A stretch of DNA of 64,000 nucleotides from the NCBI RefSeq assembly GCF_009856865.1, contig NZ_WVUD01000007.1, positions 62,001 to 126,000 of the forward strand, in the 5' to 3' direction. The DNA is from Solidesulfovibrio aerotolerans. GTDB lineage: Bacteria > Desulfobacterota > Desulfovibrionia > Desulfovibrionales > Desulfovibrionaceae. Below, one piece after another: positions 1 through 64,000 of this stretch. Numbering within the stretch: the stretch's first letter is position 1; each line of letters begins with the position of its first letter. The notes beneath the pieces were generated by a model that saw only the letters and a list, made by a program, of their open reading frames with translations, did no database searches and was not told where the DNA came from. Both the position numbers and the translations under genes were made by a program.

Positions 1-14
1 GAGGGGAGGATGGC

Positions 15-1181
15 ATGACCCATGAGGTGAAAAAGACTGTCGCCGAAATCAACAGGCGTATTGAAAAGGGCAAGGCCGTGGTCCTAACCGCCGCCGAGAT
101 GGTCGAGACGGTCCGCCGGCTCGGCAAAGTCCGGGCGGCCAAGGAAGTGGACGTGGTGACCACGGGCACGTTTTCGCCCATGTGCTCCTCGGGCATGCTG
201 TTTAATTTCGGCCAGGAACCGCCGACGCTCAAAGCCCAGAAGGTGCGGCTCAATAACGTGCCGGCCCATGCCGGTCTGGCGGCTGTGGACGCCTATATCG
301 GAGCCACGGAGCTGCCCAAGGACGATCCGCTCAATAAGGTGCACCCGGGCCGGTTCAAGTACGGCGGGGCCCATGTCATCGAAGATCTCTTGCGCGGCAA
401 GGCGGTGCGTCTTTTCTGCGAATCCTACGGCACGGACTGCTATCCGCGCCGGACCCTGGAAAAAGACATCACCTTGGCGGATATGAAGTATGCGGCGCTC
501 TTTAATCCCCGCAACTGCTATCAAAACTACAATGTGGCCGTGAATCTGACCAGCCGCATCATCTATACCTACATGGGGCCGCTCAAGCCCAACGCCCGAA
601 ACGCCAATTACGCCACGGCCGGCGAGCTGTCGCCGCTGTTTAACGATCCGTATTTGAAAACAATCGGCCTTGGCACCCGGATTTTTATGGGCGGCGGCAT
701 CGGCTACGTCATGGGAGCCGGCACCCAGCACGATCCCAAACCCAAGCGCAACGAACGCGGCATCCCCATTTCCGCTTCCGGCACGCTGATGCTCAAGGGC
801 GATCTCAAGGGCATGAACGCGCGCTACGTGCGCGCCGTGTCCATCCTGGGGTACGGCGTGTCCCTGGCCATGGGCATAGGCATTCCCATTCCCATTCTCA
901 ATGAAGACATGGCCTTTTTTACCGGCGTGTCCGATGCCGACATCCAGATGCCGGTCAAAGACTACGGCCACGACTATCCCAACGGCGTCGGCCGGTCCCT
1001 GGGGCTGGTCACCTACGCCGAGTGCCGCAGCGGCGAAATTCTGGTCAACGGCAAAAAGACCCCGGCCGTGCCGCTGACCAGCCTGACCATGTCCCTGGAA
1101 GTGGCGCAGAAGCTTAAGGAACAAATCGAGCAGGGCAAGTTCCTGCTCACCGAACCGGTGGAGGCCATTCCCTCGGAATAG
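15..1181 (+). CDS. L-aspartate semialdehyde sulfurtransferase (HcyBio/DUF39 family)
   Basis: 388 residues, typical full length for the DUF39/HcyBio family (COG1900). Members insert sulfur into aspartate semialdehyde to give homocysteine in methanogens and sulfate reducers, usually with a NIL-ferredoxin partner, which is not visible here. The family-like stretch VVTTGTFSPMCSSGM near residues 47-61, the segment CESYGTDCYPRR and the Gly-rich GGGIGYVMGAGTQHDPKP are visible; the cysteines are candidate sulfur carriers (inference). No signal peptide, so cytoplasmic. A strong ggggagga Shine-Dalgarno lies at the very start of the window, so the start is well placed but upstream context is missing. 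The family call is firm; the exact reaction is by homology. Confidence 0.85.
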   Translation: MTHEVKKTVAEINRRIEKGKAVVLTAAEMVETVRRLGKVRAAKEVDVVTTGTFSPMCSSGMLFNFGQEPPTLKAQKVRLNNVPAHAGLAAVDAYIGATELPKDDPLNKVHPGRFKYGGAHVIEDLLRGKAVRLFCESYGTDCYPRRTLEKDITLADMKYAALFNPRNCYQNYNVAVNLTSRIIYTYMGPLKPNARNANYATAGELSPLFNDPYLKTIGLGTRIFMGGGIGYVMGAGTQHDPKPKRNERGIPISASGTLMLKGDLKGMNARYVRAVSILGYGVSLAMGIGIPIPILNEDMAFFTGVSDADIQMPVKDYGHDYPNGVGRSLGLVTYAECRSGEILVNGKKTPAVPLTSLTMSLEVAQKLKEQIEQGKFLLTEPVEAIPSE

Positions 1182-1256
1182 GCGGGTTTTCGGCTTTACA
1201 AACACCTTGCCTTGGGATACGGCATCGGGTTCTTTCATCCGATAGGAGGATTTCCC

Positions 1257-1370
1257 ATGTCCAAGCATAAGAAGCATGAGCGCCACAAGGAATTGGATCG
1301 TCGCCGCAAACGCCGCAAGGAACGCCTCAAAGAGCGTGTCCGCCAGGCCATGGCCACCAAGAAGGCCTAG
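1257..1370 (+). CDS. Small, highly basic 37-residue protein
   Basis: Short frame beginning MSKHKKHERHKELDRRRK and ending ATKKA. It has an excellent aggagg Shine-Dalgarno six bases before the ATG. About half of the residues are Lys or Arg and the chain would be one long charged helix, the composition expected of a small nucleic-acid- or ribosome-binding protein (inference only). It resembles short basic RHKELRRRRHRK-type proteins (DUF6800-like) in pattern, but I cannot confirm membership. It lies 75 bp after the sulfurtransferase stop and precedes a 314-bp non-coding gap. The strong RBS and clean composition make it a likely real gene. Confidence 0.55.
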   Translation: MSKHKKHERHKELDRRRKRRKERLKERVRQAMATKKA

Positions 1371-1684
1371 CGTTACGGTCTGACGTTTCCTTTGATTTCA
1401 AGGTGTTCGCGACAACCGGCAGGGTGACCGGCCGGTTTGACGCAGGACGCTTTCCGAGACTGTCGCCGTTCGTCTCTGGCACCTGGCCCGCGAAATCGCA
1501 GCCCGCTATTTCGCTGACAACGCTTTGTCCCAAAGCCGGTCCCCGGAGCGCGCCAGCGTCCCGGGAGTCCGGGCAGGGACGGCGGCAAGGTTTTTTTTCA
1601 TGCGAAAGACGTACGAGCTTTGGATGCGACCCGGGCAAGGCCAGCACTTGCCCGGCTTTTCGCGTGCTCTATGGGGAGGGCCAC
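1371..1684 (+). other. Non-coding gap with possible structured RNA
   Basis: A 314-bp stretch between the 37-residue gene and the fmdB-like gene with no convincing ORF on either strand. It contains an uninterrupted run of eight T near 1591-1598 and a rho-independent terminator near its 3' end. It could be a 3' UTR, an independent small RNA or an attenuator leader for the fmdB-purB-pyrE genes. I could not match it to 6S, SRP, tmRNA or RNase P RNA by eye. Confidence 0.35.
1631..1660 (+). terminator. Rho-independent terminator before fmdB-like gene
   Basis: Perfect 9-bp stem: ccgggcaag (1631-1639) pairs with cttgcccgg (1647-1655) across a 7-nt loop, followed by ctttt. It lies only about 25 bp before the next start codon, so it either ends an upstream transcript or acts as an attenuator. 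Confidence 0.75.
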
Positions 1685-2026
1685 ATGCCCTTGTATGAAT
1701 TTGAGTGTCCCGCCTGCGGTCGGGTTTTTGAGGAACTGCGCCGCAGCGGCGACGACGCCGAGGCAGCCTGCCCGGATTGCGGCCGCCCCGCCCCGCGTAT
1801 CGTCTCCCTCTCTTCCTTTGCCCTCAAAGGTTCGGGCTTTTACGCCACCGACTACGTCAAGCGTCGGCCCGGCACCTTTAAACGCGACGGCAACGAGACC
1901 ACCAAGGGCACGCCCGTTGCCGTGCCCCAGCTTGCCCGCGATCCGTCCGTGCCGCTGACTGCCGAAGAGCAGCTGGAGGGCGACGAAGACGCCGCCATTG
2001 CCGACGAGCCCAAGGAGGGCGCATGA
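1685..2026 (+). CDS. FmdB-family zinc ribbon protein
   Basis: 113 residues. The start is set at MPLYEFECPACG because this is the canonical FmdB N-terminus and is preceded by a ggggaggg Shine-Dalgarno; the frame is open further upstream but without family similarity. Two CxxC knuckles (CPAC and CPDC) about 22 residues apart form one zinc ribbon in the first 40 residues, followed by SLSSFALKGSGFYATDY, typical of the family. The C-terminal 60 residues are acidic and low-complexity. FmdB proteins are putative regulators of unknown mechanism. The stop overlaps the purB start (ATGA), so the two are translationally coupled. Confidence 0.85.
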   Translation: MPLYEFECPACGRVFEELRRSGDDAEAACPDCGRPAPRIVSLSSFALKGSGFYATDYVKRRPGTFKRDGNETTKGTPVAVPQLARDPSVPLTAEEQLEGDEDAAIADEPKEGA

Positions 2027-3315
2027 TCGAGCGTTATACCCGAAAGGCCATGGGCGATCTGTGGTCCCTGGAAAACCGTTTCGCCGCCTGGCTTGAGGTC
2101 GAAGTGGCCGTGTGCGAGGCCTGGACGCAGCTGGGCCGCATCCCGGCCGCCGATATGGCCGTTATCCGCGAAAAAGCCGGCTTCGACGTGGCCCGCATCC
2201 TCGAAATCGAAGAGGTGACCCGCCACGACGTCATAGCCTTTTTAACCGCCGTGGAAGAACGCGTCGGCCCGTCGGCCCGGTTTATCCACCTGGGCTGCAC
2301 CTCGTCCGACATCGTCGATACCGCCAACGGCCTGCTGCTGGGCCGGGCCGGCGACCTGATCCTGGCCGACTTGGACGGCCTGCTGCGGGCCATCAAAGAC
2401 CTGGCCATGCGCTTTAAGGGCCAGCTCATGATCGGGCGCACCCACGGCATCCACGCCGAGCCGCTGAGCTTTGGCATGAAGATGGCCTCGTTTTACGCCG
2501 AGTTTTCCCGCCACCGCGAGCGCTTCGTCGCCGCCCTGGCCGGTATCAGAGTGGGCAAGATTTCCGGGGCCGTGGGCGGGTATGCCCATCTCGACCCCCA
2601 GGTCGAGGCCATTGCCATGGGCCTGCTCGGCTTGGCGGTGGACCCCATCTCCACCCAGATCATCCAGCGCGACCGCCATGCCGCTTTTTTCACCACTCTG
2701 GCCCTTATTGCCGGGGGCGTGGAGCGCCTGTCCACCGAACTGCGCCATCTGCAGCGCACCGAAGTGCTGGAAGCCGAAGAAGGCTTTGCCAAGGGCCAGA
2801 AAGGCTCCTCGGCTATGCCGCACAAGAAAAATCCCATTTCAGCCGAAAATCTGTGCGGCCTCTCGCGCCTTATTCGCACCAACGCCCTGGCTTCCCTGGA
2901 AAATATGCCGCTGTGGCACGAGCGCGATATCTCCCACTCTTCCGTCGAGCGGGTCATCATGCCCGATTCCACCATTCTGGCCGACTACACCCTGTCCCGG
3001 CTGACCACGCTGCTGACAAATTTAAAGGTCAACCCGGACAACATGGCCCGCAATCTCATGGCCTCCTTTGGCCTGTTTTATTCCCAGCGGGTGCTGCTGG
3101 CCCTTATCGAGGCCGGCATGGACCGCCAGGAAGCCTATGTGCTGGTGCAGCGGGTGGCCATGGCCTGCTGGGAAGGGCGCACGTCCTTTCCCGACGCCGT
3201 GCGCGCCGATGCGGCCATAACGGCCAAACTCGCCCCGGCCAGCCTCGACGCCCTGTTCGATCCGTCCTACTATCTGGCCCACGAGGATCTCATTTTCTCG
3301 CGGGTGTTTGGGTAG
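2023..3315 (+). CDS. purB: Adenylosuccinate lyase
   Basis: 430 residues, normal for PurB. It splits SAICAR to AICAR plus fumarate, and adenylosuccinate to AMP plus fumarate, in purine synthesis. The fumarase/ASL superfamily signature GSSAMPHKKNP is at about residues 261-271, the TSSDIVDTA substrate loop is near 90, and GRTHGIHAEP near 140 carries the catalytic His. It begins in a 4-bp overlap with the FmdB-like gene, and pyrE follows after a repeat-containing gap, so purine and pyrimidine genes sit side by side. Nothing is abnormal. Confidence 0.96.
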   Translation: MIERYTRKAMGDLWSLENRFAAWLEVEVAVCEAWTQLGRIPAADMAVIREKAGFDVARILEIEEVTRHDVIAFLTAVEERVGPSARFIHLGCTSSDIVDTANGLLLGRAGDLILADLDGLLRAIKDLAMRFKGQLMIGRTHGIHAEPLSFGMKMASFYAEFSRHRERFVAALAGIRVGKISGAVGGYAHLDPQVEAIAMGLLGLAVDPISTQIIQRDRHAAFFTTLALIAGGVERLSTELRHLQRTEVLEAEEGFAKGQKGSSAMPHKKNPISAENLCGLSRLIRTNALASLENMPLWHERDISHSSVERVIMPDSTILADYTLSRLTTLLTNLKVNPDNMARNLMASFGLFYSQRVLLALIEAGMDRQEAYVLVQRVAMACWEGRTSFPDAVRADAAITAKLAPASLDALFDPSYYLAHEDLIFSRVFG

Positions 3316-3358
3316 AGACGAAGAAGAGAAAAATAGAAGAAGAGAAGAAGAATAAAGA

Positions 3359-3411
3359 TGCCTCCGGCGGCCGGGGGGGATCATCCCCCCCGGACCCCCT
3401 GAAAGGGGGCG
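3359..3411 (+). repeat. Dispersed GC-rich palindrome, copy 1
   Basis: Opens with gcctccggcggcc, then a stem ccggggggga / tcatcccccccgg, then accccctgaaagggggc. It lies between purB and pyrE. It is one of at least ten related copies in the window, most at gene ends. Confidence 0.85.
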
Positions 3412-3500
3412 GTGTCTTTAACAGCATCCGATCACGAACTGCTTTTCAAAAACGCCCGGCTTTTGTATGCCAAAGCCAAACGGGTGAAACGGGGATCTCC

Positions 3501-4097
3501 ATGTCGTGTCCTTCGCAAAACCTGGACGCCGCTGCCATGCGCAGCCGTCTGGCCCGCCTGCTCCTGGAAAAATCCTACCGCGCCGGCGAGGTGACGCTGA
3601 CTTCCGGCCGCAAAAGCGACTATTATTTCGACTGCAAGCAAACAGCCCTGCACCCCGAAGGGGCGTGGCTCATTGGCAATCTGCTGTTTGACCTGCTGCC
3701 GGCGGAGATTGTCGGCGTGGGTGGCATGACCCTTGGGGCCGATCCGCTGGTCACGGCCGTGTCCATCGCTTCGTTTCTGCGCAGCCGTCCCTTGCCGGCC
3801 TTTATTGTGCGCAAGGCCTCCAAAGGCCACGGCACCAACCAGTTTCTGGAAGGCCTGTCCAATTTCCAGCCCGGCGATACGGTCGCTTTGCTGGAAGACG
3901 TGGTGACCACCGGCGGCACCCTTTTGACGGTTATCGACCGGGTCCAGGACGCTGGTTTGAAGATTGGCGCTGTTGTCACGGTGCTTGATCGCAACGAGGG
4001 TGGCTCTGAAAAGCTGGCCGAGCGCGGCTTTCCGCTGCTGTCGGTCTTTAGCCGCGAGGCTCTTTTAGCCGCTGCCAACCAACAACCGGTCGCCTGA
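3501..4097 (+). CDS. pyrE: Orotate phosphoribosyltransferase
   Basis: 198 residues. It joins orotate and PRPP to give OMP in UMP synthesis. The PRPP-binding motif VALLEDVVTTGGT lies at about residues 127-139, and RKASKGHGTNQFLEG near 109-123 corresponds to the flexible catalytic loop. The start MSCPSQNLDAAAM is chosen because the frame upstream runs through repeat DNA. pyrB and pyrC lie far away at 50-53 kb on the other strand, so the pathway genes are scattered. Confidence 0.94.
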   Translation: MSCPSQNLDAAAMRSRLARLLLEKSYRAGEVTLTSGRKSDYYFDCKQTALHPEGAWLIGNLLFDLLPAEIVGVGGMTLGADPLVTAVSIASFLRSRPLPAFIVRKASKGHGTNQFLEGLSNFQPGDTVALLEDVVTTGGTLLTVIDRVQDAGLKIGAVVTVLDRNEGGSEKLAERGFPLLSVFSREALLAAANQQPVA

Positions 4098-4108
4098 CGC
4101 GAGATGGC

Positions 4109-6580
4109 ATGAAACGACTCGGCTCCGCCTTGATTCTCGCCTGCCTGCTCCTTGTCCCGGCCCATCAAGCGGCCGCGGAATGGACGGCGGATGTCGTTGA
4201 TACCGAGTGGTTTCCCAAACGTTCGGTGGCGGTTGACAAAAAGGCCCAGTCCTTTTTTCTGTTGACCCGCCAAAGCCCGGTGCGGGTGGCTGATTTTATT
4301 CCCTGCGCCACCGGGCAGTTGCTGGGTGATAAGAATAAGGAAGGTGATTTAAAGACGCCGGAAGGGGTCTATTTCATCACCCGGCGAAAGACCGGGGGGC
4401 TTAATTTCGAGCTGTACGGCGATCTGGCCTTTCCGCTCAATTTTCCCAATCCTGCCGATCTGGTGCGCCGCAAAACCGGCCATGGCATCTGGATTCACGG
4501 CCGGGGCCATGCCATCATCCCCAACGAGACCCAGGGCTGTGTGGCCCTTAATACCCCGGATCTCCACCGCCTGGACAGCGAACTGGCCTTGGGTACGCCG
4601 GTCATTATCGCTGACGAACTGCGCCTGGAAGGCGATGCCCCTCGCTTAAAGGCCGAGGCCAGGGAAGTGGTGGACGCCACCCAGGCCTGGGCCAAGGCCT
4701 GGCAGGACCGCTCCGATGCCTTTTTCGCCCTCCACGACGCCGAAAAATTCGCCATTTCCGAAGGCCAGTCCTTTGCTGCCTTTCGCAGCCAGAAGGAACG
4801 CCTGTTTAAATCCCTGCCCTGGATTCAAGTCACCCTTTCCGATGTGCGGGCCTTGCCCGGCCCTGACTACTGGGTCACTTTTTTCGTGCAGGTCTACCGT
4901 TCACCCACGCTTATTTCCCAGGGTGTCAAGCGCCTGTACTGGCAACGCGGCCCGGACGGGCGTTTTCGCATCATCGGCATGGAATACGACGAAATGCCGG
5001 TGACGCTGGCCGAGAAGGGCAAGGCCAAGCCGGCCGCCCTGGCCAATGAGGCCGAGACCGCCACCGCCCGGCCCGATGAGCCCAGCGAAGAGGAAACGCA
5101 GACCCGCCAGCTTGTGGACGCCCATCAGGCGGCCATGGAAAAGGTGGCCCAAAAGGCCTTCCATTCCCTGCCCCTGGCCCGCCAGCCCACACCCGAGGAT
5201 CAGGCAATTCTCGAAGTGGCCCAGACCGGTGCGGCCAAGCCCGGTGTGTCGCCCTTTGCCACCGACGCTGCCCCGGCCGCCCCGGCCCCGCCGCAGTTGC
5301 CGGCGGTTCCCGGACCCCAGGTTGCCGCTGCCCCGGCTGTCCCGGCGGCGGCCCCAACCCGGGCCCCGGCCCCGGCTGCCAGTGTTGCGGCCCCGCTTCA
5401 GGTCGCGGCTCTCCCGACCCAGCCGGCTGCGTCCGCTGTGGTGCCCGGCCAGTCGGCCAAGGCGGCCCAGCCGCCCCAGATGGTCACAGCCGCGCCCCAG
5501 CCGGTGTCGGCCGAACACGCCGGCGAAATAAAGGCAGTGGTGGAAAGCTGGAGAACAGCCTGGGAACACGGCCAGCTCGACGCGTATCTGGCGCATTATG
5601 CTGATGAAGCGGTCCAGGGCAATCTCAAGGGAAAAGACGCCATCCGGCGGCAGAAATCCGGCCTCTGGCAGAACAACGCGCCGGGGCGCGTGCACATGGA
5701 CGTCCTGGCCGTCGCCCCTGACGGCGACGGTTATGCCGCTGTCTGCGCCATGCGCTACCAGGGCAAGGGGGCCAAGGAAAGCGACGGCTTTAAGACGTTG
5801 CACCTCGTCCCGGCCGGCGGCAAGTTGCTGATCGCCAAGGAACGCTGGTCCAAGAATCGGCCCGAACTGGCCCCGTCCTCGCTTGCGGCCGCTGCTTCGG
5901 CCACGCCGGCGGCGCTGCCGGTGTCTGCCGCTTCGGCTGGGCCTGCAGTTTCCCCGGCCGTTGCAACCCAGTCACCTGCCCAGATGACCCAGGCAACGCC
6001 TGGGGCCACTGTTGCAGCCGCTTCTGTGCCGGCCCCGGTCCAAAAGGCCGAGGCGTCCCCGGTTTTGCCGGCTGCGCCTGCAGTCGCTGCCCCGGGTACC
6101 CCGGCTGCTGTGCCAGCGGCTCTCCCCGTGCCTGCCGCGCCACCGGCTGTGGCTACCCAGGCAACGCCTGCGCCCCAGCCGGCCCTGGCTGCGCCGCGTC
6201 TGACCGCCGAAACAGCTCGCACCGCCAAGGCCGATGGCAGCGCTGCCGTTGCCGCCATGCTCGAAGCCTGGCGCACAGCCTGGGAACGCGGCCGTCCCTC
6301 GGAATACGCCGCCTTTTACGCCGATACGGCCATCCAGGGCGACCGGCGCGGCCGCGAGGCCATCCGCAGCCAGAAAGTCGCGCTGTGGAAGGACAAGGCC
6401 CCCCGGCGCGTGGCTTTTTCCGAGGTGAAGATAGCTCCCCGCCGCGACGGCTATGTGGTCACCTTTGTCCAGGACTATGAAAGCCGTGACGGCCTGGCGG
6501 ACAAAGGCAAAAAAACGCTCTCCCTGGCACCCTCGGGCAACGGCTATGCCATTGTCGAAGAGAAATGGAGCCGTCAGTAA
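4109..6580 (+). CDS. Exported L,D-transpeptidase with three NTF2-like modules
   Basis: 823 residues. Signal peptide 1-23 (hydrophobic ILACLLLVP, cut near QAAAE). A YkuD L,D-transpeptidase domain spans about 30-170 with the catalytic core HGRGH (His130) and QGCVAL (Cys144); the usual SHGCVR is degenerate, but His and Cys are kept. Three NTF2-like modules follow (about 195-290, 472-588 and 710-823), each with a W-x-x-AW...Y..Y pattern, separated by long Ala/Pro linkers. This resembles Cds6-like L,D-transpeptidases. Likely role: peptidoglycan crosslinking or lipoprotein anchoring in the periplasm (by family). The linkers may span the periplasm (inference). Confidence 0.85.
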   Translation: MKRLGSALILACLLLVPAHQAAAEWTADVVDTEWFPKRSVAVDKKAQSFFLLTRQSPVRVADFIPCATGQLLGDKNKEGDLKTPEGVYFITRRKTGGLNFELYGDLAFPLNFPNPADLVRRKTGHGIWIHGRGHAIIPNETQGCVALNTPDLHRLDSELALGTPVIIADELRLEGDAPRLKAEAREVVDATQAWAKAWQDRSDAFFALHDAEKFAISEGQSFAAFRSQKERLFKSLPWIQVTLSDVRALPGPDYWVTFFVQVYRSPTLISQGVKRLYWQRGPDGRFRIIGMEYDEMPVTLAEKGKAKPAALANEAETATARPDEPSEEETQTRQLVDAHQAAMEKVAQKAFHSLPLARQPTPEDQAILEVAQTGAAKPGVSPFATDAAPAAPAPPQLPAVPGPQVAAAPAVPAAAPTRAPAPAASVAAPLQVAALPTQPAASAVVPGQSAKAAQPPQMVTAAPQPVSAEHAGEIKAVVESWRTAWEHGQLDAYLAHYADEAVQGNLKGKDAIRRQKSGLWQNNAPGRVHMDVLAVAPDGDGYAAVCAMRYQGKGAKESDGFKTLHLVPAGGKLLIAKERWSKNRPELAPSSLAAAASATPAALPVSAASAGPAVSPAVATQSPAQMTQATPGATVAAASVPAPVQKAEASPVLPAAPAVAAPGTPAAVPAALPVPAAPPAVATQATPAPQPALAAPRLTAETARTAKADGSAAVAAMLEAWRTAWERGRPSEYAAFYADTAIQGDRRGREAIRSQKVALWKDKAPRRVAFSEVKIAPRRDGYVVTFVQDYESRDGLADKGKKTLSLAPSGNGYAIVEEKWSRQ

Positions 6581-7335
6581 TGGCCGGCAACGACAGAATC
6601 GACATCCTCATCCTTCGCGATGCAGCTGGCGTTGGCCGCTATCGCCTGCCGGTGTGGCTGGCCCGGGTGCTGGTCCTGTCGCCGCTTGCCCTGCTGCTCC
6701 TGTTGGGCGCAGCCCTGGCCGTGGTCTACCACCAGCATCAGGGCAATACGGCCCTGACCGGGCAGGCAGCTGCCCTTCGCCTGGAGCTTGACGCGGCCGG
6801 AGAACGGCTCCTTCGCCTGGAAAATCTGGAAATAGTGCTGCGATCCAAGGATTTGACCGAACTGGAGACGCTTTTAGGTTCGTACAATCCCGATAACCCC
6901 GGCTGGTGGAAGCCGCGCGGCGAAGAGCGCAAGGAACCGGCTGCCGCACCCCCCCCGGTCGAAGCCCGGGAACGGCCCGATCTCTCCAAACTGCTGGCCC
7001 GGGTGGACGCCAATCAGGCCGGCGTGGACAATCTGAAATTCAAATTTGAGAATAAGCGGCTCAACCTCGGATTCGATCTCAGTAACGTCACCCCCCAGAC
7101 CGGACTGGTGGGCAAGGTCGAGGTCGGGTTGGTGGGCAACGACGGCAGTTTCTGGCCGCTGAAAAGTGAAAAAGACGAATTGTCCTTTCAGATTCAGCGA
7201 TTTAAGCAGATCAGCGCCAATCTGGCCCTGCCGGCCAAGGTCGAGCAGCGCGATGTCTACGGCCTGCGTCTGGTTATCGTGGACCCGGCCGGCAAAGCCG
7301 TCTTTGCCCAGGTCTATCCTGTGGCCAAGGACTAG
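6580..7335 (+). CDS. Single-pass membrane protein of unknown function
   Basis: 251 residues from the ATG that overlaps the previous stop (TAATG), with GGAG upstream; an in-frame ATG 15 bp earlier is possible. Residues 1-20 are cytosolic, one transmembrane helix (VWLARVLVLSPLALLLLLG) follows, then a short coiled coil rich in Leu/Glu, a Pro/Ala linker and a C-terminal beta-rich domain of about 120 residues (KFKFENKRLNLGFDLSNVTP onward). The layout suggests an inner-membrane-anchored periplasmic protein, co-translated with the L,D-transpeptidase and probably working with it on the envelope. I do not recognise the family. Confidence 0.65.
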   Translation: MAGNDRIDILILRDAAGVGRYRLPVWLARVLVLSPLALLLLLGAALAVVYHQHQGNTALTGQAAALRLELDAAGERLLRLENLEIVLRSKDLTELETLLGSYNPDNPGWWKPRGEERKEPAAAPPPVEARERPDLSKLLARVDANQAGVDNLKFKFENKRLNLGFDLSNVTPQTGLVGKVEVGLVGNDGSFWPLKSEKDELSFQIQRFKQISANLALPAKVEQRDVYGLRLVIVDPAGKAVFAQVYPVAKD

Positions 7336-7345
7336 CGGTACCGCT

Positions 7346-8209
7346 ATGCCGCGCTACTTCGTCAATTTGAATCTGCGGGTGGCCAAGGCGCATCCAGAGC
7401 TTTTTGAGCGGCATCTGCGCCAAGGATTGGGCGTGGAGGTGGGTCTTGATCCGCTGCTGCTCGACGCCGTCAGTATCGACTGGCACCGCGAGGTGGCCCG
7501 GCGTTTTGCCGAGGCCGGGGTGGCCGCCACGGTGCATCTGCCGTTTTTCGATCTCCAGCCCGGCAGCGCCGACGCCCGCATCCAGGCTGCCAGCTGCGAC
7601 CGGCTGCGCAGCGCCCTGGAGATCGCCGCCCTCTATCAGCCCGAGCGGCTGGTGGGCCACGCCGCCTACAATCGTTTCCTCTACATCCGTTCGTTTACGG
7701 AGTGGGCCGAGCGCGCCGCCGACACCTGGGTCAAGGTGTTAGCGGTCTGGCCCGAGCATGCGCCCCTGTGCCTGGAAAATACCTTTGAGACCGACCCGGC
7801 CACCGTCTCCGGCGCCGTGGATGCCCTGCGCCGCCGGCTGCCCAGGCAAGCCGCCGGGCGCGTTGGCACCTGCTTTGACGTGGGGCACTGGTACGCCTTT
7901 GCCGAGGGCAAAATACGCGGCAATCTGAACACTTGGCTGGACGCTCTGACCCCCAGCCTGCTCCATCTGCATCTGCACGACAACGACGGCAGCTTCGACC
8001 AGCATCTGGGACCGGGCCAGGGGGAGATTCCCTTTGCCGCGATCTTTGCCGGTCTGGCCGCCCGGCAGCTGACGCCTACCGCCACCTTCGAGCCGCACAC
8101 CCCGGAAGCCTTTGCGGCTGCGCTGGCCTTTGCCCAGGCCCGGCCGGAGTATTTCGACGTCCCGACGGACGGCTTTCGCCTTAGCGCAGATACATCGGGA
8201 TGTTCATAA
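7346..8209 (+). CDS. Sugar phosphate isomerase/epimerase-like TIM barrel protein
   Basis: 287 residues, the size of xylose isomerase-like TIM barrels (AP endonuclease 2 superfamily). Metal-site style motifs are visible: TVHLPFFDL near 64-72, CLENTFE near 142-148, CFDVGHWYAF near 173-182, and LHLHDNDG near 208-215. The upstream open frame is ignored because it overlaps the preceding gene. The substrate is unknown. Its last 29 bp overlap the 3' end of fliQ on the other strand. Confidence 0.75.
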   Translation: MPRYFVNLNLRVAKAHPELFERHLRQGLGVEVGLDPLLLDAVSIDWHREVARRFAEAGVAATVHLPFFDLQPGSADARIQAASCDRLRSALEIAALYQPERLVGHAAYNRFLYIRSFTEWAERAADTWVKVLAVWPEHAPLCLENTFETDPATVSGAVDALRRRLPRQAAGRVGTCFDVGHWYAFAEGKIRGNLNTWLDALTPSLLHLHLHDNDGSFDQHLGPGQGEIPFAAIFAGLAARQLTPTATFEPHTPEAFAAALAFAQARPEYFDVPTDGFRLSADTSGCS

Positions 8210-8450
8210 ACAACTCCCGGGTGAAGGTGAGCATCTTGTCCATCATCCAGGGGAAGGCGATGAGCAGGGCAATAAACATCGCGAGAATTTTCGGCACAAA
8301 GGTCAACGTCATTTCCTGAATCTGGGTTGCGGCCTGCAACACCGAAACGAACACGCCAACGACCAGACTCACCGCCAGCATGGGCATGGCTAAAAACAGC
8401 GACAACTCAATGGCCTGCCTGGATAAGGCCACAACCATGTCGGTCGTCAT
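8181..8450 (-). CDS. fliQ: Flagellar export apparatus protein FliQ
   Basis: 89 residues, the standard length, starting MTTDMVVALSRQAIELSLFL. Two transmembrane helices (SLFLAMPMLAVSLVVGVFVSV and ILAMFIALLIAFPWMM) flank VLQAATQIQEMTLTFVPKI, the conserved FliQ core. It is part of the FliPQR export gate in the flagellar basal body. It follows fliP by 14 bp. fliR and flhB, which usually follow, are absent here because a convergent gene overlaps the end. Confidence 0.95.
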   Translation of the reverse strand: MTTDMVVALSRQAIELSLFLAMPMLAVSLVVGVFVSVLQAATQIQEMTLTFVPKILAMFIALLIAFPWMMDKMLTFTRELFMNIPMYLR

Positions 8451-8464
8451 GGGATCACCCCTTC

Positions 8465-9232
8465 TCAAGTTGCGAACGAATTGACCAGGGAGGCGACAAT
8501 CAGCCCCCAACCATCCACAAGCACAAACAACAACAGCTTAAACGGCATGGCAATGGTGGCTGGCGGCAGCATCATCATGCCCATGGCCAGCAGAATGCTC
8601 GATATGACCATGTCGAGAATGAGAAACGGAATGTAGATGAGAAAACCGATGGTAAAGGCGGTTTTGAGCTCGCTGATCATAAACCCGGCCGCCAGCATGA
8701 TGGTGGGCACCTCGGCCTTGTCCTTGGGCCGCTCCATCTTGGAGATGGTGTAAAAAACCGACAGATCCTTTTCCCGGGTGTGCTTGAACAGAAATTCCCG
8801 CATCGGGATTTCGGCTTTTTTCAGCGCCTCGGTAAAGCCGATCTGCTCGGCCATATACGGTTGCAGGGCGGTATCGTTGATCTGTTTGCCGGTGGGGTAC
8901 ATGATGACCACGGTCATAAACATGGCCAGACTGGCCAGAATCTGGGTCGGCGGCACCTGCTGCACGCCCATGGCCTGGCGCAGAAACGAAAACACCACGA
9001 TGATGCGGGTAAACGACGTCACGGTCAGCACGAACGACGGGGCCAGCGACAGGACTGTCAGGGCAAAAAGGATTTCCAGCAGGGTGGAAACGCGTTCGGG
9101 CTGGTTCTGACCGGCCGCCAGCGTCAGGGACAGGGTCGGGATATCGCCGCCCTGGGCCAGGGCCAGGGCCGGCAGCAGCAACAGCGCGGCAAAGACGGCC
9201 GGCCCGATAAGGGCGGCCGGGCTAGGACGCAT
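8465..9232 (-). CDS. fliP: Flagellar export apparatus protein FliP
   Basis: 255 residues from MRPSPAALIGPAV, which overlaps the fliO stop by 11 bp. A cleavable signal peptide ends near ALALAQ, as is usual for FliP. Signatures include TSFTRIIVVFSFLRQAMGVQQVPP, MFMTVVIMYP and the C-terminal FLIYIPFLILDMVISSILLAMGMMMLPP. It forms the core of the type III export gate with FliQ and FliR. Nothing unusual. Confidence 0.96.
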   Translation of the reverse strand: MRPSPAALIGPAVFAALLLLPALALAQGGDIPTLSLTLAAGQNQPERVSTLLEILFALTVLSLAPSFVLTVTSFTRIIVVFSFLRQAMGVQQVPPTQILASLAMFMTVVIMYPTGKQINDTALQPYMAEQIGFTEALKKAEIPMREFLFKHTREKDLSVFYTISKMERPKDKAEVPTIMLAAGFMISELKTAFTIGFLIYIPFLILDMVISSILLAMGMMMLPPATIAMPFKLLLFVLVDGWGLIVASLVNSFAT

Positions 9233-9584
9233 CGCTACGCTGGGTGTTGTGCGCCAGGGTGTCGGCAAAATCGGCGGCAGGGACATGTTCGGCCTCGGTC
9301 AGAAACGTGATGGATTGTTCGGTGATCCCGAGCACCAGATCTTTATCCAGGAAACGGACCACCACAACGCTCTTGCGCGGCCCCACGGGCAGATGATCGA
9401 TAAGCCGCAGCGTGCCGCCCCGGCCGGCCGGACCGATGCCGAATTTGCCCCCGTAGCGTTTAAGCAGCCAGAAGGCGGCGAAAATAAACGCCAAAAGGAC
9501 AAGCAAGGTCAGGCCCATCTTGAGCGCCACGGCAACGAGGCCGTATTCGCTGGCCGCCAAGGGGGCGGCAGTGGCATCAGGCAA
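9222..9584 (-). CDS. fliO: Flagellar biosynthesis protein FliO
   Basis: 120 residues. One transmembrane helix (LKMGLTLLVLLAFIFAAFWLL, about 21-41) is followed by a basic stretch and a small cytosolic domain, GTLRLIDHLPVGPRKSVVVVRFLDKDLVLGIT, characteristic of FliO. It assists FliP assembly. It overlaps fliN by 8 bp and fliP by 11 bp. Confidence 0.88.
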   Translation of the reverse strand: MPDATAAPLAASEYGLVAVALKMGLTLLVLLAFIFAAFWLLKRYGGKFGIGPAGRGGTLRLIDHLPVGPRKSVVVVRFLDKDLVLGITEQSITFLTEAEHVPAADFADTLAHNTQRSDAS

Positions 9585-10152
9585 GTTGTTTCACCCGTTC
9601 GATGGGGCTTATGATGTCGGTTAAGCGCACCCCGAATTTTTCGTTGATGACAACAGCCTCGCCCCGGGCCACGAGCTTGCCGTTGACGTAGATTTCCAGC
9701 GGTTCGCCGGCCAGCTTGTTCAGTTCGATGACCGACCCCTGGCCGAGCTGGAGCAGTTCGTTGATGAGCAGTTTGGTACGGCCCAGTTCTGCCGACACGT
9801 CCAGCGGGATATCCAGGATGAAATCCAGGTCGCGGCGGATGGGGTCCGGCCGCTCGGCCTTGGCGTCCGCTGTCAAATCCTTGAACTTGGCCTTGGCGCT
9901 TTGACGCGACAGGGCTTCCTGATTGCGCTCGGTCTTAATCGACGTCTCTTCTTCGTTGGCCAGCGCAGCGGCCCATTCGGCGGCCAGGGCGTCGTCGCCG
10001 CCACCGCCCTTGCCGCCGCCACCCCCGCCGCCGGAGGGCTGGTCAAACAGGGCGTCGATGTCGGTCTGGGAGGCCGGGCTGTCGTCCTGGTCATCCAGGG
10101 CGGCGGCCCATTCGGCCGCAAGCTTGTCCTGATCGATGTCGTCGGGAGTCAT
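9577..10152 (-). CDS. fliN: Flagellar motor switch protein FliN, extended N-terminus
   Basis: 191 residues from MTPDDIDQDK. The C-terminal 85 residues are the SpoA/FliN switch domain (LDFILDIPLDVSAELGRTKL ... GSVIELNKLAGEPLEIYVNG ... VRLTDI). It builds the C-ring that reverses the motor and docks FliH. The N-terminal 105 residues are unusual: the motif LAAEWAAAL occurs twice (about 11-19 and 55-63), separated by an Asp-rich stretch and a Gly-rich run (GGGGGGGKGGGG). The earlier open frame is rejected because it overlaps fliL's end without similarity. Confidence 0.95.
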   Translation of the reverse strand: MTPDDIDQDKLAAEWAAALDDQDDSPASQTDIDALFDQPSGGGGGGGKGGGGDDALAAEWAAALANEEETSIKTERNQEALSRQSAKAKFKDLTADAKAERPDPIRRDLDFILDIPLDVSAELGRTKLLINELLQLGQGSVIELNKLAGEPLEIYVNGKLVARGEAVVINEKFGVRLTDIISPIERVKQLA

Positions 10153-10177
10153 GACACCACCTCGCGCGGGGCGCTGC

Positions 10178-10780
10178 TTATTGGATGACGAAATCCGTGA
10201 AATAAACCCGGGAAACCTTGGGCTGGCCAATAGCCTGATTGAGGCGGTCCACGATCTCCTTGCGAAGCAGGATCTTGCCTTCCAGACTGGCGATGTCCTG
10301 GGACGTCTTGGACGAGAGCAGCATGAGCAGGGCGTCTCTGATCTTGGCCTGATTGCCTTCGAGCAGTTCCGGGTTGCCTGTCATCTCCACCTCGAGCACC
10401 ACCTTCAAATAGCGCCGGGCATTGCCGTCGGCCAGATTGACCACAAAGGCAGGCAGGGCCACGTTATTGGACGGGGCCTTGTCCTTGCCGCCGCCATGGC
10501 CGCCCTTGGCATCACTTTTGGCCTCGCCGTGGCCGCCTTCGGCCTTTTTCTCTTCCGGCTTGGCCGCATGCGTTTCTTCCGGCTTGGCCGCGCCTTCTGC
10601 TGGTGCTGCACCCTCGGCTGCCGGGGCAGTGACCGGGGGTTTGGCAAAAAAGGTGATGTAGGCGAAATAGCCGCCGCCGCCGAGGACGAGCAGCAACACC
10701 ACCAGGACGATGTATTTTATAAGGCTGGATTTTTTCTTTTTGCCTTCGGCCGGTTCGGTTTCTTCAGTCGCTTTCGCCAT
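10178..10780 (-). CDS. fliL: Flagellar basal body-associated protein FliL
   Basis: 200 residues: a cytosolic basic segment (GKKKKSS), one transmembrane helix (LIKYIVLVVLLLVLGGGGYFA), a long Ala/Glu/Lys/His/Gly linker (about 50-100) and the FliL periplasmic domain (VALPAFVVNLADGNARRYLKV through RVYFTDFVIQ). It associates with the stator and rotor. First of the visible fli genes in transcription order; fliM is not next to fliN. Confidence 0.92.
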   Translation of the reverse strand: MAKATEETEPAEGKKKKSSLIKYIVLVVLLLVLGGGGYFAYITFFAKPPVTAPAAEGAAPAEGAAKPEETHAAKPEEKKAEGGHGEAKSDAKGGHGGGKDKAPSNNVALPAFVVNLADGNARRYLKVVLEVEMTGNPELLEGNQAKIRDALLMLLSSKTSQDIASLEGKILLRKEIVDRLNQAIGQPKVSRVYFTDFVIQ

Positions 10781-10795
10781 CCTTGCCTCCAGGAA

Positions 10796-11482
10796 TCAAA
10801 GTCTTTGGCCGAACAGATCGGTGCCCACGCGCAGATGGCTGGCACCCTCCATGACGGCCGCTTCCAGGTCGCCGCTCATGCCCATGGATAAGACCGGCAG
10901 GGGCAGGGCGAGCCGCGTTTTGAGGCCGTCGCGCAACTGGCGCAGCCGGGCAAAGGCCGGTCGCGCTCCCACCGGATCGTCAAACACCGGCGGTATGACC
11001 ATAAGCCCCTCCAGTGTCAGATTGGGGGCCTGGGCCACGGTATCGGCCAACTCCGGCAGCCCGTCCGGATCGATGCCGGACTTCTGGGCTTCGCCGGCCA
11101 CGTTGACCTGGATGCACACCGCCTGGGTGATGCCCAGGGCGGCAGCTCTTTTCTGCAATATTTGCGCCAAATCCAAGTTGTCCACGGTATGGATCAGGGC
11201 GAACCGGCCCACGGCCAGTTTGGCCTTGTTGCGCTGCAAATGGCCGATGAAATGCCAGACGAGTTCCGGCGGCGTGGCATCCATTTTCGGCAGCGCTTCC
11301 TGAATGTAGGATTCCCCGAAAAGTGTCTGGCCGCACTCGGCCAGGGCAGCAACCGCTGCCGCGTCCTGCATCTTGGAGACCGCCACCAGCGTCACCTCGG
11401 CCGGGTCACGTCCGCAGGCCAAGCAGGCCCCGGCAATGCGCTCTTGCACCCGGGCCAGTCGCTTCAAAACCATCTCGTCCAC
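10796..11482 (-). CDS. YggS/PLPBP family pyridoxal phosphate homeostasis protein
   Basis: 228 residues, family length. Visible are VTLVAVSKMQDAA (the Lys that binds PLP near residue 37), FGESYIQEALPKM, WHFIGHLQRNKAKLA, IHTVDNLDLAQIL, VCIQVNVAGEAQKSGI and LSMGMSGDLEAAVMEGASHLRVGTDLFG, all hallmarks of the alanine racemase-like N-terminal barrel. It handles free PLP and has no known catalytic turnover. It ends 15 bp before fliL, an unusual but probably co-transcribed neighbour. Confidence 0.94.
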   Translation of the reverse strand: MDEMVLKRLARVQERIAGACLACGRDPAEVTLVAVSKMQDAAAVAALAECGQTLFGESYIQEALPKMDATPPELVWHFIGHLQRNKAKLAVGRFALIHTVDNLDLAQILQKRAAALGITQAVCIQVNVAGEAQKSGIDPDGLPELADTVAQAPNLTLEGLMVIPPVFDDPVGARPAFARLRQLRDGLKTRLALPLPVLSMGMSGDLEAAVMEGASHLRVGTDLFGQRL

Positions 11483-11513
11483 GAATCCATCCCCCCTAAA
11501 AAACTTCTCCCAT

Positions 11514-11558
11514 CAAGGGGGTCCGGGGGGGATTATCCCCCCCGGCCGCCGGAGGCAT
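11514..11558 (-). repeat. Dispersed GC-rich palindrome, copy 2
   Basis: Inverse orientation of copy 1: caagggggtccgggggg, then gattatcccccccggcc and gccggaggc. It lies between era and the yggS-like gene. Confidence 0.85.
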
Positions 11559-11580
11559 TCTTCGTCTTTATCTTCTACTA

Positions 11581-12498
11581 CTACTGCCCAAGGCCCAAAT
11601 CGCGTAAAAAGGATGGGTCGTCGGTCCAGTCGCGGCGCACTTTGACCCACAGTTCCAGGAACACCTGCGTGCCGAGCATCTCTTCGATGTCGGCCCGGGC
11701 TTTCTGGCCCACATCTTTTAAGCGTTCGCCGCCTTTGCCGATGACCATGGGTTTGTGGCTTTCCCGGCCGACATGGATGGCGGCGCGGATTTTGGTCAGA
11801 CCGGGCTTGGATTTTTCGTCCCAGTCTTCGATGGTCACGGCCATGGAATAGGGCAGCTCATCGCCAAGGGCCAAAAAGAGTTTTTCGCGCACGATTTCCG
11901 AGGCCAGAAAGCGTACGGGTGCGGTGGATACCTCGTCCGGGTCGAACTGGTGCGGCGCTTCGGGCAGGCGGGAGAGGAGCGCTTTAAGGAGCTCGTCCAC
12001 GCCAACGCCGGTAAGGGCGCTTATGGGAAAGAGTTCGGCTGCGGGCAGGGCTTCGGCAATGGCTTCGAGCACCGGCAGCAGTTTGACCTTTTCGCGCACC
12101 ACATCGACCTTATTGAGCGCCACCAGGACCGGCAGCCGGCCGTCGCCCACGGCTTTGACGACAGGTTTCAAATCCGGGGCCAGCCCGTCGATGCGCCGGG
12201 CGTACTGGGCCGCGTCCAGCATGAGCATCACCACATCGGCCTGGGCCAGGGCGGCATAGGCCGAGCGCATGAGCAGCGGGGCGATGCCGCGTTTCTGGCG
12301 GTGCAGGCCCGGGGTGTCCAAAAACACGGCCTGGACGTCGCCCTGGGTGATGATGCCGCTAATGGAGTTGCGGGTGGTCTGCGGCTTGGGCGAGACGATG
12401 GAAATTTTTTGGCCGATAAGGCGGTTAAGCAAGGTGGATTTGCCGGCGTTGGTGGGGCCGAGCATGACCACATGACCGAAGCGTTGCATGTTTTCCAA
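11581..12498 (-). CDS. era: GTPase Era
   Basis: 305 residues. The G1 motif GPTNAGKST, switch region QTTRNSISGI, G3 DTPGLH and G4 NKVD are followed by a C-terminal KH domain (AAIHVGRESHKPMVIGKGGE). Era binds 16S rRNA and the 30S subunit during ribosome maturation. The listed start is a TTG with a well spaced GGAG; the ATG nine bases later (MQRFGHV) is the alternative. It is divergent from topA by about 145 bp. Confidence 0.96.
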   Translation of the reverse strand: MENMQRFGHVVMLGPTNAGKSTLLNRLIGQKISIVSPKPQTTRNSISGIITQGDVQAVFLDTPGLHRQKRGIAPLLMRSAYAALAQADVVMLMLDAAQYARRIDGLAPDLKPVVKAVGDGRLPVLVALNKVDVVREKVKLLPVLEAIAEALPAAELFPISALTGVGVDELLKALLSRLPEAPHQFDPDEVSTAPVRFLASEIVREKLFLALGDELPYSMAVTIEDWDEKSKPGLTKIRAAIHVGRESHKPMVIGKGGERLKDVGQKARADIEEMLGTQVFLELWVKVRRDWTDDPSFLRDLGLGQ

Positions 12499-12643
12499 AG
12501 AAAGCTCCGAGGCGGCCGGCGAGGAGGCCGCAATTTCAACATTTTAAAAAGTCATACAGGAAAGCCTCGTAGGGGAGTATCCCGGCGCGGGCCAAACGGC
12601 AACCCTTGCCTTGTACCCTTGGGGTGGCTATAGCACGCCTGCC

Positions 12644-14905
12644 ATGGGAAAGGATCTTATTATCGTCGAGTCGCCGGCCAAGGTAAAGACCATCAAGAAG
12701 TTCCTCGGCAATGCCTATGCCGTGGAAGCTTCGGTTGGTCACGTGCGCGATCTGCCCTCCAAAAAACTTGGGGTAGATGAAAAAGACGATTTCGCGCCGC
12801 AATATCAAATCATTCCAGGCAAGCAGAAGGTGGTGGCCAAGCTTAAGGAAGCCGCTGCCTCGGCGTCGAAGATCTATCTTGCGCCCGACCCCGACCGCGA
12901 AGGGGAAGCCATTGCCTGGCACGTGGCCGAGATCGTCAAAGACGCCGGTGTCCCCATCTGCCGTATTCAGTTTAACGAAATCACGGCCAAAGCCGTGCGC
13001 GAGGCCATTGCCCATCCGCGCGAAATAAACGAAAAACTTTTTTTATCGCAGCAAGCCCGGCGCATCCTCGACCGGCTTGTGGGCTACAAGGTGTCGCCGA
13101 TTCTGTGGCAGAAGGTCAAAAGCGGCATTTCGGCCGGCCGCGTCCAATCCGTCGCCCTGCGGCTGGTGGTTGACCGCGAAAAAGAACGCCGGGCCTTTGT
13201 GCCGGTGGAATATTGGAATTTCAAGGCCAAACTCGCCGGCGACGGACCGCCGGAGTTCGACGCCGAACTGGCCAAATATAAGGGCAAAAAAGTCGAGATC
13301 GGCAGCGCCGAGGAGGCCGCCGAGGCCGAGGCGGCCATCACCGGGAAGCCCTTTCTCGTTGCCGCCGTGACGGAAAAAGAACGCAAGAAGTCGCCGCCGC
13401 CGCCGTTTATCACCTCGACCCTGCAGCAGGCCGCCAACCAGCGGTTGGGCTATTCCGCCAAGCGCACCATGGGCGCGGCCCAGAAGCTCTACGAGGGCCT
13501 TGAATTGGGCGAGAAGGGCACGGTGGCCCTCATTACCTATATGCGTACCGATTCGACGCGTATTGCCGACGAGGCCCGGGATGCGGCCAAGGAATTTATC
13601 ACCGAGACGCTCGGCCCGGACTACTACCCGGAAAAGGCCCGCCACTTTAAGTCCAAGGCCGGTGCCCAGGACGCCCACGAAGCCATCCGGCCCATTGATG
13701 TTTCCTTGACGCCTGCCGACGTCAAGCTGCTGCTGCCCAAGGATCTTTTTACGCTTTATAAACTCATCTGGGAGCGCTTCGTGGCTTCACAGATGAGCGA
13801 GGCGCGCTTTTGGGACACCGCTGTCGATATCGCGGCCGGACCGGGCATCTTTAAAGCCAAGGGCCAGCGGCTCATTTTCCCGGGCTATTTGAAAGTCTTT
13901 GGCCAGGAAGCGGGCGATGAGGCCAAATCCTTGCCCAAGCTCGTCAAGGACCAGGAATTGACGCTTTTGGAGCTGAAAAAAGAGCAGAAGTTCACCCAGC
14001 CGCCGCCGCGCTACTCCGAAGCCTCGCTGGTGCGCGAACTGGAAGAAAAAGGCATCGGCCGGCCTTCGACCTACGCCGCCATCATCTCCACGCTCATTGA
14101 CCGCGATTATGCCCGGCTGGAAGAGAAGCACTTCGTGCCGTCCGAGCTTGGCGAGACGGTATCCGATCTGCTCGCCGAGCATTTCGTCAAGATCATGGAC
14201 GTGGGCTTTACCGCCGGCATGGAAGCGTCGCTGGACGCCGTGGCCGAAGGGCGGGCCGACTGGGTCACGCTGCTTAGAGACTTCACCGAGGATTTCTACC
14301 CCACCCTTATCAAGGCCGGCAAAGACATGGCCAAGGTCAAGGCGGGCAAGGAAACCGACGTCAAATGCGAGCTGTGCGGCAAGCCCATGGTCATTCGCTT
14401 TGGCAAGGCCGGCGAGTTTTTAGGCTGCTCGGGCTATCCCGACTGCAAGAATACCAAAGAGTTCGACCGGGCCGCTGACGGCGCGGTCATTGCCCGGGAG
14501 CGCAAAGCCGAGGAAGTGGCCTCGGTTGGCCCCTGCCCCACCTGCGGCAAGGATCTGGTGGTCAAAAAGTCGCGCACCGGCAGCCGGTTTATCGCCTGCA
14601 CCGGCTGGCCGGACTGCAAATACACTAAACCCATCTCCACCGGCGTGGCCTGCCCCCGCGAAGGGTGCACGGGCTCGTTGGTTGAAAAAAGCTCCAAACG
14701 CGGCAAGGTGTTTTACGCCTGCGACAGCTACCCGCAATGCGATTTCGCGGTCTGGGACTGGCCGATTAACGAGCCGTGCCCGCAGTGCGATTCCAAGATT
14801 TTAGTGCGCAAAAAGACCCGCGACGGCGAACTGATCGCCTGCCCGAATAAGAGTTGCCGCTACAAAAGAAGCGTCGGCGAGAAGAAGGACGAGGGCGAGG
14901 AATAG
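12644..14905 (+). CDS. topA: DNA topoisomerase I
   Basis: 753 residues from MGKDLIIVESPAKVKTIK. The TOPRIM domain (VESPAK and APDPDREGEAIAWH) is followed by the cleavage-rejoining domain with catalytic Tyr299 in ITYMRTDSTRI. Four C-terminal zinc-ribbon units follow: CELC...CSGYPDC, CPTC...CTGWPDC, CPREGC...CDSYPQC and CPQC...CPNKSC. It relaxes negative supercoils behind polymerases. The AT-rich insert lies directly downstream. Confidence 0.97.
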   Translation: MGKDLIIVESPAKVKTIKKFLGNAYAVEASVGHVRDLPSKKLGVDEKDDFAPQYQIIPGKQKVVAKLKEAAASASKIYLAPDPDREGEAIAWHVAEIVKDAGVPICRIQFNEITAKAVREAIAHPREINEKLFLSQQARRILDRLVGYKVSPILWQKVKSGISAGRVQSVALRLVVDREKERRAFVPVEYWNFKAKLAGDGPPEFDAELAKYKGKKVEIGSAEEAAEAEAAITGKPFLVAAVTEKERKKSPPPPFITSTLQQAANQRLGYSAKRTMGAAQKLYEGLELGEKGTVALITYMRTDSTRIADEARDAAKEFITETLGPDYYPEKARHFKSKAGAQDAHEAIRPIDVSLTPADVKLLLPKDLFTLYKLIWERFVASQMSEARFWDTAVDIAAGPGIFKAKGQRLIFPGYLKVFGQEAGDEAKSLPKLVKDQELTLLELKKEQKFTQPPPRYSEASLVRELEEKGIGRPSTYAAIISTLIDRDYARLEEKHFVPSELGETVSDLLAEHFVKIMDVGFTAGMEASLDAVAEGRADWVTLLRDFTEDFYPTLIKAGKDMAKVKAGKETDVKCELCGKPMVIRFGKAGEFLGCSGYPDCKNTKEFDRAADGAVIARERKAEEVASVGPCPTCGKDLVVKKSRTGSRFIACTGWPDCKYTKPISTGVACPREGCTGSLVEKSSKRGKVFYACDSYPQCDFAVWDWPINEPCPQCDSKILVRKKTRDGELIACPNKSCRYKRSVGEKKDEGEE

Positions 14906-14922
14906 GCGAGAAGAAGGAAGAG

Positions 14923-14974
14923 TGCCTCCGGCGGCCGGGGAGATGATCCCCCCGGACCCCCCGAAAAGGGTGTG
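14923..14974 (+). repeat. Dispersed GC-rich palindrome, copy 3
   Basis: Begins gcctccggcggccgggg, continues agatgatccccccgg, then accccccgaaaaggg. It lies immediately after topA and marks the left edge of the AT-rich insert. Confidence 0.85.
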
Positions 14975-15074
14975 TGTGGAGGCAATGAGGGCGGTTTCGA
15001 AGTCGTTAGCGGCGTCGGGGCCGCCTTTGTGGTTTGGGGATTACAGGATGGGCTTGAAATAAATTTCCTATTAT

Positions 15075-15866
15075 TTGGAAAAAACTATCAGTGTATTCGG
15101 TCAACATACTGAAATATATAAAATTATATTTTCCCCGTACTTAACTTATGGTCTTGATTTTTTGTTGCACTTAAAATACTTATGGGTTGCCGAACATCTA
15201 AGGAGGCGATCAGTGCGTGATTTTCATTCTTTTGAATCTACCCCGATAATTATTGAAGAAGTTGTTACTGCTCTAAAGCAAGATGTAGTCCCTTTGATTG
15301 TCGACAGTTGCCGGATTGCGAGGGATGCCTATGACCTAGATCCAGAGTTTAATGACAACTACACGCTCGGAACATACTCATGGCGAAATTTGTTTAATAG
15401 AAGTCGTGAATTGGATAAATTTTCGTGGGATGTCAAACGGTCTGAAAATGATTTGCGACTCTATTATAAAAAGTCATCATGGCCAAGATCACTTCGGGTT
15501 CACCGATGCGACGAATTGACTCGTATTCCAACGGGAGGGAAACGAGCGAAAAAGGTCGCCTGTGGCCAAGGCTTCTTGTCCTTTGAAGTTGAAAATTTAG
15601 CGTTTGAGAACTATGAACTTGTTATTGTCTACGATTTTGATGCCTTCCGAGGACTTGGTAAGATACAGGTTGTGAAGTTGTCCGGGGTTTCTCTTCGCGA
15701 AGTCCTTGCATTGCCCGTTGCTACCTTGTATCAGGCCGAACCTATTGACGTTCTGGATATTGAGGGAACCCCCGCTCCTGAAATTATTGCCGACGCTGCT
15801 CCCTCTCGCGATATCTCCAAAGATATTACGGCAAACAAACCAAAAATAGTCTTTAAAAATGAGTAA
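15075..15866 (+). CDS. Unknown protein paired with an Xre/ImmA peptidase
   Basis: 263 residues; the only reasonable start in frame is TTG. I do not recognise the family. It has no signal peptide or clear membrane helix. The N-terminal half is helical (EEVVTALKQDVVPLIVDSC), the middle is basic (GGKRAKKVACGQGFLSFEVENL), and the C-terminal 50 residues are low-complexity ending in KPKIVFKNE. Base composition is clearly AT-richer than topA and the glutamate synthase genes, suggesting transfer. It overlaps the next gene by 8 bp, which has no Shine-Dalgarno of its own, so the two are translationally coupled and probably act together. Confidence 0.7.
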   Translation: MEKTISVFGQHTEIYKIIFSPYLTYGLDFLLHLKYLWVAEHLRRRSVRDFHSFESTPIIIEEVVTALKQDVVPLIVDSCRIARDAYDLDPEFNDNYTLGTYSWRNLFNRSRELDKFSWDVKRSENDLRLYYKKSSWPRSLRVHRCDELTRIPTGGKRAKKVACGQGFLSFEVENLAFENYELVIVYDFDAFRGLGKIQVVKLSGVSLREVLALPVATLYQAEPIDVLDIEGTPAPEIIADAAPSRDISKDITANKPKIVFKNE

Positions 15867-16998
15867 GTACAGGGAATTAAGCTCTTCGCTAGCCCGGCTT
15901 GATCCTCGTAGGATTACGGCCGGACGTGAGCTTCGAGGCTTAACTAAAAAAACGTTGGCCGATAAAATCGGCAAAACACCTAGTGCGGTCACGCAGTTCG
16001 AGGCTGGCCGTTCTGGTTTGGATATTGAGACCTTTGCTGCCGTAACAATAGCCCTAGGATTACCTCCGAGTTATTTTGTCGCTCGCCATAATGATATTCA
16101 AGTAGATTTTGGAACTTGCCATTTTCGTGCAAATAAAAGTGTTCCACAAGGAGAACGTCGTCGAGCTATACAACATGCAACCAATGTTATTCAAATATTC
16201 AGATCGCTTGAGCAGCGCGGAGTTGTATTTCCAGCTCCACAAGTGCCAACATACGCGTGGAATTGTTACTCGCCATCTGAGATAGAATCTTTGTCTCAAA
16301 CAATCAGGCGTGATTGGGGTATGGGTAATGGACCGATACTCAATATGGCGGCTTTGCTAGAAACAAAAGGCGTCTTTGTTGTATTGCTTCCAGAGGAAAG
16401 CGCCAAACTGCATGCTTTTAGTTTCTGGGCAGAAGACCGACCTTGTGTTGTCGTTACAGAGTCCGTGTCAGCAAGTCATATGCAGTTCGATCACGGACAT
16501 GAATTGCTACATTTAATATTGCACATGGATGAGGCTGCTGGCGATCCAGATAGTGAGCGAGCGGCGAATCATTTCTCAGGGGCATTTCTTGCTCCACTCC
16601 ATGCCTTTCGTTTAGAATGCCCAAGAAAATGGGACCACGATGCTTTTTTGGCGCTAAAAAAACGATGGCATATATCAATGCAAGCAGCGTTATATCGAGC
16701 TAGGCAACTTCAAATAGTTAAAGAATCTAGTTTTCGGTGGGGAATGGTGGATCTTAGCTCACGGAATGAACGGCATGATGAACCAGGAGAATTTGAAAAG
16801 CCTCTCCCTTCTTTATTGTCAAAAGCACTGGAAATTGTTCAAGGAGAATTTTTTTTGGATGATCTTTCAGAAGAAATAGGTTTAGCCTCACATGAGGTAG
16901 AGCACCTGTTACAGTCTCAGCACGTCCCCCAAAATTTGATTGATTATTTTAAACCAAGTAACCCTGTATTTGCAGAGCCACAAGTTCATAAAAAGTAA
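15859..16998 (+). CDS. Xre-family HTH / ImmA-IrrE metallopeptidase fusion
   Basis: 379 residues. N-terminal Xre helix-turn-helix at about 18-70 (GRELRGLTKKTLADKIGKTPSAVTQFEAGR). The central ImmA/IrrE (DUF955) zinc peptidase has HELLH at residues 214-218 and a downstream SERAANHFSGAFLAP segment typical of the family. The last 80 residues (LLSKALEIVQGEFFLDDLSEEIG) are extra. Such proteins cleave repressors in mobile elements, stress responses and toxin-antitoxin-like modules. It is AT-rich like its partner, which is probably its substrate, antitoxin or co-factor (inference). A strong terminator follows. Confidence 0.85.
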   Translation: MSKYRELSSSLARLDPRRITAGRELRGLTKKTLADKIGKTPSAVTQFEAGRSGLDIETFAAVTIALGLPPSYFVARHNDIQVDFGTCHFRANKSVPQGERRRAIQHATNVIQIFRSLEQRGVVFPAPQVPTYAWNCYSPSEIESLSQTIRRDWGMGNGPILNMAALLETKGVFVVLLPEESAKLHAFSFWAEDRPCVVVTESVSASHMQFDHGHELLHLILHMDEAAGDPDSERAANHFSGAFLAPLHAFRLECPRKWDHDAFLALKKRWHISMQAALYRARQLQIVKESSFRWGMVDLSSRNERHDEPGEFEKPLPSLLSKALEIVQGEFFLDDLSEEIGLASHEVEHLLQSQHVPQNLIDYFKPSNPVFAEPQVHKK

Positions 16999-17020
16999 TA
17001 GAACCATATCTCTAGCTAAA

Positions 17021-17057
17021 ACGGGCCGCCTCTTCCGAGACGGCCCGTCGCATTTTT
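17021..17057. terminator. Hairpin terminator between convergent units
   Basis: Stem acgggccg (17021-17028) with cggcccgt (17041-17048), then cgcattttt. It ends the Xre/ImmA module on the plus strand and may also stop the convergent glutamate synthase operon. Confidence 0.75.
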
Positions 17058-17092
17058 CTGATCTTCCTTCTGCGTCTTCTTCTCGTCCCCAA

Positions 17093-19423
17093 CTACACCA
17101 ACGGCGTATTCTCCACGATGCTCCAGACGCCGCATGGGCAGGCGTTGCCGCAGAAACCGCAACCGATGCACTTGTCCGGGTCCGACACCATGGCGAACTC
17201 CTTGCCTTCCTTCTGCTGGCGCGAAATAGCGCCGACCGGGCAGATCGTTTCGCACAGGCCGCAGTCGCGACAGGCGCCGCAGGACGAACACTGGCTGGCG
17301 CAACTGTTGAGGTCGTTGTACTCCACCACGCGCGGATCAAAGTATTCCAGCTTGGCCCGCTTGTAGTCGAGCATCTTGCGGGTGTCCTCGCACGGCCGCT
17401 TGCCGGTGAGGATTTCGTCAATGGCGCGGGCGGCGTCGCGGCCCATGCCGATGGCCTGGGTGAGCAAGCCCGGTTTGACGAGATCGCCGATGGCGAACAC
17501 CTTGGGATTGGTGGTCTGATAGATGGCGCTCACTTTGACGTGGCCGCGCTCGGTGGCGATGGTCTCGCCCAGAAACTCGATATCCGGCACATCGCCAACG
17601 GACAGGATCACGGTGTCGGCGGGGATCAGTTCACCGGACGTAAGCGCCACGCCCTCGGCCGTGATCTCTTTGGTGAAGCAGGGCCATTTGAAGGTCGCGC
17701 CGACTTCTTCGGCGTCGTGCTTTTCCTTGCCAAAGGCAGCGGGCTTTTGGATATCGATAAGGGTAATGGTCTCGGCCCCAAGGCGGGCGGCCTCGGTGGC
17801 CACGTCGCAGCCGACGTTGCCAGCCCCGATGATGACCACGCGCTTGCCAACGGTGGCTGTGCCCTTCTTGGCGGCCTTGAGGAAGGTGAGAGCCGGGGTG
17901 GCCAGTTCCTTGCCCGGCACAGGCAGGATACGCGGCTTGTTGGCCCCGACAGCCAGGACGACGTAGTCAAAATCGGTGACGATCTGGCCGAACTCGTCAG
18001 CGGAGAGCGCCTTTTGCAGTTGGATATGCGGCAGGATTTCCCGGGCGCGGGCAATCTCGGCATCCAGCACGTCGGCCGGGATGCGGCTCGACGGGATGGC
18101 GGCGCTGATCTTGCCGCCGAGTTTTTCCGAGGGGTCGTAGATAATGGCTTCGTGGCCGGCCAGCCGCAGTTGCCAGGCAACGGACATGCCGGCCGGACCG
18201 CCGCCGATGACAGCCACGCGCTTGCCGGAAAGCTCCGGCAGTTTGGGCATCTTGCCGGCTTTGACATTGGCCTTGCCGAGCATGGCGGTATCAAGGGGCT
18301 TTAAATGGCCCACGCTGCGCGTGCAGCCCTGCATACACAGGTTGGGGCACAGATAGCCGCAGATGGTGGCCGGGAAGGGCGTGTAGGCCAGGGCCAGATC
18401 CATGGCTTCGTCCATGAGGCCGTCGCGCACGAGTTGCCAGCGCTCCTGCACCGGGATGCCGGTGGGGCAGCTGGCTTGGCAAGGGGACAGGTACTTCTTG
18501 TTTTCCCAGACCGGCACGTAGCGGCGCAGTTCGCCGGAAACGATCAGCCCCACCGGGCTGCGGTCGGAATCGTCGAGATCGCCAATAAGCCCGCCGCGAC
18601 CGAGTTCGGCGTCCCAGACATTGGCCCGGAAATCGCTGAGGTTCCGGCGCACTTTGCCGGTCTTTTCATACGGGCTGCGGGCGAGGATGAGCTGCCAGTC
18701 GTCGCGTATGGTCAGTCCGTCAAAGAGCTCCGGCTGGCCGATGGCGGCCAGGAAGTTTTTAAGATTTTCGGTGAGCCAGGCCCAGGCCGCGTCGTCCACG
18801 GGCACCAGCTTGGCGTCGGCCAGGGAAAAGCCCTTGTGCGGCCCGCGAAAGAAGATGCGCCCGCCGACCATGCCGACGCAGGGCCGATAGCCGAGCACGT
18901 TATCCGGGTTTTGCGGTTTGTGCCCGCAAACCACGGCCGTGCCGCCGGCCATGAATTCGGCGAAATAGTCGCCCGCGCTGCCGAGGATAAACAGCTCGGG
19001 GGCGTCGTATTTCGGGTTCTGCTTGGTCATGGTCATGCCGCGCGAACCGATGTTGCCGGCGATCATGACCTTGCCCTGGGCCATGGCGTTGCAGGCACCG
19101 TTGCCGGCGTTGCCGCGCACAACGATCTCGGCCCCGGCATTGAGCCAGCCGATATCGTCGGAGACCGAGCCTTCGATAAGGATTTTGGTGCCGGGAAAGC
19201 CCATGGAACCGGTGCGCTGGCCCGGCGAGCCGGTGATGCGCAGGGTGACGGGTTCGCTGCGCGAAACCCACAAACGCCCGCCGATGCCGTGCTGGCCGTA
19301 GGCTTCTACGGTCAGGTCGCGCGCGCCCTGGGTCACAGCCTGCTGGATGTGCTCTTCCAGGATGCGGGAATCGACCCGGTGGCCGTTTTCAATGCCGTGT
19401 ATGGTGACGGTCTGGTGTGCCAT
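17093..19423 (-). CDS. Glutamate synthase GXGXG domain fused to FAD oxidoreductase and ferredoxin
   Basis: 776 residues in three parts. Residues 1-240 form the Gly-rich GXGXG beta-helix found at the C-terminus of GltB (GNAGNGACNAMAQGKVMIAGN, VGMVGGRIFFRG). Residues about 320-690 resemble the GltD/NuoF-associated oxidoreductase: Cys cluster CQASCPTGIP and CGYLCPNLCMQGC, FAD site VAVIGGGPAGMSVAWQL, NAD(P)H site VVIIGAGNVGCDVATEA and AIGDLVKPGLLTQAIGMGRDAA. The C-terminus carries two 4Fe-4S motifs (CRDCGLCETICP, CIGCGFCGNACPCG) plus CASQCSSC. It would supply electrons from NAD(P)H or ferredoxin. Last gene of the three-part operon. Confidence 0.88.
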   Translation of the reverse strand: MAHQTVTIHGIENGHRVDSRILEEHIQQAVTQGARDLTVEAYGQHGIGGRLWVSRSEPVTLRITGSPGQRTGSMGFPGTKILIEGSVSDDIGWLNAGAEIVVRGNAGNGACNAMAQGKVMIAGNIGSRGMTMTKQNPKYDAPELFILGSAGDYFAEFMAGGTAVVCGHKPQNPDNVLGYRPCVGMVGGRIFFRGPHKGFSLADAKLVPVDDAAWAWLTENLKNFLAAIGQPELFDGLTIRDDWQLILARSPYEKTGKVRRNLSDFRANVWDAELGRGGLIGDLDDSDRSPVGLIVSGELRRYVPVWENKKYLSPCQASCPTGIPVQERWQLVRDGLMDEAMDLALAYTPFPATICGYLCPNLCMQGCTRSVGHLKPLDTAMLGKANVKAGKMPKLPELSGKRVAVIGGGPAGMSVAWQLRLAGHEAIIYDPSEKLGGKISAAIPSSRIPADVLDAEIARAREILPHIQLQKALSADEFGQIVTDFDYVVLAVGANKPRILPVPGKELATPALTFLKAAKKGTATVGKRVVIIGAGNVGCDVATEAARLGAETITLIDIQKPAAFGKEKHDAEEVGATFKWPCFTKEITAEGVALTSGELIPADTVILSVGDVPDIEFLGETIATERGHVKVSAIYQTTNPKVFAIGDLVKPGLLTQAIGMGRDAARAIDEILTGKRPCEDTRKMLDYKRAKLEYFDPRVVEYNDLNSCASQCSSCGACRDCGLCETICPVGAISRQQKEGKEFAMVSDPDKCIGCGFCGNACPCGVWSIVENTPLV

Positions 19424-19462
19424 GTCGTGCTGCCTTGGTGCGTAGGGGTAATGACGCCCGGG

Positions 19463-21097
19463 TTAGACCACGTATTTGATCTTGAGCCGCTCGGCCACGT
19501 GGTAGTCGCTGATGCCCAGACCATCGGACATGCCGATGGGGAGGGAGGTGGAGCGACCCAGCGGGGCGACAATCTTGCGCAGTTCCGTGTCGAAGGACAG
19601 GAAGACGTCAACCAGACGCTCGGCCACCTTTTCGGGGTCCAGACGCCGGTAGAGGCGCGGATCCTGGGAGGTGATGCCCTTGGGGCACACGCCGATGTTG
19701 CAGACGTTGCAGCGGTCGTGTTCCGAGCCAAGGCATCCGGCTGCGGCCTGCATGATGTATTTGCCGGACTGCACAGCGCTGGCTCCGAGCATGATCAGGG
19801 CGGCGGCGTTGGCGGCCAGATTGCCGTTTTTGCCGATGCCGCCGCCGGCAATGAGCGGAATTTCGTTCTGCTTGCCGGAGATGACCAGGTTTTCGTAGCA
19901 GTCGCGCAGGTTGGTGGCGATGGGGTGGCCCATGTGGTTCATGGAGACGTTGTAGGCCGCGCCGGTGCCGCCGTCCTCGCCGTCGATGGCCAGGCCCGCG
20001 GCGTAGGGGTTGCGCACGAGGTTATTGAGCACCGCCGTGGAGGTCGTGGTGCCGGATATTTTCGGATACACCGGGACGCGGAAGCCCCAGGCCATGGACA
20101 TGGACTGGATCATCTTGGCCACGGACTCTTCAATGGAGTACTGGGTCTGGTGCGTGGGGGGGCTGGGCAGGGACACGCCCATGGGCACGCCGCGAATGGC
20201 GGCAATGAGCTTATTGACCTTGTACCACATGAGCAGCCCGCCATCGCCGGGCTTGGCTCCCTGGCCGTACTTGATCTCGATGGCGCAGGGGTCTTCCTTC
20301 ATGTCGGGCAGGGCTTTGATGATTTCGTCCCAGCCGAAGTAACCCGAGGCGACTTGCAGGATCATGTATTTGAGAAAGCGCGACCGCAAAAGACGCGGCG
20401 GGCAGCCGCCTTCGCCCGTGCACATGCGCACCGGCATGCCCATCTCTTCGTTCAGATACGTCACGCCCATGACGAGGCCTTCCCACATATTGGGGGAGAG
20501 CGCGCCAAAGGACATGGAGCCGATCATGAGCGGATAGATTTCGCGCACCGCCGGCACCCAGGCATTGTCTGCCAGGGCGGCAAGGCCCTCTTCGGGCGGC
20601 TGGATGCGGCCAAGCAGCGTGCGCAGATTGAACTCGTGGCGACCGGCATCCAGGGCCGGGTCGGTGAGCATGGAGATGCGGATGAATTTGATCTGATCGA
20701 GCAGGCTGCCGCCGTCGTTGCGCCGGCCACCGCGTGTGCGGGCCGCACCACCCCGGTTGTTGTGGAATTTAAGCGTCGTGGCCTCGGGGCGAAGCCTGGG
20801 GGCTATGGCATTATTGGGACAGACCATGTTGCACATGGCGCAGCCGATGCAGTGATAAGCCGGATCGGTGCGCTGGCGGATGCCATGGTAAATGGAATAG
20901 GAATTGGTGGGTTTTTTGGCCAAAGCCGGAGTGGCCTCGACGGTGCGTTTACGATGCACCCCGAGTTCAATGGCGCTGACCGGGCACACGGCTGTGCAAC
21001 GCCCGCACAGGGTGCAGGTGTCTTTGTCCCACTCGATCTGCCAGGGCAGGTCGTTAACGCTTAGTGTGGACGGGGTAATGACTGCAGCTGATTGCAT
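19463..21097 (-). CDS. Archaeal-type glutamate synthase FMN domain with ferredoxin head
   Basis: 544 residues from MQSAAVITPSTL, chosen for the agaggt Shine-Dalgarno eight bases upstream; the earlier start lacks one. Residues 15-90 hold two 4Fe-4S motifs (CTLCGRCTAVCP, CIGCAMCNMVCP). The rest is the GltS FMN/3Fe-4S barrel: MSFGALSPNMWEGLVMG, GEGGCPP, EIKYGQGAKPGDGG, SGTTTSTAVLNNL, IDGEDGGTGAAYN and the cluster loop CNVCNIGVCPKGI. It makes glutamate from 2-oxoglutarate and ammonia delivered by the partner amidotransferase. Confidence 0.92.
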   Translation of the reverse strand: MQSAAVITPSTLSVNDLPWQIEWDKDTCTLCGRCTAVCPVSAIELGVHRKRTVEATPALAKKPTNSYSIYHGIRQRTDPAYHCIGCAMCNMVCPNNAIAPRLRPEATTLKFHNNRGGAARTRGGRRNDGGSLLDQIKFIRISMLTDPALDAGRHEFNLRTLLGRIQPPEEGLAALADNAWVPAVREIYPLMIGSMSFGALSPNMWEGLVMGVTYLNEEMGMPVRMCTGEGGCPPRLLRSRFLKYMILQVASGYFGWDEIIKALPDMKEDPCAIEIKYGQGAKPGDGGLLMWYKVNKLIAAIRGVPMGVSLPSPPTHQTQYSIEESVAKMIQSMSMAWGFRVPVYPKISGTTTSTAVLNNLVRNPYAAGLAIDGEDGGTGAAYNVSMNHMGHPIATNLRDCYENLVISGKQNEIPLIAGGGIGKNGNLAANAAALIMLGASAVQSGKYIMQAAAGCLGSEHDRCNVCNIGVCPKGITSQDPRLYRRLDPEKVAERLVDVFLSFDTELRKIVAPLGRSTSLPIGMSDGLGISDYHVAERLKIKYVV

Positions 21098-22191
21098 ATG
21101 GTGACCTCTTGGCATTGCGGGCGCACGATGGCCGTATCCAGGTGCATGGGTTGAAAATCGGCATTCTGGTCGCGGTCGGGGATGGCCGCGTCGAGGCCGC
21201 AGATTTCCGAGGAGAAGGCAAAGATGCCGGGCTTGCCGCCGACAACGCCGGGCCGCAGCTTCTTGCGGTCCTGGACCATGAACATGGTCTTATCCGGCAG
21301 GCAGCCGATGACGCAGTTGGGGCCATCGATAATGAGCTTGCGGCAGGTCTGCTTGATGCGGGCGAGGAGCGCCCGGTCGGCGTGGGCTTCCATCTCGGTG
21401 TCGGACAGCGGCGTAATGATGTGCTTGTAGTACTCGATGCCAAACTGCAATCGATTGATGGTATAGTGCATGATGTGGGCGAACACTTCGGAGTCGGACT
21501 GGTAGCCCATGTAGCCGGGGAACCCGCGCGAGAGCAGGTATTCCCGGATGGGGACGAAGGCCGTGTTTTCGCCGTTGGTCATGGTGCATACGCCTTGCAG
21601 GAAAAACGGATGGCAGGCGTAGAGATTGATGGCGTAGTTGGTGTTCTGGCGGCCCTGGGCCAGGATGCGGCGGCAGTCAAGCTCGGGCCGGTCCAGGCCG
21701 AGATATTCGCCGATGGCCATGGGATCGCCGACTTCCTTGATCATGATGGTGTCGGGCCAAAACGAGAAGACGCGGATGTTTTCGGCCGCTTCGCCCATGC
21801 GGCGCAGTTCCACGCGCATGAGCATAAAGGCCAGTTCCTGCTCGGCCTTGGATTTGGCCTTGAGGTCGGCCGGCATCTCATAGGCCCGGGCCATGTAGGT
21901 GCCGCGCAGCGGTGTGCCCAGCGGCGCCTTGGTGCGCGGCTCCAGGACCAGGGTCTTGCGGGTGACGAAGCCGCGCTCGCCCATGTAGGCGTCGAGGCAG
22001 TTGAGGCCTTCGTCGGTAAAGATTCCGGAGAGGATGGGCGCGTCCTTCATTTCACCGAAGGGGCCGCCGAGGTCGGAGAGGAAAAGGCCAACGCCTGAAC
22101 CGTCGTGCCCTTCCTTCATGACGTTAAGCGCCTCGATGGCGCGCATGGGGGACACTGGGTCCCGGCTGCTGAGGGCGAATAAGCGGCACAT
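21061..22191 (-). CDS. Class II glutamine amidotransferase of the glutamate synthase complex
   Basis: 376 residues. The start is placed at MCRLFALSS so that Cys2 becomes the N-terminal nucleophile; a TTG six bases earlier would block this. GGAG lies seven bases upstream. Ntn-hydrolase features include EGHDGSGVGLF, RGTYMARA, GRQNTNYAINLYACHPF and FVPIREYLLSRG, followed by MGYQSDSEVFAHIMHY. It releases ammonia from glutamine for the FMN subunit. First gene of the operon; its 3' end overlaps the next gene by 37 bp. Confidence 0.9.
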   Translation of the reverse strand: MCRLFALSSRDPVSPMRAIEALNVMKEGHDGSGVGLFLSDLGGPFGEMKDAPILSGIFTDEGLNCLDAYMGERGFVTRKTLVLEPRTKAPLGTPLRGTYMARAYEMPADLKAKSKAEQELAFMLMRVELRRMGEAAENIRVFSFWPDTIMIKEVGDPMAIGEYLGLDRPELDCRRILAQGRQNTNYAINLYACHPFFLQGVCTMTNGENTAFVPIREYLLSRGFPGYMGYQSDSEVFAHIMHYTINRLQFGIEYYKHIITPLSDTEMEAHADRALLARIKQTCRKLIIDGPNCVIGCLPDKTMFMVQDRKKLRPGVVGGKPGIFAFSSEICGLDAAIPDRDQNADFQPMHLDTAIVRPQCQEVTICNQLQSLPRPH

Positions 22192-22624
22192 GGTCAACTC
22201 CGAATGATCGAATTCTCATTAAGGGGGGTTTTTTCATAGTTACAAAATGGGCTACCGTAAAGCACAAAATCTTATTCGGTGGTTTACGGCGACAAAAATG
22301 AGCAAATACGCGGGGTAGCGTGGGCCGTTGGCGGATGCTTTCCAGGGCGATTTCGCCGGTTTTGGCAAGGTGGCCACGGGGGGACGCGGCTGGGAGCGCC
22401 GGACGTTCGGTTTGGGCGACGTTTCGTCGGTCGGCCATTGCCACGCCTTGGGCGCTGCGTTCGTTTGGCCGCACCGGACTTCTTAAATAGGTCTTGCGGC
22501 CAAGTTGGCAAGCGGCCAAGCCCTGTCTTTGGCCCAGCCCATGCTGCCGAATAATCTTCGGTGGAGGGGAGAGGGCCGGGACGACGGGCCGCAGCATCGT
22601 CGTCCCGGCCGGGCGGGCGTCGGG
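22192..22624. other. Intergenic region upstream of glutamate synthase operon
   Basis: 433 bp without a supported gene. The part near 22200-22315 is relatively AT-rich and should contain the operon promoter; ccgtaaa and tttacgg form a 7-bp inverted repeat there, about 21 bp apart, that could be an operator (weak). The remainder is GC-rich 3' region of the ABC operon. Confidence 0.4.
22574..22610 (-). terminator. Hairpin after the ABC transporter operon
   Basis: Perfect 12-bp stem ggccgggacgac (22574-22585) with gtcgtcccggcc (22599-22610), just beyond the stop of the binding-protein gene. No clear T tract, so it is either a weak terminator or a 3'-end stabilising hairpin. Confidence 0.5.
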
Positions 22625-23569
22625 TCAGTTCCCCGGCACCGCCAGGAGGTCGGCGGCCGGAAAGGGCTTGGACAGCAGGCCAAACCGGGCCGAAACGTCG
22701 ACGACCCCTTGCAAGGCGGCCGGGGCCAGCGTCTCGGGAAAGCGCGGCAGGACGATTTTGGCCGCCAGTTCCGGGGCCAACTTGGTGCGCTGGCTCAAAA
22801 TGGCGCGGGCCTTGTCCGGGTGGGCGGCAATAAAGGCCGAGGCCTGGGTCACGGCCCGCGTAAAAGCCGCAGCCTCGGCCGGATGGGCTTTGATCCAGGC
22901 CTTTTTGGCGAACCAGCCGCCGATCAGATAGGGGTTGCCAAAGGCGGCATGGGGCGAGGGGACGAGGATTTTGGCTGCACCGCGCGACACGGCGTCGGTG
23001 ACAAACGGTTCCAGAACCAGCGCCGCCTGGACCGACCCCTTGCTCAGCGCAGCAGCCATGTCCGGGAAGGGGACTTCCACCAGCCGGATGGAATCCGGGG
23101 CAATGCCGGCCTGTTCGGCCAGGGCGCGCATGGCCGCCTCGTTGATGTTGCCCAGCGTATTGATGGCCACGGTCTTGCCGGCCAAATCCTTAACCGAAGC
23201 GATTTTGGAATCCGCGGCGACGAGCAGGGCATGGACGTCGTTGGTGGCGGCCACGCCTTCGGCTCCCGGGGCCAGGAAGGCGAAATCAAACCCCTTGGCT
23301 TGGGCTAAGATGATGGAGACGGTGTTGGACCAGCCGATGGCCAGCTCACCGCCTTCCACGGCCGGCGCGATGACCGCCCCGCCCTTCATGGGCAGGCCGG
23401 TCACGGCCAGGCCCTGGGCGGCGAAATAGCCCTGCTCCTCGGCCACATAGAATTGCAGGCAGTCGCCCACAGGGATGTAGCCGATTTTGAGGGGGGCGGG
23501 GTCGGCGGCCAGGGCGGTCCCCGGCAGCAGCAAGGCCGTCAGCAGGGCGAAAAGGGCAGCGATGGGCAT
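22625..23569 (-). CDS. ABC transporter periplasmic binding protein (NMT1/SsuA type)
   Basis: 314 residues. Signal peptide 1-21 (ALFALLTALLLPGTALA, cut before ADP). The mature part fits the NMT1/TauA fold: LKIGYIPVGDCLQFYVAEEQGYF, a hinge ELAIGWSNTVSIILAQAKG, and SVKDLAGKTVAINTLGNINE. This class binds sulfonates, taurine, nitrate, bicarbonate or thiamine precursors; the ligand cannot be read here. It is the last gene of the four-gene importer operon. Confidence 0.85.
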   Translation of the reverse strand: MPIAALFALLTALLLPGTALAADPAPLKIGYIPVGDCLQFYVAEEQGYFAAQGLAVTGLPMKGGAVIAPAVEGGELAIGWSNTVSIILAQAKGFDFAFLAPGAEGVAATNDVHALLVAADSKIASVKDLAGKTVAINTLGNINEAAMRALAEQAGIAPDSIRLVEVPFPDMAAALSKGSVQAALVLEPFVTDAVSRGAAKILVPSPHAAFGNPYLIGGWFAKKAWIKAHPAEAAAFTRAVTQASAFIAAHPDKARAILSQRTKLAPELAAKIVLPRFPETLAPAALQGVVDVSARFGLLSKPFPAADLLAVPGN

Positions 23570-23619
23570 GGCGTTCTCCTGGAAAGGGTTGCGCGACAGG
23601 TGAGGACGGCACCGTTGCC

Positions 23620-24378
23620 CTATATACCGCCCTTCCAGCCGGCGTGCCAGCGCAAAAGCCGCGCGAGCACCTGCTGCGTCCCGGCATTAAGGGCCAGCCC
23701 CCACAAACCCAGCATGGCCACGCCGGCGTACATCTCGGGAATGGCGAAGGTGCGCTGCATCCGCAAAATGTAATGGCCGATACCGCTGGACGCCCCGATC
23801 ATTTCCGACAGCACGGCCACAATAAGGGCCATGGGCACGGCCGTTCGAAACCCGGCCGCCACACTCGGCCCGGCCGCCGGCAGGATGACCCCGAAGAGCA
23901 GATCGCGCCGGGACAGGCCATAGGCGGCGGCCGTCAGGCGAAAACCCGGATCGATACTGCGCGCCCCGTCCACCGCCCCCACCAGGATGGGGAAGGAGCA
24001 GGCAAAAACGATCACGACCAGCTTCATGCCCGTGCCGATGCCAAAAAGCAGCATGGCCGCCGGGATGATCGCCGGGGGCGGCACCGGCCGCAACAGTTCC
24101 ACCGTGGGCGTTAAGAGCGCCGACAGCCGGCGCGAAACGCCCATGGCCAGCCCCAACGGTGCCATGACGGCCAGGGCCAAAAGCAGCCCGGCCACGGCCC
24201 GCGACACCGTGGACAGCGCCTGCCCCGGCAAAAGGCCCGAAACGGTCAAATCCCAAAACGTTGCGGCAATGGTCGAAACCGGCGGAAAATAGAGCCTTGA
24301 GACCACGCCCCAGCGCGAGAGTCCCTCCCAGGCGGCGGCCAGAGCGCAAAAAACGAGCAGTCCCGACAGGCGTTTCAT
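23620..24378 (-). CDS. ABC transporter permease (SsuC/TauC type), second copy
   Basis: 252 residues, about six transmembrane helices. It carries the BPD inner-membrane signature with the ATPase-contact loop AAAYGLSRRDLLFGVILPAA (EAA-like) near residues 155-175. N-terminus LSGLLVFCALAAAWEGLSRWG. Overlaps the first permease by 4 bp, so the two are translationally coupled; two different permeases imply a heterodimeric channel. Confidence 0.88.
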   Translation of the reverse strand: MKRLSGLLVFCALAAAWEGLSRWGVVSRLYFPPVSTIAATFWDLTVSGLLPGQALSTVSRAVAGLLLALAVMAPLGLAMGVSRRLSALLTPTVELLRPVPPPAIIPAAMLLFGIGTGMKLVVIVFACSFPILVGAVDGARSIDPGFRLTAAAYGLSRRDLLFGVILPAAGPSVAAGFRTAVPMALIVAVLSEMIGASSGIGHYILRMQRTFAIPEMYAGVAMLGLWGLALNAGTQQVLARLLRWHAGWKGGI

Positions 24379-25250
24379 CGCTGGCCTGCCTCGGGCATCC
24401 AGGCCAGCGCCCGCCGCCGCAGGGCCACAAAGACGGCGTTAAGCCCCGCCCCCACCAGCCCCACAGCCACAATGCCGGCATACATGCGCCCCGGCCGCCC
24501 GGCCATGGACGCTTCCAATATAAACGAACCCAGCCCGTTGGGGGCGGCAGCCATCTCCGTGGTCACGACCACGGCCACGGCCACGGCCAGCCCGGTGCGC
24601 AGCCCGGCCATGATCTGCGGCAAGGCCGCCGGTGCCAACACAAAGACAATGCTCTCCCAGCGACGCAGGCCGTAAACCCGGGCCGTGTCGCGCAGTTCCG
24701 GCCCGGCCGTGGCCGCGCCAGCCACGGCCGCCACATAGGCCGGCCAGGCGCAGGCAAACCCGGCCACAGCCACGCACAAGCCAAAACCCAGCCCCAAAAA
24801 CAAAATGCCGATGGGAATAAGGGCCACCGACGGCATGGGGCGCAAAAATTCCACCGTCATCCGCATGGCCCGGCCAAAGCCCGGAAAGACGCCGCAGGCA
24901 AAGCCCAAGGCCACACCGCCCACACCGCCCACGCCAAACCCGGCCAAGGCCCGGCCGATGGTCAACCCCGCCTGCCCCACAAGCTCGCCCGAAATAATAA
25001 GCCCCCACAACTCTTCGCCAATGACCGACACCGGCGGCACGGCGTCAGGGGGGAGGAGGGCGAGACGGGAGAGCGCTTCCCAGAGGATGAGGAGGAAGAT
25101 GAGGAGGAAGAGGCCTCCGGCGGCCGGGGGGGATGATCCCCCCCGGACCCCCTCGATGGAGGGTGGGGGGTCCGGGGGGATCATCCCCCCGGTAGGGAGG
25201 GTTCGGGAGGGGCAAAGCCCCTCCTGATTCTTCGCCTTCCCTTTATACAT
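24375..25250 (-). CDS. ABC transporter permease with repeat-derived N-terminus
   Basis: 291 residues. The ATG at 25250 overlaps the ATPase stop (TAATG). From about residue 47 it is an ordinary SsuC-type permease (LFLLIFLLILWEALSRL; contact loop ARVYGLRRWESIVFVLAPAA). Residues about 8-46, Pro/Gly-rich (PPDPPPSIEGVRGGSSPPAA), are read entirely from two copies of the dispersed GC-rich palindrome at 25112-25228. The frame is intact, so the repeat has been absorbed as a cytosolic extension, or translation begins inside the repeat at Met23. Function should be retained because all membrane segments are present. Confidence 0.85.
   Translation of the reverse strand: MYKGKAKNQEGLCPSRTLPTGGMIPPDPPPSIEGVRGGSSPPAAGGLFLLIFLLILWEALSRLALLPPDAVPPVSVIGEELWGLIISGELVGQAGLTIGRALAGFGVGGVGGVALGFACGVFPGFGRAMRMTVEFLRPMPSVALIPIGILFLGLGFGLCVAVAGFACAWPAYVAAVAGAATAGPELRDTARVYGLRRWESIVFVLAPAALPQIMAGLRTGLAVAVAVVVTTEMAAAPNGLGSFILEASMAGRPGRMYAGIVAVGLVGAGLNAVFVALRRRALAWMPEAGQR
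25112..25228 (+). repeat. Dispersed GC-rich palindrome, double copy inside a gene
   Basis: Starts gcctccggcggccgggggg, then gatgatcccccccggaccc, a second stem tccgggggga/tcatccccccgg, and ggttcgggaggggcaaagcc. It lies within the 5' coding region of the minus-strand permease and remains in frame. Confidence 0.88.
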
Positions 25251-26011
25251 TACACACGCCGTAGCAATGCATGGATGGCCTTTCGGGCGTCGAGAAAACG
25301 CCGGTCTTCGCGGCTGGCGATCTGGTCGCGGGGGTGGGGTAGATCGATGGGCAGGATGGCCGCCACCTTGGCCGGCGGCGGGGTGAGCGCCACCACCGTG
25401 TCGGCCAGATAGACGGCCTCGTCGATGTCGTGGGTGACAAAAAGGACGGTCTTACCCTGCTGCCGGGCCACGCCGGCCAGCAAATCTTCCAGATCTTCGC
25501 GGGTCTGGGCGTCCACCGAGGCAAAGGGTTCGTCGAGGAGCAATATTTCGGCCCCGTAGGCCAGTCCCCGGGCCAGGGCGGCGCGCTGCTGCATGCCGCC
25601 GGAAAGCTGCCAGGGGTAATGCTCGGCAAAATCGGCCAGCCCCACCGCTGCCAGGGCGCTGCGGGCCGTTTCCAGCTTTTGGGCTTTGGACCCCGGGGCG
25701 CGGCGCAGCACGAAGCGGATGTTGCCGAGAATGGTGAACCAGGGAAACAGCGACGCGGCGGCGTTCTGGAAAATAAGGGCCATCTCCGGCGGCGGCGCAC
25801 TAATTTCGCGCCCGGCCAGCGTCACCCGGCCGGCAGTGGGGCGCATAAGGCCGCACACGCATTGCAGCAGGGTGGATTTGCCGCAGCCCGACGGGCCGAC
25901 CAGCGAGACAAAAGCCCCCTTGGGCACGCTAAAACTCACGCCGCCCAGGGCGCAGGTGGCCGGTGAGCCGTTCTGGCTATAGGATTTGGTCAGCCCTTCG
26001 ATGGTCAGCAT
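25250..26011 (-). CDS. ABC transporter ATP-binding protein (SsuB/TauB type)
   Basis: 253 residues. Walker A GPSGCGKST, Q-loop FQNAAASLFPW, signature LSGGMQQRAALARGL, Walker B EILLLDEPFASVD and switch His in FVTHDIDEA. It energises the SsuC-like permease pair. First gene of the operon (ATPase, permease, permease, binding protein). Confidence 0.94.
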   Translation of the reverse strand: MLTIEGLTKSYSQNGSPATCALGGVSFSVPKGAFVSLVGPSGCGKSTLLQCVCGLMRPTAGRVTLAGREISAPPPEMALIFQNAAASLFPWFTILGNIRFVLRRAPGSKAQKLETARSALAAVGLADFAEHYPWQLSGGMQQRAALARGLAYGAEILLLDEPFASVDAQTREDLEDLLAGVARQQGKTVLFVTHDIDEAVYLADTVVALTPPPAKVAAILPIDLPHPRDQIASREDRRFLDARKAIHALLRRV

Positions 26012-26073
26012 TGGGCCAGTATGCCGTAAAGGATGTGAAAATGTAAAATGGAAGAGACTGGAGAGGAAGACGG

Positions 26074-26130
26074 AGATGCCTCTGGCGGCAAAAGGGGGCA
26101 GCCTTTTGGAATCCCATCTGGAGCCAGGGA
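26074..26130 (+). repeat. Divergent copy of the dispersed palindrome
   Basis: Variant with gcctctggcggcaaaaggg, gcagccttttggaatccc and catctggagccaggg. It matches the variant at 39305 (gcggccaaaggggtgaccc and ctttggaatccc) better than the main form. It lies downstream of the CBS gene. Confidence 0.6.
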
Positions 26131-26147
26131 ATTCAGGGGACCGGCAC

Positions 26148-26915
26148 CTAACTGAGTCGTCTGGCGTAGAGCAGGATGTCCTGCTGGGAGAGCAGGCCGG
26201 CCAGCCGGCCGTCGGGCTCGACCACGGCCAGACGCCGCACGCCCTTTTGCCGCATAAACAAGATCACTTTATACACCATGGCGTCCACGGGAACGCAGAC
26301 TACCGGCCCGCTCATGTAGGCCGAGAGCGGATCGGTCAAGCGCTCAGGGTGGCCCATGATGGCCCGCAGGGCGTCGCGTTCGGTGAAGATGCCCGTGGCT
26401 TTGCCGTCAACCACCACCAGGACGCTGCCGGCGCTTTTTTCGCGCATGTGGTCCAGGGCGAGCTGCACGGAGCGATGCGGAGCCAGACGGATGGGTTCGG
26501 TCCGCATGAGCGCCCGGCAATCGACGTTTTCCACCATGAAATCCACAGCCAGGGCGTCCACAAGCTCTTTGTCCGTGACCAGCCCCAGCAGCGAGCCGCT
26601 GATATCCACCACCGGCAGATGGCGCTCGTGGCGTTCCAGCATGCGCCGGATGGCTTCGTCCAGGCCCAGGTCTTTGAGGATGCCGCCGCTGGTTCGGGAG
26701 ACGAGTTCGCGCACAGGCGTGGCCGGGTCGAGATCGACGTCCAGACGACGCACCAGTTCGCGCTCGGTGACAAAGCCCACGACCTTGGCCCCGGCAACGG
26801 CGGCCAGACAGCTGACATCGGCGTTGATCATGAGATCGGCAGCCTGGGTCACTGTGGCGTCGGCAGGGACGATGTGGGGCCTTTTGGCCAATTCGCCAAC
26901 CCGGCGTTTGAACAT
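26148..26915 (-). CDS. Four-CBS-domain protein
   Basis: 255 residues from MFKRRVGELAKRP, chosen for aggaac upstream and because the longer frame adds no similarity. Four CBS motifs in two Bateman pairs: VPADATVTQAADLM..VGFVTERELV, DLGLDEAIRRML..LLGLVTDKELV, LAPHRSVQLALDHM..ATGIFTERDAL and VPVDAMVYKVILFM..LAGLLSQQDIL. Such proteins sense adenine nucleotides or signal intracellularly; no output domain is attached. It is divergent from the HDOD gene. Confidence 0.88.
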   Translation of the reverse strand: MFKRRVGELAKRPHIVPADATVTQAADLMINADVSCLAAVAGAKVVGFVTERELVRRLDVDLDPATPVRELVSRTSGGILKDLGLDEAIRRMLERHERHLPVVDISGSLLGLVTDKELVDALAVDFMVENVDCRALMRTEPIRLAPHRSVQLALDHMREKSAGSVLVVVDGKATGIFTERDALRAIMGHPERLTDPLSAYMSGPVVCVPVDAMVYKVILFMRQKGVRRLAVVEPDGRLAGLLSQQDILLYARRLS

Positions 26916-27070
26916 GGTAGTTCCTGACAGCGTGCAATTATGCCCAAACATCGGTCGGATAGGCAGGAAAGTCAAGAAATCCCGAGGAAAAAACAGGCTG
27001 CTGCGGCTTGCCCGGGGTCGCTCAATCCGGTAGGCAAGGGAAAACGACTGTTTTGCGGGAGTGTGCGGCC

Positions 27071-28042
27071 ATGAATTCCGACAGCGCCCAATCCTCATCG
27101 GCCCAGGCGTCTGCCTTCGTCGCCCGGCTGCTGGAGCTTGGCCAGCCCCGCCGCGAGCAACTGGTCAACCCAGCGCCCCAGCCCCGACCGGCTGCATCCC
27201 TGGCCTCGGCCGGCCGGCGTTCGCTGGCCGACATCAATCCGCCGCCCTTGCCCGAAGCCTATCTGGCCCTTCGCCGCACCGCGGAAAATCCCATGAGCGG
27301 CACGGGCGACGTGGCGGCGGCGGTCTCCAAAGACCCCAGTCTGGTGGCCTATGTGCTGCGCCTGGCCAACAGTCCGTTGTACAGTTCGGCCACGCCGGTG
27401 GAAACCGTGAGCCGGGCCGTGGGTCTGATCGGTCTGACCGAAATCGTCAATCTGGCGGCCGGAGCCGTGTTGGCCAAGCTGTTTGCCGCCCCGCCCCGGC
27501 CCGATCTGCTGTCCCTGCCCGATTTCTGGCGGCATGCCGTGGCCGTTGGCCTGCTGGCCCGGGCGCTGGCCCGGCGGCGCGACGAAGCCAACAGGGAACG
27601 CTTTTTCGTGGCCGGGCTGCTCCACGACATGGGCCGGTTGGTGCTGGCCGTGGCCGAACCCGATCTGGTCGCCGCCGTCATCGCCCGGGCCGGGGACGGG
27701 CGCATTGCCATGGACGCGGCCGAACGCCTGGAACTGGCCTTTGACCATGCCGCCCTGGGCGGGCGCATCTGCGACAAGTGGCGGATGCCGGACCCGCTTC
27801 TCGAGGGCGTGGCCGGCCACCACGACCTGTCCCAGTGTGCGGGAAGCACCATCGCCGCTGCCGTGCATGCCGCCGATTTTATAGCCAATGCCCTGGGGGT
27901 GCGGGTGTTGCCGGCCGCCGGGCTGCCCCTTTTAAATCCTGACACGCTGGCTCTGTTTAACCTGGGCAAAGCCGATCCCCAGGAGTTTGCCGACCTGCTC
28001 GATACGGAACTCGCAGCCATGGCCGCCCTGTTTACGCCATAA
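27071..28042 (+). CDS. HDOD domain signalling protein
   Basis: 323 residues from MNSDSAQSSSAQ. After an Ala/Pro-rich N-terminus of about 60 residues comes an HDOD domain: VSKDPSLVAYVLRLANSPLYSS, AVGLIGLTEIVNLA, FFVAGLLHDMGRLVLA (HD kept) and VAGHHDLSQC. HDOD proteins act in c-di-GMP, chemotaxis or stress signalling without a defined reaction. Divergent from the CBS gene across about 155 bp, which should hold both promoters. Confidence 0.87.
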   Translation: MNSDSAQSSSAQASAFVARLLELGQPRREQLVNPAPQPRPAASLASAGRRSLADINPPPLPEAYLALRRTAENPMSGTGDVAAAVSKDPSLVAYVLRLANSPLYSSATPVETVSRAVGLIGLTEIVNLAAGAVLAKLFAAPPRPDLLSLPDFWRHAVAVGLLARALARRRDEANRERFFVAGLLHDMGRLVLAVAEPDLVAAVIARAGDGRIAMDAAERLELAFDHAALGGRICDKWRMPDPLLEGVAGHHDLSQCAGSTIAAAVHAADFIANALGVRVLPAAGLPLLNPDTLALFNLGKADPQEFADLLDTELAAMAALFTP

Positions 28043-28124
28043 CCATCGTCGGCAACCCGGTCGGCGCTCCCCTTGCCATTCCCCAGCCAGGGGGCTATGC
28101 AGTTTCAAAATGGAGCGAAACGCC

Positions 28125-28316
28125 ATGAGCGCGCCTCGGATTACGCTTACCCCCCTGGTCGGGTCCGCCATAAATGAAATGATCCTTGAACTCATGGCTC
28201 TTTCCGGCGACCGTCGCCGCGCCGAAATGGCCCACTCCCTGGAAAGCGGCCGCAGCCCCCAGAGTGAAATCATGATCACGGCCCTGCGCGGCGTGATTGT
28301 CCGTACCACGGCCTAG
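28125..28316 (+). CDS. Small 63-residue protein of unknown function
   Basis: Starts MSAPRITLTPLVGSAINEM with GGAG nine bases upstream. It is predicted mainly helical with a basic middle (SGDRRRAEMAHSLESGR) and a hydrophobic end (IMITALRGVIVRTTA). No known motif. It sits between the HDOD gene and two secreted proteins. The RBS and clean frame make it credible. Confidence 0.5.
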   Translation: MSAPRITLTPLVGSAINEMILELMALSGDRRRAEMAHSLESGRSPQSEIMITALRGVIVRTTA

Positions 28317-28337
28317 CGCCGCCCCCCCCACCTATCC

Positions 28338-28976
28338 ATGAAATATTTTCTCATCTTGCCTGTGCTCTGCTGTCTTGTTCTTGGCACCCTGCCGGCCATG
28401 GCCAAAAACGATCCCCCGGCCAAGCCCGAGGCTGCCCAAAAGTCCGACAAGAAGTCGGATAAAAAGACCGACAAGAAGCAGGCCGACGCCAAAAAGCCCG
28501 CCAGGAAACCCGAAGTCGATACGGGCGAAAAGGGCGACAAGGTCGAAACACCGGGCCGGGTCATCAAGGAGCCCAATGCCTTTAACGGCATCAAATGGGG
28601 CACGGGCATGGCCGCCATACCGGATATGTCCGTGGTCGAACGCGACGGGCAGGCTGCCTATGCCACGGCCGAAGGCGTGGTCTACCGCATCGGCGACGCC
28701 TTTTTGACCGGTGTCGTCTATGGCTTCTGCCAGGATCGGTTCGCGGCGGTGATGGTGGAATACAAGGGCAGAAAAGCCCATGAGAGCATCAAAAAATTTC
28801 TGATGGAAAAATATTCCAAGCCCGTTGACCTGGAAGAGCGCGGGCTGGACTTTGGCTGGCCCGTCGGCAACGTGCTCATCCGCATGGTGTTTGTCCCGGA
28901 CAAGGACACCGGGACGCTGAGCTATTTCTATCAGCCCCTCTACGCCCCGTGCGGCGCACCCAAGGCCGCGCAGTGA
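28338..28976 (+). CDS. Exported protein of unknown function
   Basis: 212 residues. Signal peptide 1-22 (YFLILPVLCCLVLGTLPAMA), then a 50-residue Lys/Asp-rich segment with repeated DKKSDKK units, then a globular domain (NAFNGIKWGTGMAAIPDM onward) with two Cys. The FNGIKWGT start and the VYGFCQDRFAAVMVEYKG strand resemble small periplasmic proteins found after signal peptides in Desulfovibrio. I do not recognise a function. Ends in a 4-bp overlap with the next gene. Confidence 0.65.
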   Translation: MKYFLILPVLCCLVLGTLPAMAKNDPPAKPEAAQKSDKKSDKKTDKKQADAKKPARKPEVDTGEKGDKVETPGRVIKEPNAFNGIKWGTGMAAIPDMSVVERDGQAAYATAEGVVYRIGDAFLTGVVYGFCQDRFAAVMVEYKGRKAHESIKKFLMEKYSKPVDLEERGLDFGWPVGNVLIRMVFVPDKDTGTLSYFYQPLYAPCGAPKAAQ

Positions 28977-29491
28977 AGCCGGGCCTTGCAGCGCTGCCCG
29001 TAGTGCTCTGCGGCCTGTTGCTGTGCCCTCTGGCCGCTGACGCGGCCGGGAAGGACAGCGCCCCGGCCGGCAGGAAGGCCCCTGCTGCTGCGGCCGGCAA
29101 GGCCCCTGCTGCGGCTGAACCGGGCGGCTTTGCCGAAAAGGGTGCTGCCTCGGCAGAAAAACGCAGTCTGGCCTTTAACAAGCAAAACGTCTTTATGTAT
29201 TTCCGACAGGTGGCCGAAGCCAAGAACAAGCTGCCCGAAGATATGCCCTACGAGGAACTGCGCGACCGGCAGTGCCATCTGTACGCCAGCGTACTCAAGC
29301 AGTCGGGCTACGATTTCGAGACCACGATTTTAAATGCCGTGGAGCACGCCGAAAAGGGCGGCAACAAACTCGACGATCCCCGCTTCACGTTCCTGGCCGG
29401 CGTGTTTCAGGAGCATCCCGACCTGTTTTTGCGCCTGCGCCTGATCTCCAAGCCCACCCGCGACGCCGTCGTGCGCTTTTTCGGCGGCTAA
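28973..29491 (+). CDS. Second exported protein of unknown function
   Basis: 172 residues from a GTG overlapping the previous stop (GTGA). Signal peptide LAALPVVLCGLLLCPLAADA, then an Ala/Pro/Lys-rich linker and an alpha-helical C-terminal domain (QNVFMYFRQVAEAKNKLPED ... RFTFLAGVFQEHPDLFLRL). Coupled to the preceding exported protein, so they may form a periplasmic pair. No family recognised. Confidence 0.6.
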   Translation: MKPGLAALPVVLCGLLLCPLAADAAGKDSAPAGRKAPAAAAGKAPAAAEPGGFAEKGAASAEKRSLAFNKQNVFMYFRQVAEAKNKLPEDMPYEELRDRQCHLYASVLKQSGYDFETTILNAVEHAEKGGNKLDDPRFTFLAGVFQEHPDLFLRLRLISKPTRDAVVRFFGG

Positions 29492-29502
29492 GTAAAAGCA
29501 AT

Positions 29503-29686
29503 GCCTCCGGCGGCCGGGAGGGGGTTACCCCCTCCCGGACCCTCCCTTCCTGGGGAGCGCTTTTCCCTTCGGGCAAGGCCCGAAGGGAAAAGCGCTCCCC
29601 AAGCAGGAAGAATACGGGGAAGGAAAGGCCGAGCGCCGCAGACAGGCAAGGGGTCCGGGGGGCTTAGCCCCCCGGCCGCCGGAGGC
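29503..29686. repeat. Inverted pair of GC-rich palindromes around a 22-bp hairpin
   Basis: A forward copy (gcctccggcggccggga, 29503 onward) and an inverted copy ending ccggccgccggaggc near 29686 enclose a perfect 22-bp stem, ggggagcgcttttccc at 29552 onward against its complement at 29579-29600, loop caagg. It separates converging genes and should terminate both. Confidence 0.85.
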
Positions 29687-29707
29687 ACTCTTCCGCCTTT
29701 CTTTTAT

Positions 29708-31024
29708 CTAGCCCGTATACGTGGCGTAGTTTTTGCCCACCCGGTCGATGAGCTGGAGGTGGCGGTATTCGCCTTTGATCTGGCCGGCTTCGTAGATGCG
29801 GTAGGCTTCCTCGACGCATTTTTCGCAGGCACCGATGGGCGCTTCCACCCCCAGGCACAGCGGGGTGCGCGTGGATTCCGTTTCGTATTTGACCACGCCC
29901 CGGCAGTGGTCGCACAGGCGCACCGCTTCCGTCTGGTATTCGGTGATGGCGTCGGTATCGTAATAGAGCGTCTTTCGCCGGGTGAACCAGCCGGCCACCA
30001 CATCGCCCTTGCCCGGTCCCCGGGGGTGGCGCGCTTCCTTGAGAATATCCCGGCAGACATCCTCGATATAACCCGTCACCTTGGCGCTTTGGCGCACCTT
30101 GGCTGCATCGAAGTCCGGTTCGCGCACATGGCTGTAGTCCAGGCCCGCCATGGACAGCACCAGCCCCAGATTGACGTAGGGCAGGGCGCCCTGGATGGAA
30201 TAGCCGCCTTCGAGCACGGCGATGTCGGCCCCGAGCATTTCAGTGAGCCGGGCATAGCCCTGGGCCGAGAAGGCCATGTCGGTGATGGGATCTGAGAAAT
30301 GGTTATCCTGGCCGGCGGAATTGATGATGATGTCGGGCTTGAAATCTTCAATGAGCGGCATGACCACTTCGCGCATGGCAAACAGGAACCCTTCATCGGA
30401 CGTGCCCGGAGGCAGCGGCACGTTGACCGTGGTGCCAAGGGCTTTGGGACCGCCGAGTTCGAGGGGAAAGCCGGTGCCGGGATAGAGGGTGCGCCCGTCC
30501 TGGTGCAGGGAAATAAACAGCGTGTCCGGGTCGTTCCAGTAGATGTCCTGGGTGCCGTCGCCGTGGTGGCAGTCGGTATCGACGATGGCTGCCCGCAAGG
30601 GACCGTACTGGTCGCGCAGCCATTCGAGCATCACCGCTTCGATGTTGATATTGCAAAAGCCCCGCGCCCCGTGGACCACCTTCATGGCGTGGTGGCCGGG
30701 GGGGCGCACCAGGGCAAAGGCCCGTTTGGCTTCCTTGTCCAGGACCGTTCGGGCGGCGCGGATGGCTCCGCCGGCGGAAATGAGATGGGAGGTGGTGGTG
30801 ACCGCCGCCACGTCGGGAAAACAAAAATGGGCGCGCAGCACATCGGTGGCCGTGGCCAGCTCGGGCTTTAATTCGGTGATGCCGGCAATGTCGAAAACGC
30901 CTTCCTCGCGCAACTGGTCCTGGGTGTAGAGCAGGCGTTCCTGGCGCTCGGGATGGGTGGGGGAGATGGCCCAGTCGTAGGCCGGGAAAAAGACGATGGC
31001 CAGGGGATGGCGGGCTTTCAGCAT
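29708..31024 (-). CDS. Histone deacetylase-superfamily hydrolase with C-terminal Cys pairs
   Basis: 438 residues. HDAC/AcuC signatures: RPPGHHAMKVVHGARGFC, IVDTDCHHGDGTQDIYW (Asp/His metal ligands), SAGQDNHFSDPITDM and LEGGYSI. It would deacetylate proteins, polyamines or small amides. The last 90 residues add a likely zinc ribbon (CDHCRG ... CLG ... CEKC), uncommon in this family. The ATG overlaps the stop of the hydantoinase-like gene by 7 bp, so the two are co-translated. Confidence 0.88.
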   Translation of the reverse strand: MLKARHPLAIVFFPAYDWAISPTHPERQERLLYTQDQLREEGVFDIAGITELKPELATATDVLRAHFCFPDVAAVTTTSHLISAGGAIRAARTVLDKEAKRAFALVRPPGHHAMKVVHGARGFCNINIEAVMLEWLRDQYGPLRAAIVDTDCHHGDGTQDIYWNDPDTLFISLHQDGRTLYPGTGFPLELGGPKALGTTVNVPLPPGTSDEGFLFAMREVVMPLIEDFKPDIIINSAGQDNHFSDPITDMAFSAQGYARLTEMLGADIAVLEGGYSIQGALPYVNLGLVLSMAGLDYSHVREPDFDAAKVRQSAKVTGYIEDVCRDILKEARHPRGPGKGDVVAGWFTRRKTLYYDTDAITEYQTEAVRLCDHCRGVVKYETESTRTPLCLGVEAPIGACEKCVEEAYRIYEAGQIKGEYRHLQLIDRVGKNYATYTG

Positions 31025-32700
31025 GACTTGGATACCGCCTGTTTGTAGGCCGCCGACACGCCGGGACGCACCTGGCAGGCCACCCGGATGTTGTGCCCGA
31101 CCAGCGTTTGGCCCTCGACCATGGGAAACGACGACAGCTCCACGGTTTCGATGGGCGCGTCCTCCGCCTCGGCCCCGATGGAGGCGAGATAGTGGCGCAG
31201 GCTCGTGGCGGCTTCGCCTTCGGCGGCGGCCTGGCTGTAGTTGTCGGCCACCTGGCGGGTGATGCCAAGCGACGGGATGGTGAGCCGGCCGCTGGCGGTA
31301 TCGGCGAAAAGCTCCACGGAAAAGGTCGGCCGGGCCAGGGCCGCGCCGATGGCGTTGGCCACGGCAAAGCTCTCGGGCACCACCACCTCCTGGGTAAAGG
31401 CGTCCTGGAGCAGCGCAGACAGGGCCAGGGCCGGGCCGCCCATGACGTAGACGCGTGTCGGACGGACCTGCCGGCCTTCCAGCAGTTCAAAGATCGTATA
31501 GACCGGCCGGTCGTTTATTTCGCGTACAAAGGCCGCCACTTCCGAGCGGATCTGGTTGACGGCGTTTAGAATCGCCGCTTCCGCCACCTCTTCGGGTTCA
31601 AAGCCGTTGGCCGTGGCCACGGCCAGAATGCCTTGGTAGGAGGCCCGGGGATCGCCCACGGCGATGACGTTTTGGATGTTTAAGGCATCGACCAGGGTGG
31701 GGACCGGGCCGCCCAGGGCCATGGGCGGCCCTAAGCGCCGGGGGCCGACCTGGATGGCTTCCCGGCTAACGGTAATAGCTGAGTCGCCGCCAACGCCGAT
31801 GGAGCGGGTGCGCAGCGCGCGCACGAGGGTCGGGCGGCCGGCGATGGCGATGCCTTCGTTTTCGATCAGCGGCGCGCCGGCGGCAAAGACGGCGATGTCG
31901 GTGGTGGTGCCGCCAATGTCTAAAATGATCGAATCCTCGGCAATGTCGCACACGGCGATGATGCCCATGACCGAGGCGGCCGGGCCGGACAGGATGGACT
32001 GGACCGGCAGGGTGCGCGACACGGACAGCGGCATGGTGCCGCCATCGGCCTTGAGCACGTTGATGCTGGCCCCGGCCATGCCCAGTTCGGCGGCCGAACG
32101 TTCCACGGCGTCGCAAAAGCGGTTGTAGACGCGCCACACGGCGCTGTTGAGGCAGGCGGTGGCGATGCGCCGGCCAAAGCCCAGGCGGCCGGAAAAGGCA
32201 TGGCCCAGGGACACGCAATCGCAGCGGCCGGCAAGCAGGGCTTCAAGGGCCAGTTCCTGGTCCGGGCAGCGGGTGGAAAATTTGGTCACAGCGGCAAAGG
32301 CGCGCACTCCGGCCGCTTCCCAGGCGTTAATGACCGCGCGGGCGGCGTCGAGGTCAAGCGCTCCGGTCTGGCGTCCCCGGTGGTCGATGGCCCCGGCAAG
32401 GACGTGGTAATACGCCCCCATGGCATAGGCCGCCGGATCGATGCCGGGGCCGCCGGAAACCAGGACGCCGACGGGATCGGCCGTGCCTTCGATGATGGCG
32501 TTGGTGGTCAGCGTGGTGGAGAGCGTCAGGCGCGTCACGGCGGCCGGGCCGGCCACGGCGGCAATACTGGCCAAAGCCTCGCGGATGGAGGCAAGCAGGT
32601 CGTCGTGGTTGGTGGGCAGCTTGGCGCAGGCCACGACGCCGTCCGGCCCGATGAGGACCGCGTCCGTATGGGTGCCGCCAACGTCGATTCCGCAAAGCAT
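31018..32700 (-). CDS. Hydantoinase/oxoprolinase-family ATP-dependent amidase
   Basis: 560 residues. ASKHA-type nucleotide motifs at the N-terminus (GIDVGGTHTDAVLIGPDG) and middle (ILDIGGTTTDIAVFAAG), with TLTTNAIIEG near 70. This matches HyuA-like hydantoinase A, shorter than full 5-oxoprolinase. It probably opens a cyclic amide with ATP; the substrate is unknown and no HyuB partner is visible. Pairing with a deacetylase suggests a two-step amide-degrading route (inference). Confidence 0.85.
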   Translation of the reverse strand: MLCGIDVGGTHTDAVLIGPDGVVACAKLPTNHDDLLASIREALASIAAVAGPAAVTRLTLSTTLTTNAIIEGTADPVGVLVSGGPGIDPAAYAMGAYYHVLAGAIDHRGRQTGALDLDAARAVINAWEAAGVRAFAAVTKFSTRCPDQELALEALLAGRCDCVSLGHAFSGRLGFGRRIATACLNSAVWRVYNRFCDAVERSAAELGMAGASINVLKADGGTMPLSVSRTLPVQSILSGPAASVMGIIAVCDIAEDSIILDIGGTTTDIAVFAAGAPLIENEGIAIAGRPTLVRALRTRSIGVGGDSAITVSREAIQVGPRRLGPPMALGGPVPTLVDALNIQNVIAVGDPRASYQGILAVATANGFEPEEVAEAAILNAVNQIRSEVAAFVREINDRPVYTIFELLEGRQVRPTRVYVMGGPALALSALLQDAFTQEVVVPESFAVANAIGAALARPTFSVELFADTASGRLTIPSLGITRQVADNYSQAAAEGEAATSLRHYLASIGAEAEDAPIETVELSSFPMVEGQTLVGHNIRVACQVRPGVSAAYKQAVSKSC

Positions 32701-32769
32701 GAAAAATCCCTAGCATCAAGGCGGCCCGGCGTCGAGTCTGCCGGGGCCGGGCCGCCGCAGCGGTTCCGG

Positions 32770-33642
32770 TCAGGATTTGACTTGCAGATTGAGCAGCCCG
32801 GCCACCGCCTCGGGCGAACCGGCCCGGCCGATTTGCCCCAGGGGGACGGGTGTGGCCGGAGTCAGGGAAATGGAAAGCTGGCGCGGGTTTTCAATAAATT
32901 GTTTGAGCGCAGTGACAACGCCGGCCAGGAGCGGACTTTGTTCCTTTTGCAGGGCTTCGTCGGCGTCGGCGGCCATGGTCTTTTTCAGGGTAGCCACGTC
33001 CACGCCCTTTTTGGCTGCTTCCTGTTTGAGCACGCGCTCCATAAGCGAGGCGTCGGTGTAGACCAGCTCGGAGCGCAGGAGCAGGAGGCTGGGATAGGTG
33101 AAAAGAAGGGTCGCGGCCTGTTTGGGGTCGAAATCCAGGTTGCCCAGAGCCAGACTCAGGCGCAGGGTGGCGACGTCTTTTATGGCCAGGGAGATGGCGT
33201 TGAGCGTCAATTCCCGCTTGTCCCTGGCGTAGGCGTAGTCGATGCCGAGGTCACAGGTGAGCGGGCCGGTGTAGCCCAGGGCGGCGAACCGGGCTGCGTC
33301 GGCGGGGCCAAAGGTGGCCGGATCGAGCTGGATGCCCCGGATATCCATGGCCAAAAAGGCGGGGGTGGGCGAGGTCTCGTCGATGCTGCGCACCACCACT
33401 TCTTTGATGCGGGTGGGGGCCAGCCCCCCCGGCGGCAGGATGGAGACGTCGGCGATGACGGTCTGGCGGGTGAAGAGATTGTAGGACACGTCTTTATAGA
33501 CCACATTGGCGGCCGGTCCGGCCTTGGCGATGACGGCATCGACATGGCTGCGCGCCGCATTGGAGGCGTAGCGGGTGAGCCCAAAATAGGCACCGGCGAG
33601 GACCACCACGGCGACGGCTGCGGCGAGGAGTTTTTTGTTCAT
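32770..33642 (-). CDS. Membrane-anchored periplasmic protein of unknown function
   Basis: 290 residues from MNKKLLAAAVAVVVLAGAYFG, an uncleaved anchor or signal peptide. The longer frame upstream is not used because the anchor would then be internal. The body is mixed alpha/beta with segments VVYKDVSYNLFTRQTVIADV and LDFDPKQAATLLFTYPSLLLL, and the C-terminus reads LSISLTPATPVPLGQIG. It resembles DUF945-like exported proteins in style only. Confidence 0.6.
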   Translation of the reverse strand: MNKKLLAAAVAVVVLAGAYFGLTRYASNAARSHVDAVIAKAGPAANVVYKDVSYNLFTRQTVIADVSILPPGGLAPTRIKEVVVRSIDETSPTPAFLAMDIRGIQLDPATFGPADAARFAALGYTGPLTCDLGIDYAYARDKRELTLNAISLAIKDVATLRLSLALGNLDFDPKQAATLLFTYPSLLLLRSELVYTDASLMERVLKQEAAKKGVDVATLKKTMAADADEALQKEQSPLLAGVVTALKQFIENPRQLSISLTPATPVPLGQIGRAGSPEAVAGLLNLQVKS

Positions 33643-33925
33643 CCGACAGTCCTTTGGCGACAGTCCCGTCCGGGGCTGGCCGCTGTTTGCCCGGCCTACG
33701 CAGGGGGCTTGGCCCCGGTCCGGGGCGGAAAACGCCAGCCGGGTGCGAAGCGCTGCCGGGTGTGTCAAGGCCGTGTAGAAGGGATATCGTGCCGGCGTCA
33801 AGCCGCTGTGCAGACAACGGGTGGGAAAGGCGTTGCAGCCGGCCGCCGGCTGTCATAATGATAACAAACTTGTCAAGCGAAAGCGCGGCGGCCAGTGGTG
33901 TTCGCGGCCGCAACCCGGGAATCCC

Positions 33926-35029
33926 GTGAAAACGATGTTGCTCCTGCTGTGTTGGGCTGTGCTGCTCCAGGGCTGCGTCGGCGAAGACGCCGTGCTGCTC
34001 GGGTTCTCGGGGCAATTGACCGGCGATCACGCCGATCTCGGGGTCCAGGGCCGCAACGGAGCCAGTCTGGCCGTGGAAGATAGCAATGCCCGGGGCGGCG
34101 TGGCCGGCCGACCGCTCAAACTGCTTTCCCGGGACGACGGCGATACGCCGCAAACCGCCGTGGACGCCGACACGGCTCTTCTCAAAGCCGGCGTCGTGGC
34201 CATCGTCGGCCATATGACCAGCTCCCAAACCTTGGCCGCCCTGCCGACCGTGGCTGCCGCCGGCCGGGTCATGATCTCGCCGACCACGGCCACCCCGGCG
34301 CTTTCCGGCAAGAAAGATCTTTTTTTCCGGGTGATCCCCTCCAACGAAGCCTGGGGTTTGACTCTGGGGGCCTATGTCGCCCGCCGGGGGTTGACCAGAG
34401 TCTGCGTCATCGCAGACCTGGACAACGCCTCCTATGTGGACAGCTTCAACGCCGCCTTCGAGCAGGCCTTTGGCCATGCCGGCGGCGAGATCGTCTGTCG
34501 TTTCCCCTTCTCCTCGAAACAGGGGCCTGACTGGGGGGCGCTGCTTGACCAGGCCGCGACCAGCCGGGCGCAAGGGATTGTGGCCACGGCCGCCGCCCGG
34601 GATGTGGCCGCCCTGGCCCAGACCATGACCGCGCGCAACGAGCGCCTGCCGCTGTTGTGCCCCACCTGGCCCTACACCCGGGAAATCCTGTCCATTGGCG
34701 GGCGCAGCGTGGACGGCATCGTTTTTGCCGCCAGCTATACCGAGGCAAACGACCGGCCCCGGTTCCAGGAATTTTTGCAGCGTTACCGGGAACGCTTCGG
34801 CGCGCCGGCCAATTTCGCCGCTGTCTATGCCTATGAGGCCGTGTCCGTGCTGGCTGCCGCCCTTTTGCGCACCGGCGGGCGGGCCGAGGGCCTGGCCGAG
34901 GCCCTTATCGCTGTCGGCGAACAACCTGGCCTGAGCAGCCCGTTTGCCCTGAACGCCTACGGCGATGTGCTGCGTGATACCTTCCTGGTGACCATCGCTG
35001 ACGGCCGGTTCGCCGCAGTGAAGGATTGA
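33926..35029 (+). CDS. Leu/Ile/Val-type binding lipoprotein
   Basis: 367 residues from GTG; ATG at 33935 is the alternative. Lipobox LLQGC with Cys about residue 17, then a Peripla_BP_6 fold: LLGFSGQLTGDHADLGVQGRNG, DDGDTPQTAV, IVGHMTSSQTLAALP, FRVIPSNEAWG and AYEAVSVLAAALL. No ABC permease or ATPase follows; instead a histidine kinase begins right after, so it is more likely a sensor ligand-receptor than a transporter component (inference). Confidence 0.85.
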   Translation: MKTMLLLLCWAVLLQGCVGEDAVLLGFSGQLTGDHADLGVQGRNGASLAVEDSNARGGVAGRPLKLLSRDDGDTPQTAVDADTALLKAGVVAIVGHMTSSQTLAALPTVAAAGRVMISPTTATPALSGKKDLFFRVIPSNEAWGLTLGAYVARRGLTRVCVIADLDNASYVDSFNAAFEQAFGHAGGEIVCRFPFSSKQGPDWGALLDQAATSRAQGIVATAAARDVAALAQTMTARNERLPLLCPTWPYTREILSIGGRSVDGIVFAASYTEANDRPRFQEFLQRYRERFGAPANFAAVYAYEAVSVLAAALLRTGGRAEGLAEALIAVGEQPGLSSPFALNAYGDVLRDTFLVTIADGRFAAVKD

Positions 35030-35034
35030 TCGGC

Positions 35035-37029
35035 ATGCGTCCCTCGCCTTTAAGTCGCATCGTCAGCCGCAGTCTCTTGTTGCGGCTGGTGGTTCCGGGC
35101 GTTGTGTTGCTGTCATTGATGGCAGCGGCCATGATTTCCATGCAGTGGCTGACCATGGAGCGGGACAACGCACGGCTGGCCATCACCCTGGCCGGCTATG
35201 TTTCATCCTATCTCGACAATGCCTTTCAATCCCTGGAAACCTTTGTCCAGCGAACAGGGACGGACGGCCGGCCGGTCCGGCCGGAGACTCTGGCCGATCT
35301 GCTGGCCGTGTCGCCGGCCATGCGCCGGCTGGTGTGGATCGAAGCCGACGGCAAGGTAGCCCTGTGCGTGCCGTCGGGACTGCAGGGCAGCATCTTCCCC
35401 CTGGAGTTCGACAGCCGCCACACGACCCGCAGCCGGCTCATGTTATCGCGTCCGCACCCGTCGCCCATCGACGGCCGGCTCTCGGTCACCATCGGTGTGC
35501 CGGCCGGGAACGGGGCTATTTTGGCCGGGGAACTCGATCTGGCCGGGCTGGCCAGGCATCTGGTCCAGGTGGCCCCCCTGGCCGAAGGCCGGCTTCTGGC
35601 CTGCGACGCCTACGGCAATCTCATCGTCCATCCCGAGGCCCGGCTGGTGGCCGAGCAGGGCAATATTGGCGATACGCCGCTTTTCGCCGCAGCCAAGGCC
35701 GGCAAACACCATGTGGTGTATTGGTCCGGGGGGCGATTCTGGCTTGGCACCGTCGGGCAGGTGGGCGAAAGCGGCTGGCTGGTGCTGCCGACGGTGCCCG
35801 TCTCGGTGCTGGTGGCCCCGGTCCTGTACGCGGCCTTGGTGCTCTTTGTTTTCATGGCCGGTGCCTTTGTCCTGGCGTCGGTGCAGTTGCGTCGGGAACT
35901 GCGCCGGCGGGTCGAAGAGCCGCTGGCCCGGTTTGCAGCCAGTCTGCCCCACGGCCGCGATGAGGCCGGCGGGTCGTCGGCCTTTGCCGAACTGTCCGTC
36001 TTTGAGGGTGCTTTTGATGAGATGACCCGGGAACTGGTCAAAAACGAGCGGCTTTTCCGGGTTTCCTTTGAGCAGGCCGCCGTGGGCATGGCCCATGTCT
36101 CGCCGCAGGGGGAATGGCTGCTGGTCAATGACCGTTTGTGCGAACTGACCGGCTGTTCCCGCCGGGAACTGCTCGGGCATTCCCTCATCGATGTCCTTGT
36201 TCCCGCTGATCTGGCAGCGGTGACGGCCCGCATTCACGAAACCCTGGCCGGCCGGCTGGAGACATTTACCCGGGAGGGACGCTGCGTGCGCCCGGATGGG
36301 GCTTCGATCCAGGTCAATCTGACGGTCTCCCTGGTGCGCGACGAAACGGGCGAGCCGGACTATTTCGTTTTTGTGGTCGAGGACGTCACCGAACGCCGTC
36401 GGGCCGAGGAGGCGCTGCGCCAGTCGCTGGAGGATAAGGAATTGCTGCTGCGGGAGGTGCACCACCGGGTGAAAAACAACCTGCAAGTCATCTCCAGCCT
36501 GTTTTTTCTCCAGGCCGAAGTGACCGACAACGCCGAGGCCCGTACCGTGCTTCTGGAAAGCCGGGCGCGAGTCGCCTCCATGGCGCTTGTCCACGAGGGG
36601 TTGTACCGCACCGGTGATTTCGGCCGCATTGACGTGGCCGATTATGTGTCGCGGCTGGCCTCGCAACTGGAGGCGTCCCTGGGACGTCGCGGCGGGGTGC
36701 GCTGCCGGCTGGGACTTGCGCCGGTGCATTTGTCCATCGAACAAGCCGCGCCGCTGGGGTTGGCCCTTAACGAGCTGATCACCAACGCCATCAAGCACGC
36801 CTACGCCCCTGGTGAAGGCGGCGAAGTGCATGTGGGCGTGGGCCTTACGGACGGGACCATGACCATCACGGTGCGCGATATGGGCCGGGGCCTGCCGGAC
36901 GACTTTTCCATCGAGGGCACCCAGAGCCTGGGCATGCAACTGATTGCCAACCTGACCCGCCAGTTGCGCGGCAGCATCCGGGCGGAAAACCAGGGCGGAG
37001 CCGTGTTCACGTTGACGTTTCCGGTGTGA
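35035..37029 (+). CDS. PAS sensor histidine kinase (HisKA_2 type)
   Basis: 664 residues from ATG with AAGGA nine bases upstream. Transmembrane helix near 15-35 (VPGVVLLSLMAAAMISM), a periplasmic sensor of about 230 residues, a second helix (VAPVLYAALVLFVFMAGAFVLA), then a PAS domain with PAC (FRVSFEQAAVGMAHVSPQG ... YFVFVVEDVTERRRAEEAL). Kinase core: LLLREVHHRVKNNLQVISSL (HisKA_2) and HATPase_c with NELITNAIKHAY and DMGRGLPDDF. Paired with the upstream lipoprotein. No response regulator gene is adjacent. Confidence 0.9.
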   Translation: MRPSPLSRIVSRSLLLRLVVPGVVLLSLMAAAMISMQWLTMERDNARLAITLAGYVSSYLDNAFQSLETFVQRTGTDGRPVRPETLADLLAVSPAMRRLVWIEADGKVALCVPSGLQGSIFPLEFDSRHTTRSRLMLSRPHPSPIDGRLSVTIGVPAGNGAILAGELDLAGLARHLVQVAPLAEGRLLACDAYGNLIVHPEARLVAEQGNIGDTPLFAAAKAGKHHVVYWSGGRFWLGTVGQVGESGWLVLPTVPVSVLVAPVLYAALVLFVFMAGAFVLASVQLRRELRRRVEEPLARFAASLPHGRDEAGGSSAFAELSVFEGAFDEMTRELVKNERLFRVSFEQAAVGMAHVSPQGEWLLVNDRLCELTGCSRRELLGHSLIDVLVPADLAAVTARIHETLAGRLETFTREGRCVRPDGASIQVNLTVSLVRDETGEPDYFVFVVEDVTERRRAEEALRQSLEDKELLLREVHHRVKNNLQVISSLFFLQAEVTDNAEARTVLLESRARVASMALVHEGLYRTGDFGRIDVADYVSRLASQLEASLGRRGGVRCRLGLAPVHLSIEQAAPLGLALNELITNAIKHAYAPGEGGEVHVGVGLTDGTMTITVRDMGRGLPDDFSIEGTQSLGMQLIANLTRQLRGSIRAENQGGAVFTLTFPV

Positions 37030-37054
37030 GGGGAGTTGCCGCCTCGAGAGCCGT

Positions 37055-38275
37055 CTACCGCAGCACCGGGGCCAGCACCCGGTCGAGCACCCCCTGCACC
37101 TTGGAGATGGCCACGCCGTAGTTGGTCACCGGCACGCCCCGGCGCACGCATTCGCGGATGCGTCGCAGCATCTCCAGGCGTCCCAGCATGCACGAACCGC
37201 AGTGCACCACCAGGGCAAACCGCTCCAGATCGTCCGGGAAATCATGGCCGGTGTACATTTCAAACTGCACGTCGCGGCCCGTGTACTGGGAAATCCAGCG
37301 CGGAATCTTGATCCGCCCGATGTCGTCGGCCTGGGCATGGTGGGAGCAGGCCTCGGCCATAAGTACGATATCGCCGTCGCGCAGCCGGTCGATGGCCGCA
37401 GCGCCGGCGGCCAGCGTCGCCAGATCGCCCTTGTAGCGGGCAAAGAGCGTTGAAAAAGTGGTCAGCGGCACTTCGTCGGGCACGTCGCCCGAGACTTTGA
37501 GGATCACCTGGGAATCGGTGACCACCAGGGCCGGCGGCCGCTTCATGTTGCCCAAAGCCGCTTCCAGTTCGCGGTCCTTAACCGTCACTGCAATGCCGTC
37601 GCCGTCGAGAATCTCGCGCAACACCTGGACTTGCGGCAGGATCAGCCGGCCCTTGGGCGCGGCCAGATCGATGGGCACGACGCACACCACCGTGTCGCCT
37701 TCGGTGAAAAGATCGCCGCAAAGGACCGGTTCGCGCAGATTTTCGGCCGGGGCCAGCCCCATGACCGCTTCCTTGACCAGGGCCGCTCCCTCGCCGCTGG
37801 CGGCGCAGGCCGCAACCGTGGGGATGCCCTGCTCACGGCACCAGTCGCAGTCGGCCGTGGCCGGGGCGGCCAGATCGGTCTTGTTGAAAACGATCAGGAA
37901 CGGGATGTCGAGCCGGCGGATGTCGGCGATCATTCCCCGTTCCGGCTCGCCCAGGCCCGAAGCCGCGTCCACCACCAACACGGCGATGTCCGTGCGCCAG
38001 AGCACCTTTTTGGTGGCGGCCATGCGCAAGGCCCCCAGTTCGCCGGTATCGTCCAGGCCGGCCGTGTCGTAGAGCGTCACCGGTCCCAGCGGCAGCAACT
38101 CGTAGGCCTTGGCCACGGGATCGGTGGTGGTGCCGGCGAAATCGGACACGATAGCCACTTCCTGGCCGGTGACGGCATTAATGAGCGAGGATTTGCCGGC
38201 GTTGCGCCGCCCGACAAAGGTGATGACCAGGCGCACGCCGCGCGGGGCCTTTTGGCCGGCGTCGTTATCCGACAT
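37055..38275 (-). CDS. hydF: [FeFe]-hydrogenase maturation GTPase HydF
   Basis: 406 residues. N-terminal GTPase: P-loop FVGRRNAGKSS, DFAGTTTDP, LYDTAGLDD and NKTDL. C-terminal cluster domain: ACSHHAQADDIGRIKIPRW and VVHCGSCMLGR, the His and CxxC ligands of the [4Fe-4S] scaffold. HydF carries the 2Fe subcluster precursor to the hydrogenase. Overlaps hydE by 11 bp and lies in the same region as its client HndD. Confidence 0.95.
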   Translation of the reverse strand: MSDNDAGQKAPRGVRLVITFVGRRNAGKSSLINAVTGQEVAIVSDFAGTTTDPVAKAYELLPLGPVTLYDTAGLDDTGELGALRMAATKKVLWRTDIAVLVVDAASGLGEPERGMIADIRRLDIPFLIVFNKTDLAAPATADCDWCREQGIPTVAACAASGEGAALVKEAVMGLAPAENLREPVLCGDLFTEGDTVVCVVPIDLAAPKGRLILPQVQVLREILDGDGIAVTVKDRELEAALGNMKRPPALVVTDSQVILKVSGDVPDEVPLTTFSTLFARYKGDLATLAAGAAAIDRLRDGDIVLMAEACSHHAQADDIGRIKIPRWISQYTGRDVQFEMYTGHDFPDDLERFALVVHCGSCMLGRLEMLRRIRECVRRGVPVTNYGVAISKVQGVLDRVLAPVLR

Positions 38276-39263
38276 GGTGTCTCCTTTTGGAACCGCCCAC
38301 AGCCGTGGACGGTGTCAGTCCCAGGCGGCGCACGGCTTCCCGGGCCGCTTCGACGCGCGCCCGGGCATCGGCGCGAAAAGCGTTTTTGCCGGGATAGATG
38401 GCATAGTCCGCGCTGACGTTTTCCGGGGTGAGCGAGGGCATGAGCACATTGGCCCCGACGGTCAGGCCCTGTTCCCTGGCCCCGTCGCGCAGGGCGTTTA
38501 GGGCCGAGGTGGACGGGATATTGGCCAGGGGCGCGAGCAGGCGCAGAATAGCCATGGCCCGAAAAGCAGTGAGAATCGAGCCCGGGGCCTCATGGCCAAA
38601 AGGTGTGTCGGGATGGGGCACGAAGGGGCCGACGGCGAGCATGTCCAGATCCAGATCGGCCAGCCGCAGCAGATCCTTGGCCAGGATCTCCGGCGTCATG
38701 CCGGGCAGATCGGTGATGACGCCCGAACCCACCTCATAGCCGGCCCGGCGCAGGGCCTCCAGGCGGTTTAAGCGGTCGGCCACGGTCAGCCCCGGGCGGC
38801 AGCGGGCGTAAAGGGCTTCGTCAAAGGTCTCGATTTTAAGCAGATAGCGGTCTGCGCCGCAGTCGCGCCAGTAGGCCAATTCGTCTTCGGGCCGGTCGCC
38901 CAGGGACAGGGTGACAGCCACGTCCGAGTCGGCCTTGGCCCCGGCCACGATCCGGCCGATGTCATCCCGGGAATAGCTGAAATCGTCGCCGGACTGGACC
39001 ACGATGGTGCCGATGGACAGTTCCCGGGCAAGATGCGCGCAGGCCAGAACGTCGTCCACGGACATGCGGTAGCGGTGGACATGGCCATTGGCCGCGCGCA
39101 GGCCGCAGTAGCGGCAGTTGTTGCGGCAATGGTTGGAAAATTCCACCACGCCGCGCAGATAGACGTCGGTGCCGAAATTTTCCCGGGTGAGTGCGGCGGC
39201 CGCGGAAAATAACCCGGGATCGTCGGCCCCGGCCAGCAATTGCGCTACTTCATCCTGACGCAT
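38265..39263 (-). CDS. hydE: [FeFe]-hydrogenase maturation radical SAM protein HydE
   Basis: 332 residues. Radical SAM motif CRNNCRYCGLR near residues 46-56, VEFSNH just before it, and TLSLGDRPEDELAYWRDCGADRYLLKIET in the barrel. HydE processes HydG's Fe(CO)2(CN)Cys product on the way to the 2Fe subcluster. It forms an overlapping pair with hydF. hydG is not in this window. Confidence 0.95.
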   Translation of the reverse strand: MRQDEVAQLLAGADDPGLFSAAAALTRENFGTDVYLRGVVEFSNHCRNNCRYCGLRAANGHVHRYRMSVDDVLACAHLARELSIGTIVVQSGDDFSYSRDDIGRIVAGAKADSDVAVTLSLGDRPEDELAYWRDCGADRYLLKIETFDEALYARCRPGLTVADRLNRLEALRRAGYEVGSGVITDLPGMTPEILAKDLLRLADLDLDMLAVGPFVPHPDTPFGHEAPGSILTAFRAMAILRLLAPLANIPSTSALNALRDGAREQGLTVGANVLMPSLTPENVSADYAIYPGKNAFRADARARVEAAREAVRRLGLTPSTAVGGSKRRHHVG

Positions 39264-39304
39264 GGCATTCGTCCATAAAATGACTTCTCCCTTGCATTCT
39301 AAGA

Positions 39305-39452
39305 GTGCCTCCGGCGGCCAAAGGGGTGACCCCTTTGGAATCCCTCTTGGAAGGCAAGGGGTTATGGGGCCAGGGCGTCACGAGCCTCGACCCCTTCAAA
39401 AACTTCTTTCATTGCAGGGGTCCGGGGGGATCATCCCCCCGGCCGCCGGAGG
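39305..39452. repeat. Forward and inverted palindrome copies
   Basis: A variant forward copy (gcctccggcggccaaaggg, ctttggaatccc) at the left and an inverted standard copy (gtccggggggatcatcc, ccggccgccggaggc) at the right. They lie between hydE and the next gene. Confidence 0.8.
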
Positions 39453-39485
39453 CATTCTTCCCTCTTTCCTCTTCCCGCTCCAGGC

Positions 39486-40082
39486 TCAGGCCAGCCGCCG
39501 GGCTACGGCCCGGGCGGCCAGGCAGTCGCTGACGTAGCGGTAGGCCCCGAGCGCCACCGCATCCAGGGTATCGGGCCGGCCGCCTTCCTCGGCCAGATCG
39601 AGCAGGCCGGCGACATCGGCCGGAATCACCAGCCACAACCCCAGCGGTGCCGCAATCGTCGAATGGGCGTAATGGCCGGCCAGGACGGCATCGCCGGTCA
39701 GCAGTACCGGAGCCAGCGGCAGGGCGACAGTGACATACAGCCGCACCTTGTGGGGATGGCGCGAGGCCAGGGCGTCAAGAAACGATGCGGACACGGAAAA
39801 TTCCCGCTGCATGGCCGAGGCGGTCATGTCCGGGCGCAGCACTTGGCGAAATTCGTCCCAGTACGGCGGCCTGGCCACGGGATCAAGGGACACGACGTCT
39901 AAGCGCTCGAATTCCGGCCGGCTCAGCGCCGCATCCAGAGCGTCGGCCATGGCCCGGTCCCGGGCGAAATTGGAATAGAGCGCGGCATGGAAAAAGAGCC
40001 GATCCGACCGGGCCACGCGCTCGGGCAATCCGACTTCTTCCAAGCCCGCCGCCACCCAGGGTTTTTCCTGCTCCATTTCCAT
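39486..40082 (-). CDS. Unknown protein between hydE and aspartase
   Basis: 198 residues from MEMEQEKPWVAAGLEE, with ggagaagg upstream. Soluble; mainly helical with a hydrophobic centre (LYVTVALPLAPVLLTGD) and SRPEFERLDVVSLDPVARPPYW. It has no cysteine cluster or nucleotide motif. Its setting between maturase and aspartase genes hints at a link to hydrogenase expression, but nothing in the sequence proves it. Confidence 0.6.
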   Translation of the reverse strand: MEMEQEKPWVAAGLEEVGLPERVARSDRLFFHAALYSNFARDRAMADALDAALSRPEFERLDVVSLDPVARPPYWDEFRQVLRPDMTASAMQREFSVSASFLDALASRHPHKVRLYVTVALPLAPVLLTGDAVLAGHYAHSTIAAPLGLWLVIPADVAGLLDLAEEGGRPDTLDAVALGAYRYVSDCLAARAVARRLA

Positions 40083-40229
40083 CACGCCTTCTCCTTTCCA
40101 TCCACTGCACCTAGAGACCCCTTTCGGGGGCCGGGGTTTCCATCGGCCGCCGGACCAAGCTGTGGTTCCAGTCAGGCGTATGCTTCGCCTGTCCAGAACC
40201 CCAGTCAACCAATCAGCGCGTACACCCCT

Positions 40230-41723
40230 TTAAAACTTCTCCCCGTCGGGGGGGCCGGGGGGATCATCCCCCCGGCCGCCGGAGGCCTCTTCCTCTTCCC
40301 GCGCCTCTCCCTGTCGCCGGAGGCATTCATAGTCCTCTTCTTCAAACCCAAGCTTACGCATGCGTTTGGGGGCGAGCAGCCCGGCGGCGTCGGCTTCGGC
40401 CAGGACGCCGGTGGCGGCCATGTGGGCGGCCAGGGTGCGGCCGGCTTTGCGCGAGGCGGCCAGCAGCCGGGCGACGGTCTCGTAGCCCAGCGCCGGCACC
40501 AGCACCGTGGCCAGGGCCTGGCTTTTGGCCACCAGCTCTTGGCAGCGCTCCTCGTCGGCGGTGATGCCGATGATGCATTTATCGGCGAAAACGGCCGAAG
40601 CGTCGCGCAAAAGGCGCAGCGATTCGAGCAGACTGTGGGCTAAGAGCGGCATGTACTGATTGATTTCGAGCTGCCCCAGGCCGGCCGTCAGCGTCACGGT
40701 CTGGTGGTTGCCCATAACCCGCAACGCCGCCTGCCCCACGCACTCCGGGATGACCGGATTGACCTTGCCGGGCATGATGGACGACCCGGCCTGCAAGGCC
40801 GGCAGCACAATCTCGCCAAGGCCGGTAAAAGGGCCGCTGGCCAAAAGGCGCAGATCGGAAGCGATTTTGAGCAGATTGGCGGCGTAGGCCGACAGGATGC
40901 CCGAGACTTCCACAAAGGCGTCGGCGTTGGCCGTGGCGTCCACGAGATTTTCCGCCCGGGACACCGGCAGCCCGGTCAGATGGCGCAGATGCTCGGCGGC
41001 CTTGAAGATGTAGGCCCGTGGCGCGCCCAGGCCCGTGCCCACGGCCGTGCCACCCAGCGGCACCTGTTTGATGCGCTCGCGGCATTTGAAAATGCGCCAG
41101 CGGTCGCGCGAGACGGCCTCGGCATAGGCCCCAAACGTCATGCCGAGCGTCATGGGCACGGCGTCCATCAGCTCGGTGCGCCCGACCTTGACCACCTGGG
41201 CGAAGGCGGCCTCCTTGGCTTGGAGCGCCTCCTGCAACCGGGCAGTCGTCCCTTCCAGCTCTTTTAAAAGCCCCAAGGCGGCCACGCGCAATGCCGTTGG
41301 ATAGGTGTCGTTGGTGGACTGGTGCAGATTGACGTGGGCCAGAGGCGAGAGGATGTCATACGCGCCCGGGGTGTGCCCGAGCAGTTGCAAGGCGCGGTTG
41401 GCCACCACCTCGTTGACGTTCATGTTGGTGGAGGTGCCGGCCCCGCCTTGGTAGGCGTCCACAACGAATTGCTCGCTATGCTGCCCTTGCGCCACTTCGC
41501 GGCAGGCGGCCACGATGGCCGAGGCCCGCTTGGCGTCGAGATGGCCGGTGTCCTGATTGGCCAGGGCGCAGGCCGCCTTGACCCAGGCATAGGCGGCAAT
41601 GAGCTCGGGCATGACCCGCTGCCCGGAAACCGGAAAATTGTCCGCAGCGCGTGCGGTATGTATGCCGTAAAGGGTGCCCTCGGGGAGCGATCTTGCTCCC
41701 AGGGCATCTGATTCCTGTCGCAC
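40230..41723 (-). CDS. aspA: Aspartate ammonia-lyase with repeat-derived C-terminus
   Basis: 497 residues from a GTG with GGGGAG eight bases upstream; a TTG 36 bp earlier is less likely. Fumarase/aspartase signatures GGAGTSTNMNVNEV, STNDTYPTALR, GGTAVGTG and GSSIMPGKVNPV. It deaminates aspartate to fumarate. Family members often sit with hydE/hydF in [FeFe]-hydrogenase gene clusters. The last 18 or so residues (ASGGRGDDPPGPPDGEKF) are encoded by a dispersed palindrome. The aspartase/fumarase split is not certain from sequence alone. Confidence 0.88.
   Translation of the reverse strand: MRQESDALGARSLPEGTLYGIHTARAADNFPVSGQRVMPELIAAYAWVKAACALANQDTGHLDAKRASAIVAACREVAQGQHSEQFVVDAYQGGAGTSTNMNVNEVVANRALQLLGHTPGAYDILSPLAHVNLHQSTNDTYPTALRVAALGLLKELEGTTARLQEALQAKEAAFAQVVKVGRTELMDAVPMTLGMTFGAYAEAVSRDRWRIFKCRERIKQVPLGGTAVGTGLGAPRAYIFKAAEHLRHLTGLPVSRAENLVDATANADAFVEVSGILSAYAANLLKIASDLRLLASGPFTGLGEIVLPALQAGSSIMPGKVNPVIPECVGQAALRVMGNHQTVTLTAGLGQLEINQYMPLLAHSLLESLRLLRDASAVFADKCIIGITADEERCQELVAKSQALATVLVPALGYETVARLLAASRKAGRTLAAHMAATGVLAEADAAGLLAPKRMRKLGFEEEDYECLRRQGEAREEEEASGGRGDDPPGPPDGEKF
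40241..40287 (-). repeat. Dispersed palindrome inside the aspartase gene end
   Basis: Inverted copy with ccccgtcgggggggccgg, ggatcatccccccggccgcc and ggaggcc. It overlaps the coding end of the lyase and supplies its final residues and stop region. Confidence 0.85.
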
Positions 41724-41845
41724 AGAGCACGCTCCCCGATAGGCAACCCAGTGCGGCAATCGGCTCCCGGACCATCCGGTCCCCGACTGTCGCTGCGGCG
41801 GCTATGGTAACACGAACTATAAAAAAGATCACCAGGGTTCCACCC

Positions 41846-41950
41846 TGCACCCGCCGGGGCGCTGCCCCGGACCCCGCCAGGGCTCTGCCCTGGACCCGGC
41901 AGGGCAGAGCCCTGCACCCGCCGGGGGGATAATCCCCCCGGACCCCCTGG
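41846..41950. repeat. Cluster of four short palindromes
   Basis: Four adjacent dyads: gccggggcgctgccccgg, ccagggctctgccctgg, cagggcagagccctg and ccggggggataatccccccgg. The last is the core of the dispersed family. Confidence 0.75.
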
Positions 41951-42281
41951 CTGGCAGGTGGGGGTGGGGCATGCTGCCGTGGCTCTTGTCCAGCCTGGCA
42001 TAAAAGGGTCAGGCTGGCGTCTGCCGAGGGCGAATGCCCGGCCCCCGGCTGGAGGGTGACGGCGGGGGACAACGCCGCACCCTTGGTCCAACCCGGTCCC
42101 TGCGCGAAAGGTCTGCGGGCAGGGGAGCACGCAGCTTCTGTCGCGAAAGGGCCTTCGGGCCGGGGAGCTTTGGCAAGCAACCCCGGCCGGAAGGCGAGAG
42201 GCGGGAGCGTCCCGTGGCAGCAGGACGCCTGGTTGATGATCCGTAGTCAAAGATCAGATGTCACTTCGTACGTTACACCCC

Positions 42282-42352
42282 CCATCGAGGGGGGTCCGGG
42301 GGGGATCATCCCCCCCGGCGGAGAGGTTTGGAGAGGCAGCGCCTCTCCAATT
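42282..42352. repeat. Dispersed GC-rich palindrome after hndD
   Basis: Contains atcgaggggggtccggggg, gatcatcccccccgg and the dyad ggagaggcagcgcctctcc. It sits 10 bp beyond the hndD stop and probably ends the hnd transcript. Confidence 0.8.
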
Positions 42353-42362
42353 CTTTCTACTC

Positions 42363-44120
42363 CTACAGGCGCTGGCGCTTGAAGTAGTGGGTATGCAGCA
42401 GGTGGTGCGACTTTTCGGACAGCGGCTTGCCCAGGAACTTTTCGTACAGTTCGATGATGTACGGGTTCTGGTGCGACTTGCGCAGCGGCTTGCCGGCATC
42501 TTCGTCGTAGAGCACCTTGGTGCGCAGTTTGAGCAGTTCGATATCGCCGTGGTGGTAGGGCTGTCCGCCGCCGCCGATGCAGCCGCCGGGGCAGGCCATG
42601 ACTTCAATGGCGTGGAACGCTTCGCCGGCGCGCACGCGCTCGAGCAGTTTGCGGGCATTGCCCAGCCCATGGGCGACGCCGATGCGCAGGGCATGGGGGC
42701 CGACCTGGACGGTGGCGACTTTGACGCCGTCCATGCCGCGCAGATCTTCGAATTCCAGCTTCTGCAACGTTTCGCCGGTGGCCAGTTCGTAGGCGGTGCG
42801 AAGGGCAGCCTCGATGACGCCGCCGGTGACGCCGAAGATCGGGGCCGCGCCGGTGGATTCGCCAAGGGGATTGTCAAAGTCTTCGTCGGGCAGGCCGGCG
42901 AAGTCGATGTTCATGCGTTTAATCAGGCGGGCCAGCTCCCGGGTGGAGATAACGATATCCACATCGGGGTTGCCGTCCACGGCGAATTCCGGCCGGGCGC
43001 ATTCGTACTTCTTGGCCAGACACGGCATGACCGAGACGACCACCAGTTTTTCGCGGGGAATGCCCAGTATTTCGGCGTAGTAGCTCTTGGCGATGGCACC
43101 GAACATCTGCTGCGGCGATTTGGCGGTCGAAGGCACGTCGAGCATGTCGGGGAAGTTGTGCTCGAAGAACTTGACCCAGCCGGGGCAGCAGGAGGTCAGG
43201 ATGGGAAGCTTGGCTGTCTGGTCGCCGTTCAAATGACGGGTCAGGCGGTCAAGGAATTCCGAGCCTTCTTCCATGATGGTCAGGTCGGCGGCGAAGTCGG
43301 TGTCAAAGACGTGGTCAAAGCCGAGGCGGCGAAGGGCGGCGGCCATTTTGCCGGTGACCGACGTGCCGGGAGCGATGCCGAGGTCTTCGCCCAGGGCGGA
43401 GCGCACGGCCGGGGCGGTCTGCACGATGACCACCTTGTCCGGGTTGGCCAGGGCGTCCACGACTTCCCAGGTGTGGTCATGCTCCACCAGCGCGCCGACC
43501 GGGCACACGGCCACGCACTGGCCGCAGTTGGTGCAGACGGTGTCGGCCAGATTCATCTCAAAGGCCGGGGCGACCACGGCGCTGAAGCCGCGGTTGACGC
43601 CGGAGAGCACGCCGCAGGTTTGGACGTCGTTGCACATGGTCTCACAGCGGCGGCACATGATGCACTTGTCCATATCGCGGATGATGGAGGTGGAGATGTC
43701 CTTGCGGTAGTGGGACATTTCGCCGCCGTCATAGGGGGACTCGCGGATGCCGAACTTCTCGGCCAGATTCTGCAACTCGCATTCGCCGGATTTGGCGCAC
43801 ACGAGGCAGTCCTTGGGGTGGTCGGACAGCAGCAGTTCGAGGACGGTTTTGCGGGCGTTTAAGACGCGCAGGGTGTTGGTCTTGACCACCATGTTGTCGG
43901 AAGCCGGCGTGGCGCAGGCCGGGGCCAGATTCCGCCGGCCTTCGACTTCGACCACACAGATGCGGCAGGACGCGCCCTTATTGTTGATCCGCAGATCTTC
44001 GAGGTTTAAGTAGCACAGCGTCGGAATATCGACATCCAGCTTTTTGGCGGCATCCAGGATGGTGCTGCCGGCTGGGACGGTGGTTATCTTGCCGTCTATA
44101 GTTACTGTCAGCATGGACAT
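42363..44120 (-). CDS. hndD: NADP-reducing hydrogenase catalytic subunit HndD
   Basis: 585 residues, the known HndD length. Order: [2Fe-2S] ferredoxin (CYLNLEDL, CRICVVEVEG), His-Cys3 motif (HPKDCLVCAKSGEC), two 4Fe-4S motifs (CIMCRRCETMC, CTNCGQCVAVCP) and the H-cluster domain with TSCCPGW (309-315), MPCLAKKYE (Met365) and MACPGGCIGGGGQP (Met508). Inferred H-cluster ligands: Cys312, Cys367, Cys510, Cys514; Cys311 is the proton-transfer residue. It oxidises or evolves H2 in an electron-bifurcating tetramer with HndA-C. Needs HydE/F/G. Confidence 0.97.
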   Translation of the reverse strand: MSMLTVTIDGKITTVPAGSTILDAAKKLDVDIPTLCYLNLEDLRINNKGASCRICVVEVEGRRNLAPACATPASDNMVVKTNTLRVLNARKTVLELLLSDHPKDCLVCAKSGECELQNLAEKFGIRESPYDGGEMSHYRKDISTSIIRDMDKCIMCRRCETMCNDVQTCGVLSGVNRGFSAVVAPAFEMNLADTVCTNCGQCVAVCPVGALVEHDHTWEVVDALANPDKVVIVQTAPAVRSALGEDLGIAPGTSVTGKMAAALRRLGFDHVFDTDFAADLTIMEEGSEFLDRLTRHLNGDQTAKLPILTSCCPGWVKFFEHNFPDMLDVPSTAKSPQQMFGAIAKSYYAEILGIPREKLVVVSVMPCLAKKYECARPEFAVDGNPDVDIVISTRELARLIKRMNIDFAGLPDEDFDNPLGESTGAAPIFGVTGGVIEAALRTAYELATGETLQKLEFEDLRGMDGVKVATVQVGPHALRIGVAHGLGNARKLLERVRAGEAFHAIEVMACPGGCIGGGGQPYHHGDIELLKLRTKVLYDEDAGKPLRKSHQNPYIIELYEKFLGKPLSEKSHHLLHTHYFKRQRL

Positions 44121-44138
44121 TGCAGACCTCCTTCGGCC

Positions 44139-45611
44139 TTACAGCTTGATGACGGAGTCGAATTTGCACTTGTCGTAGCAAGCGCCGCACTTGATGCACT
44201 TGGAGGCGTCAATGACATGCGGTTGCTTCTTGGTGCCGGTGATGCAATCCACCGGGCAGACCTTGGTGCACAGCGTACAGCCGGTGCACTTGGCCGCATC
44301 GATGGTGTAGGTCAACATGGCCGTGCAGACATGGGCCGGGCACTTTTTCTGGGTGACGTGCGCTTCGTACTCGCCCGCGAAGGTGTCCATGGTGGAGAGG
44401 ATCGGGTTGGGCATGGTCTGGCCCAGGCCGCACAGGGCCGTGTCCTTGATGGCCTCGCACAGGGACTTGAGCCGGGCCAGATCGGCGTGGGTGCCGTGGC
44501 CCTTGGTGATCTTGTCGAGGATTTCGTAAAGGCGCTTGGAACCGATGCGGCACGGGGTGCACTTGCCGCAGGTCTCGTCCATGGTGAAGTCGAGGAAGAA
44601 CTTGGCCACCGAGACCATGCAGTCGTCCTCGTCCATGACCACCATGCCGCCGGAGCCCATCATGGACTTGCGGGCAATGAGCGACTCGTAGTCAATGGCC
44701 ACGTCGAGGTCTTTGTGGGCCAGGGCGCCGCCGGAGGGACCGCCGGTCTGGACGGCCTTGAATTCCTTGCCGTCGGGGCAGCCGCCGCCGATGTCGAAGA
44801 TGACTTCGCGCAGCGGCGTGCCCATGGGCACTTCAACCAGACCGACGTTAACGATCTTGCCGGCCAGGGCGAACACCTTGGTGCCCTTGGAAGTGGCGGT
44901 GCCGATGGAGGAAAACCAGTCCGCGCCCTTTAAAATGATGGCCGGGATGTTGGCAAAGGTTTCGACGTTATTAACGATGGTGGGCTTGTTCCAATAGCCG
45001 GACTGGGCCGGGAAGGGCGGCTTGCTGACGGGTTCGCCGCGGTGGCCTTCCATGGAACGGATAAGGGCGGTTTCTTCGCCGCACACGAACGCGCCGGCAC
45101 CGTATTTGATCTCGATGTCGAAATCAAAACCCGAGCCGAAAATGTTCTTGCCGAGAAGGCCCATGGCCCGGGCGTCGTCGATGGCCAGGCGCAGGCGCTT
45201 AATCGCCAGGGGATATTCGGCCCGGATATAGACCGCGCCAAGGGTTGCGCCGATGGCGTAGCCGCCGATGGCCATGGCTTCGACCACGGAATGGGGGTCG
45301 CCTTCAAGGACGGCACGGTCCATGAATGCGCCCGGATCGCCTTCGTCGGCGTTGCAGACCATGTATTTCTGGTCGGCCTTGTTGGACAGGGCGATGCCCC
45401 ATTTGACGCCGGTGGGGAAGCCACCGCCGCCCCGCCCGCGCAGGCCGGATGTTTTGATGACTTCCACGACCTCGGCCGGGGTCATGGTGAGGACTTTGGC
45501 CAGGGCCTCGTAGCCCCGCAGGGCGATATAGTCGTCGAGGCTTTCAGGATCGATGAAACCGCAATTGCGGGTGGCGATCCGAAGCTGCTTTATTTGCGTC
45601 GTCGCTGCCAT
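44139..45611 (-). CDS. hndC: NADP-reducing hydrogenase subunit HndC
   Basis: 490 residues, NuoF-like. The FMN/NAD(P) domain shows GLRGRGGGGFPTG, CNADEGDPGAFMDR, GAGAFVCGEETALIRSMEG and the 4Fe-4S site CGKCTPCR. The C-terminus adds two ferredoxin motifs (CTGCTLCTKVCP, CIKCGACYDKC). It binds FMN and the pyridine nucleotide and is the presumed site of flavin bifurcation. It lies 20 bp after hndB and 18 bp before hndD. Confidence 0.96.
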   Translation of the reverse strand: MAATTQIKQLRIATRNCGFIDPESLDDYIALRGYEALAKVLTMTPAEVVEVIKTSGLRGRGGGGFPTGVKWGIALSNKADQKYMVCNADEGDPGAFMDRAVLEGDPHSVVEAMAIGGYAIGATLGAVYIRAEYPLAIKRLRLAIDDARAMGLLGKNIFGSGFDFDIEIKYGAGAFVCGEETALIRSMEGHRGEPVSKPPFPAQSGYWNKPTIVNNVETFANIPAIILKGADWFSSIGTATSKGTKVFALAGKIVNVGLVEVPMGTPLREVIFDIGGGCPDGKEFKAVQTGGPSGGALAHKDLDVAIDYESLIARKSMMGSGGMVVMDEDDCMVSVAKFFLDFTMDETCGKCTPCRIGSKRLYEILDKITKGHGTHADLARLKSLCEAIKDTALCGLGQTMPNPILSTMDTFAGEYEAHVTQKKCPAHVCTAMLTYTIDAAKCTGCTLCTKVCPVDCITGTKKQPHVIDASKCIKCGACYDKCKFDSVIKL

Positions 45612-45631
45612 GTGTCGTCTCCCGATGGGCG

Positions 45632-46012
45632 TTACAGAATCACGCGTTGGTAGGTGACGGGGATGATGCCTTCGACCGGTTCGCCATTCATGACGTACTC
45701 GGTCACAAGCTCACGGGCCTTGGCTTCGTCCACGCCGCCGAAGACCACGGGTTCCTTGCCGGGCAGGGTGATCTCCACGGTAGGTTCGGCGAAGCAGAAG
45801 GTCATGCAGCCGGACTGCATGAAATCAACGTTGGTCAGGCCGTTTACGGCCACTTCGTCCTGCATGGCCTCCAGGGCGACCTTGCCGCCGGCGGCGATGG
45901 AGCAGGTGGCCAGGGACACGTTGATCAGGACTTTGTTGGCGCGCGCCTTTTGGCGGGCGAGAATTTCTTCACGCTTGGCCCGCAGGGCGTCGAGGCTGGC
46001 GATGGTGCTCAT
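45632..46012 (-). CDS. hndB: NADP-reducing hydrogenase subunit HndB
   Basis: 126 residues from MSTIASLDALRAKREEIL; the longer frame is an artefact. It has a thioredoxin-like [2Fe-2S] fold with CSIAAGG, QSGCMTFC and PTVEI; four conserved Cys hold the cluster. It passes electrons between HndA/HndC and HndD. Confidence 0.95.
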   Translation of the reverse strand: MSTIASLDALRAKREEILARQKARANKVLINVSLATCSIAAGGKVALEAMQDEVAVNGLTNVDFMQSGCMTFCFAEPTVEITLPGKEPVVFGGVDEAKARELVTEYVMNGEPVEGIIPVTYQRVIL

Positions 46013-46046
46013 GGGCGCTCCTTGGCTGTCGAAACGGTGTGCGGTG

Positions 46047-46562
46047 CTAGAAGTCGGCCAGGATCTTTTTGACCTGGCCGGGGGTGACATTGCCGTAGAC
46101 CTTGTCGCCAACCATGACGATGGGGGCCAGGGCGCAGCCGCCGACGCAACGCAAAGTGTCGATGGAGAACTTGCCGTCCGGGGTGACATCACCGATGTCG
46201 ATTTTGAGCTGCTCTTTAAAGGCGTGGACCACCTTGTCCGCGCCTTTGACGAAGCAGGCCGTTCCCATGCAGATGGAGATGGGATGCTTGCCCTTGGGCA
46301 CCATGGTGAAAAAGGTGTAAAAGCTGACCACGCCGTAGACTTGCGCCAGCGGCACTTCCATGTGGTCGGCAACAAACTGCTGCACTTCGATGGGCAGATA
46401 GCCGAAAACGCTTTGGGCTTTGTGCAGCACCGTGACCAGATGCCCTTCTTTCTGGGGCAGGGCCTCGATGAACTGCACGACTTCCCGGTACAGCGGCTGC
46501 GGCAGCACGGCGTGTTCCGGCATCCGGCATTCGCCGACCATTTGACAAGTTGAAGTTTGCAT
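46047..46562 (-). CDS. hndA: NADP-reducing hydrogenase subunit HndA
   Basis: 171 residues, NuoE-like [2Fe-2S] protein: helix bundle EVVQFIEALPQKEGHLVTVL, YGVVSFYTFFTMVPKG, then ligands CMGTAC and CVGGCALAP. Start MQTSTCQMVGEC follows aaggagaggtg. It is the first gene of hndABCD. A palindrome about 130-150 bp upstream matches the Rex operator. Confidence 0.96.
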   Translation of the reverse strand: MQTSTCQMVGECRMPEHAVLPQPLYREVVQFIEALPQKEGHLVTVLHKAQSVFGYLPIEVQQFVADHMEVPLAQVYGVVSFYTFFTMVPKGKHPISICMGTACFVKGADKVVHAFKEQLKIDIGDVTPDGKFSIDTLRCVGGCALAPIVMVGDKVYGNVTPGQVKKILADF

Positions 46563-46694
46563 GCGGAAGCACCTCTCCTTGTGGGTTTTGAGGGTCCAAT
46601 ACCTGGAGCCTGTGTTGTCCCAGCCGCCGTGAGCAGGCGCAGCCTCTTGCGACGGCCAGGGCTCGTGGCCCGCTGAAGTTTCCATCCCTCAAGT

Positions 46695-46712
46695 TTGTGA
46701 TTAATTTCACAA
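46695..46712. promoter_or_regulatory. Candidate Rex (redox) operator upstream of hndA
   Basis: The 18-mer ttgtgattaatttcacaa has 6-bp perfect arms (7 bp including the outer T/A) and an AT-rich centre, matching the Rex consensus TTGTGA-N6-TCACAA seen in deltaproteobacteria. Position about 130-150 bp before the hndA start fits a promoter operator. A CRP/FNR-type regulator is the alternative because the half sites also fit TGTGA-N6-TCACA. Confidence 0.6.
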
Positions 46713-47175
46713 AATCGAGGGGATTACTGCCGATCATTTAATTGCCAGCTCTTTTCTCAGAGACAAGCTGGTCCTACGCACAGTCGGCTCCTCTTGAGCA
46801 ATAACCGGGCCAGTCAGTGATAGTGAGTAATTGCAAGTGGTTGTCTTTTAGTGCAGCGGAATCAGGCCTGTCCGGTGGGACGGGCTGGGGAACGGCGGGA
46901 GGACGGAAGTGGGTCAAAAATCGTAGGGGTGTTGAAAAATGACCGTATTTAAAGGGGTTGGAGCGGAAAAGACAAAGTGCGCTAGCTGCCGGCAAAAATT
47001 GGGTCAAAATGTTACCCCGTTTGCACCAGAAGGAAGCCCGCCGCCAGTCGCAGGCATATTGTCCGAGAATCGCAACATACGTAACACGTTTTCAAGAGGA
47101 GTGCATCCCCTTTTTCGGGCTGGCGGCATCGGCTGAGCAGGGTGAGGTTGGGGCGGGGCGTGGTCAGGCGTGGTC

Positions 47176-47212
47176 GGGCAAGCGCCCTGGCGCTGCGTCA
47201 GGGCGCTTGCCC
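47176..47212. repeat. Perfect 14-bp inverted repeat
   Basis: gggcaagcgccctg (47176-47189) pairs with cagggcgcttgccc (47199-47212) around a 9-nt loop. No T tract follows, so it is a stem of unknown role in the gap. Confidence 0.6.
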
Positions 47213-47595
47213 CAGGACCAGGAGAACGGCGTTTGATCTGATTGTGCAGGTCGCAACACGTGTGCGTTTGCCCCTGGGCCAGGGGAACGGCCCAGGCAGC
47301 GGGGCGTGTTGGGGGCGCATCCAGGGGGTGTCCGGGGGGCGGCCAGGGTGGTGGAGGACGGGTTGGTTCATACAAAAGGGGCTGCCCAGTGCCTGGGGAG
47401 CCCCTTCACAGCCAGGAAACCTCGGAAAATCATGCCACGAGGACTACTTCTGTCGTTTGGCTAGCGAAAAAGCGACAACACTGTCTGTTGCCTGCACATG
47501 ACGGTAAACGATTTCAAGTGTAGCTTTGTTGGCAACCTTGCAATCAAAAAAACCATCGGTATCGGCGGCGTACATATATTTTCCGTCAGGAGTGA

Positions 47596-48636
47596 TCATT
47601 CCCCGCCGGCGCATTCTGCCCGCAACTGGCCGCAGGCCGCGGCGATGTCGCCGCCCTTGCTCTTGCGGATCGTCGTCGTCAGCCCTTTGCTTTTCAAAAT
47701 CTCCTGGAAGGCCAGCACCCGCTCCATGGCCGGCGGCCCGTACGGCAAGCCCGGCGTGGCATTGTACACAATCAGATTCACCTTGGCCTTGACCCGGGAC
47801 AGCAACCGCACCAACTCCCGGGCGTTAGCGTCCGCATCATTGACCCCGGCCAACAGCAGATACTCAAACGTCAGCTTTTCCCGAGGCTTCAAGGGATATT
47901 GTGCCAAGATGTCTATGAGTTTGGAAAGCTCCAGCTTGGCCGCGCCCGGCATGATCTTCTCGCGCAACGCCTGGGTCGGCGCATGCAAGGAAATAGCCAG
48001 CGCGCACAACCCCATACGCCCCAAATCCAGCAGATGGCGCGCCACCCCGGCCGTGGACACCGTGATGCGCCGGCCGGACATGTCCAGCCCCTGCGGGTGA
48101 TGCAGCGCCTCCAAGGTCTTGACCAGATTGTCGTAATTTAAAAGCGGCTCGCCCATGCCCATGAAAACCAGATTGCGCAACGCCAGCACAGCGCCCTTGT
48201 CCAGCAGATACTGCCGGGCCACAAGCACCTGCCCGAGCATCTCGCCGGAGGTCATGTTGCGGCGAAACCCGAGCATGCCCGTGGCGCAAAAGCCGCACCC
48301 CATGGCGCAGCCCACCTGGGTCGACAAGCACGCGGTGAAATGATCCTTCTCCGGAATGATCACACACTCCACCCGTTCGCCGTCAGTCAGCTCCAGCAAA
48401 AATTTCACCGTGCCGTCGCGGCTTTCCCGCACCTCGGCAACCGCAGGCCAGGCAATCACCGCCACCTCGGCCAGCCGCGTGCGCAACGCCTTGGATACGT
48501 CCGTCATGGTCGCTACGTCGCGGCAACTCTTCTGCCACAGCCACTGCCAGACCTGCCTGGCCCGGTAGGGCGGCTCGCCCAGCGAAACGATAAGCGACTC
48601 AAGTTCGTGGAAGGTCAGATCGAGCAGATTGGTCAT
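47596..48636 (-). CDS. rlmN: 23S rRNA (adenine-2503-C2)-methyltransferase
   Basis: 346 residues. Radical SAM site CAMGCGFCATGMLGFRRN near 112-129, MGMGEPLLNYDN, ITVSTAGVARHLLDLG and LAISLHAPTQALREKIMP, typical of RlmN. It methylates A2503 in 23S rRNA and A37 in some tRNAs. Starts MTNLLDLTFHELESLI. Confidence 0.96.
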   Translation of the reverse strand: MTNLLDLTFHELESLIVSLGEPPYRARQVWQWLWQKSCRDVATMTDVSKALRTRLAEVAVIAWPAVAEVRESRDGTVKFLLELTDGERVECVIIPEKDHFTACLSTQVGCAMGCGFCATGMLGFRRNMTSGEMLGQVLVARQYLLDKGAVLALRNLVFMGMGEPLLNYDNLVKTLEALHHPQGLDMSGRRITVSTAGVARHLLDLGRMGLCALAISLHAPTQALREKIMPGAAKLELSKLIDILAQYPLKPREKLTFEYLLLAGVNDADANARELVRLLSRVKAKVNLIVYNATPGLPYGPPAMERVLAFQEILKSKGLTTTIRKSKGGDIAAACGQLRAECAGGE

Positions 48637-48667
48637 GGTCGTGCGTACCTGTATGGGAAGGAGCGAA

Positions 48668-49045
48668 GACGAATCGGGGCTTTGCCCCGAACCCCACCGG
48701 GGGGATGATCCCCCCGGACCCCCCGACGGGGGAGGCGGGCGGCAGTGCTGCGGCGGTGGCGGGGTTCCGACGTTGGGTCGGCAATTTGGCCCGGCGGCGT
48801 AATCCGCTGCGCGGCTTCCACCGCCGGGCCAAATTGCCGACCCAAGGGGCGCCAGCGGCGAAGCGCCGCATTGAAAACCAAACAGCCGTGCAAAAAATCG
48901 TTAACCAAGGGGCCGGAAACTTTATTGTTTGGTGGGCGATGGGGGCGGCTGGCTTTGCAGCCGCCCCCATCGCCCACCAAACAGGAAAGGGGTCCGGGGG
49001 GCTTAGCCCCCCGGTGGGGTTCGGGGCAAAGCCCCGATTCCTCTT
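48668..49045. repeat. Nested inverted-repeat cassette
   Basis: Outer arms of about 50 bp (gaatcggggctttgcccc near 48670, its inverse near 49030) contain the palindrome family core. Inside are two perfect stems: a 25-bp arm at 48773-48797 with 48821-48845, and a 24-bp arm at 48927-48950 with 48959-48982. No transposase and no ORF. It lies between rlmN and the HD-domain gene. Confidence 0.85.
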
Positions 49046-49057
49046 ATTCTTCTTGCC

Positions 49058-50380
49058 CTAATGTAACCCTTGCTTGGCCCAGTATTGGCGTACGAAGTGT
49101 TCGGCGTCGGTGCGGTTGGTGACGTCGCCGGCGATTTGGGCCTTGAGCAGTGCGTCGCGGATAAGTCCCACGGCCGGGCCGGGTTTGAGCACCAGCAGTT
49201 GCATGATCTGGGCACCGTTTAAAAGTGGCTCGAGCATTTCTTCGGGCGTATCGGTGCGCTCGAGCATTTTCATGTTGTGGTTGAATTCTTTGTAGGTGCC
49301 GTTGACCGATTTGATATCGGCCCGGGCCATTTCGATCAGGCGGGGGTATTGATCCAGCGCCTTGAAGCGGCGGATGCCCCGGTCGGTGAGCATGAAATGG
49401 AAGCGCATGTGGCCGCGCACGAGGTTGCACATGAGATCGACTTCGTCGGGCGGGAAGCCCAGGCGGGCCAGTATCTTGCGGGTGACTTTCGAGCCGACCT
49501 GATGGTGCTGGAAGAAATGGAGTTCACCGGCGGCGTACTGGGCGGTGTGGAGCTTGCCCACGTCGTGGAACAGGCAGGCCAGGGTACCGTACCAGTCATA
49601 CGGCAGTTCTTCGGGGTAGTGGCGCATGACGGCCAGGGTCTGCTCGAAGAGGGTGTATTCCACGCCGTCGTCGGTCTTGATCTTGATGCGGGCCAGGGTG
49701 GCGACTTCGGGCAGAAACCAGTGCAGGATCATGGTGTCGTAGAGGCGCTCCACGAAATCGGCCATGTTTTCGGCTTCGACCTTGCGCCATTCGTCCATGA
49801 CGTCCTTAACCGACACGTAGTCGAGGATGCGCCGCGAAGCCCGCAGGATGGCCATGAGCGTGTTGGCTTCCACGGGGATATTGTAGTTGGCGGAAAACCG
49901 CAGCGCCCGCACGGCCCGCAGATAGTTTTGGCGGATGGCCTCGTCGGGAATGCCGATCAGGCGCACTTCACCGCTGGACAGATCGGCAAAACCGTCGTGG
50001 TCGTCGGCCTGGTGCGGCAGATAGGGGCTGGCCTGATGGGCCGGGAGCAGGCCCTTGCGGTCCAGGCAGCGGATGAGCCGCGTGGTGAGCCGGGCGACGG
50101 ATTCCTCGGGATGCGAGGCATCGGCGGTGTCGGCCGGGTAGAAATTGAGCAGGGTATCGCCGTGGCGAAGCCGCGCAAAGGCACCATCGGCGGCACTGAC
50201 CTCGGATTCGGGAAACAGCTTTTGCAATTCCAGAAGCGGCGCGTCGGTGGCCAGATCGAGTTCGGGCGCAGCCGGGTCCAGGGCTTTTTCCTGGAGCACG
50301 GCATTGATGACGTAGGCGTCGTAGCCGTTGCGCATGATCGTCTTGCAAATGGCAGTGGCGTCCTTGAAGGGTTGCGCCAT
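49058..50380 (-). CDS. HD-domain protein with degenerate CCA-adding-type head
   Basis: 440 residues from MAQPFKDATAICKTIM. The N-terminus echoes poly(A) polymerase/CCA enzymes (NGYDAYVINAVLQEKAL ... ELDLATDA), and IGIPDEAIRQNYLRAVRALRFSANYNI matches their neck region, but the catalytic GG and the paired Asp are not evident. The C-terminal half has an HD domain (LACLFHDVGKLHT). Probably a phosphohydrolase on a dead nucleotidyltransferase scaffold (inference). A full CCA enzyme is not ruled out without alignment. Confidence 0.75.
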   Translation of the reverse strand: MAQPFKDATAICKTIMRNGYDAYVINAVLQEKALDPAAPELDLATDAPLLELQKLFPESEVSAADGAFARLRHGDTLLNFYPADTADASHPEESVARLTTRLIRCLDRKGLLPAHQASPYLPHQADDHDGFADLSSGEVRLIGIPDEAIRQNYLRAVRALRFSANYNIPVEANTLMAILRASRRILDYVSVKDVMDEWRKVEAENMADFVERLYDTMILHWFLPEVATLARIKIKTDDGVEYTLFEQTLAVMRHYPEELPYDWYGTLACLFHDVGKLHTAQYAAGELHFFQHHQVGSKVTRKILARLGFPPDEVDLMCNLVRGHMRFHFMLTDRGIRRFKALDQYPRLIEMARADIKSVNGTYKEFNHNMKMLERTDTPEEMLEPLLNGAQIMQLLVLKPGPAVGLIRDALLKAQIAGDVTNRTDAEHFVRQYWAKQGLH

Positions 50381-50423
50381 GGGGGGAAACCTCCGGATGC
50401 GGCGTTTGGTGTCGGGGGTGTGG

Positions 50424-51722
50424 TTAGAAAGCTGCGGGCCGGGCCAGTTCGTGGACGATGTGTCCGCCAACGACGGTGAGCAGCACCCGGCCGGTCAGGG
50501 ACTGGCCCAAAAGCGGGGTGTTCTTGCCCTTGGAGCGCAGGGTTTCGGTGGTAACGACCCAGGATTCCTCCGGGTCGAAGAGACAGAAATCGGCCGGGTC
50601 GCCCGGGGCGAAGCGGCAATGGGGCAGCTTGAAAATTTCGGCCGGCCGCCAGGCAAAGCGCAGGGCAATGTCTTGGGGCGTGAGTTGGCCCATACGCACC
50701 AGCTCCCACAGGCTGGCCAGGGCGGTATCCAGGCCGGTGATGCCGTTTTTGGCTTCCTCGAAGGGGGTTTCCTTTTCGTGGGCGGCATGGGGGGCATGGT
50801 CTGTGGCCAGGATGTCGATGACCCCTTCGCGCAGGGCCTGGGCCAGCGCCAGACGGTCGTCGTCGGTGCGCAGCGGCGGGTTGACCTTGGCCATGGTGTC
50901 GTAGCCGAACAGGGCGGCATCGGTCATGAGCAGATAATGCGGGCAGGTCTCGGCCGTGACCGGCGCACCCCGGCGTTTGGCGTCGGCAATGAGTTCCACG
51001 GCCCGGCGGCAGCTGACGTGGGCCAGATGCACCGGGGCGTTTAAATATTCGGCCAAAAGGATATCGCGGGCCACTTGCAAGGCTTCGGCCACGTCGGGCT
51101 GGCCGCGAAGGCCCAGGCGCGCGCTCATGGCTCCTTCGTTGGCACCGGTTCCCTTGCCCATGTACGGGTCTTCGCAGTGGTCGATGACCGGGGCCAGATC
51201 CGCGGCGTATTCCAGGGCGTGGCGAAAGAGGTCGGTGTCGGCCACCGGTTCGCCGTCGTTGGAAAAGGCCACGCAGCCGGCGGCGAGCAGCTCTTCCATG
51301 GGCGCGAGCTGTTTGCCGGCCAGTCCCAGGGTCAGCGCGCCCACCGGGAAAAGGCGCGGCCCATGGGGCCAGGCCTCGGCGGCCCGGCGCAGCATAAGCC
51401 GGGTCACGGCCGCGTTGTCATTGACCGGCTCGGTGTTGGCCATGCACATGATATTGGAAAACCCGCCCCCGGCCGCAGCAGCCAGACCCGAAGCGATGTC
51501 TTCCTTCCATTCCTGGCCCGGTTCGCGCAGATGGGTATGGGCGTCGGTCATGGCCGGCATGAGGAGCTGGCCCCGGCCATCGATCACCCGGGCGTCGGGA
51601 AAGGCAGCGGCGGGGTCGTGGGGCAAAAGCTCCAGGACGCAGCCAGCGGCGCAGAGAAGCGTCCACAGGCCGTCGCGGCCGGGAACGGCGACGTTGGCAA
51701 CGACGAGATCCGGTGACGTCAT
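50424..51722 (-). CDS. pyrC: Dihydroorotase
   Basis: 432 residues from [18 protein letters not shown] shares bases with the pyrB stop (ATGA). Metal motif [20 protein letters not shown]-like [15 protein letters not shown], and [32 protein letters not shown]. It closes carbamoyl aspartate to dihydroorotate. Class I architecture, often complexed with aspartate transcarbamylase. Confidence 0.95.
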
Positions 51723-52660
51723 GCCGCCCCCCCTTCTTCCTTGCGGGTAATGTGGAGATAGAGCAGCGCCATGCGCACGGCCACGCCCGAGGCCACCTGG
51801 TCGAGAATGAGCGAATTGCCGGCATCGGCCAGATCCGAGGCGATTTCCACGCCCCGGTTGATGGGGCCGGGGTGCATGACCTTGACGTCGGGGGAGGCCA
51901 GGGCCAGCCGGTCCTTGGTCAGGCAAAAACGCCGGGCGTATTCGCGCAGTTCCGGCAAAAGGCCCGCTTCCTGGCGTTCGAGTTGCAGGCGCAGGCACAT
52001 GACGGCATCGGCCCCGTCAAGGGCCGGTTCCAGTTCGTGATAGACCCGGGCACCCAGGGCCTTGGCGTCTTTGGGCAAAAGGGTCCGGGGCGCGCACAGG
52101 CGCACCGTGGCCCCGAGCATGGTCAGCAGCCGGACATTGGAGCGGGCCACCCGGGAATGGGCCACATCGCCAAGGATGACGACCGTTTTGCCAACAATGT
52201 CGTCGCCCCAGACGCCGCGCAGGGTGAAAAGATCGAGCAGGGCCTGGGTGGGGTGGGCGTGCCAGCCGTCGCCGGCGTTTATAACGGCGCAGGACACCCG
52301 CCGGGCTACGAAATCGGCCGCACCGGAAGCCGAGTGGCGCATGACGATGGCATCGGGGTTCATGGCTTGAAGGGTCAGCACCGTGTCTTTGAGCGTCTCG
52401 CCTTTTTGCAGGGAGCTGCCGGTCTTGGCCAGACCGAAGGTATCGGCAGACAGGCGCTTGCCGGCGATGTCAAAGGAGGTTTTGGTGCGGGTGCTGGGTT
52501 CGGCGAAAAACAGCACGACGCTTTTGCCTTTGAGGGTCGGCACCTTCTTGACGGGCCGGGAGTTGATTTCCCGGAAGGAGGCGGCGGTACGCATGACCAC
52601 GTCCACGTCTTCCCGGGAAAGCTGCGACACGTCGAGAAGATCCTTGTGGGGCCAGTTCAT
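51719..52660 (-). CDS. pyrB: Aspartate carbamoyltransferase catalytic chain
   Basis: 313 residues. Carbamoyl phosphate site [23 protein letters not shown] and [18 protein letters not shown]. Second step of pyrimidine synthesis. Start [15 protein letters not shown]. No pyrI seen. Coupled to pyrC, as is common. Confidence 0.96.
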
Positions 52661-52973
52661 GAGGCATCCTCGGAGGAGCGTTTTTGCCGCGCTTCCAGGC
52701 GCGTAAGCCGAACGATATTTTCATAACCTCCGGGCGGCGTCAATGCAGGGCTGGCCGGTTCTTTGCGTCCCCCGCGCCCTGGCTGGCGCGCCGCTGCGTG
52801 GGCGGCAACGGTTTTGGGGGAGCGCACGTCCCCCGCGCCCTTGCGGACGCAACGTTCGACGGGGCCGGCGTTCGGTGCGAGCGGCGCATGACCCCGCGAC
52901 CCGTAGACGCGACAGGTCGAGGTTGTGCCGCCACAACCTCGTTTCCTTACTCGCCTTCGTCCTGTCGCGGCGC
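52661..52973. other. GC-rich gap with pyrB leader
   Basis: 313 bp without a supported gene. The pyrB leader lies at 52661-52740, including a good ggaggttatg start at 52724 that opens a frame overlapping pyrB. A 9-bp hairpin, gaggttgtg (52919-52927) with cacaacctc (52932-52940), may end the DUF3553 gene. Confidence 0.4.
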
Positions 52974-53879
52974 TCAGGCCTTGGCCTTGGCCGCCTTTTT
53001 GGGGGCGCGGGCAGCTTTTCCGTCAAAGATCGAGCACCAGATAAACCCCTGGACATCGACCAGATCATGGGGGTTGAGCAATTCCCGTTTGGCCAGCTGG
53101 CTGGCGACGTAATCGACAAGCCGCAGCATGCGTTGGTAGCAGGCCCAGTTGGGACGGGTCGTGTAGCCGATATCAAACCCATAGGCCTGGGCGGCTTTTT
53201 GGATGTAGGTCGGCTTGATAAAGATATGCCGGCTGGGGTCGAGCAGATACAGAAAATAGGTGGCAATGGTCCATTTGCAGACGCCAAGCTCGTCAAGCAC
53301 TTCCACAAACCCGGTAAAGCGGGGGCCAAGCTCGCCTTCGCCGTAGAGCAGGATGTCCAGGGCCTTGGCAAAATGCTCTTTCTGGTCATCCCCTTTTTTG
53401 AACCCATCCGTCAAAGCCGTCTTCTCGTTTGGGAACACAAGGGTGGTCTTGGCGAGCAGCTTTTTGGCCAACAGGCACACGGCCTCATAGTCGCCGGCCC
53501 GCAGCAGGGCTTCCAGGGTTTCGCAGCCCAACTCGGCATGCAGGCTTCGTGACGCTTCGAGCCGGTAGGAGCGTTCCTCGGCGAGGTAGCGCTGGTCGTC
53601 GAAGCCTTCGGGGAACATCTTTAAAAAAGCTGCTTCAAGGTTGGGGAAGGAGACCGTCCCGTCAAGGGCCCGGTCCAGGTCGATCTTTTCAAGCACCGGA
53701 TGGCTTTCCGGGGCTTGGGCCGGAGTAAGAAAGTGGCGCTGCATCTTTTTTTCGCCTTCAAACTCGAAAAAAACGCGCACAGCGCCGCTTTCCAATAATT
53801 CTATCACTTTCCCGAGGCCCCACTGGGGGAGCTTTATATGGGTTACGTAGTCGCCGTTTTTAATAATCGTAGCAGTCAC
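52974..53879 (-). CDS. DUF3553 domain protein of unknown function
   Basis: 301 residues from GTG, preceded by ggggaggac. Residues 1-55 match the DUF3553 pattern (GDYVTHIKLPQWGLGKVIEL ... FFEFEGEKKMQRHF). The rest is a helical region (KTTLVFPNEKTALTDGFKKG, GVCKWTIATYFLYLLDPSRHIFIKP) and a Lys/Ala tail. It may bind nucleic acid; function not known. Downstream of cbiK by about 135 bp. Confidence 0.75.
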   Translation of the reverse strand: MTATIIKNGDYVTHIKLPQWGLGKVIELLESGAVRVFFEFEGEKKMQRHFLTPAQAPESHPVLEKIDLDRALDGTVSFPNLEAAFLKMFPEGFDDQRYLAEERSYRLEASRSLHAELGCETLEALLRAGDYEAVCLLAKKLLAKTTLVFPNEKTALTDGFKKGDDQKEHFAKALDILLYGEGELGPRFTGFVEVLDELGVCKWTIATYFLYLLDPSRHIFIKPTYIQKAAQAYGFDIGYTTRPNWACYQRMLRLVDYVASQLAKRELLNPHDLVDVQGFIWCSIFDGKAARAPKKAAKAKA

Positions 53880-54013
53880 AGTGTCCTCCCCTGTTTCTCT
53901 GGCCTCAATCGTCCGATTGCGCCGAGACGAGGGATGCGTTTCCCCAGCCCCCTGATTGTTGCGAGACCAGTGAGCGTCTCGAAATTTGGCTGCCGCAACG
54001 GCAGCGTGCAGCC

Positions 54014-54820
54014 TTAGCCCAAGCGGGCCATGGCCCGGTCCAGATGCTTTGCCCAGACAGCGGCAAAAGGCTCCATTTCGATCAGCCCGGCCGGTTGGCT
54101 TTGGCAGGCAACACCGGCCGCTTCCAACTGCCCGCGCCAGGAGTCGGGCCGCTCGCCGGCCAGATCGGAGCAGGCATGGGCTCCGGCCACGGTCAGAAAG
54201 GGCATGAGCCAGGCTTTTTCGACGCCGCACGCGGTCAGCCGGTCGCGGATATGGCCAATATCCAGGCACGGGGTACCGCGCTCCCGGGGCATGGCCCCCA
54301 AGGCAACCAGCGGGTCGCGCCGCCGCAGCCGTTCCCGCAGGGCCTCGTAAAATCCGGCTCCGGGCGGGGGCGCGCCATGCCCCATGAGCACCACGGCCTC
54401 GTCCGGTGTCCGCCCGGCCGGCAGGCTGTCCAGGACCGCCCCGGCCACCTGGTCCACGTCGGCCAGATCGGCCAATAGCGGCGCGCCCACCGACAAGGCC
54501 GTTCCGCCGCCGCCGGTTTGCAGCCAACGGCCCAGCCCCGCCAACAGCTCATGGTATTCCTCACCCGGCACCACATGCAAGGACTGTACGGCCACCCGGG
54601 TGATTCCGGCCTCCAAAAAGGCCGCCAAAACGTCGGACACCTGCCGCGCGCCGCCATAGGCGGCGGCGCTGCCATGCTTGCGGCCCACGGTGCGGGCAAT
54701 GGCCACGTCGGCCCCGGGATAGCGCGCGGCCACCGTGTCGCGAAAAACGGCCAAAGCCTTCATGGCCCCGGGATAGCGGGAACCGTGGGCAGCCAGGATG
54801 ATGCCGCAGGCGTGGTTCAA
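54014..54820 (-). CDS. cbiK: Sirohydrochlorin cobaltochelatase CbiK
   Basis: 268 residues from TTG that overlaps the ftsX stop (TTGA), with GGAG upstream. CbiK motifs: ILAAHGSRYPGAMKAL (His site), VQSLHVVPGEEYHELLAGL, VLMGHGAPPPG and WLMPFLTVAGAHACSDLAG. It inserts Co2+ or Fe2+ into sirohydrochlorin for B12 or siroheme. No signal peptide, so it resembles the cytosolic CbiKc of Desulfovibrio. Confidence 0.92.
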   Translation of the reverse strand: MNHACGIILAAHGSRYPGAMKALAVFRDTVAARYPGADVAIARTVGRKHGSAAAYGGARQVSDVLAAFLEAGITRVAVQSLHVVPGEEYHELLAGLGRWLQTGGGGTALSVGAPLLADLADVDQVAGAVLDSLPAGRTPDEAVVLMGHGAPPPGAGFYEALRERLRRRDPLVALGAMPRERGTPCLDIGHIRDRLTACGVEKAWLMPFLTVAGAHACSDLAGERPDSWRGQLEAAGVACQSQPAGLIEMEPFAAVWAKHLDRAMARLG

Positions 54821-55689
54821 GCGTTGGACTCCATGGCGGCGGCCAACCCGGCCAGGGCGGCGACCAGGGTCGGGCCGCCAATGAGCGCCAGCCACAGCCA
54901 GAGCGGCGGCGAGGCCATGTCCAGCCACAGCGGGGCAGCGCCCAAATTGCCGGCCACTTCCGACCAGACAAAGGCGAGCAGCGTCACCGCCAGCCCCGAG
55001 CCGAGAAAGCCGATGACGGCTGCGCCGCAGACCAGCGGCAGGCCGATAAACCATGGCGTGGCCCCGACCAGGCGCAGGATCTCAAGTTCCTCACGCCGGC
55101 GCAGCAAGGTCAGGCGCACGGTGTTGCCGACCACCAGCCCCACAAGCAAGGCCAGCAAAGCGGCCAACGGCAGGGCGGCCCGGGAACCGAGCAGCCCAAG
55201 GGTGCGCATGGCGTCGATGGCTACCGGATTGTAGCGCACCTCGGCCACGCCGTCGACGCCGGCCAAACGGGCATACGTTTCCCGGGCGAACCCTTCGTCC
55301 TCGCCGGGCAGGGCAAAGCCCAGCAGCATGGTATAGGGCAGGGGGTTTTCCCCGCCGGGCAGCGCGGGTTCGGCGTTGGCGCCGAGGCTGCCGCGCATGA
55401 CGGCCAGGGCCGTTTCAGGGCTAAACGCCTTGGCCTCGACCACCCCGGGCAGGGCGCGCATCCAGTCCATCTGCCGGGCGACCAGGGCCGGATCAGACCC
55501 TTTTTGCCAGTAGACCTGAAAACGCACCACGCCCTGGCTGCGGGCAAAGGCCCCGTCCAGGCCGATGCCGGCCAGGGCGAGCAGGCCGCACAGCAATACC
55601 GTGGCGCTCACGCCCAGGATGGTGCCCAGGTGGGCCCAGGGCCGCAGCAATACGGCCGCGATGCCGGAAAAAATCAGGCGCATGGTCAC
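54817..55689 (-). CDS. ftsX: Cell division ABC permease FtsX
   Basis: 290 residues. N-terminal helix (GIAAVLLRPWAHLGTILGVSATVLLCGLLAL), a periplasmic extracellular loop of about 110 residues, then three helices (ALPLAALLALLVGLVVGNTV and others). The start is GTG overlapping the ftsE stop; an ATG six bases on is equally possible. It partners FtsE to activate amidases at the divisome. Confidence 0.9.
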   Translation of the reverse strand: MTMRLIFSGIAAVLLRPWAHLGTILGVSATVLLCGLLALAGIGLDGAFARSQGVVRFQVYWQKGSDPALVARQMDWMRALPGVVEAKAFSPETALAVMRGSLGANAEPALPGGENPLPYTMLLGFALPGEDEGFARETYARLAGVDGVAEVRYNPVAIDAMRTLGLLGSRAALPLAALLALLVGLVVGNTVRLTLLRRREELEILRLVGATPWFIGLPLVCGAAVIGFLGSGLAVTLLAFVWSEVAGNLGAAPLWLDMASPPLWLWLALIGGPTLVAALAGLAAAMESNA

Positions 55690-56396
55690 GGGGTCGCCTC
55701 GGCTGCGGCGTCCGGGGCGGCGGCTTGGCCCACATCGAACCCGCCCGGGTCTGCCTCGCCGCCGCCAAGGGTAATGACCATGGCGTCGGGGGCGGCGGCC
55801 ACCAGGGCGCGGTTGTGGGTGGCCATGAGGATGGCGGTGCCGTGGGCGCTAAATTGCCGCAGGATGTCGAGCAGGCGCAGGGATAGTTCCCAGTCCAGGT
55901 TGCCGGTGGGCTCGTCGGCCAGCATGAGCCTGGGACCGGCCACCACGGCCCGGGCAATGGCCACGCGCTGCTGTTCGCCGCCGGCCAGCTCGGCGCACGG
56001 CCGGTGGGCCAGCTCGGTTAAGCGCAGTGCGGTCAAAATCGAAGCCACCCGACGCTCGATGCGGGCTTTGGGCGTGCCGCGAACGGTCAGCGGCAGGGCC
56101 ACGTTCTCGACCACGGTGCGTTCCGGCAGGATTTTAAAATCCTGAAAGACCACGGAAACATCCCGGCGCAACTGGTAGAGCTTGGACGGGCGCAGGGCGG
56201 CCAGATCATGCCCGGCCACCAAGGCCCGGCCGGTCTGCAGCGGCAGGCTGCCGTGGAGGATGCGCAAAAGCGTAGTCTTGCCCGAGCCGGACGGGCCGGT
56301 CAGAAAGGCAAAACCGCCCTTGTCGAGGGCAAAGGACAGATCGGAGAGCACCGCACGGTTGCCGAAGCGGTGGGACAGGCCATCTACGCGCAGCAT
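55686..56396 (-). CDS. ftsE: Cell division ATP-binding protein FtsE
   Basis: 236 residues from MLRVDGLSHRFG. Walker A TGPSGSGKTT, VFQDFKILPERTV, signature LAGGEQQRVAIARAV, Walker B LMLADEPTGNLD and switch MATHN. It drives FtsX. The C-terminal 15 residues are an Ala/Pro tail. Confidence 0.94.
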   Translation of the reverse strand: MLRVDGLSHRFGNRAVLSDLSFALDKGGFAFLTGPSGSGKTTLLRILHGSLPLQTGRALVAGHDLAALRPSKLYQLRRDVSVVFQDFKILPERTVVENVALPLTVRGTPKARIERRVASILTALRLTELAHRPCAELAGGEQQRVAIARAVVAGPRLMLADEPTGNLDWELSLRLLDILRQFSAHGTAILMATHNRALVAAAPDAMVITLGGGEADPGGFDVGQAAAPDAAAEATP

Positions 56397-56567
56397 GGCG
56401 GGGGCGCAGCCGCGCCAGGGCAGAAAATACGCATCACCCAACCCTTCTACACCAGGACGGGCCGGTTGGGAACAGGCTGGCCCGGCCTGCCGCCAGTCCG
56501 GCGGGGGCCGGCGGAGCCGTCGGGGCCGACGCGCCCGGTCCGGGCGGCGAGCGGTTTAATGCGGCCG

Positions 56568-58187
56568 TCAGTCTCCGGCGACGAGCAGCCGTCTGGCCAT
56601 CTCGGTCCCGGCCTCGCCGCCGCCGGCCATGCGGGCCAGTTCGGCAGCGATGGCGTCGCCGGCCAGACGCAGGCAGCGGGTGCTGGTCTGGCCGTCTTCC
56701 ACGGTTTTAACGACCTGGAAATGGCGGTCGGCCAGACTGGCCAGTTGGGGCCAGTGGCTGATCAGCAGAATCTGGGCGGTCTCGGACAGCTTTTTCACGT
56801 AGCTGCCCACGCTGGCCAGGGTCAGGCCGCCGATGCCGGCGTCGATCTCGTCAAAAATGAGCGTGGGGCCGCCGGGCTCGGCCGACAGCGACATGAGCGC
56901 CAGCAGGAAACGCGACAGTTCGCCGCCGGACGCAATCTTGTCCAGAGGCTGGGGTGGCTGGCCGGGGTTGGGCCGCCACAGGATGCGGGCCTTTTCCTCC
57001 ACCAGCGGGGTCAGATCGCAGGCCACCGGGGTGTAGGCGGTGGTGGCGACGAATTCAAAAATGACCCGGACGTCCTCGGAAAAGCCCAGGCCGCGCAGGA
57101 TCGCTTCCAGGGCGGCGGACAGGCTGGCGGCTGCAATGCGCCGGGCCGCCCCGAGCCGGGCCAGGCTCTCGGCCAGGGCCGCAACACCGGCCGCTTCCTC
57201 CCGGGCCAACTGCTTGCGACGCAAACCGCAATCGTCCAGAAAATCGAGATTTTCCTTAATGTCGCGGCCCAGGTCCACAATCTCGGCCAGGGTCTTTTTG
57301 AGCTTGCGGCGAAGGGTCGCCAGCTCAAAAAGCCGCTTTTCAATGCCTTCGCCGTCGTCGCCCGTGGCCTGGGCCGGTTTGCGGCGCAGGCGCACGCTCA
57401 GATCTTTGAGCTGATGGCGAAACGAGGCCACAGCCTCGGCGTCGGCTAAAAAATCGGGAAAAATCGCGCCGGCATGGAGCAGCTCCCGGTGCAGATCGGC
57501 CAGGGTGTCGAGGACTTTGGGCTGGCGTTCCAGGCACTCCAGGGATCGGTCCAGGGACTCGGCGGCCTTTCGCGACTCGTTAAGCGCCGCGCGGCGGCCG
57601 ATGAGTTCGTCCTCCTCGCCCGGTGTCGGATTGACCTTGGCGATTTCAGCGTGCTGGAATTCCAGGAATTGGCGTTTTTCTTCCAGTCCGGCGGCCTTGG
57701 CATCCAGGGCGCGGATGGCGGCGGCAATGTCGGCCAGCTCTTTGGCCAGCCGGTTTTTCTCGGCCAAAAGGGCCGGATCGGGCAGAAATCCGTCCAGGAG
57801 CGCGGCCTGAAAGGCAGGTTGCAGCAGTCGCCCCTGGCCGTGCTGGGAGACGTGCAGGAGCAATCTGGGCCGCAATGCGGCCAGGGTTTCGCGCGAGGCC
57901 AGAGCGTCGCCCACGTAGATGCGGCTGCGGCCGGTGTCGGCAGTCAGCTCCCGGCGCAGGATCAGGTCTTGGCCGTCCAGAACGAACAGCGCCTCGACCA
58001 CGGCCTTCTCGCACCCCGTGCGCACCAGATCGGTGTGCATCTTTTCGCCGGTAAGGAAATTGACTGCGGAAATAATGAAGCTTTTACCAGCCCCGGTCTC
58101 GCCGGTGAGCACGTTGAGCCCGGGGCCGAATTCCAGCTCCAGGTCGTCAATGAGGGCCAGATTTTTGATGCGGAGCATTTCGATCAT
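56568..58187 (-). CDS. recN: DNA repair protein RecN
   Basis: 539 residues from MIEMLRIKNLALIDDLEL; start at the first Met after the preceding gene's stop. SMC-like: Walker A LTGETGAGKSFI near 29-40, coiled coil through the middle, and C-terminal IASGGELSRFLLALM, TLIFDEIDAGIGG and LISHWPQLAS. Gathers double-strand break ends. It lies 11 bp after the permease gene. Confidence 0.95.
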   Translation of the reverse strand: MIEMLRIKNLALIDDLELEFGPGLNVLTGETGAGKSFIISAVNFLTGEKMHTDLVRTGCEKAVVEALFVLDGQDLILRRELTADTGRSRIYVGDALASRETLAALRPRLLLHVSQHGQGRLLQPAFQAALLDGFLPDPALLAEKNRLAKELADIAAAIRALDAKAAGLEEKRQFLEFQHAEIAKVNPTPGEEDELIGRRAALNESRKAAESLDRSLECLERQPKVLDTLADLHRELLHAGAIFPDFLADAEAVASFRHQLKDLSVRLRRKPAQATGDDGEGIEKRLFELATLRRKLKKTLAEIVDLGRDIKENLDFLDDCGLRRKQLAREEAAGVAALAESLARLGAARRIAAASLSAALEAILRGLGFSEDVRVIFEFVATTAYTPVACDLTPLVEEKARILWRPNPGQPPQPLDKIASGGELSRFLLALMSLSAEPGGPTLIFDEIDAGIGGLTLASVGSYVKKLSETAQILLISHWPQLASLADRHFQVVKTVEDGQTSTRCLRLAGDAIAAELARMAGGGEAGTEMARRLLVAGD

Positions 58188-58198
58188 GGTCGTATCGC

Positions 58199-59044
58199 CT
58201 ATTGCCGCAGCCTCGGGTCCAGGATGTCGCGCAGGCTTTCGCCGATGAGGTTGTAGCCGAGCACGGTGAACAGGATGGCCAGCCCGGGAAAGATCGACAG
58301 CCACGGGGCCACTTCCAGCACTTCCTTGCCTTCCATGAGCATGTTGCCCCAGCTTGGGGTAGGGGGCTGCACCCCCAGGCCCAGAAAACTGAGCGACGAT
58401 TCGGTGAGGATGGCCCCGGCCACGCCCAACGTCGCGGAAACCAGCACCGGCGCGGCGGCGTTGGGCAGGATATGGTACAGCAAAATCCCGGGCGCGCCCA
58501 TGCCCGACACCCGGGCGGCCAGAACGAAATCGCGCGAGCGAAGAGCCAGCGTCTCGGCCCGCACCAGCCGGGCCACGCCCATCCAGGAGGTCAGCCCGAT
58601 AACGGCCATGATGTTGGTCAGCGACGGGGTGAGAAAGGCAATGACGGCCAGGATCAGGAAAAACGAGGGAAAACACAGCATGACATCCACGCCGCGCATG
58701 ATGGCCTCATCGATCAATCCGCCAAAATAGCCGGAGCACAGCCCCAGGAACAGACCGATGGCCACCGATATGCCCACCGCCACGAACCCGACCCACAGCG
58801 ACACCCGGCCGCCGTAGAGCAGGCGCGCGAGCACGTCGCGGCCCAGGGCGTCCGTGCCGAGCAGATGGGCGCTTCCGGGCGGGGTCAGTATCGCGTTGAC
58901 ATCCAGGGCCAGGGGGTCAAAGGGCGCAAGAAAAGGCGCCAGCAAGGCGGCCACAGACACCGAGCCGACGATAAAAAGCCCGGCGGCCAGCATGCCGCCC
59001 CCGGGCAGGAAGCGGCGCAGATAGCGGGCCGGATTAAGCATCAT
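58199..59044 (-). CDS. Peptide/nickel-type ABC permease (DppC/OppC family)
   Basis: 281 residues from MMLNPARYLRRF. TM1 followed by the oligopeptide-permease motif HLLGTDALGRDVLARLLYGGR and the EAA-type loop AARVSGMGAPGILLYHILPN. Six helices. Overlaps the DppB-like gene by 11 bp. No binding protein or ATPase genes are adjacent, so those must be elsewhere. Confidence 0.9.
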   Translation of the reverse strand: MMLNPARYLRRFLPGGGMLAAGLFIVGSVSVAALLAPFLAPFDPLALDVNAILTPPGSAHLLGTDALGRDVLARLLYGGRVSLWVGFVAVGISVAIGLFLGLCSGYFGGLIDEAIMRGVDVMLCFPSFFLILAVIAFLTPSLTNIMAVIGLTSWMGVARLVRAETLALRSRDFVLAARVSGMGAPGILLYHILPNAAAPVLVSATLGVAGAILTESSLSFLGLGVQPPTPSWGNMLMEGKEVLEVAPWLSIFPGLAILFTVLGYNLIGESLRDILDPRLRQ

Positions 59045-60032
59045 CGCGCCCCCCGAGACGGATGCGGGGATCGGCCAGGGCGTAGCCGGCATCGGCCAGC
59101 AGATTGCCGGCCAGGGTCAGCACCGCGCCAAGGACCAGATTGCCCATAATCAGCGGATAATCCCGGGACATGACCGACTGGTAAAAGAGCTGCCCCAGGC
59201 CCGGCAGGGCGAAAATGGATTCGATGATGACCGAACCGCCAATGAGGCCCGGCACGGACAGCCCCAGGATGGTGATGACCGGGAGCAGGGCGTTTCGCAG
59301 GGCGTGCTTGTAGATGACCACGTATTCGGGCAGCCCCTTGGAACGGGCCGTCAGGATATAGTCCTGGCGCAACACCTCCAGCATGGCCGAGCGCATAAAC
59401 CGCGACATGCCGGCCAGGGAGCCGAAGGTGTAGATGAAAATGGGCAGCGTCAGATGCCGGGCCAGATCAACGGCTTTGCCCCACAGGTCAAGCCGGGCAA
59501 AATCCATGGAGGTCAGGCCCGAGATGGGCAGCCAGCCGAGGTATATGCCGAAAAAGAGCATGAGCAGCAGGGCCAGCCAGAAGCCGGGCATGGCAAAGCC
59601 GACGAAGACGAAGATTGTGGCGCAGCGGTCAAAAAGCCCGCCCTGGCGTCTGGCCGAGGCCACGCCAATGGGTATGGCAATGGCCAGGGTGAGCAGCAGC
59701 GAGACGACGTTCATGGAAAAAGTCAGGGGCAGGCGTTCGGTGATTTTGTCCCAGACCGGCCGATGGTCGCCGGAAAGGGAGTTGCCGAAATCGCAGCGCA
59801 CGAGTTTGCCGAGCCAGTCGAGGTATTGGACATGCAAGGGTCGGTCGAGGCCGTAAAGGGCTTGGAGGCGGGCGCGTGTTTCGGCGGTGGCCAGGGGATT
59901 GAGCGTGGTCTGCATGTCGGTGGGCGAGCCGGGCGCGAGATGGATGACGGCAAAGCTCACGCAGGTGATGCCGAAAAAGACGACGGCGACCCAGAGGGTT
60001 TTGAGCAGCACACGTTTGACCAGGGCGAGCAC
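59034..60032 (-). CDS. Peptide/nickel-type ABC permease (DppB/OppB family)
   Basis: 332 residues; GTG start with AAGGAGTG upstream. N-terminal helix LKTLWVAVVFFGITCVSFAVIHLAPGSP, YLDWLGKLVRCDFGNSL and the EAA loop ARSKGLPEYVVIYKHALRNALLPVI. First gene of the pair. Substrate may be peptides, nickel or others; not readable here. Confidence 0.9.
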   Translation of the reverse strand: MLALVKRVLLKTLWVAVVFFGITCVSFAVIHLAPGSPTDMQTTLNPLATAETRARLQALYGLDRPLHVQYLDWLGKLVRCDFGNSLSGDHRPVWDKITERLPLTFSMNVVSLLLTLAIAIPIGVASARRQGGLFDRCATIFVFVGFAMPGFWLALLLMLFFGIYLGWLPISGLTSMDFARLDLWGKAVDLARHLTLPIFIYTFGSLAGMSRFMRSAMLEVLRQDYILTARSKGLPEYVVIYKHALRNALLPVITILGLSVPGLIGGSVIIESIFALPGLGQLFYQSVMSRDYPLIMGNLVLGAVLTLAGNLLADAGYALADPRIRLGGRDDA

Positions 60033-60191
60033 GGTTTGGGCACTCCTTGCAGGGTGGCGCAGGGCGCGCGATCACAGGGGCGTTATGTACGGGAATTGGG
60101 GCTGGAAGGAAAGGGCCGTTAAAAAAAGTTGCGCGGGCCGAAATTTCCGATTGACTTTTTCCGGGCCAAGCGTAGAAACGGACCTCGCTGC

Positions 60192-60267
<76 letters not shown>

Positions 60268-60278
60268 CGAAGCATGCC

Positions 60279-60314
60279 AAGGGGTTACCTAGAAATAAGT
60301 GACCCCTTTTTCTT
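60279..60314 (+). terminator. Terminator after tRNA-Ala
   Basis: Stem aaggggttac with gtgacccctt (9 of 10 pairs) at 60279-60288 and 60299-60308, followed by ttttctt. Confidence 0.8.
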
Positions 60315-60416
60315 TACGGGGCCGCCAACGCGCGCCAACACTAGGGTGTGGCGGGTATGTACCAGGGCATAACCATTTGCCAGCCCACCTGTTAGACCAA
60401 GAAACTATTCCCCGGT

Positions 60417-60441
60417 CGCTTGAATTTTTTTCAAGAGGTCG
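60417..60441 (+). repeat. Near-copy of the tRNA-Ala anticodon arm
   Basis: 25 nt cgcttgaat-tttt-ttcaagaggtcg equals tRNA bases 60216-60240 at 21 of 25 positions; only ggca at the anticodon is replaced by tttt. A second dyad tcgcttg...caagcga at 60521-60543 has the same form. It may be an integrase site remnant. Confidence 0.7.
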
Positions 60442-60553
60442 CCCCCCCTCCGCCTCTTTCGCTCCTGTCAAAAATAATTTCCTGATTTTACTGATAGTTG
60501 CACAAGAAAAGAAACCACGGTCGCTTGTGGGATTTTCAAGCGATCCCCCCCAC

Positions 60554-60583
60554 TTTGGACATTTGGACATTTCGGGTGCATCC
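60554..60583. repeat. TTTGGACA-type direct repeat, copy 1
   Basis: tttggacatttggacattt then cgggtgcatcc. Further copies at 61889-61918 and 62095-62122 and a degenerate one near 62648. Confidence 0.7.
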
Positions 60584-60650
60584 CTTGAAAAAATTTGGTT
60601 CCGTTTCCTGCTGATGGAAATCTTGGCTGAGCCTGGTCCAGGAAAAGCCC

Positions 60651-61250
60651 CAGGAACTGGCTGAATAAGGCACAGGGGGTGGGAAATAACCGGGGCCGGT
60701 TGGCCTTCCTGGTTCTGTCCCGTGTCACCCACTGGTCCAAATGTCACCCTATGCGCCGGCGATTTGCAGATAAGTTTCTGAATTAATGAACCTTATCTGC
60801 TGGTGACAAATGTGACATTTCAAATATGGCCGCTGCAAAAATCAGATGCAGAAACTCTGGTTCGGCACCTCGCCGTCGGCATCGGAAGGCTGACCCTGAT
60901 GCAGGAAAAGTCGTAGGAACTGGCTGAATAAGGCACAGGGGCCACGATTTCTACCCGTCCCCCTTGGTCTTCCTGGGCTTGTCCCGTGTCGCCCACTGGA
61001 CCAAATGTCACCCTATGCGCCGGAATGATCGCGTTAATGCACTGAATTAATGAAATTTATCTGCTGGTGACAAATGTGAGATTTCAAATATGGTCGCTGC
61101 AAAAATCCTCGGTTAAAACCATTGCCCAGCACCTCACCGGCGGCATCGAAGACTGACCCTGATGCAGTGTTTGGCGCGGATACTGGCCGAATGAGGCATA
61201 GGGGCTGGGATTTTACCGGGGCTGGTTGGTTTTCCTGGGCCAGTCCCGTC
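60651..61250. repeat. Tandem repeat units of about 265 bp
   Basis: Units start at aggaactggctgaataagg (about 60651) and again at 60914, with a truncated third (atactggccgaatgagg, about 61179). Each contains ccaaatgtcaccctatgcgc and ggtgacaaatgtga. In unit 1 a stem gcagataag...cttatctgc is nested within aaatgtcac...gtgacattt. Role unknown. Confidence 0.75.
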
Positions 61251-61756
61251 CTCGTCCCCGGCCGCCGCCCCGGACACCCCCTGGATTCGCGCCCTACGCC
61301 CCCTTCCTGGGCCGTTCCCCTGGTGCTGGGGCCTTTGTCCCCCTGGGCCTTCCCCGCTCCAGGGTGGCCCTCCTAGGCTGAAAGCCCGATTTCCTTTGGG
61401 CTTGGGCCATCGTCAGGAAATGCGCACAAATAAATCTCATCGAACTTACTGAGCTTTTTTCCGCCTACCTGAATTAACTGCAGTTATTTCTAGTCGCCCT
61501 CGAAAATAGCACTAGACAGAGTTGCAGCCCGGCCCTATATCTTAGGCGTGTCCTTTGTGAAGGTTGTTTGCAATCTTAACGGAGGTAATGCCATTGGGTG
61601 AATTAACTGTCGGAGAGTTTCCCTCGCAGTAGAGCACTTGAAGGCCAGCAATTAATATAAACTGGCAAACTCCACGTGTGGTAAACACTAGCTCTACGTT
61701 CTTAGTCGAGGCCGTCACAACAACCCATTAGTCATTTATTACATCGCAACTTTACT

Positions 61757-61791
61757 GGCCCCGGCTTTTACAGTCGGGGCCTTTCTTTTTT
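61757..61791 (+). terminator. Strong rho-independent terminator
   Basis: ggccccg (61757-61763) with cggggcc (61775-61781), then tttctttttt. Nothing annotated precedes it on this strand, implying an unrecognised transcript from the 61.4-61.75 kb region. Confidence 0.8.
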
Positions 61792-61888
61792 GCATCGATA
61801 TGGCTGGCTAAGTGCGATTTTTGCTGCTTGGCGAGGCGAGAAACATCGACTTCATATAACTTTCTGATATTCCAGGTGAAAACCGGCA

Positions 61889-61918
61889 TTTGGACATTTG
61901 GACATTTGAAATGCATCC
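61889..61918. repeat. TTTGGACA-type direct repeat, copy 2
   Basis: tttggacatttggacattt then gaaatgcatcc, followed by an A-rich run. Confidence 0.7.
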
Positions 61919-62094
61919 TAAAAAAAATCTGAGTCCGAGGGCCAAATGCTCCTTGGGCCGCTTGCCCTGGACCTCCAGACTGAGCGGTGGCGGAGGCTTT
62001 GCCATAGGAACAGACCGAGTGAGCACTACGGCGAGGGGAAATTGCCCGGCCCCGCTGGTTTCCTGGTCCTGTCCTTTGGCTTTGCCACGGCCAG

Positions 62095-62122
62095 TTTGGA
62101 CATTTGGACATTTGAAATGCAT
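62095..62122. repeat. TTTGGACA-type direct repeat, copy 3
   Basis: Same core followed by gaaatgcatc and an A-rich run. It precedes the DUF488-like gene's 3' end. Confidence 0.7.
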
Positions 62123-62188
62123 CTCCAGAAAAAAATCGTCGTCAGCGAACATAGCAGCCGCCCTGCGTAACCTGGACGGCTCTACCGC

Positions 62189-62548
62189 TCAGAATTGAAG
62201 CTCTGGAACTTCGACTCCAGTACCCTTTTCGATCCATTCTGCTACGAGACGTCGATGGCAGAATTCGCCGGCCTTTTCAAAGCATAGCAGTGTCGCGTCA
62301 TCACCGAAGATTCTTATAATTTCATCTAGAACTTCTTGGGGGTTAAGCTTTGACAAGACGACACGATAATATTCTTCGGTATATTGTTCGACTGTGATCG
62401 ATCCTTTCTTCCAATAATCAACGAGATACATGGGCGGGGCAAGTTTTTTGTATTCTCTGGAGTTTGTACCCCATCGGTACTTTTGTTGCGAAATTCTTAC
62501 AGGATTTTTGATTTTTTTCTCTTGCGCATAATATGATGTGGTAACCAT
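62189..62548 (-). CDS. DUF488-like protein
   Basis: 119 residues. The C-terminal signature LLCFEKAGEFCHRRLVAEWIE is the DUF488 hallmark. The N-terminus (RISQQKYRWGTNSREYKKLAPP) is basic. The role of DUF488 proteins is not known; they often appear near phage or island genes. AT-richer than the core genes. Coding strand points toward the tRNA. Confidence 0.75.
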   Translation of the reverse strand: MVTTSYYAQEKKIKNPVRISQQKYRWGTNSREYKKLAPPMYLVDYWKKGSITVEQYTEEYYRVVLSKLNPQEVLDEIIRIFGDDATLLCFEKAGEFCHRRLVAEWIEKGTGVEVPELQF

Positions 62549-62822
62549 AGCTGCCCCTGTGGTTATAAAGTGCGATTAATTTCTGCCACAGACGACAGCC
62601 CTTGTCACCCAGATTTCAGCCTTTCTCGCCGTCACTCTTTGCAAGGGTTGGACAATTAGACCTTTCAAGTGCATTCTTCGGATGTAAGACCACTCCTGGT
62701 GAGGGACACCTGGCAATAGACCTTCACCCACTATGTTAAATGGTTAACAAAGACTTGCCGGCTGACGGTTTTCCAATCTATACGTTCGACTTTATTCTCC
62801 AACAGCAAGCATGAGGTTATAA

Positions 62823-64000
62823 ATGGATTCAATCGGTGCACTTAGATTCGCAGACTTGCTAGCAAATGATCCGCTTTATTGCAATGGCGATATGTTGAAA
62901 TTCTTGATCAATTCGCTCGCTATTGAAAACTCAATTCAACTTTATTTTTGTGGGTATCTTTACGGTTCTAAAAAAAATCCTATCCAAAGACTACACACAA
63001 CTATAGAATACATATCCTACGCCCGGCCGATAGAAGAAGGAGCCGTAAGTAAAGTCGAATACAAACAGCCTTCTGTTTTTAGGCCGTACGATAAGTATTT
63101 AAAATCTGAAATTGAATCTCTTGAAGAAAAATTTCCTGACGAAGGTGATTACGTTTTTGAACTTGACAAAATGAGACAACGCGTAATTCGAAACAACAGC
63201 TTCCAGGTTCAATTTGTTACAACGATTTTGTCATGTAATCTTGAATTTGTAATTGGTGACAACACTCAGAAGCTTGGCGCAACCCAGCTTGAAGGGCTAA
63301 TTAATTGTGACTTCAACGGGTGTCTTATTGATGCTTTGAATAGCTTTGTTTTAACAAGCGACTTTATATCTAAATATTTTAGTGAAAATCTTCTCCCACT
63401 GCCAGTGTCGCTGTATCCAAGCTCTTCTTTTAATACAGATTTGTTCGGAAAAAAATATAAAATCAGCAAGTGGGATGATAATGGTGCGCGGAGCGACTTT
63501 AAGCAATTCTATTCTGAACAATCGCGCAATAGAAACGAAGCACTTTCACATAGTAAAGTCGAAAGCGAGCCAAAAACTTACTCAACGCAGGAAGTCGTTA
63601 AAAAACCAACACCAATAGTTGCTGAAATAATTTCGACCAACGATCAAACTAATAATGCTTTTTATAAGTGTGGTCAACAATGGGAAATAATTTTTAACGG
63701 CAAAAGAAGTCTTCTCAATGATAGTGTTGGACTAAATTACATTTGCCAGATCATTTGCGCTGGAATAAAAGGGGTTTCTGTGTATAATTTGGCAGCGGCA
63801 AATGACAACCAATTAGTTTCAGAAGACAATAATTATTTTGATTCGCCTCAAAATGTATCAGAACCACATGTAGCATATATCAAAAGAAGAATAAAATCAA
63901 TAAGCAAGAAAGACTTTGATAAAGTGCTCGAAAAACTTAAAGATGATAAGTTGAAACTTAAAGAAAAACTAGAAGATGGGAGAATTGAAATTGATGATTA
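62823..64000 (+). CDS. Large AT-rich unknown protein, partial (runs off window)
   Basis: ATG at 62823 (MDSIGALRFADLLANDP) starts a frame of 392 codons that reaches the window end without a stop. No signal peptide. Residues 1-210 are of unknown fold; 230-275 are Ser/Lys/Glu-rich. Residues about 280-325 (FYKCGQQWEIIFNGKRSLLNDSVGLNYICQIICAG) resemble the small winged-helix-like domain often read as YWTIAYEGKTFRLRDSKG in regulators and ATPases, and a Lys/Glu coiled coil follows (FDKVLEKLKDDKLKLKEKL). Codon use is AT-rich, implying transfer. Function not known; the C-terminus is missing. Confidence 0.7.
   Translation, partial: MDSIGALRFADLLANDPLYCNGDMLKFLINSLAIENSIQLYFCGYLYGSKKNPIQRLHTTIEYISYARPIEEGAVSKVEYKQPSVFRPYDKYLKSEIESLEEKFPDEGDYVFELDKMRQRVIRNNSFQVQFVTTILSCNLEFVIGDNTQKLGATQLEGLINCDFNGCLIDALNSFVLTSDFISKYFSENLLPLPVSLYPSSSFNTDLFGKKYKISKWDDNGARSDFKQFYSEQSRNRNEALSHSKVESEPKTYSTQEVVKKPTPIVAEIISTNDQTNNAFYKCGQQWEIIFNGKRSLLNDSVGLNYICQIICAGIKGVSVYNLAAANDNQLVSEDNNYFDSPQNVSEPHVAYIKRRIKSISKKDFDKVLEKLKDDKLKLKEKLEDGRIEIDD

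What the first reader, a model, noticed from the sequence alone, without database searches (positions are those of the whole stretch)
14990..17020. AT-rich two-gene module: unknown protein + Xre/ImmA peptidase
Both genes overlap by 8 bp, share AT-rich composition unlike both flanks, and end in a strong terminator. The partner protein has no family I recognise. ImmA/IrrE peptidases act on repressors or toxins in mobile elements, so this may be a defence, toxin-antitoxin or stress switch with a new partner.
Basis: partly seen in the sequence, partly recalled or inferred. Interest (0 to 1): 0.62.

Follow-up and report, generated by a model that had tools for sequence, protein, structure and literature searches.

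The report
Phage-defence toxin–antitoxin pair with clamp motif
This AT-rich gene pair looks like a toxin-antitoxin phage-defence module of the RosmerTA kind, with a toxin subfamily that standard databases miss; its toxin family often carries a short motif like the one proteins use to grip the DNA-replication clamp, which suggests how the toxin could stop growth.

Summary
The pair is real: a GTG-started 217-aa gene (15213-15866) overlaps by 8 bp an HTH-M78 peptidase gene (15859-16998), at 43-46% GC between flanks of 59-65%. The second protein is an RmrA antitoxin by profile (PADLOC E 6e-68). The first has no Pfam, NCBIfam or PHROGs match and a weak RmrT match (E 0.006). With relatives from Geobacter, Geomonas and two viral contigs it forms a subfamily that profile comparison links to one recognised RmrT cluster (hhalign E 1e-5; controls 0.09 or worse). 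So this is a divergent RosmerTA system. It sits at a spot where at least three congeners carry other AT-rich, defence-like genes; the terminator belongs to the shared flank. Mechanism: many RmrTs carry QxxL(x)F, a clamp-binding signature, in a central loop: 25 of 58 non-redundant partners (this toxin included; shuffle mean 1.45), 2 of 106 neighbouring ORFs, 4 of 14 in a hold-out fixed beforehand (expected 0.24). P0001 has Q119-G-F-L122-S-F124. A published Rosmer toxin, pneumococcal RipA, acts on the DnaN hydrophobic pocket; that paper's main text names no motif. Best reading: release of a clamp-blocking toxin on infection. Toxicity, neutralisation and clamp binding are inferred here.

The parts
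14971..17016 (.). AT-rich module: the stretch between topA and the glutamate-synthase-like gene that is not shared with congeners
   Evidence: blastn of 11 congener regions: left flank aligns to W 14969-14971 in five, right flank from W 17017/17018 in three; GC drop
15200..15206 (+). Shine-Dalgarno-like AAGGAGG, 6 nt before GTG
   Evidence: sequence
15213..15866 (+). RmrT-like toxin gene (217 aa, P0001, GTG start)
   Evidence: RmrT subfamily by hhalign; weak PADLOC RmrT E 0.0061
15567..15584 (+). codons of Q119-G-F-L122-S-F124, the QxxLxF clamp-binding-like motif
   Evidence: (Q119, L122 invariant in 6 homologues)
15859..15866 (+). 8-bp overlap of the two genes (same 8-bp overlap in the viral homologue L020)
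15859..16998 (+). RmrA antitoxin gene (379 aa, P0002): Xre-type HTH plus M78 (ImmA/IrrE) peptidase
   Evidence: PADLOC RmrA E 6.4e-68; PF01381, PF06114; phrog_2439 E 1.1e-70
15925..16077 (+). HTH_3 domain (residues 23-73)
16498..16512 (+). HELLH zinc site (residues 214-218), intact
   Evidence: H214, E215, H218 invariant in 9 RmrAs
17021..17048 (.). terminator hairpin of the flank; not part of the module
   Evidence: fold -20.5 kcal/mol; aligned in congeners L133-L135

Best explanation
A RosmerTA toxin-antitoxin phage-defence module. RmrA (HTH plus M78 peptidase) represses the operon and holds the RmrT toxin inactive. When infection or stress disturbs RmrA, the freed toxin binds the hydrophobic pocket of the replication sliding clamp (DnaN) through its exposed loop motif (Q119-x-x-L-x-F124), displaces polymerase and other clamp clients, and stalls DNA replication. 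Shown by sequence: the gene pair, the RmrA identity, the link of the toxin subfamily to an RmrT cluster, the motif and its non-random placement across RmrTs, and the recurrence of the pair. Inferred: toxicity, neutralisation, autoregulation, the phage trigger, and clamp binding by this toxin (by analogy with pneumococcal RipA). My confidence is about 0.9 for RosmerTA membership and about 0.5 for the clamp as target.
For: P0002 matches 14 PADLOC RmrA models, E 6.4e-68 to 1.6e-27. The toxin subfamily (6 proteins, c2) matches RmrT cluster c1 by hhalign, probability 81%, E 1.2e-5 over 132 columns; 12 column-shuffled or reversed controls gave at most 0.6% and E 0.09. Six tested members of c0 and c1 hit PADLOC RmrT models at E 6e-6 to 9e-54. 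An upstream ORF of 180-290 aa lies beside RmrA in 71 of the 80 viral loci kept (of 341 found) by script; L021 was added by hand. Motif QxxLF or QxxLxF starting at 48-68% of the length: 25 of 58 non-redundant partners (24 of 57 without this toxin), shuffle mean 1.45, maximum 5 in 500 shuffles; 26 instances inside that part and 2 outside. Neighbouring ORFs 2 of 106, PIN partners 0 of 5. Hold-out fixed in advance: 4 of 14, mean expected 0.24, 0 of 1000 shuffles reach it. QL(S/D)LF is the stated bacterial clamp-binding consensus, and SocB is said to bind the clamp by such a motif (PMC9690074, passages). RipA, a Rosmer toxin, is suppressed by substitutions at five DnaN pocket residues (PMC12795458, sections read). 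In the model, residues 120-131 are a low-confidence stretch between helix 110-117 and strand 135-143.
Against: P0001 has G, not L, at motif position 2. Its closest relatives read QLFLCL (L020) and QLFLSP (L021) at the place; L021 does not match the pattern, and L020 was counted only through an off-register QKQLF. 33 of 58 partners lack the strict motif. The review that gives the consensus places it at the C-terminus of clamp binders, not in a central loop. Another RosmerTA toxin (Gordonia phage Kita) depolarises membranes (PMC10440598, passages), so mechanisms differ within the group. c2 aligns poorly with the largest RmrT cluster c0 (4.4%, E 0.009) and not with c3-c7, one of which (c5, L012) is a PADLOC RmrT (E 0.086). 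No viral structure matched the P0001 model at E 0.001. The search pattern and the central part were chosen after looking at the first set. RipA itself was not compared here. Two RosmerTA homologues tested in Streptococcus thermophilus were inefficient against most phages tried (PMC12322248, passages).
Confidence: 0.6

Rival explanations
1. RosmerTA module whose toxin is a nuclease: the RmrT fold resembles PD-(D/E)XK restriction enzymes and would cut phage or host DNA, the clamp motif only bringing it to replicating DNA.
For: Models of P0001 and of a c1 RmrT both have R.SwaI at the top of the VIA-align list, Z 5.6 (130 and 139 residues, rmsd 4.1 and 4.4); by my own count from recalled superfamily labels 29 of 50 and 46 of 50 listed entries are PD-(D/E)XK proteins, many of them EcoRV.
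Against: Z is below 8, the level under which the tool warns of common arrangements only; R.SwaI is tied with Rep15 (5.3) in the first list and EcoRV and DrdV (5.2-5.0) in the second. The two models are not independent: all 18 sequences behind the second are also rows of the first alignment. Foldseek found nothing at E 0.001. By eye I see no conserved acidic-acidic-lysine triad in the alignments.
Confidence: 0.15
2. RosmerTA module whose toxin damages the membrane, as shown for Gordonia phage Kita RmrT.
For: The RosmerTA toxin tested in PMC10440598 acts so (passages).
Against: P0001 has no clearly transmembrane-like stretch (best 19-residue Kyte-Doolittle mean 1.48) and the model is a compact alpha/beta domain; the paper reports predicted membrane regions for the Kita toxin.
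Confidence: 0.08
3. Not a toxin-antitoxin pair but a stress or prophage-style switch: the M78 peptidase cleaves its own or another repressor and the 217-aa protein is a regulator.
For: ImmA and IrrE are such proteases; a 2009 survey discussed a regulatory role for COG2856-Xre genes (PMC2701414, passages).
Against: RmrA-level profile match and upstream-partner operon as in RipAB; the locus sits in a spot with defence-like genes in at least three congeners.
Confidence: 0.1

Closest known systems
RosmerTA (RmrT + RmrA), PADLOC; Millman et al. 2022 (seen only as a citation in PMC10440598)
   Same: Two-gene operon, RmrA with Xre HTH and M78 peptidase, about 220-aa upstream partner, presence in viral contigs and plasmids
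   Different: Best PADLOC RmrT match of the toxin is E 0.006; P0001 is only 23-41% identical to its own subfamily members
RipAB (spr1630-spr1629) of Streptococcus pneumoniae (PMC12795458; abstract, sections 7, 8, 12 and find passages read)
   Same: Rosmer-type pair; antitoxin with HTH and ImmA-like domain; P0002 matches NCBIfam antitox_spr1629 at E 7e-28 but far below its cut-off (97.8 of 335 bits)
   Different: RipA sequence not compared here; toxicity and DnaN dependence shown there, only predicted here
SocAB of Caulobacter crescentus
   Same: Works like: toxin said to bind the clamp cleft by the usual clamp-binding motif (PMC9690074, passage)
   Different: Not tested here for membership; PMC12795458 (section 12) reports no sequence or structural similarity between SocB and RipA or between their antitoxins
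Kita phage RmrT-D5/RmrA-D25 (PMC10440598, passages)
   Same: RmrA protease antitoxin with a family-less toxin, phage defence shown
   Different: That toxin has predicted membrane regions and depolarises cells; P0001 shows none

Membership tests
RosmerTA | Antitoxin RmrA: Xre HTH plus M78 peptidase, RmrA profile match | tested here: met
   E 6.4e-68 over residues 11-353, 14 RmrA models; PF01381 and PF06114 above cut-off
RosmerTA | Toxin gene RmrT directly beside RmrA | tested here: met
   8-bp overlap; relation to RmrT cluster c1 by hhalign E 1.2e-5 with controls. Weak points: single-sequence PADLOC hit E 0.0061, L020 and L021 have none at 0.1, c0 only E 0.009
RosmerTA | Pair conserved in other genomes and mobile elements | tested here: met
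   Geobacter, Geomonas; viral contigs L020, L021
RosmerTA | First gene toxic, second gene neutralises | not testable with these tools
   needs expression
RosmerTA | Protects against phage | not testable with these tools
   needs phage challenge
Clamp-targeting toxin (works like RipA, SocB) | Bacterial clamp-binding motif QL(S/D)LF or its relaxed form QxxL(x)F | tested here: met
   Q119-G-F-L122-S-F124 in P0001: only the relaxed form (recalled), and two close relatives lack the final F
Clamp-targeting toxin (works like RipA, SocB) | Binds DnaN and is suppressed by pocket substitutions | not testable with these tools
   two-hybrid and suppressor genetics needed
PD-(D/E)XK nuclease superfamily | Core fold | tested here: inconclusive
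   best Z 5.6 in both models, below 8; models share alignment rows
PD-(D/E)XK nuclease superfamily | Catalytic PD...(D/E)XK residues conserved | tested here: inconclusive
   no such triad seen by eye in the alignments; no structure-based alignment made
RmrA-type gene with PIN partner | PIN nuclease gene downstream of the HTH-M78 gene | tested here: not met
   no PIN-like ORF follows 16998; the next gene is on the - strand (read by eye)

The most novel reading that the evidence does not exclude
RmrT toxins are, as a superfamily, sliding-clamp blockers: a restriction-enzyme-like but apparently non-catalytic scaffold that presents a clamp-binding peptide from a fixed loop, so that RosmerTA defence works by seizing DnaN. 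This would unite RipA, the present toxin and many prophage RmrTs under one mechanism, with the membrane-acting Kita toxin as an offshoot.
Probability: 0.45. Interest if true: 0.75.

Novelty: new variant of a known kind. Interest (0 to 1): 0.55.

Why it matters
RosmerTA is a phage-defence system reported in many genome surveys, and in the papers I saw its toxins have no common explained mechanism. A shared clamp-binding-like motif gives a specific, cheap test (three point mutations and one two-hybrid), would explain the published RipA genetics, and shows that some toxins of this system are missed by the profile libraries searched. The locus also marks a variable spot with defence-like cargo between topA and a glutamate-synthase-like gene in this genus.

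Tried and rejected
Direct naming of the 217-aa protein by Pfam, NCBIfam and PHROGs (0 matches at E 1) and by tblastn in 72,556 plasmid and 50,697 phage records (no match at E 0.01) led nowhere; single-sequence scans of genome contigs and viral contigs found no relative, nor did RmrA as a single sequence in viral contigs. The two-sequence alignment A1 then found four loci in genome contigs and none in viral contigs. NCBIfam names none of ten RmrTs tried, two of them of P0001's subfamily (one stray hit, E 0.018). BFVD gave no fold match at E 0.001, nor did PDB by Foldseek.

A nuclease mechanism was considered and ranked lower: PD-(D/E)XK-like rows recur but at Z below 8, from two models that share alignment rows, and without a visible catalytic triad. 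A membrane mechanism was ranked lower. The idea that the hairpin marks the end of the module was rejected. Another Peptidase_M78 gene in this genome was sought with PF06114: only this one reaches E 0.001.

Rows dropped before counts: viral loci are the best 80 of 341. In one search only upstream ORFs of 180-290 aa entered the set (82, of which 70 unique); nine of 80 viral loci had none by the script, one of them (L021) was added by hand. Of 11 named phage or plasmid loci fetched first, 10 entered; L149 was left out because no annotated gene lies directly upstream. In one search, 82 proteins were reduced to 58 clusters at 60% identity; that set still holds one probably spurious ORF (L037_up1) and this window's toxin in its 263-aa form. 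The 106 background ORFs were picked mechanically and some are surely not genes. In the hold-out the ORF of L156 was chosen by script because the record has no annotation there, two of 14 proteins (L157, L166) look nearly identical, and overlap with the first set was not removed.

Full report
Observation. The window holds two overlapping genes on the + strand between topA (12611-14905) and a - strand gene (17093-19423) that I read as glutamate-synthase / oxidoreductase-like; both flank labels are mine, from no family call. GC falls to 0.43-0.46 over the pair against 0.59-0.65 in the windows on both sides. The upstream gene is better started at GTG 15213 (217 aa), 6 nt after AAGGAGG, than at TTG 15075 (263 aa). 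The 8-bp overlap is as reported. At gathering thresholds Rfam finds one tRNA in the window and nothing else.

Families. The 379-aa protein (P0002) has HTH_3 and Peptidase_M78 domains above cut-off, matches 14 PADLOC RmrA models (best E 6.4e-68), phrog_2439 (1.1e-70) and, below its cut-off, NCBIfam antitox_spr1629 (E 7e-28, 97.8 of 335 bits). The 217-aa protein (P0001) has no match at E 1 in Pfam, NCBIfam or PHROGs and one weak PADLOC match, RmrT, E 0.0061. RmrT plus RmrA is RosmerTA, a phage-defence toxin-antitoxin system (PMC10440598, passages). The word was found in 29 papers, a few of them on apples and so unrelated (listing only). In Streptococcus thermophilus two RosmerTA homologues were inefficient against most phages tested (PMC12322248, passages).

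Relatives of the pair. Of 395 genomes of the same phylum, 2 encode a P0001 relative at E 0.001, own genome included, and 13 encode an RmrA at E 1e-20, own included. Of these 13, 6 have an upstream partner (206-241 aa, and 263 with the long start for this window), 5 have a downstream ORF of 157-174 aa, and 2 have neither. Three of the five downstream ORFs were scanned and are PIN-like. Of five upstream partners scanned, three hit RmrT models at E 1.5e-19 to 3.6e-53, one at 6e-6 and one at 0.013. A two-sequence profile found the toxin in four Geobacter or Geomonas contigs; both genes are seen in three of them, the fourth contig ends before the second gene. An RmrA alignment found 341 viral-contig relatives, of which the best 80 were fetched. 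L020 (59% best-segment identity) and L021 (50%) are closest, and both carry a P0001-like partner; L020 has the same 8-bp overlap. 71 of 80 viral loci have an upstream ORF of 180-290 aa by script. Within the genus, 3 of 14 genomes have an RmrA-like protein at E 1e-10, own included, and the other two are distant (28-30% identity).

P0001 and the RmrTs. Clustering 72 upstream proteins gave three main groups: c0 (37), c1 (21) and c2 (6, with P0001), and five small ones. hhalign of c2 with c1 gives probability 81%, E 1.2e-5 over 132 columns; with c0 only 4.4%, E 0.009; with c3-c7 nothing (E 0.09-0.5), although c5 is a PADLOC RmrT (L012); c0 with c1 33.8%, E 4e-4; twelve shuffled or reversed controls give at most 0.6% and E 0.09. 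Six tested members of c0 and c1 are recognised RmrTs (E 6e-6 to 9e-54). AlphaFold models: P0001, mean pLDDT 77, pTM 0.70; a c1 member 84.5 and 0.85. They are not independent, because the 18 sequences behind the second are also rows of the first alignment. Both show N-terminal helices, three strands, a helix and three strands; the c1 model has further C-terminal helices. Top of the VIA-align list in both is R.SwaI, Z 5.6, tied with Rep15 in the first and with EcoRV and DrdV in the second; 29 and 46 of 50 listed rows are PD-(D/E)XK proteins by my own recalled labels. Z stays below 8, so the fold call is only a lead. No BFVD structure matched the P0001 model at E 0.001.

The motif. Between the central helix and the fourth strand many RmrTs show QLSLF, QLELF, QFDMF, QIDLF, QMSIF and the like. 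The bacterial clamp-binding consensus is given as QL(S/D)LF, usually at the C-terminus and possibly much more variable (PMC9690074, passage); the relaxed form QxxL(x)F is recalled. In 58 non-redundant partners, 25 have QxxLF or QxxLxF (L may be M or I) starting at 48-68% of the length, this toxin included (24 of 57 without it), one of them, L020, by an off-register match; residue shuffles give 1.45 on average and at most 5 in 500; 26 instances fall inside that part and 2 outside. 13 of 95 RmrA proteins hold the pattern anywhere. Of 106 neighbouring ORFs of 180-300 aa, 2 have it in that part and 10 anywhere; 0 of 5 PIN partners have it. Because pattern and region were chosen after seeing the first sequences, I fixed a hold-out test on 14 plasmid loci whose sequences I had not looked at: 4 of 14 (Nocardia, Sphingobium, Methylocaldum, Massilia), expected 0.24, 0 of 1000 shuffles. 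In P0001 the motif is Q119-G-F-L122-S-F124; Q119 and L122 are invariant in the six-protein alignment, but L020 and L021 read QLFLCL and QLFLSP at the place. Several partners without the strict motif keep a remnant there (NYDLF, GPMLF, TVDMF), and others have nothing like it.

Why this matters for mechanism. A December 2025 paper shows that RipA (Spr1630), toxin of a pneumococcal Rosmer pair, is toxic, is neutralised by RipB (Spr1629; HTH plus ImmA-like), and is suppressed by substitutions at five DnaN residues that cluster in the clamp's hydrophobic pocket (PMC12795458; abstract, sections 7, 8, 12 and find passages read). In its main text the words motif, consensus and QLSLF do not occur; supplements were not seen. 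Of 14 papers listed for three of the terms Rosmer, DnaN, toxin and sliding clamp, only this one holds 'Rosmer'. The motif found here would explain the RipA result and predicts the same for P0001. Against a universal mechanism, the Kita phage RmrT depolarises membranes and 33 of 58 partners lack the strict motif.

The site. In 11 congeners the topA-side flank aligns (to W 14969-14971 in five, to 14847-14913 in six), and in six the other flank aligns from W 17017-17097; the other five show no second flank within the 8-11 kb fetched. Cargo at or beside the spot differs: an AAA ATPase with a DUF4276 protein next to topA (HEC-01, E 8e-222 and 3e-84) in G401; a Mrr-like protein in G402, with a near-identical start seen by eye in G399; NsnA/GmrSD-like plus a RiboL-PSP-HEPN protein in G400; a pentapeptide-repeat protein in G405 (no PADLOC match); a permease-like gene, by eye, in G404 and G398, in G398 with a 243-aa ORF that has no match. 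In four (G407, G395, G397, G403) the first 8 kb after topA show no AT-rich stretch. So the spot turns over, with defence-like cargo in three of the five genomes whose proteins I scanned, and the 17021-17048 hairpin is part of its border.

Verdict. A divergent RosmerTA system (about 0.9), most likely a phage-responsive toxin-antitoxin pair whose toxin blocks the sliding clamp (about 0.5). Not categorically new; the toxin subfamily is not covered by the libraries searched, and the clamp-like motif across RmrTs is a testable new lead.

Noticed in passing
window 14906-17100 and loci L131-L141: The topA / glutamate-synthase-like junction is a variable spot in this genus: HEC-01, Mrr-like, NsnA-like plus HEPN, pentapeptide-repeat or only a permease-like gene, depending on species.
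   Followed up: partly
window, several places (e.g. 3361, 11520, 14925, 25114, 25169, 29504, 39308, 39419, 48991): An interspersed GC-rich element (CCTCCGGCGGCC, GGTCCGGGGGGAT) recurs, one copy at about 14925-14961 at the left border of the module.
   Followed up: no
window 60192-64000: tRNA-Ala (60192-60267) followed by DNA whose GC falls to 0.35 and by a long open frame from about 62824 that runs to the window end; may be an integrated island.
   Followed up: no
loci L006, L008, L013, L014, L015: Other HTH-M78 genes of the phylum have a downstream ORF of PIN size instead of an upstream RmrT; three of the five were scanned and are PIN-like, so the antitoxin type goes with different toxin classes and gene orders.
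   Followed up: partly
loci L024, L026, L061, L072, L076 and others: RmrTs without the strict motif often keep a remnant at the same loop (GPNLF, GPMLF, NRDLF, NYELNF, NYDLF), as if the motif were eroding or adapted to other clamps.
   Followed up: no
models m54d46cd266a0 and m651093891e32: Two RmrT models (sharing alignment rows) both list R.SwaI first and many restriction-enzyme-like chains after it, at Z under 6.
   Followed up: partly
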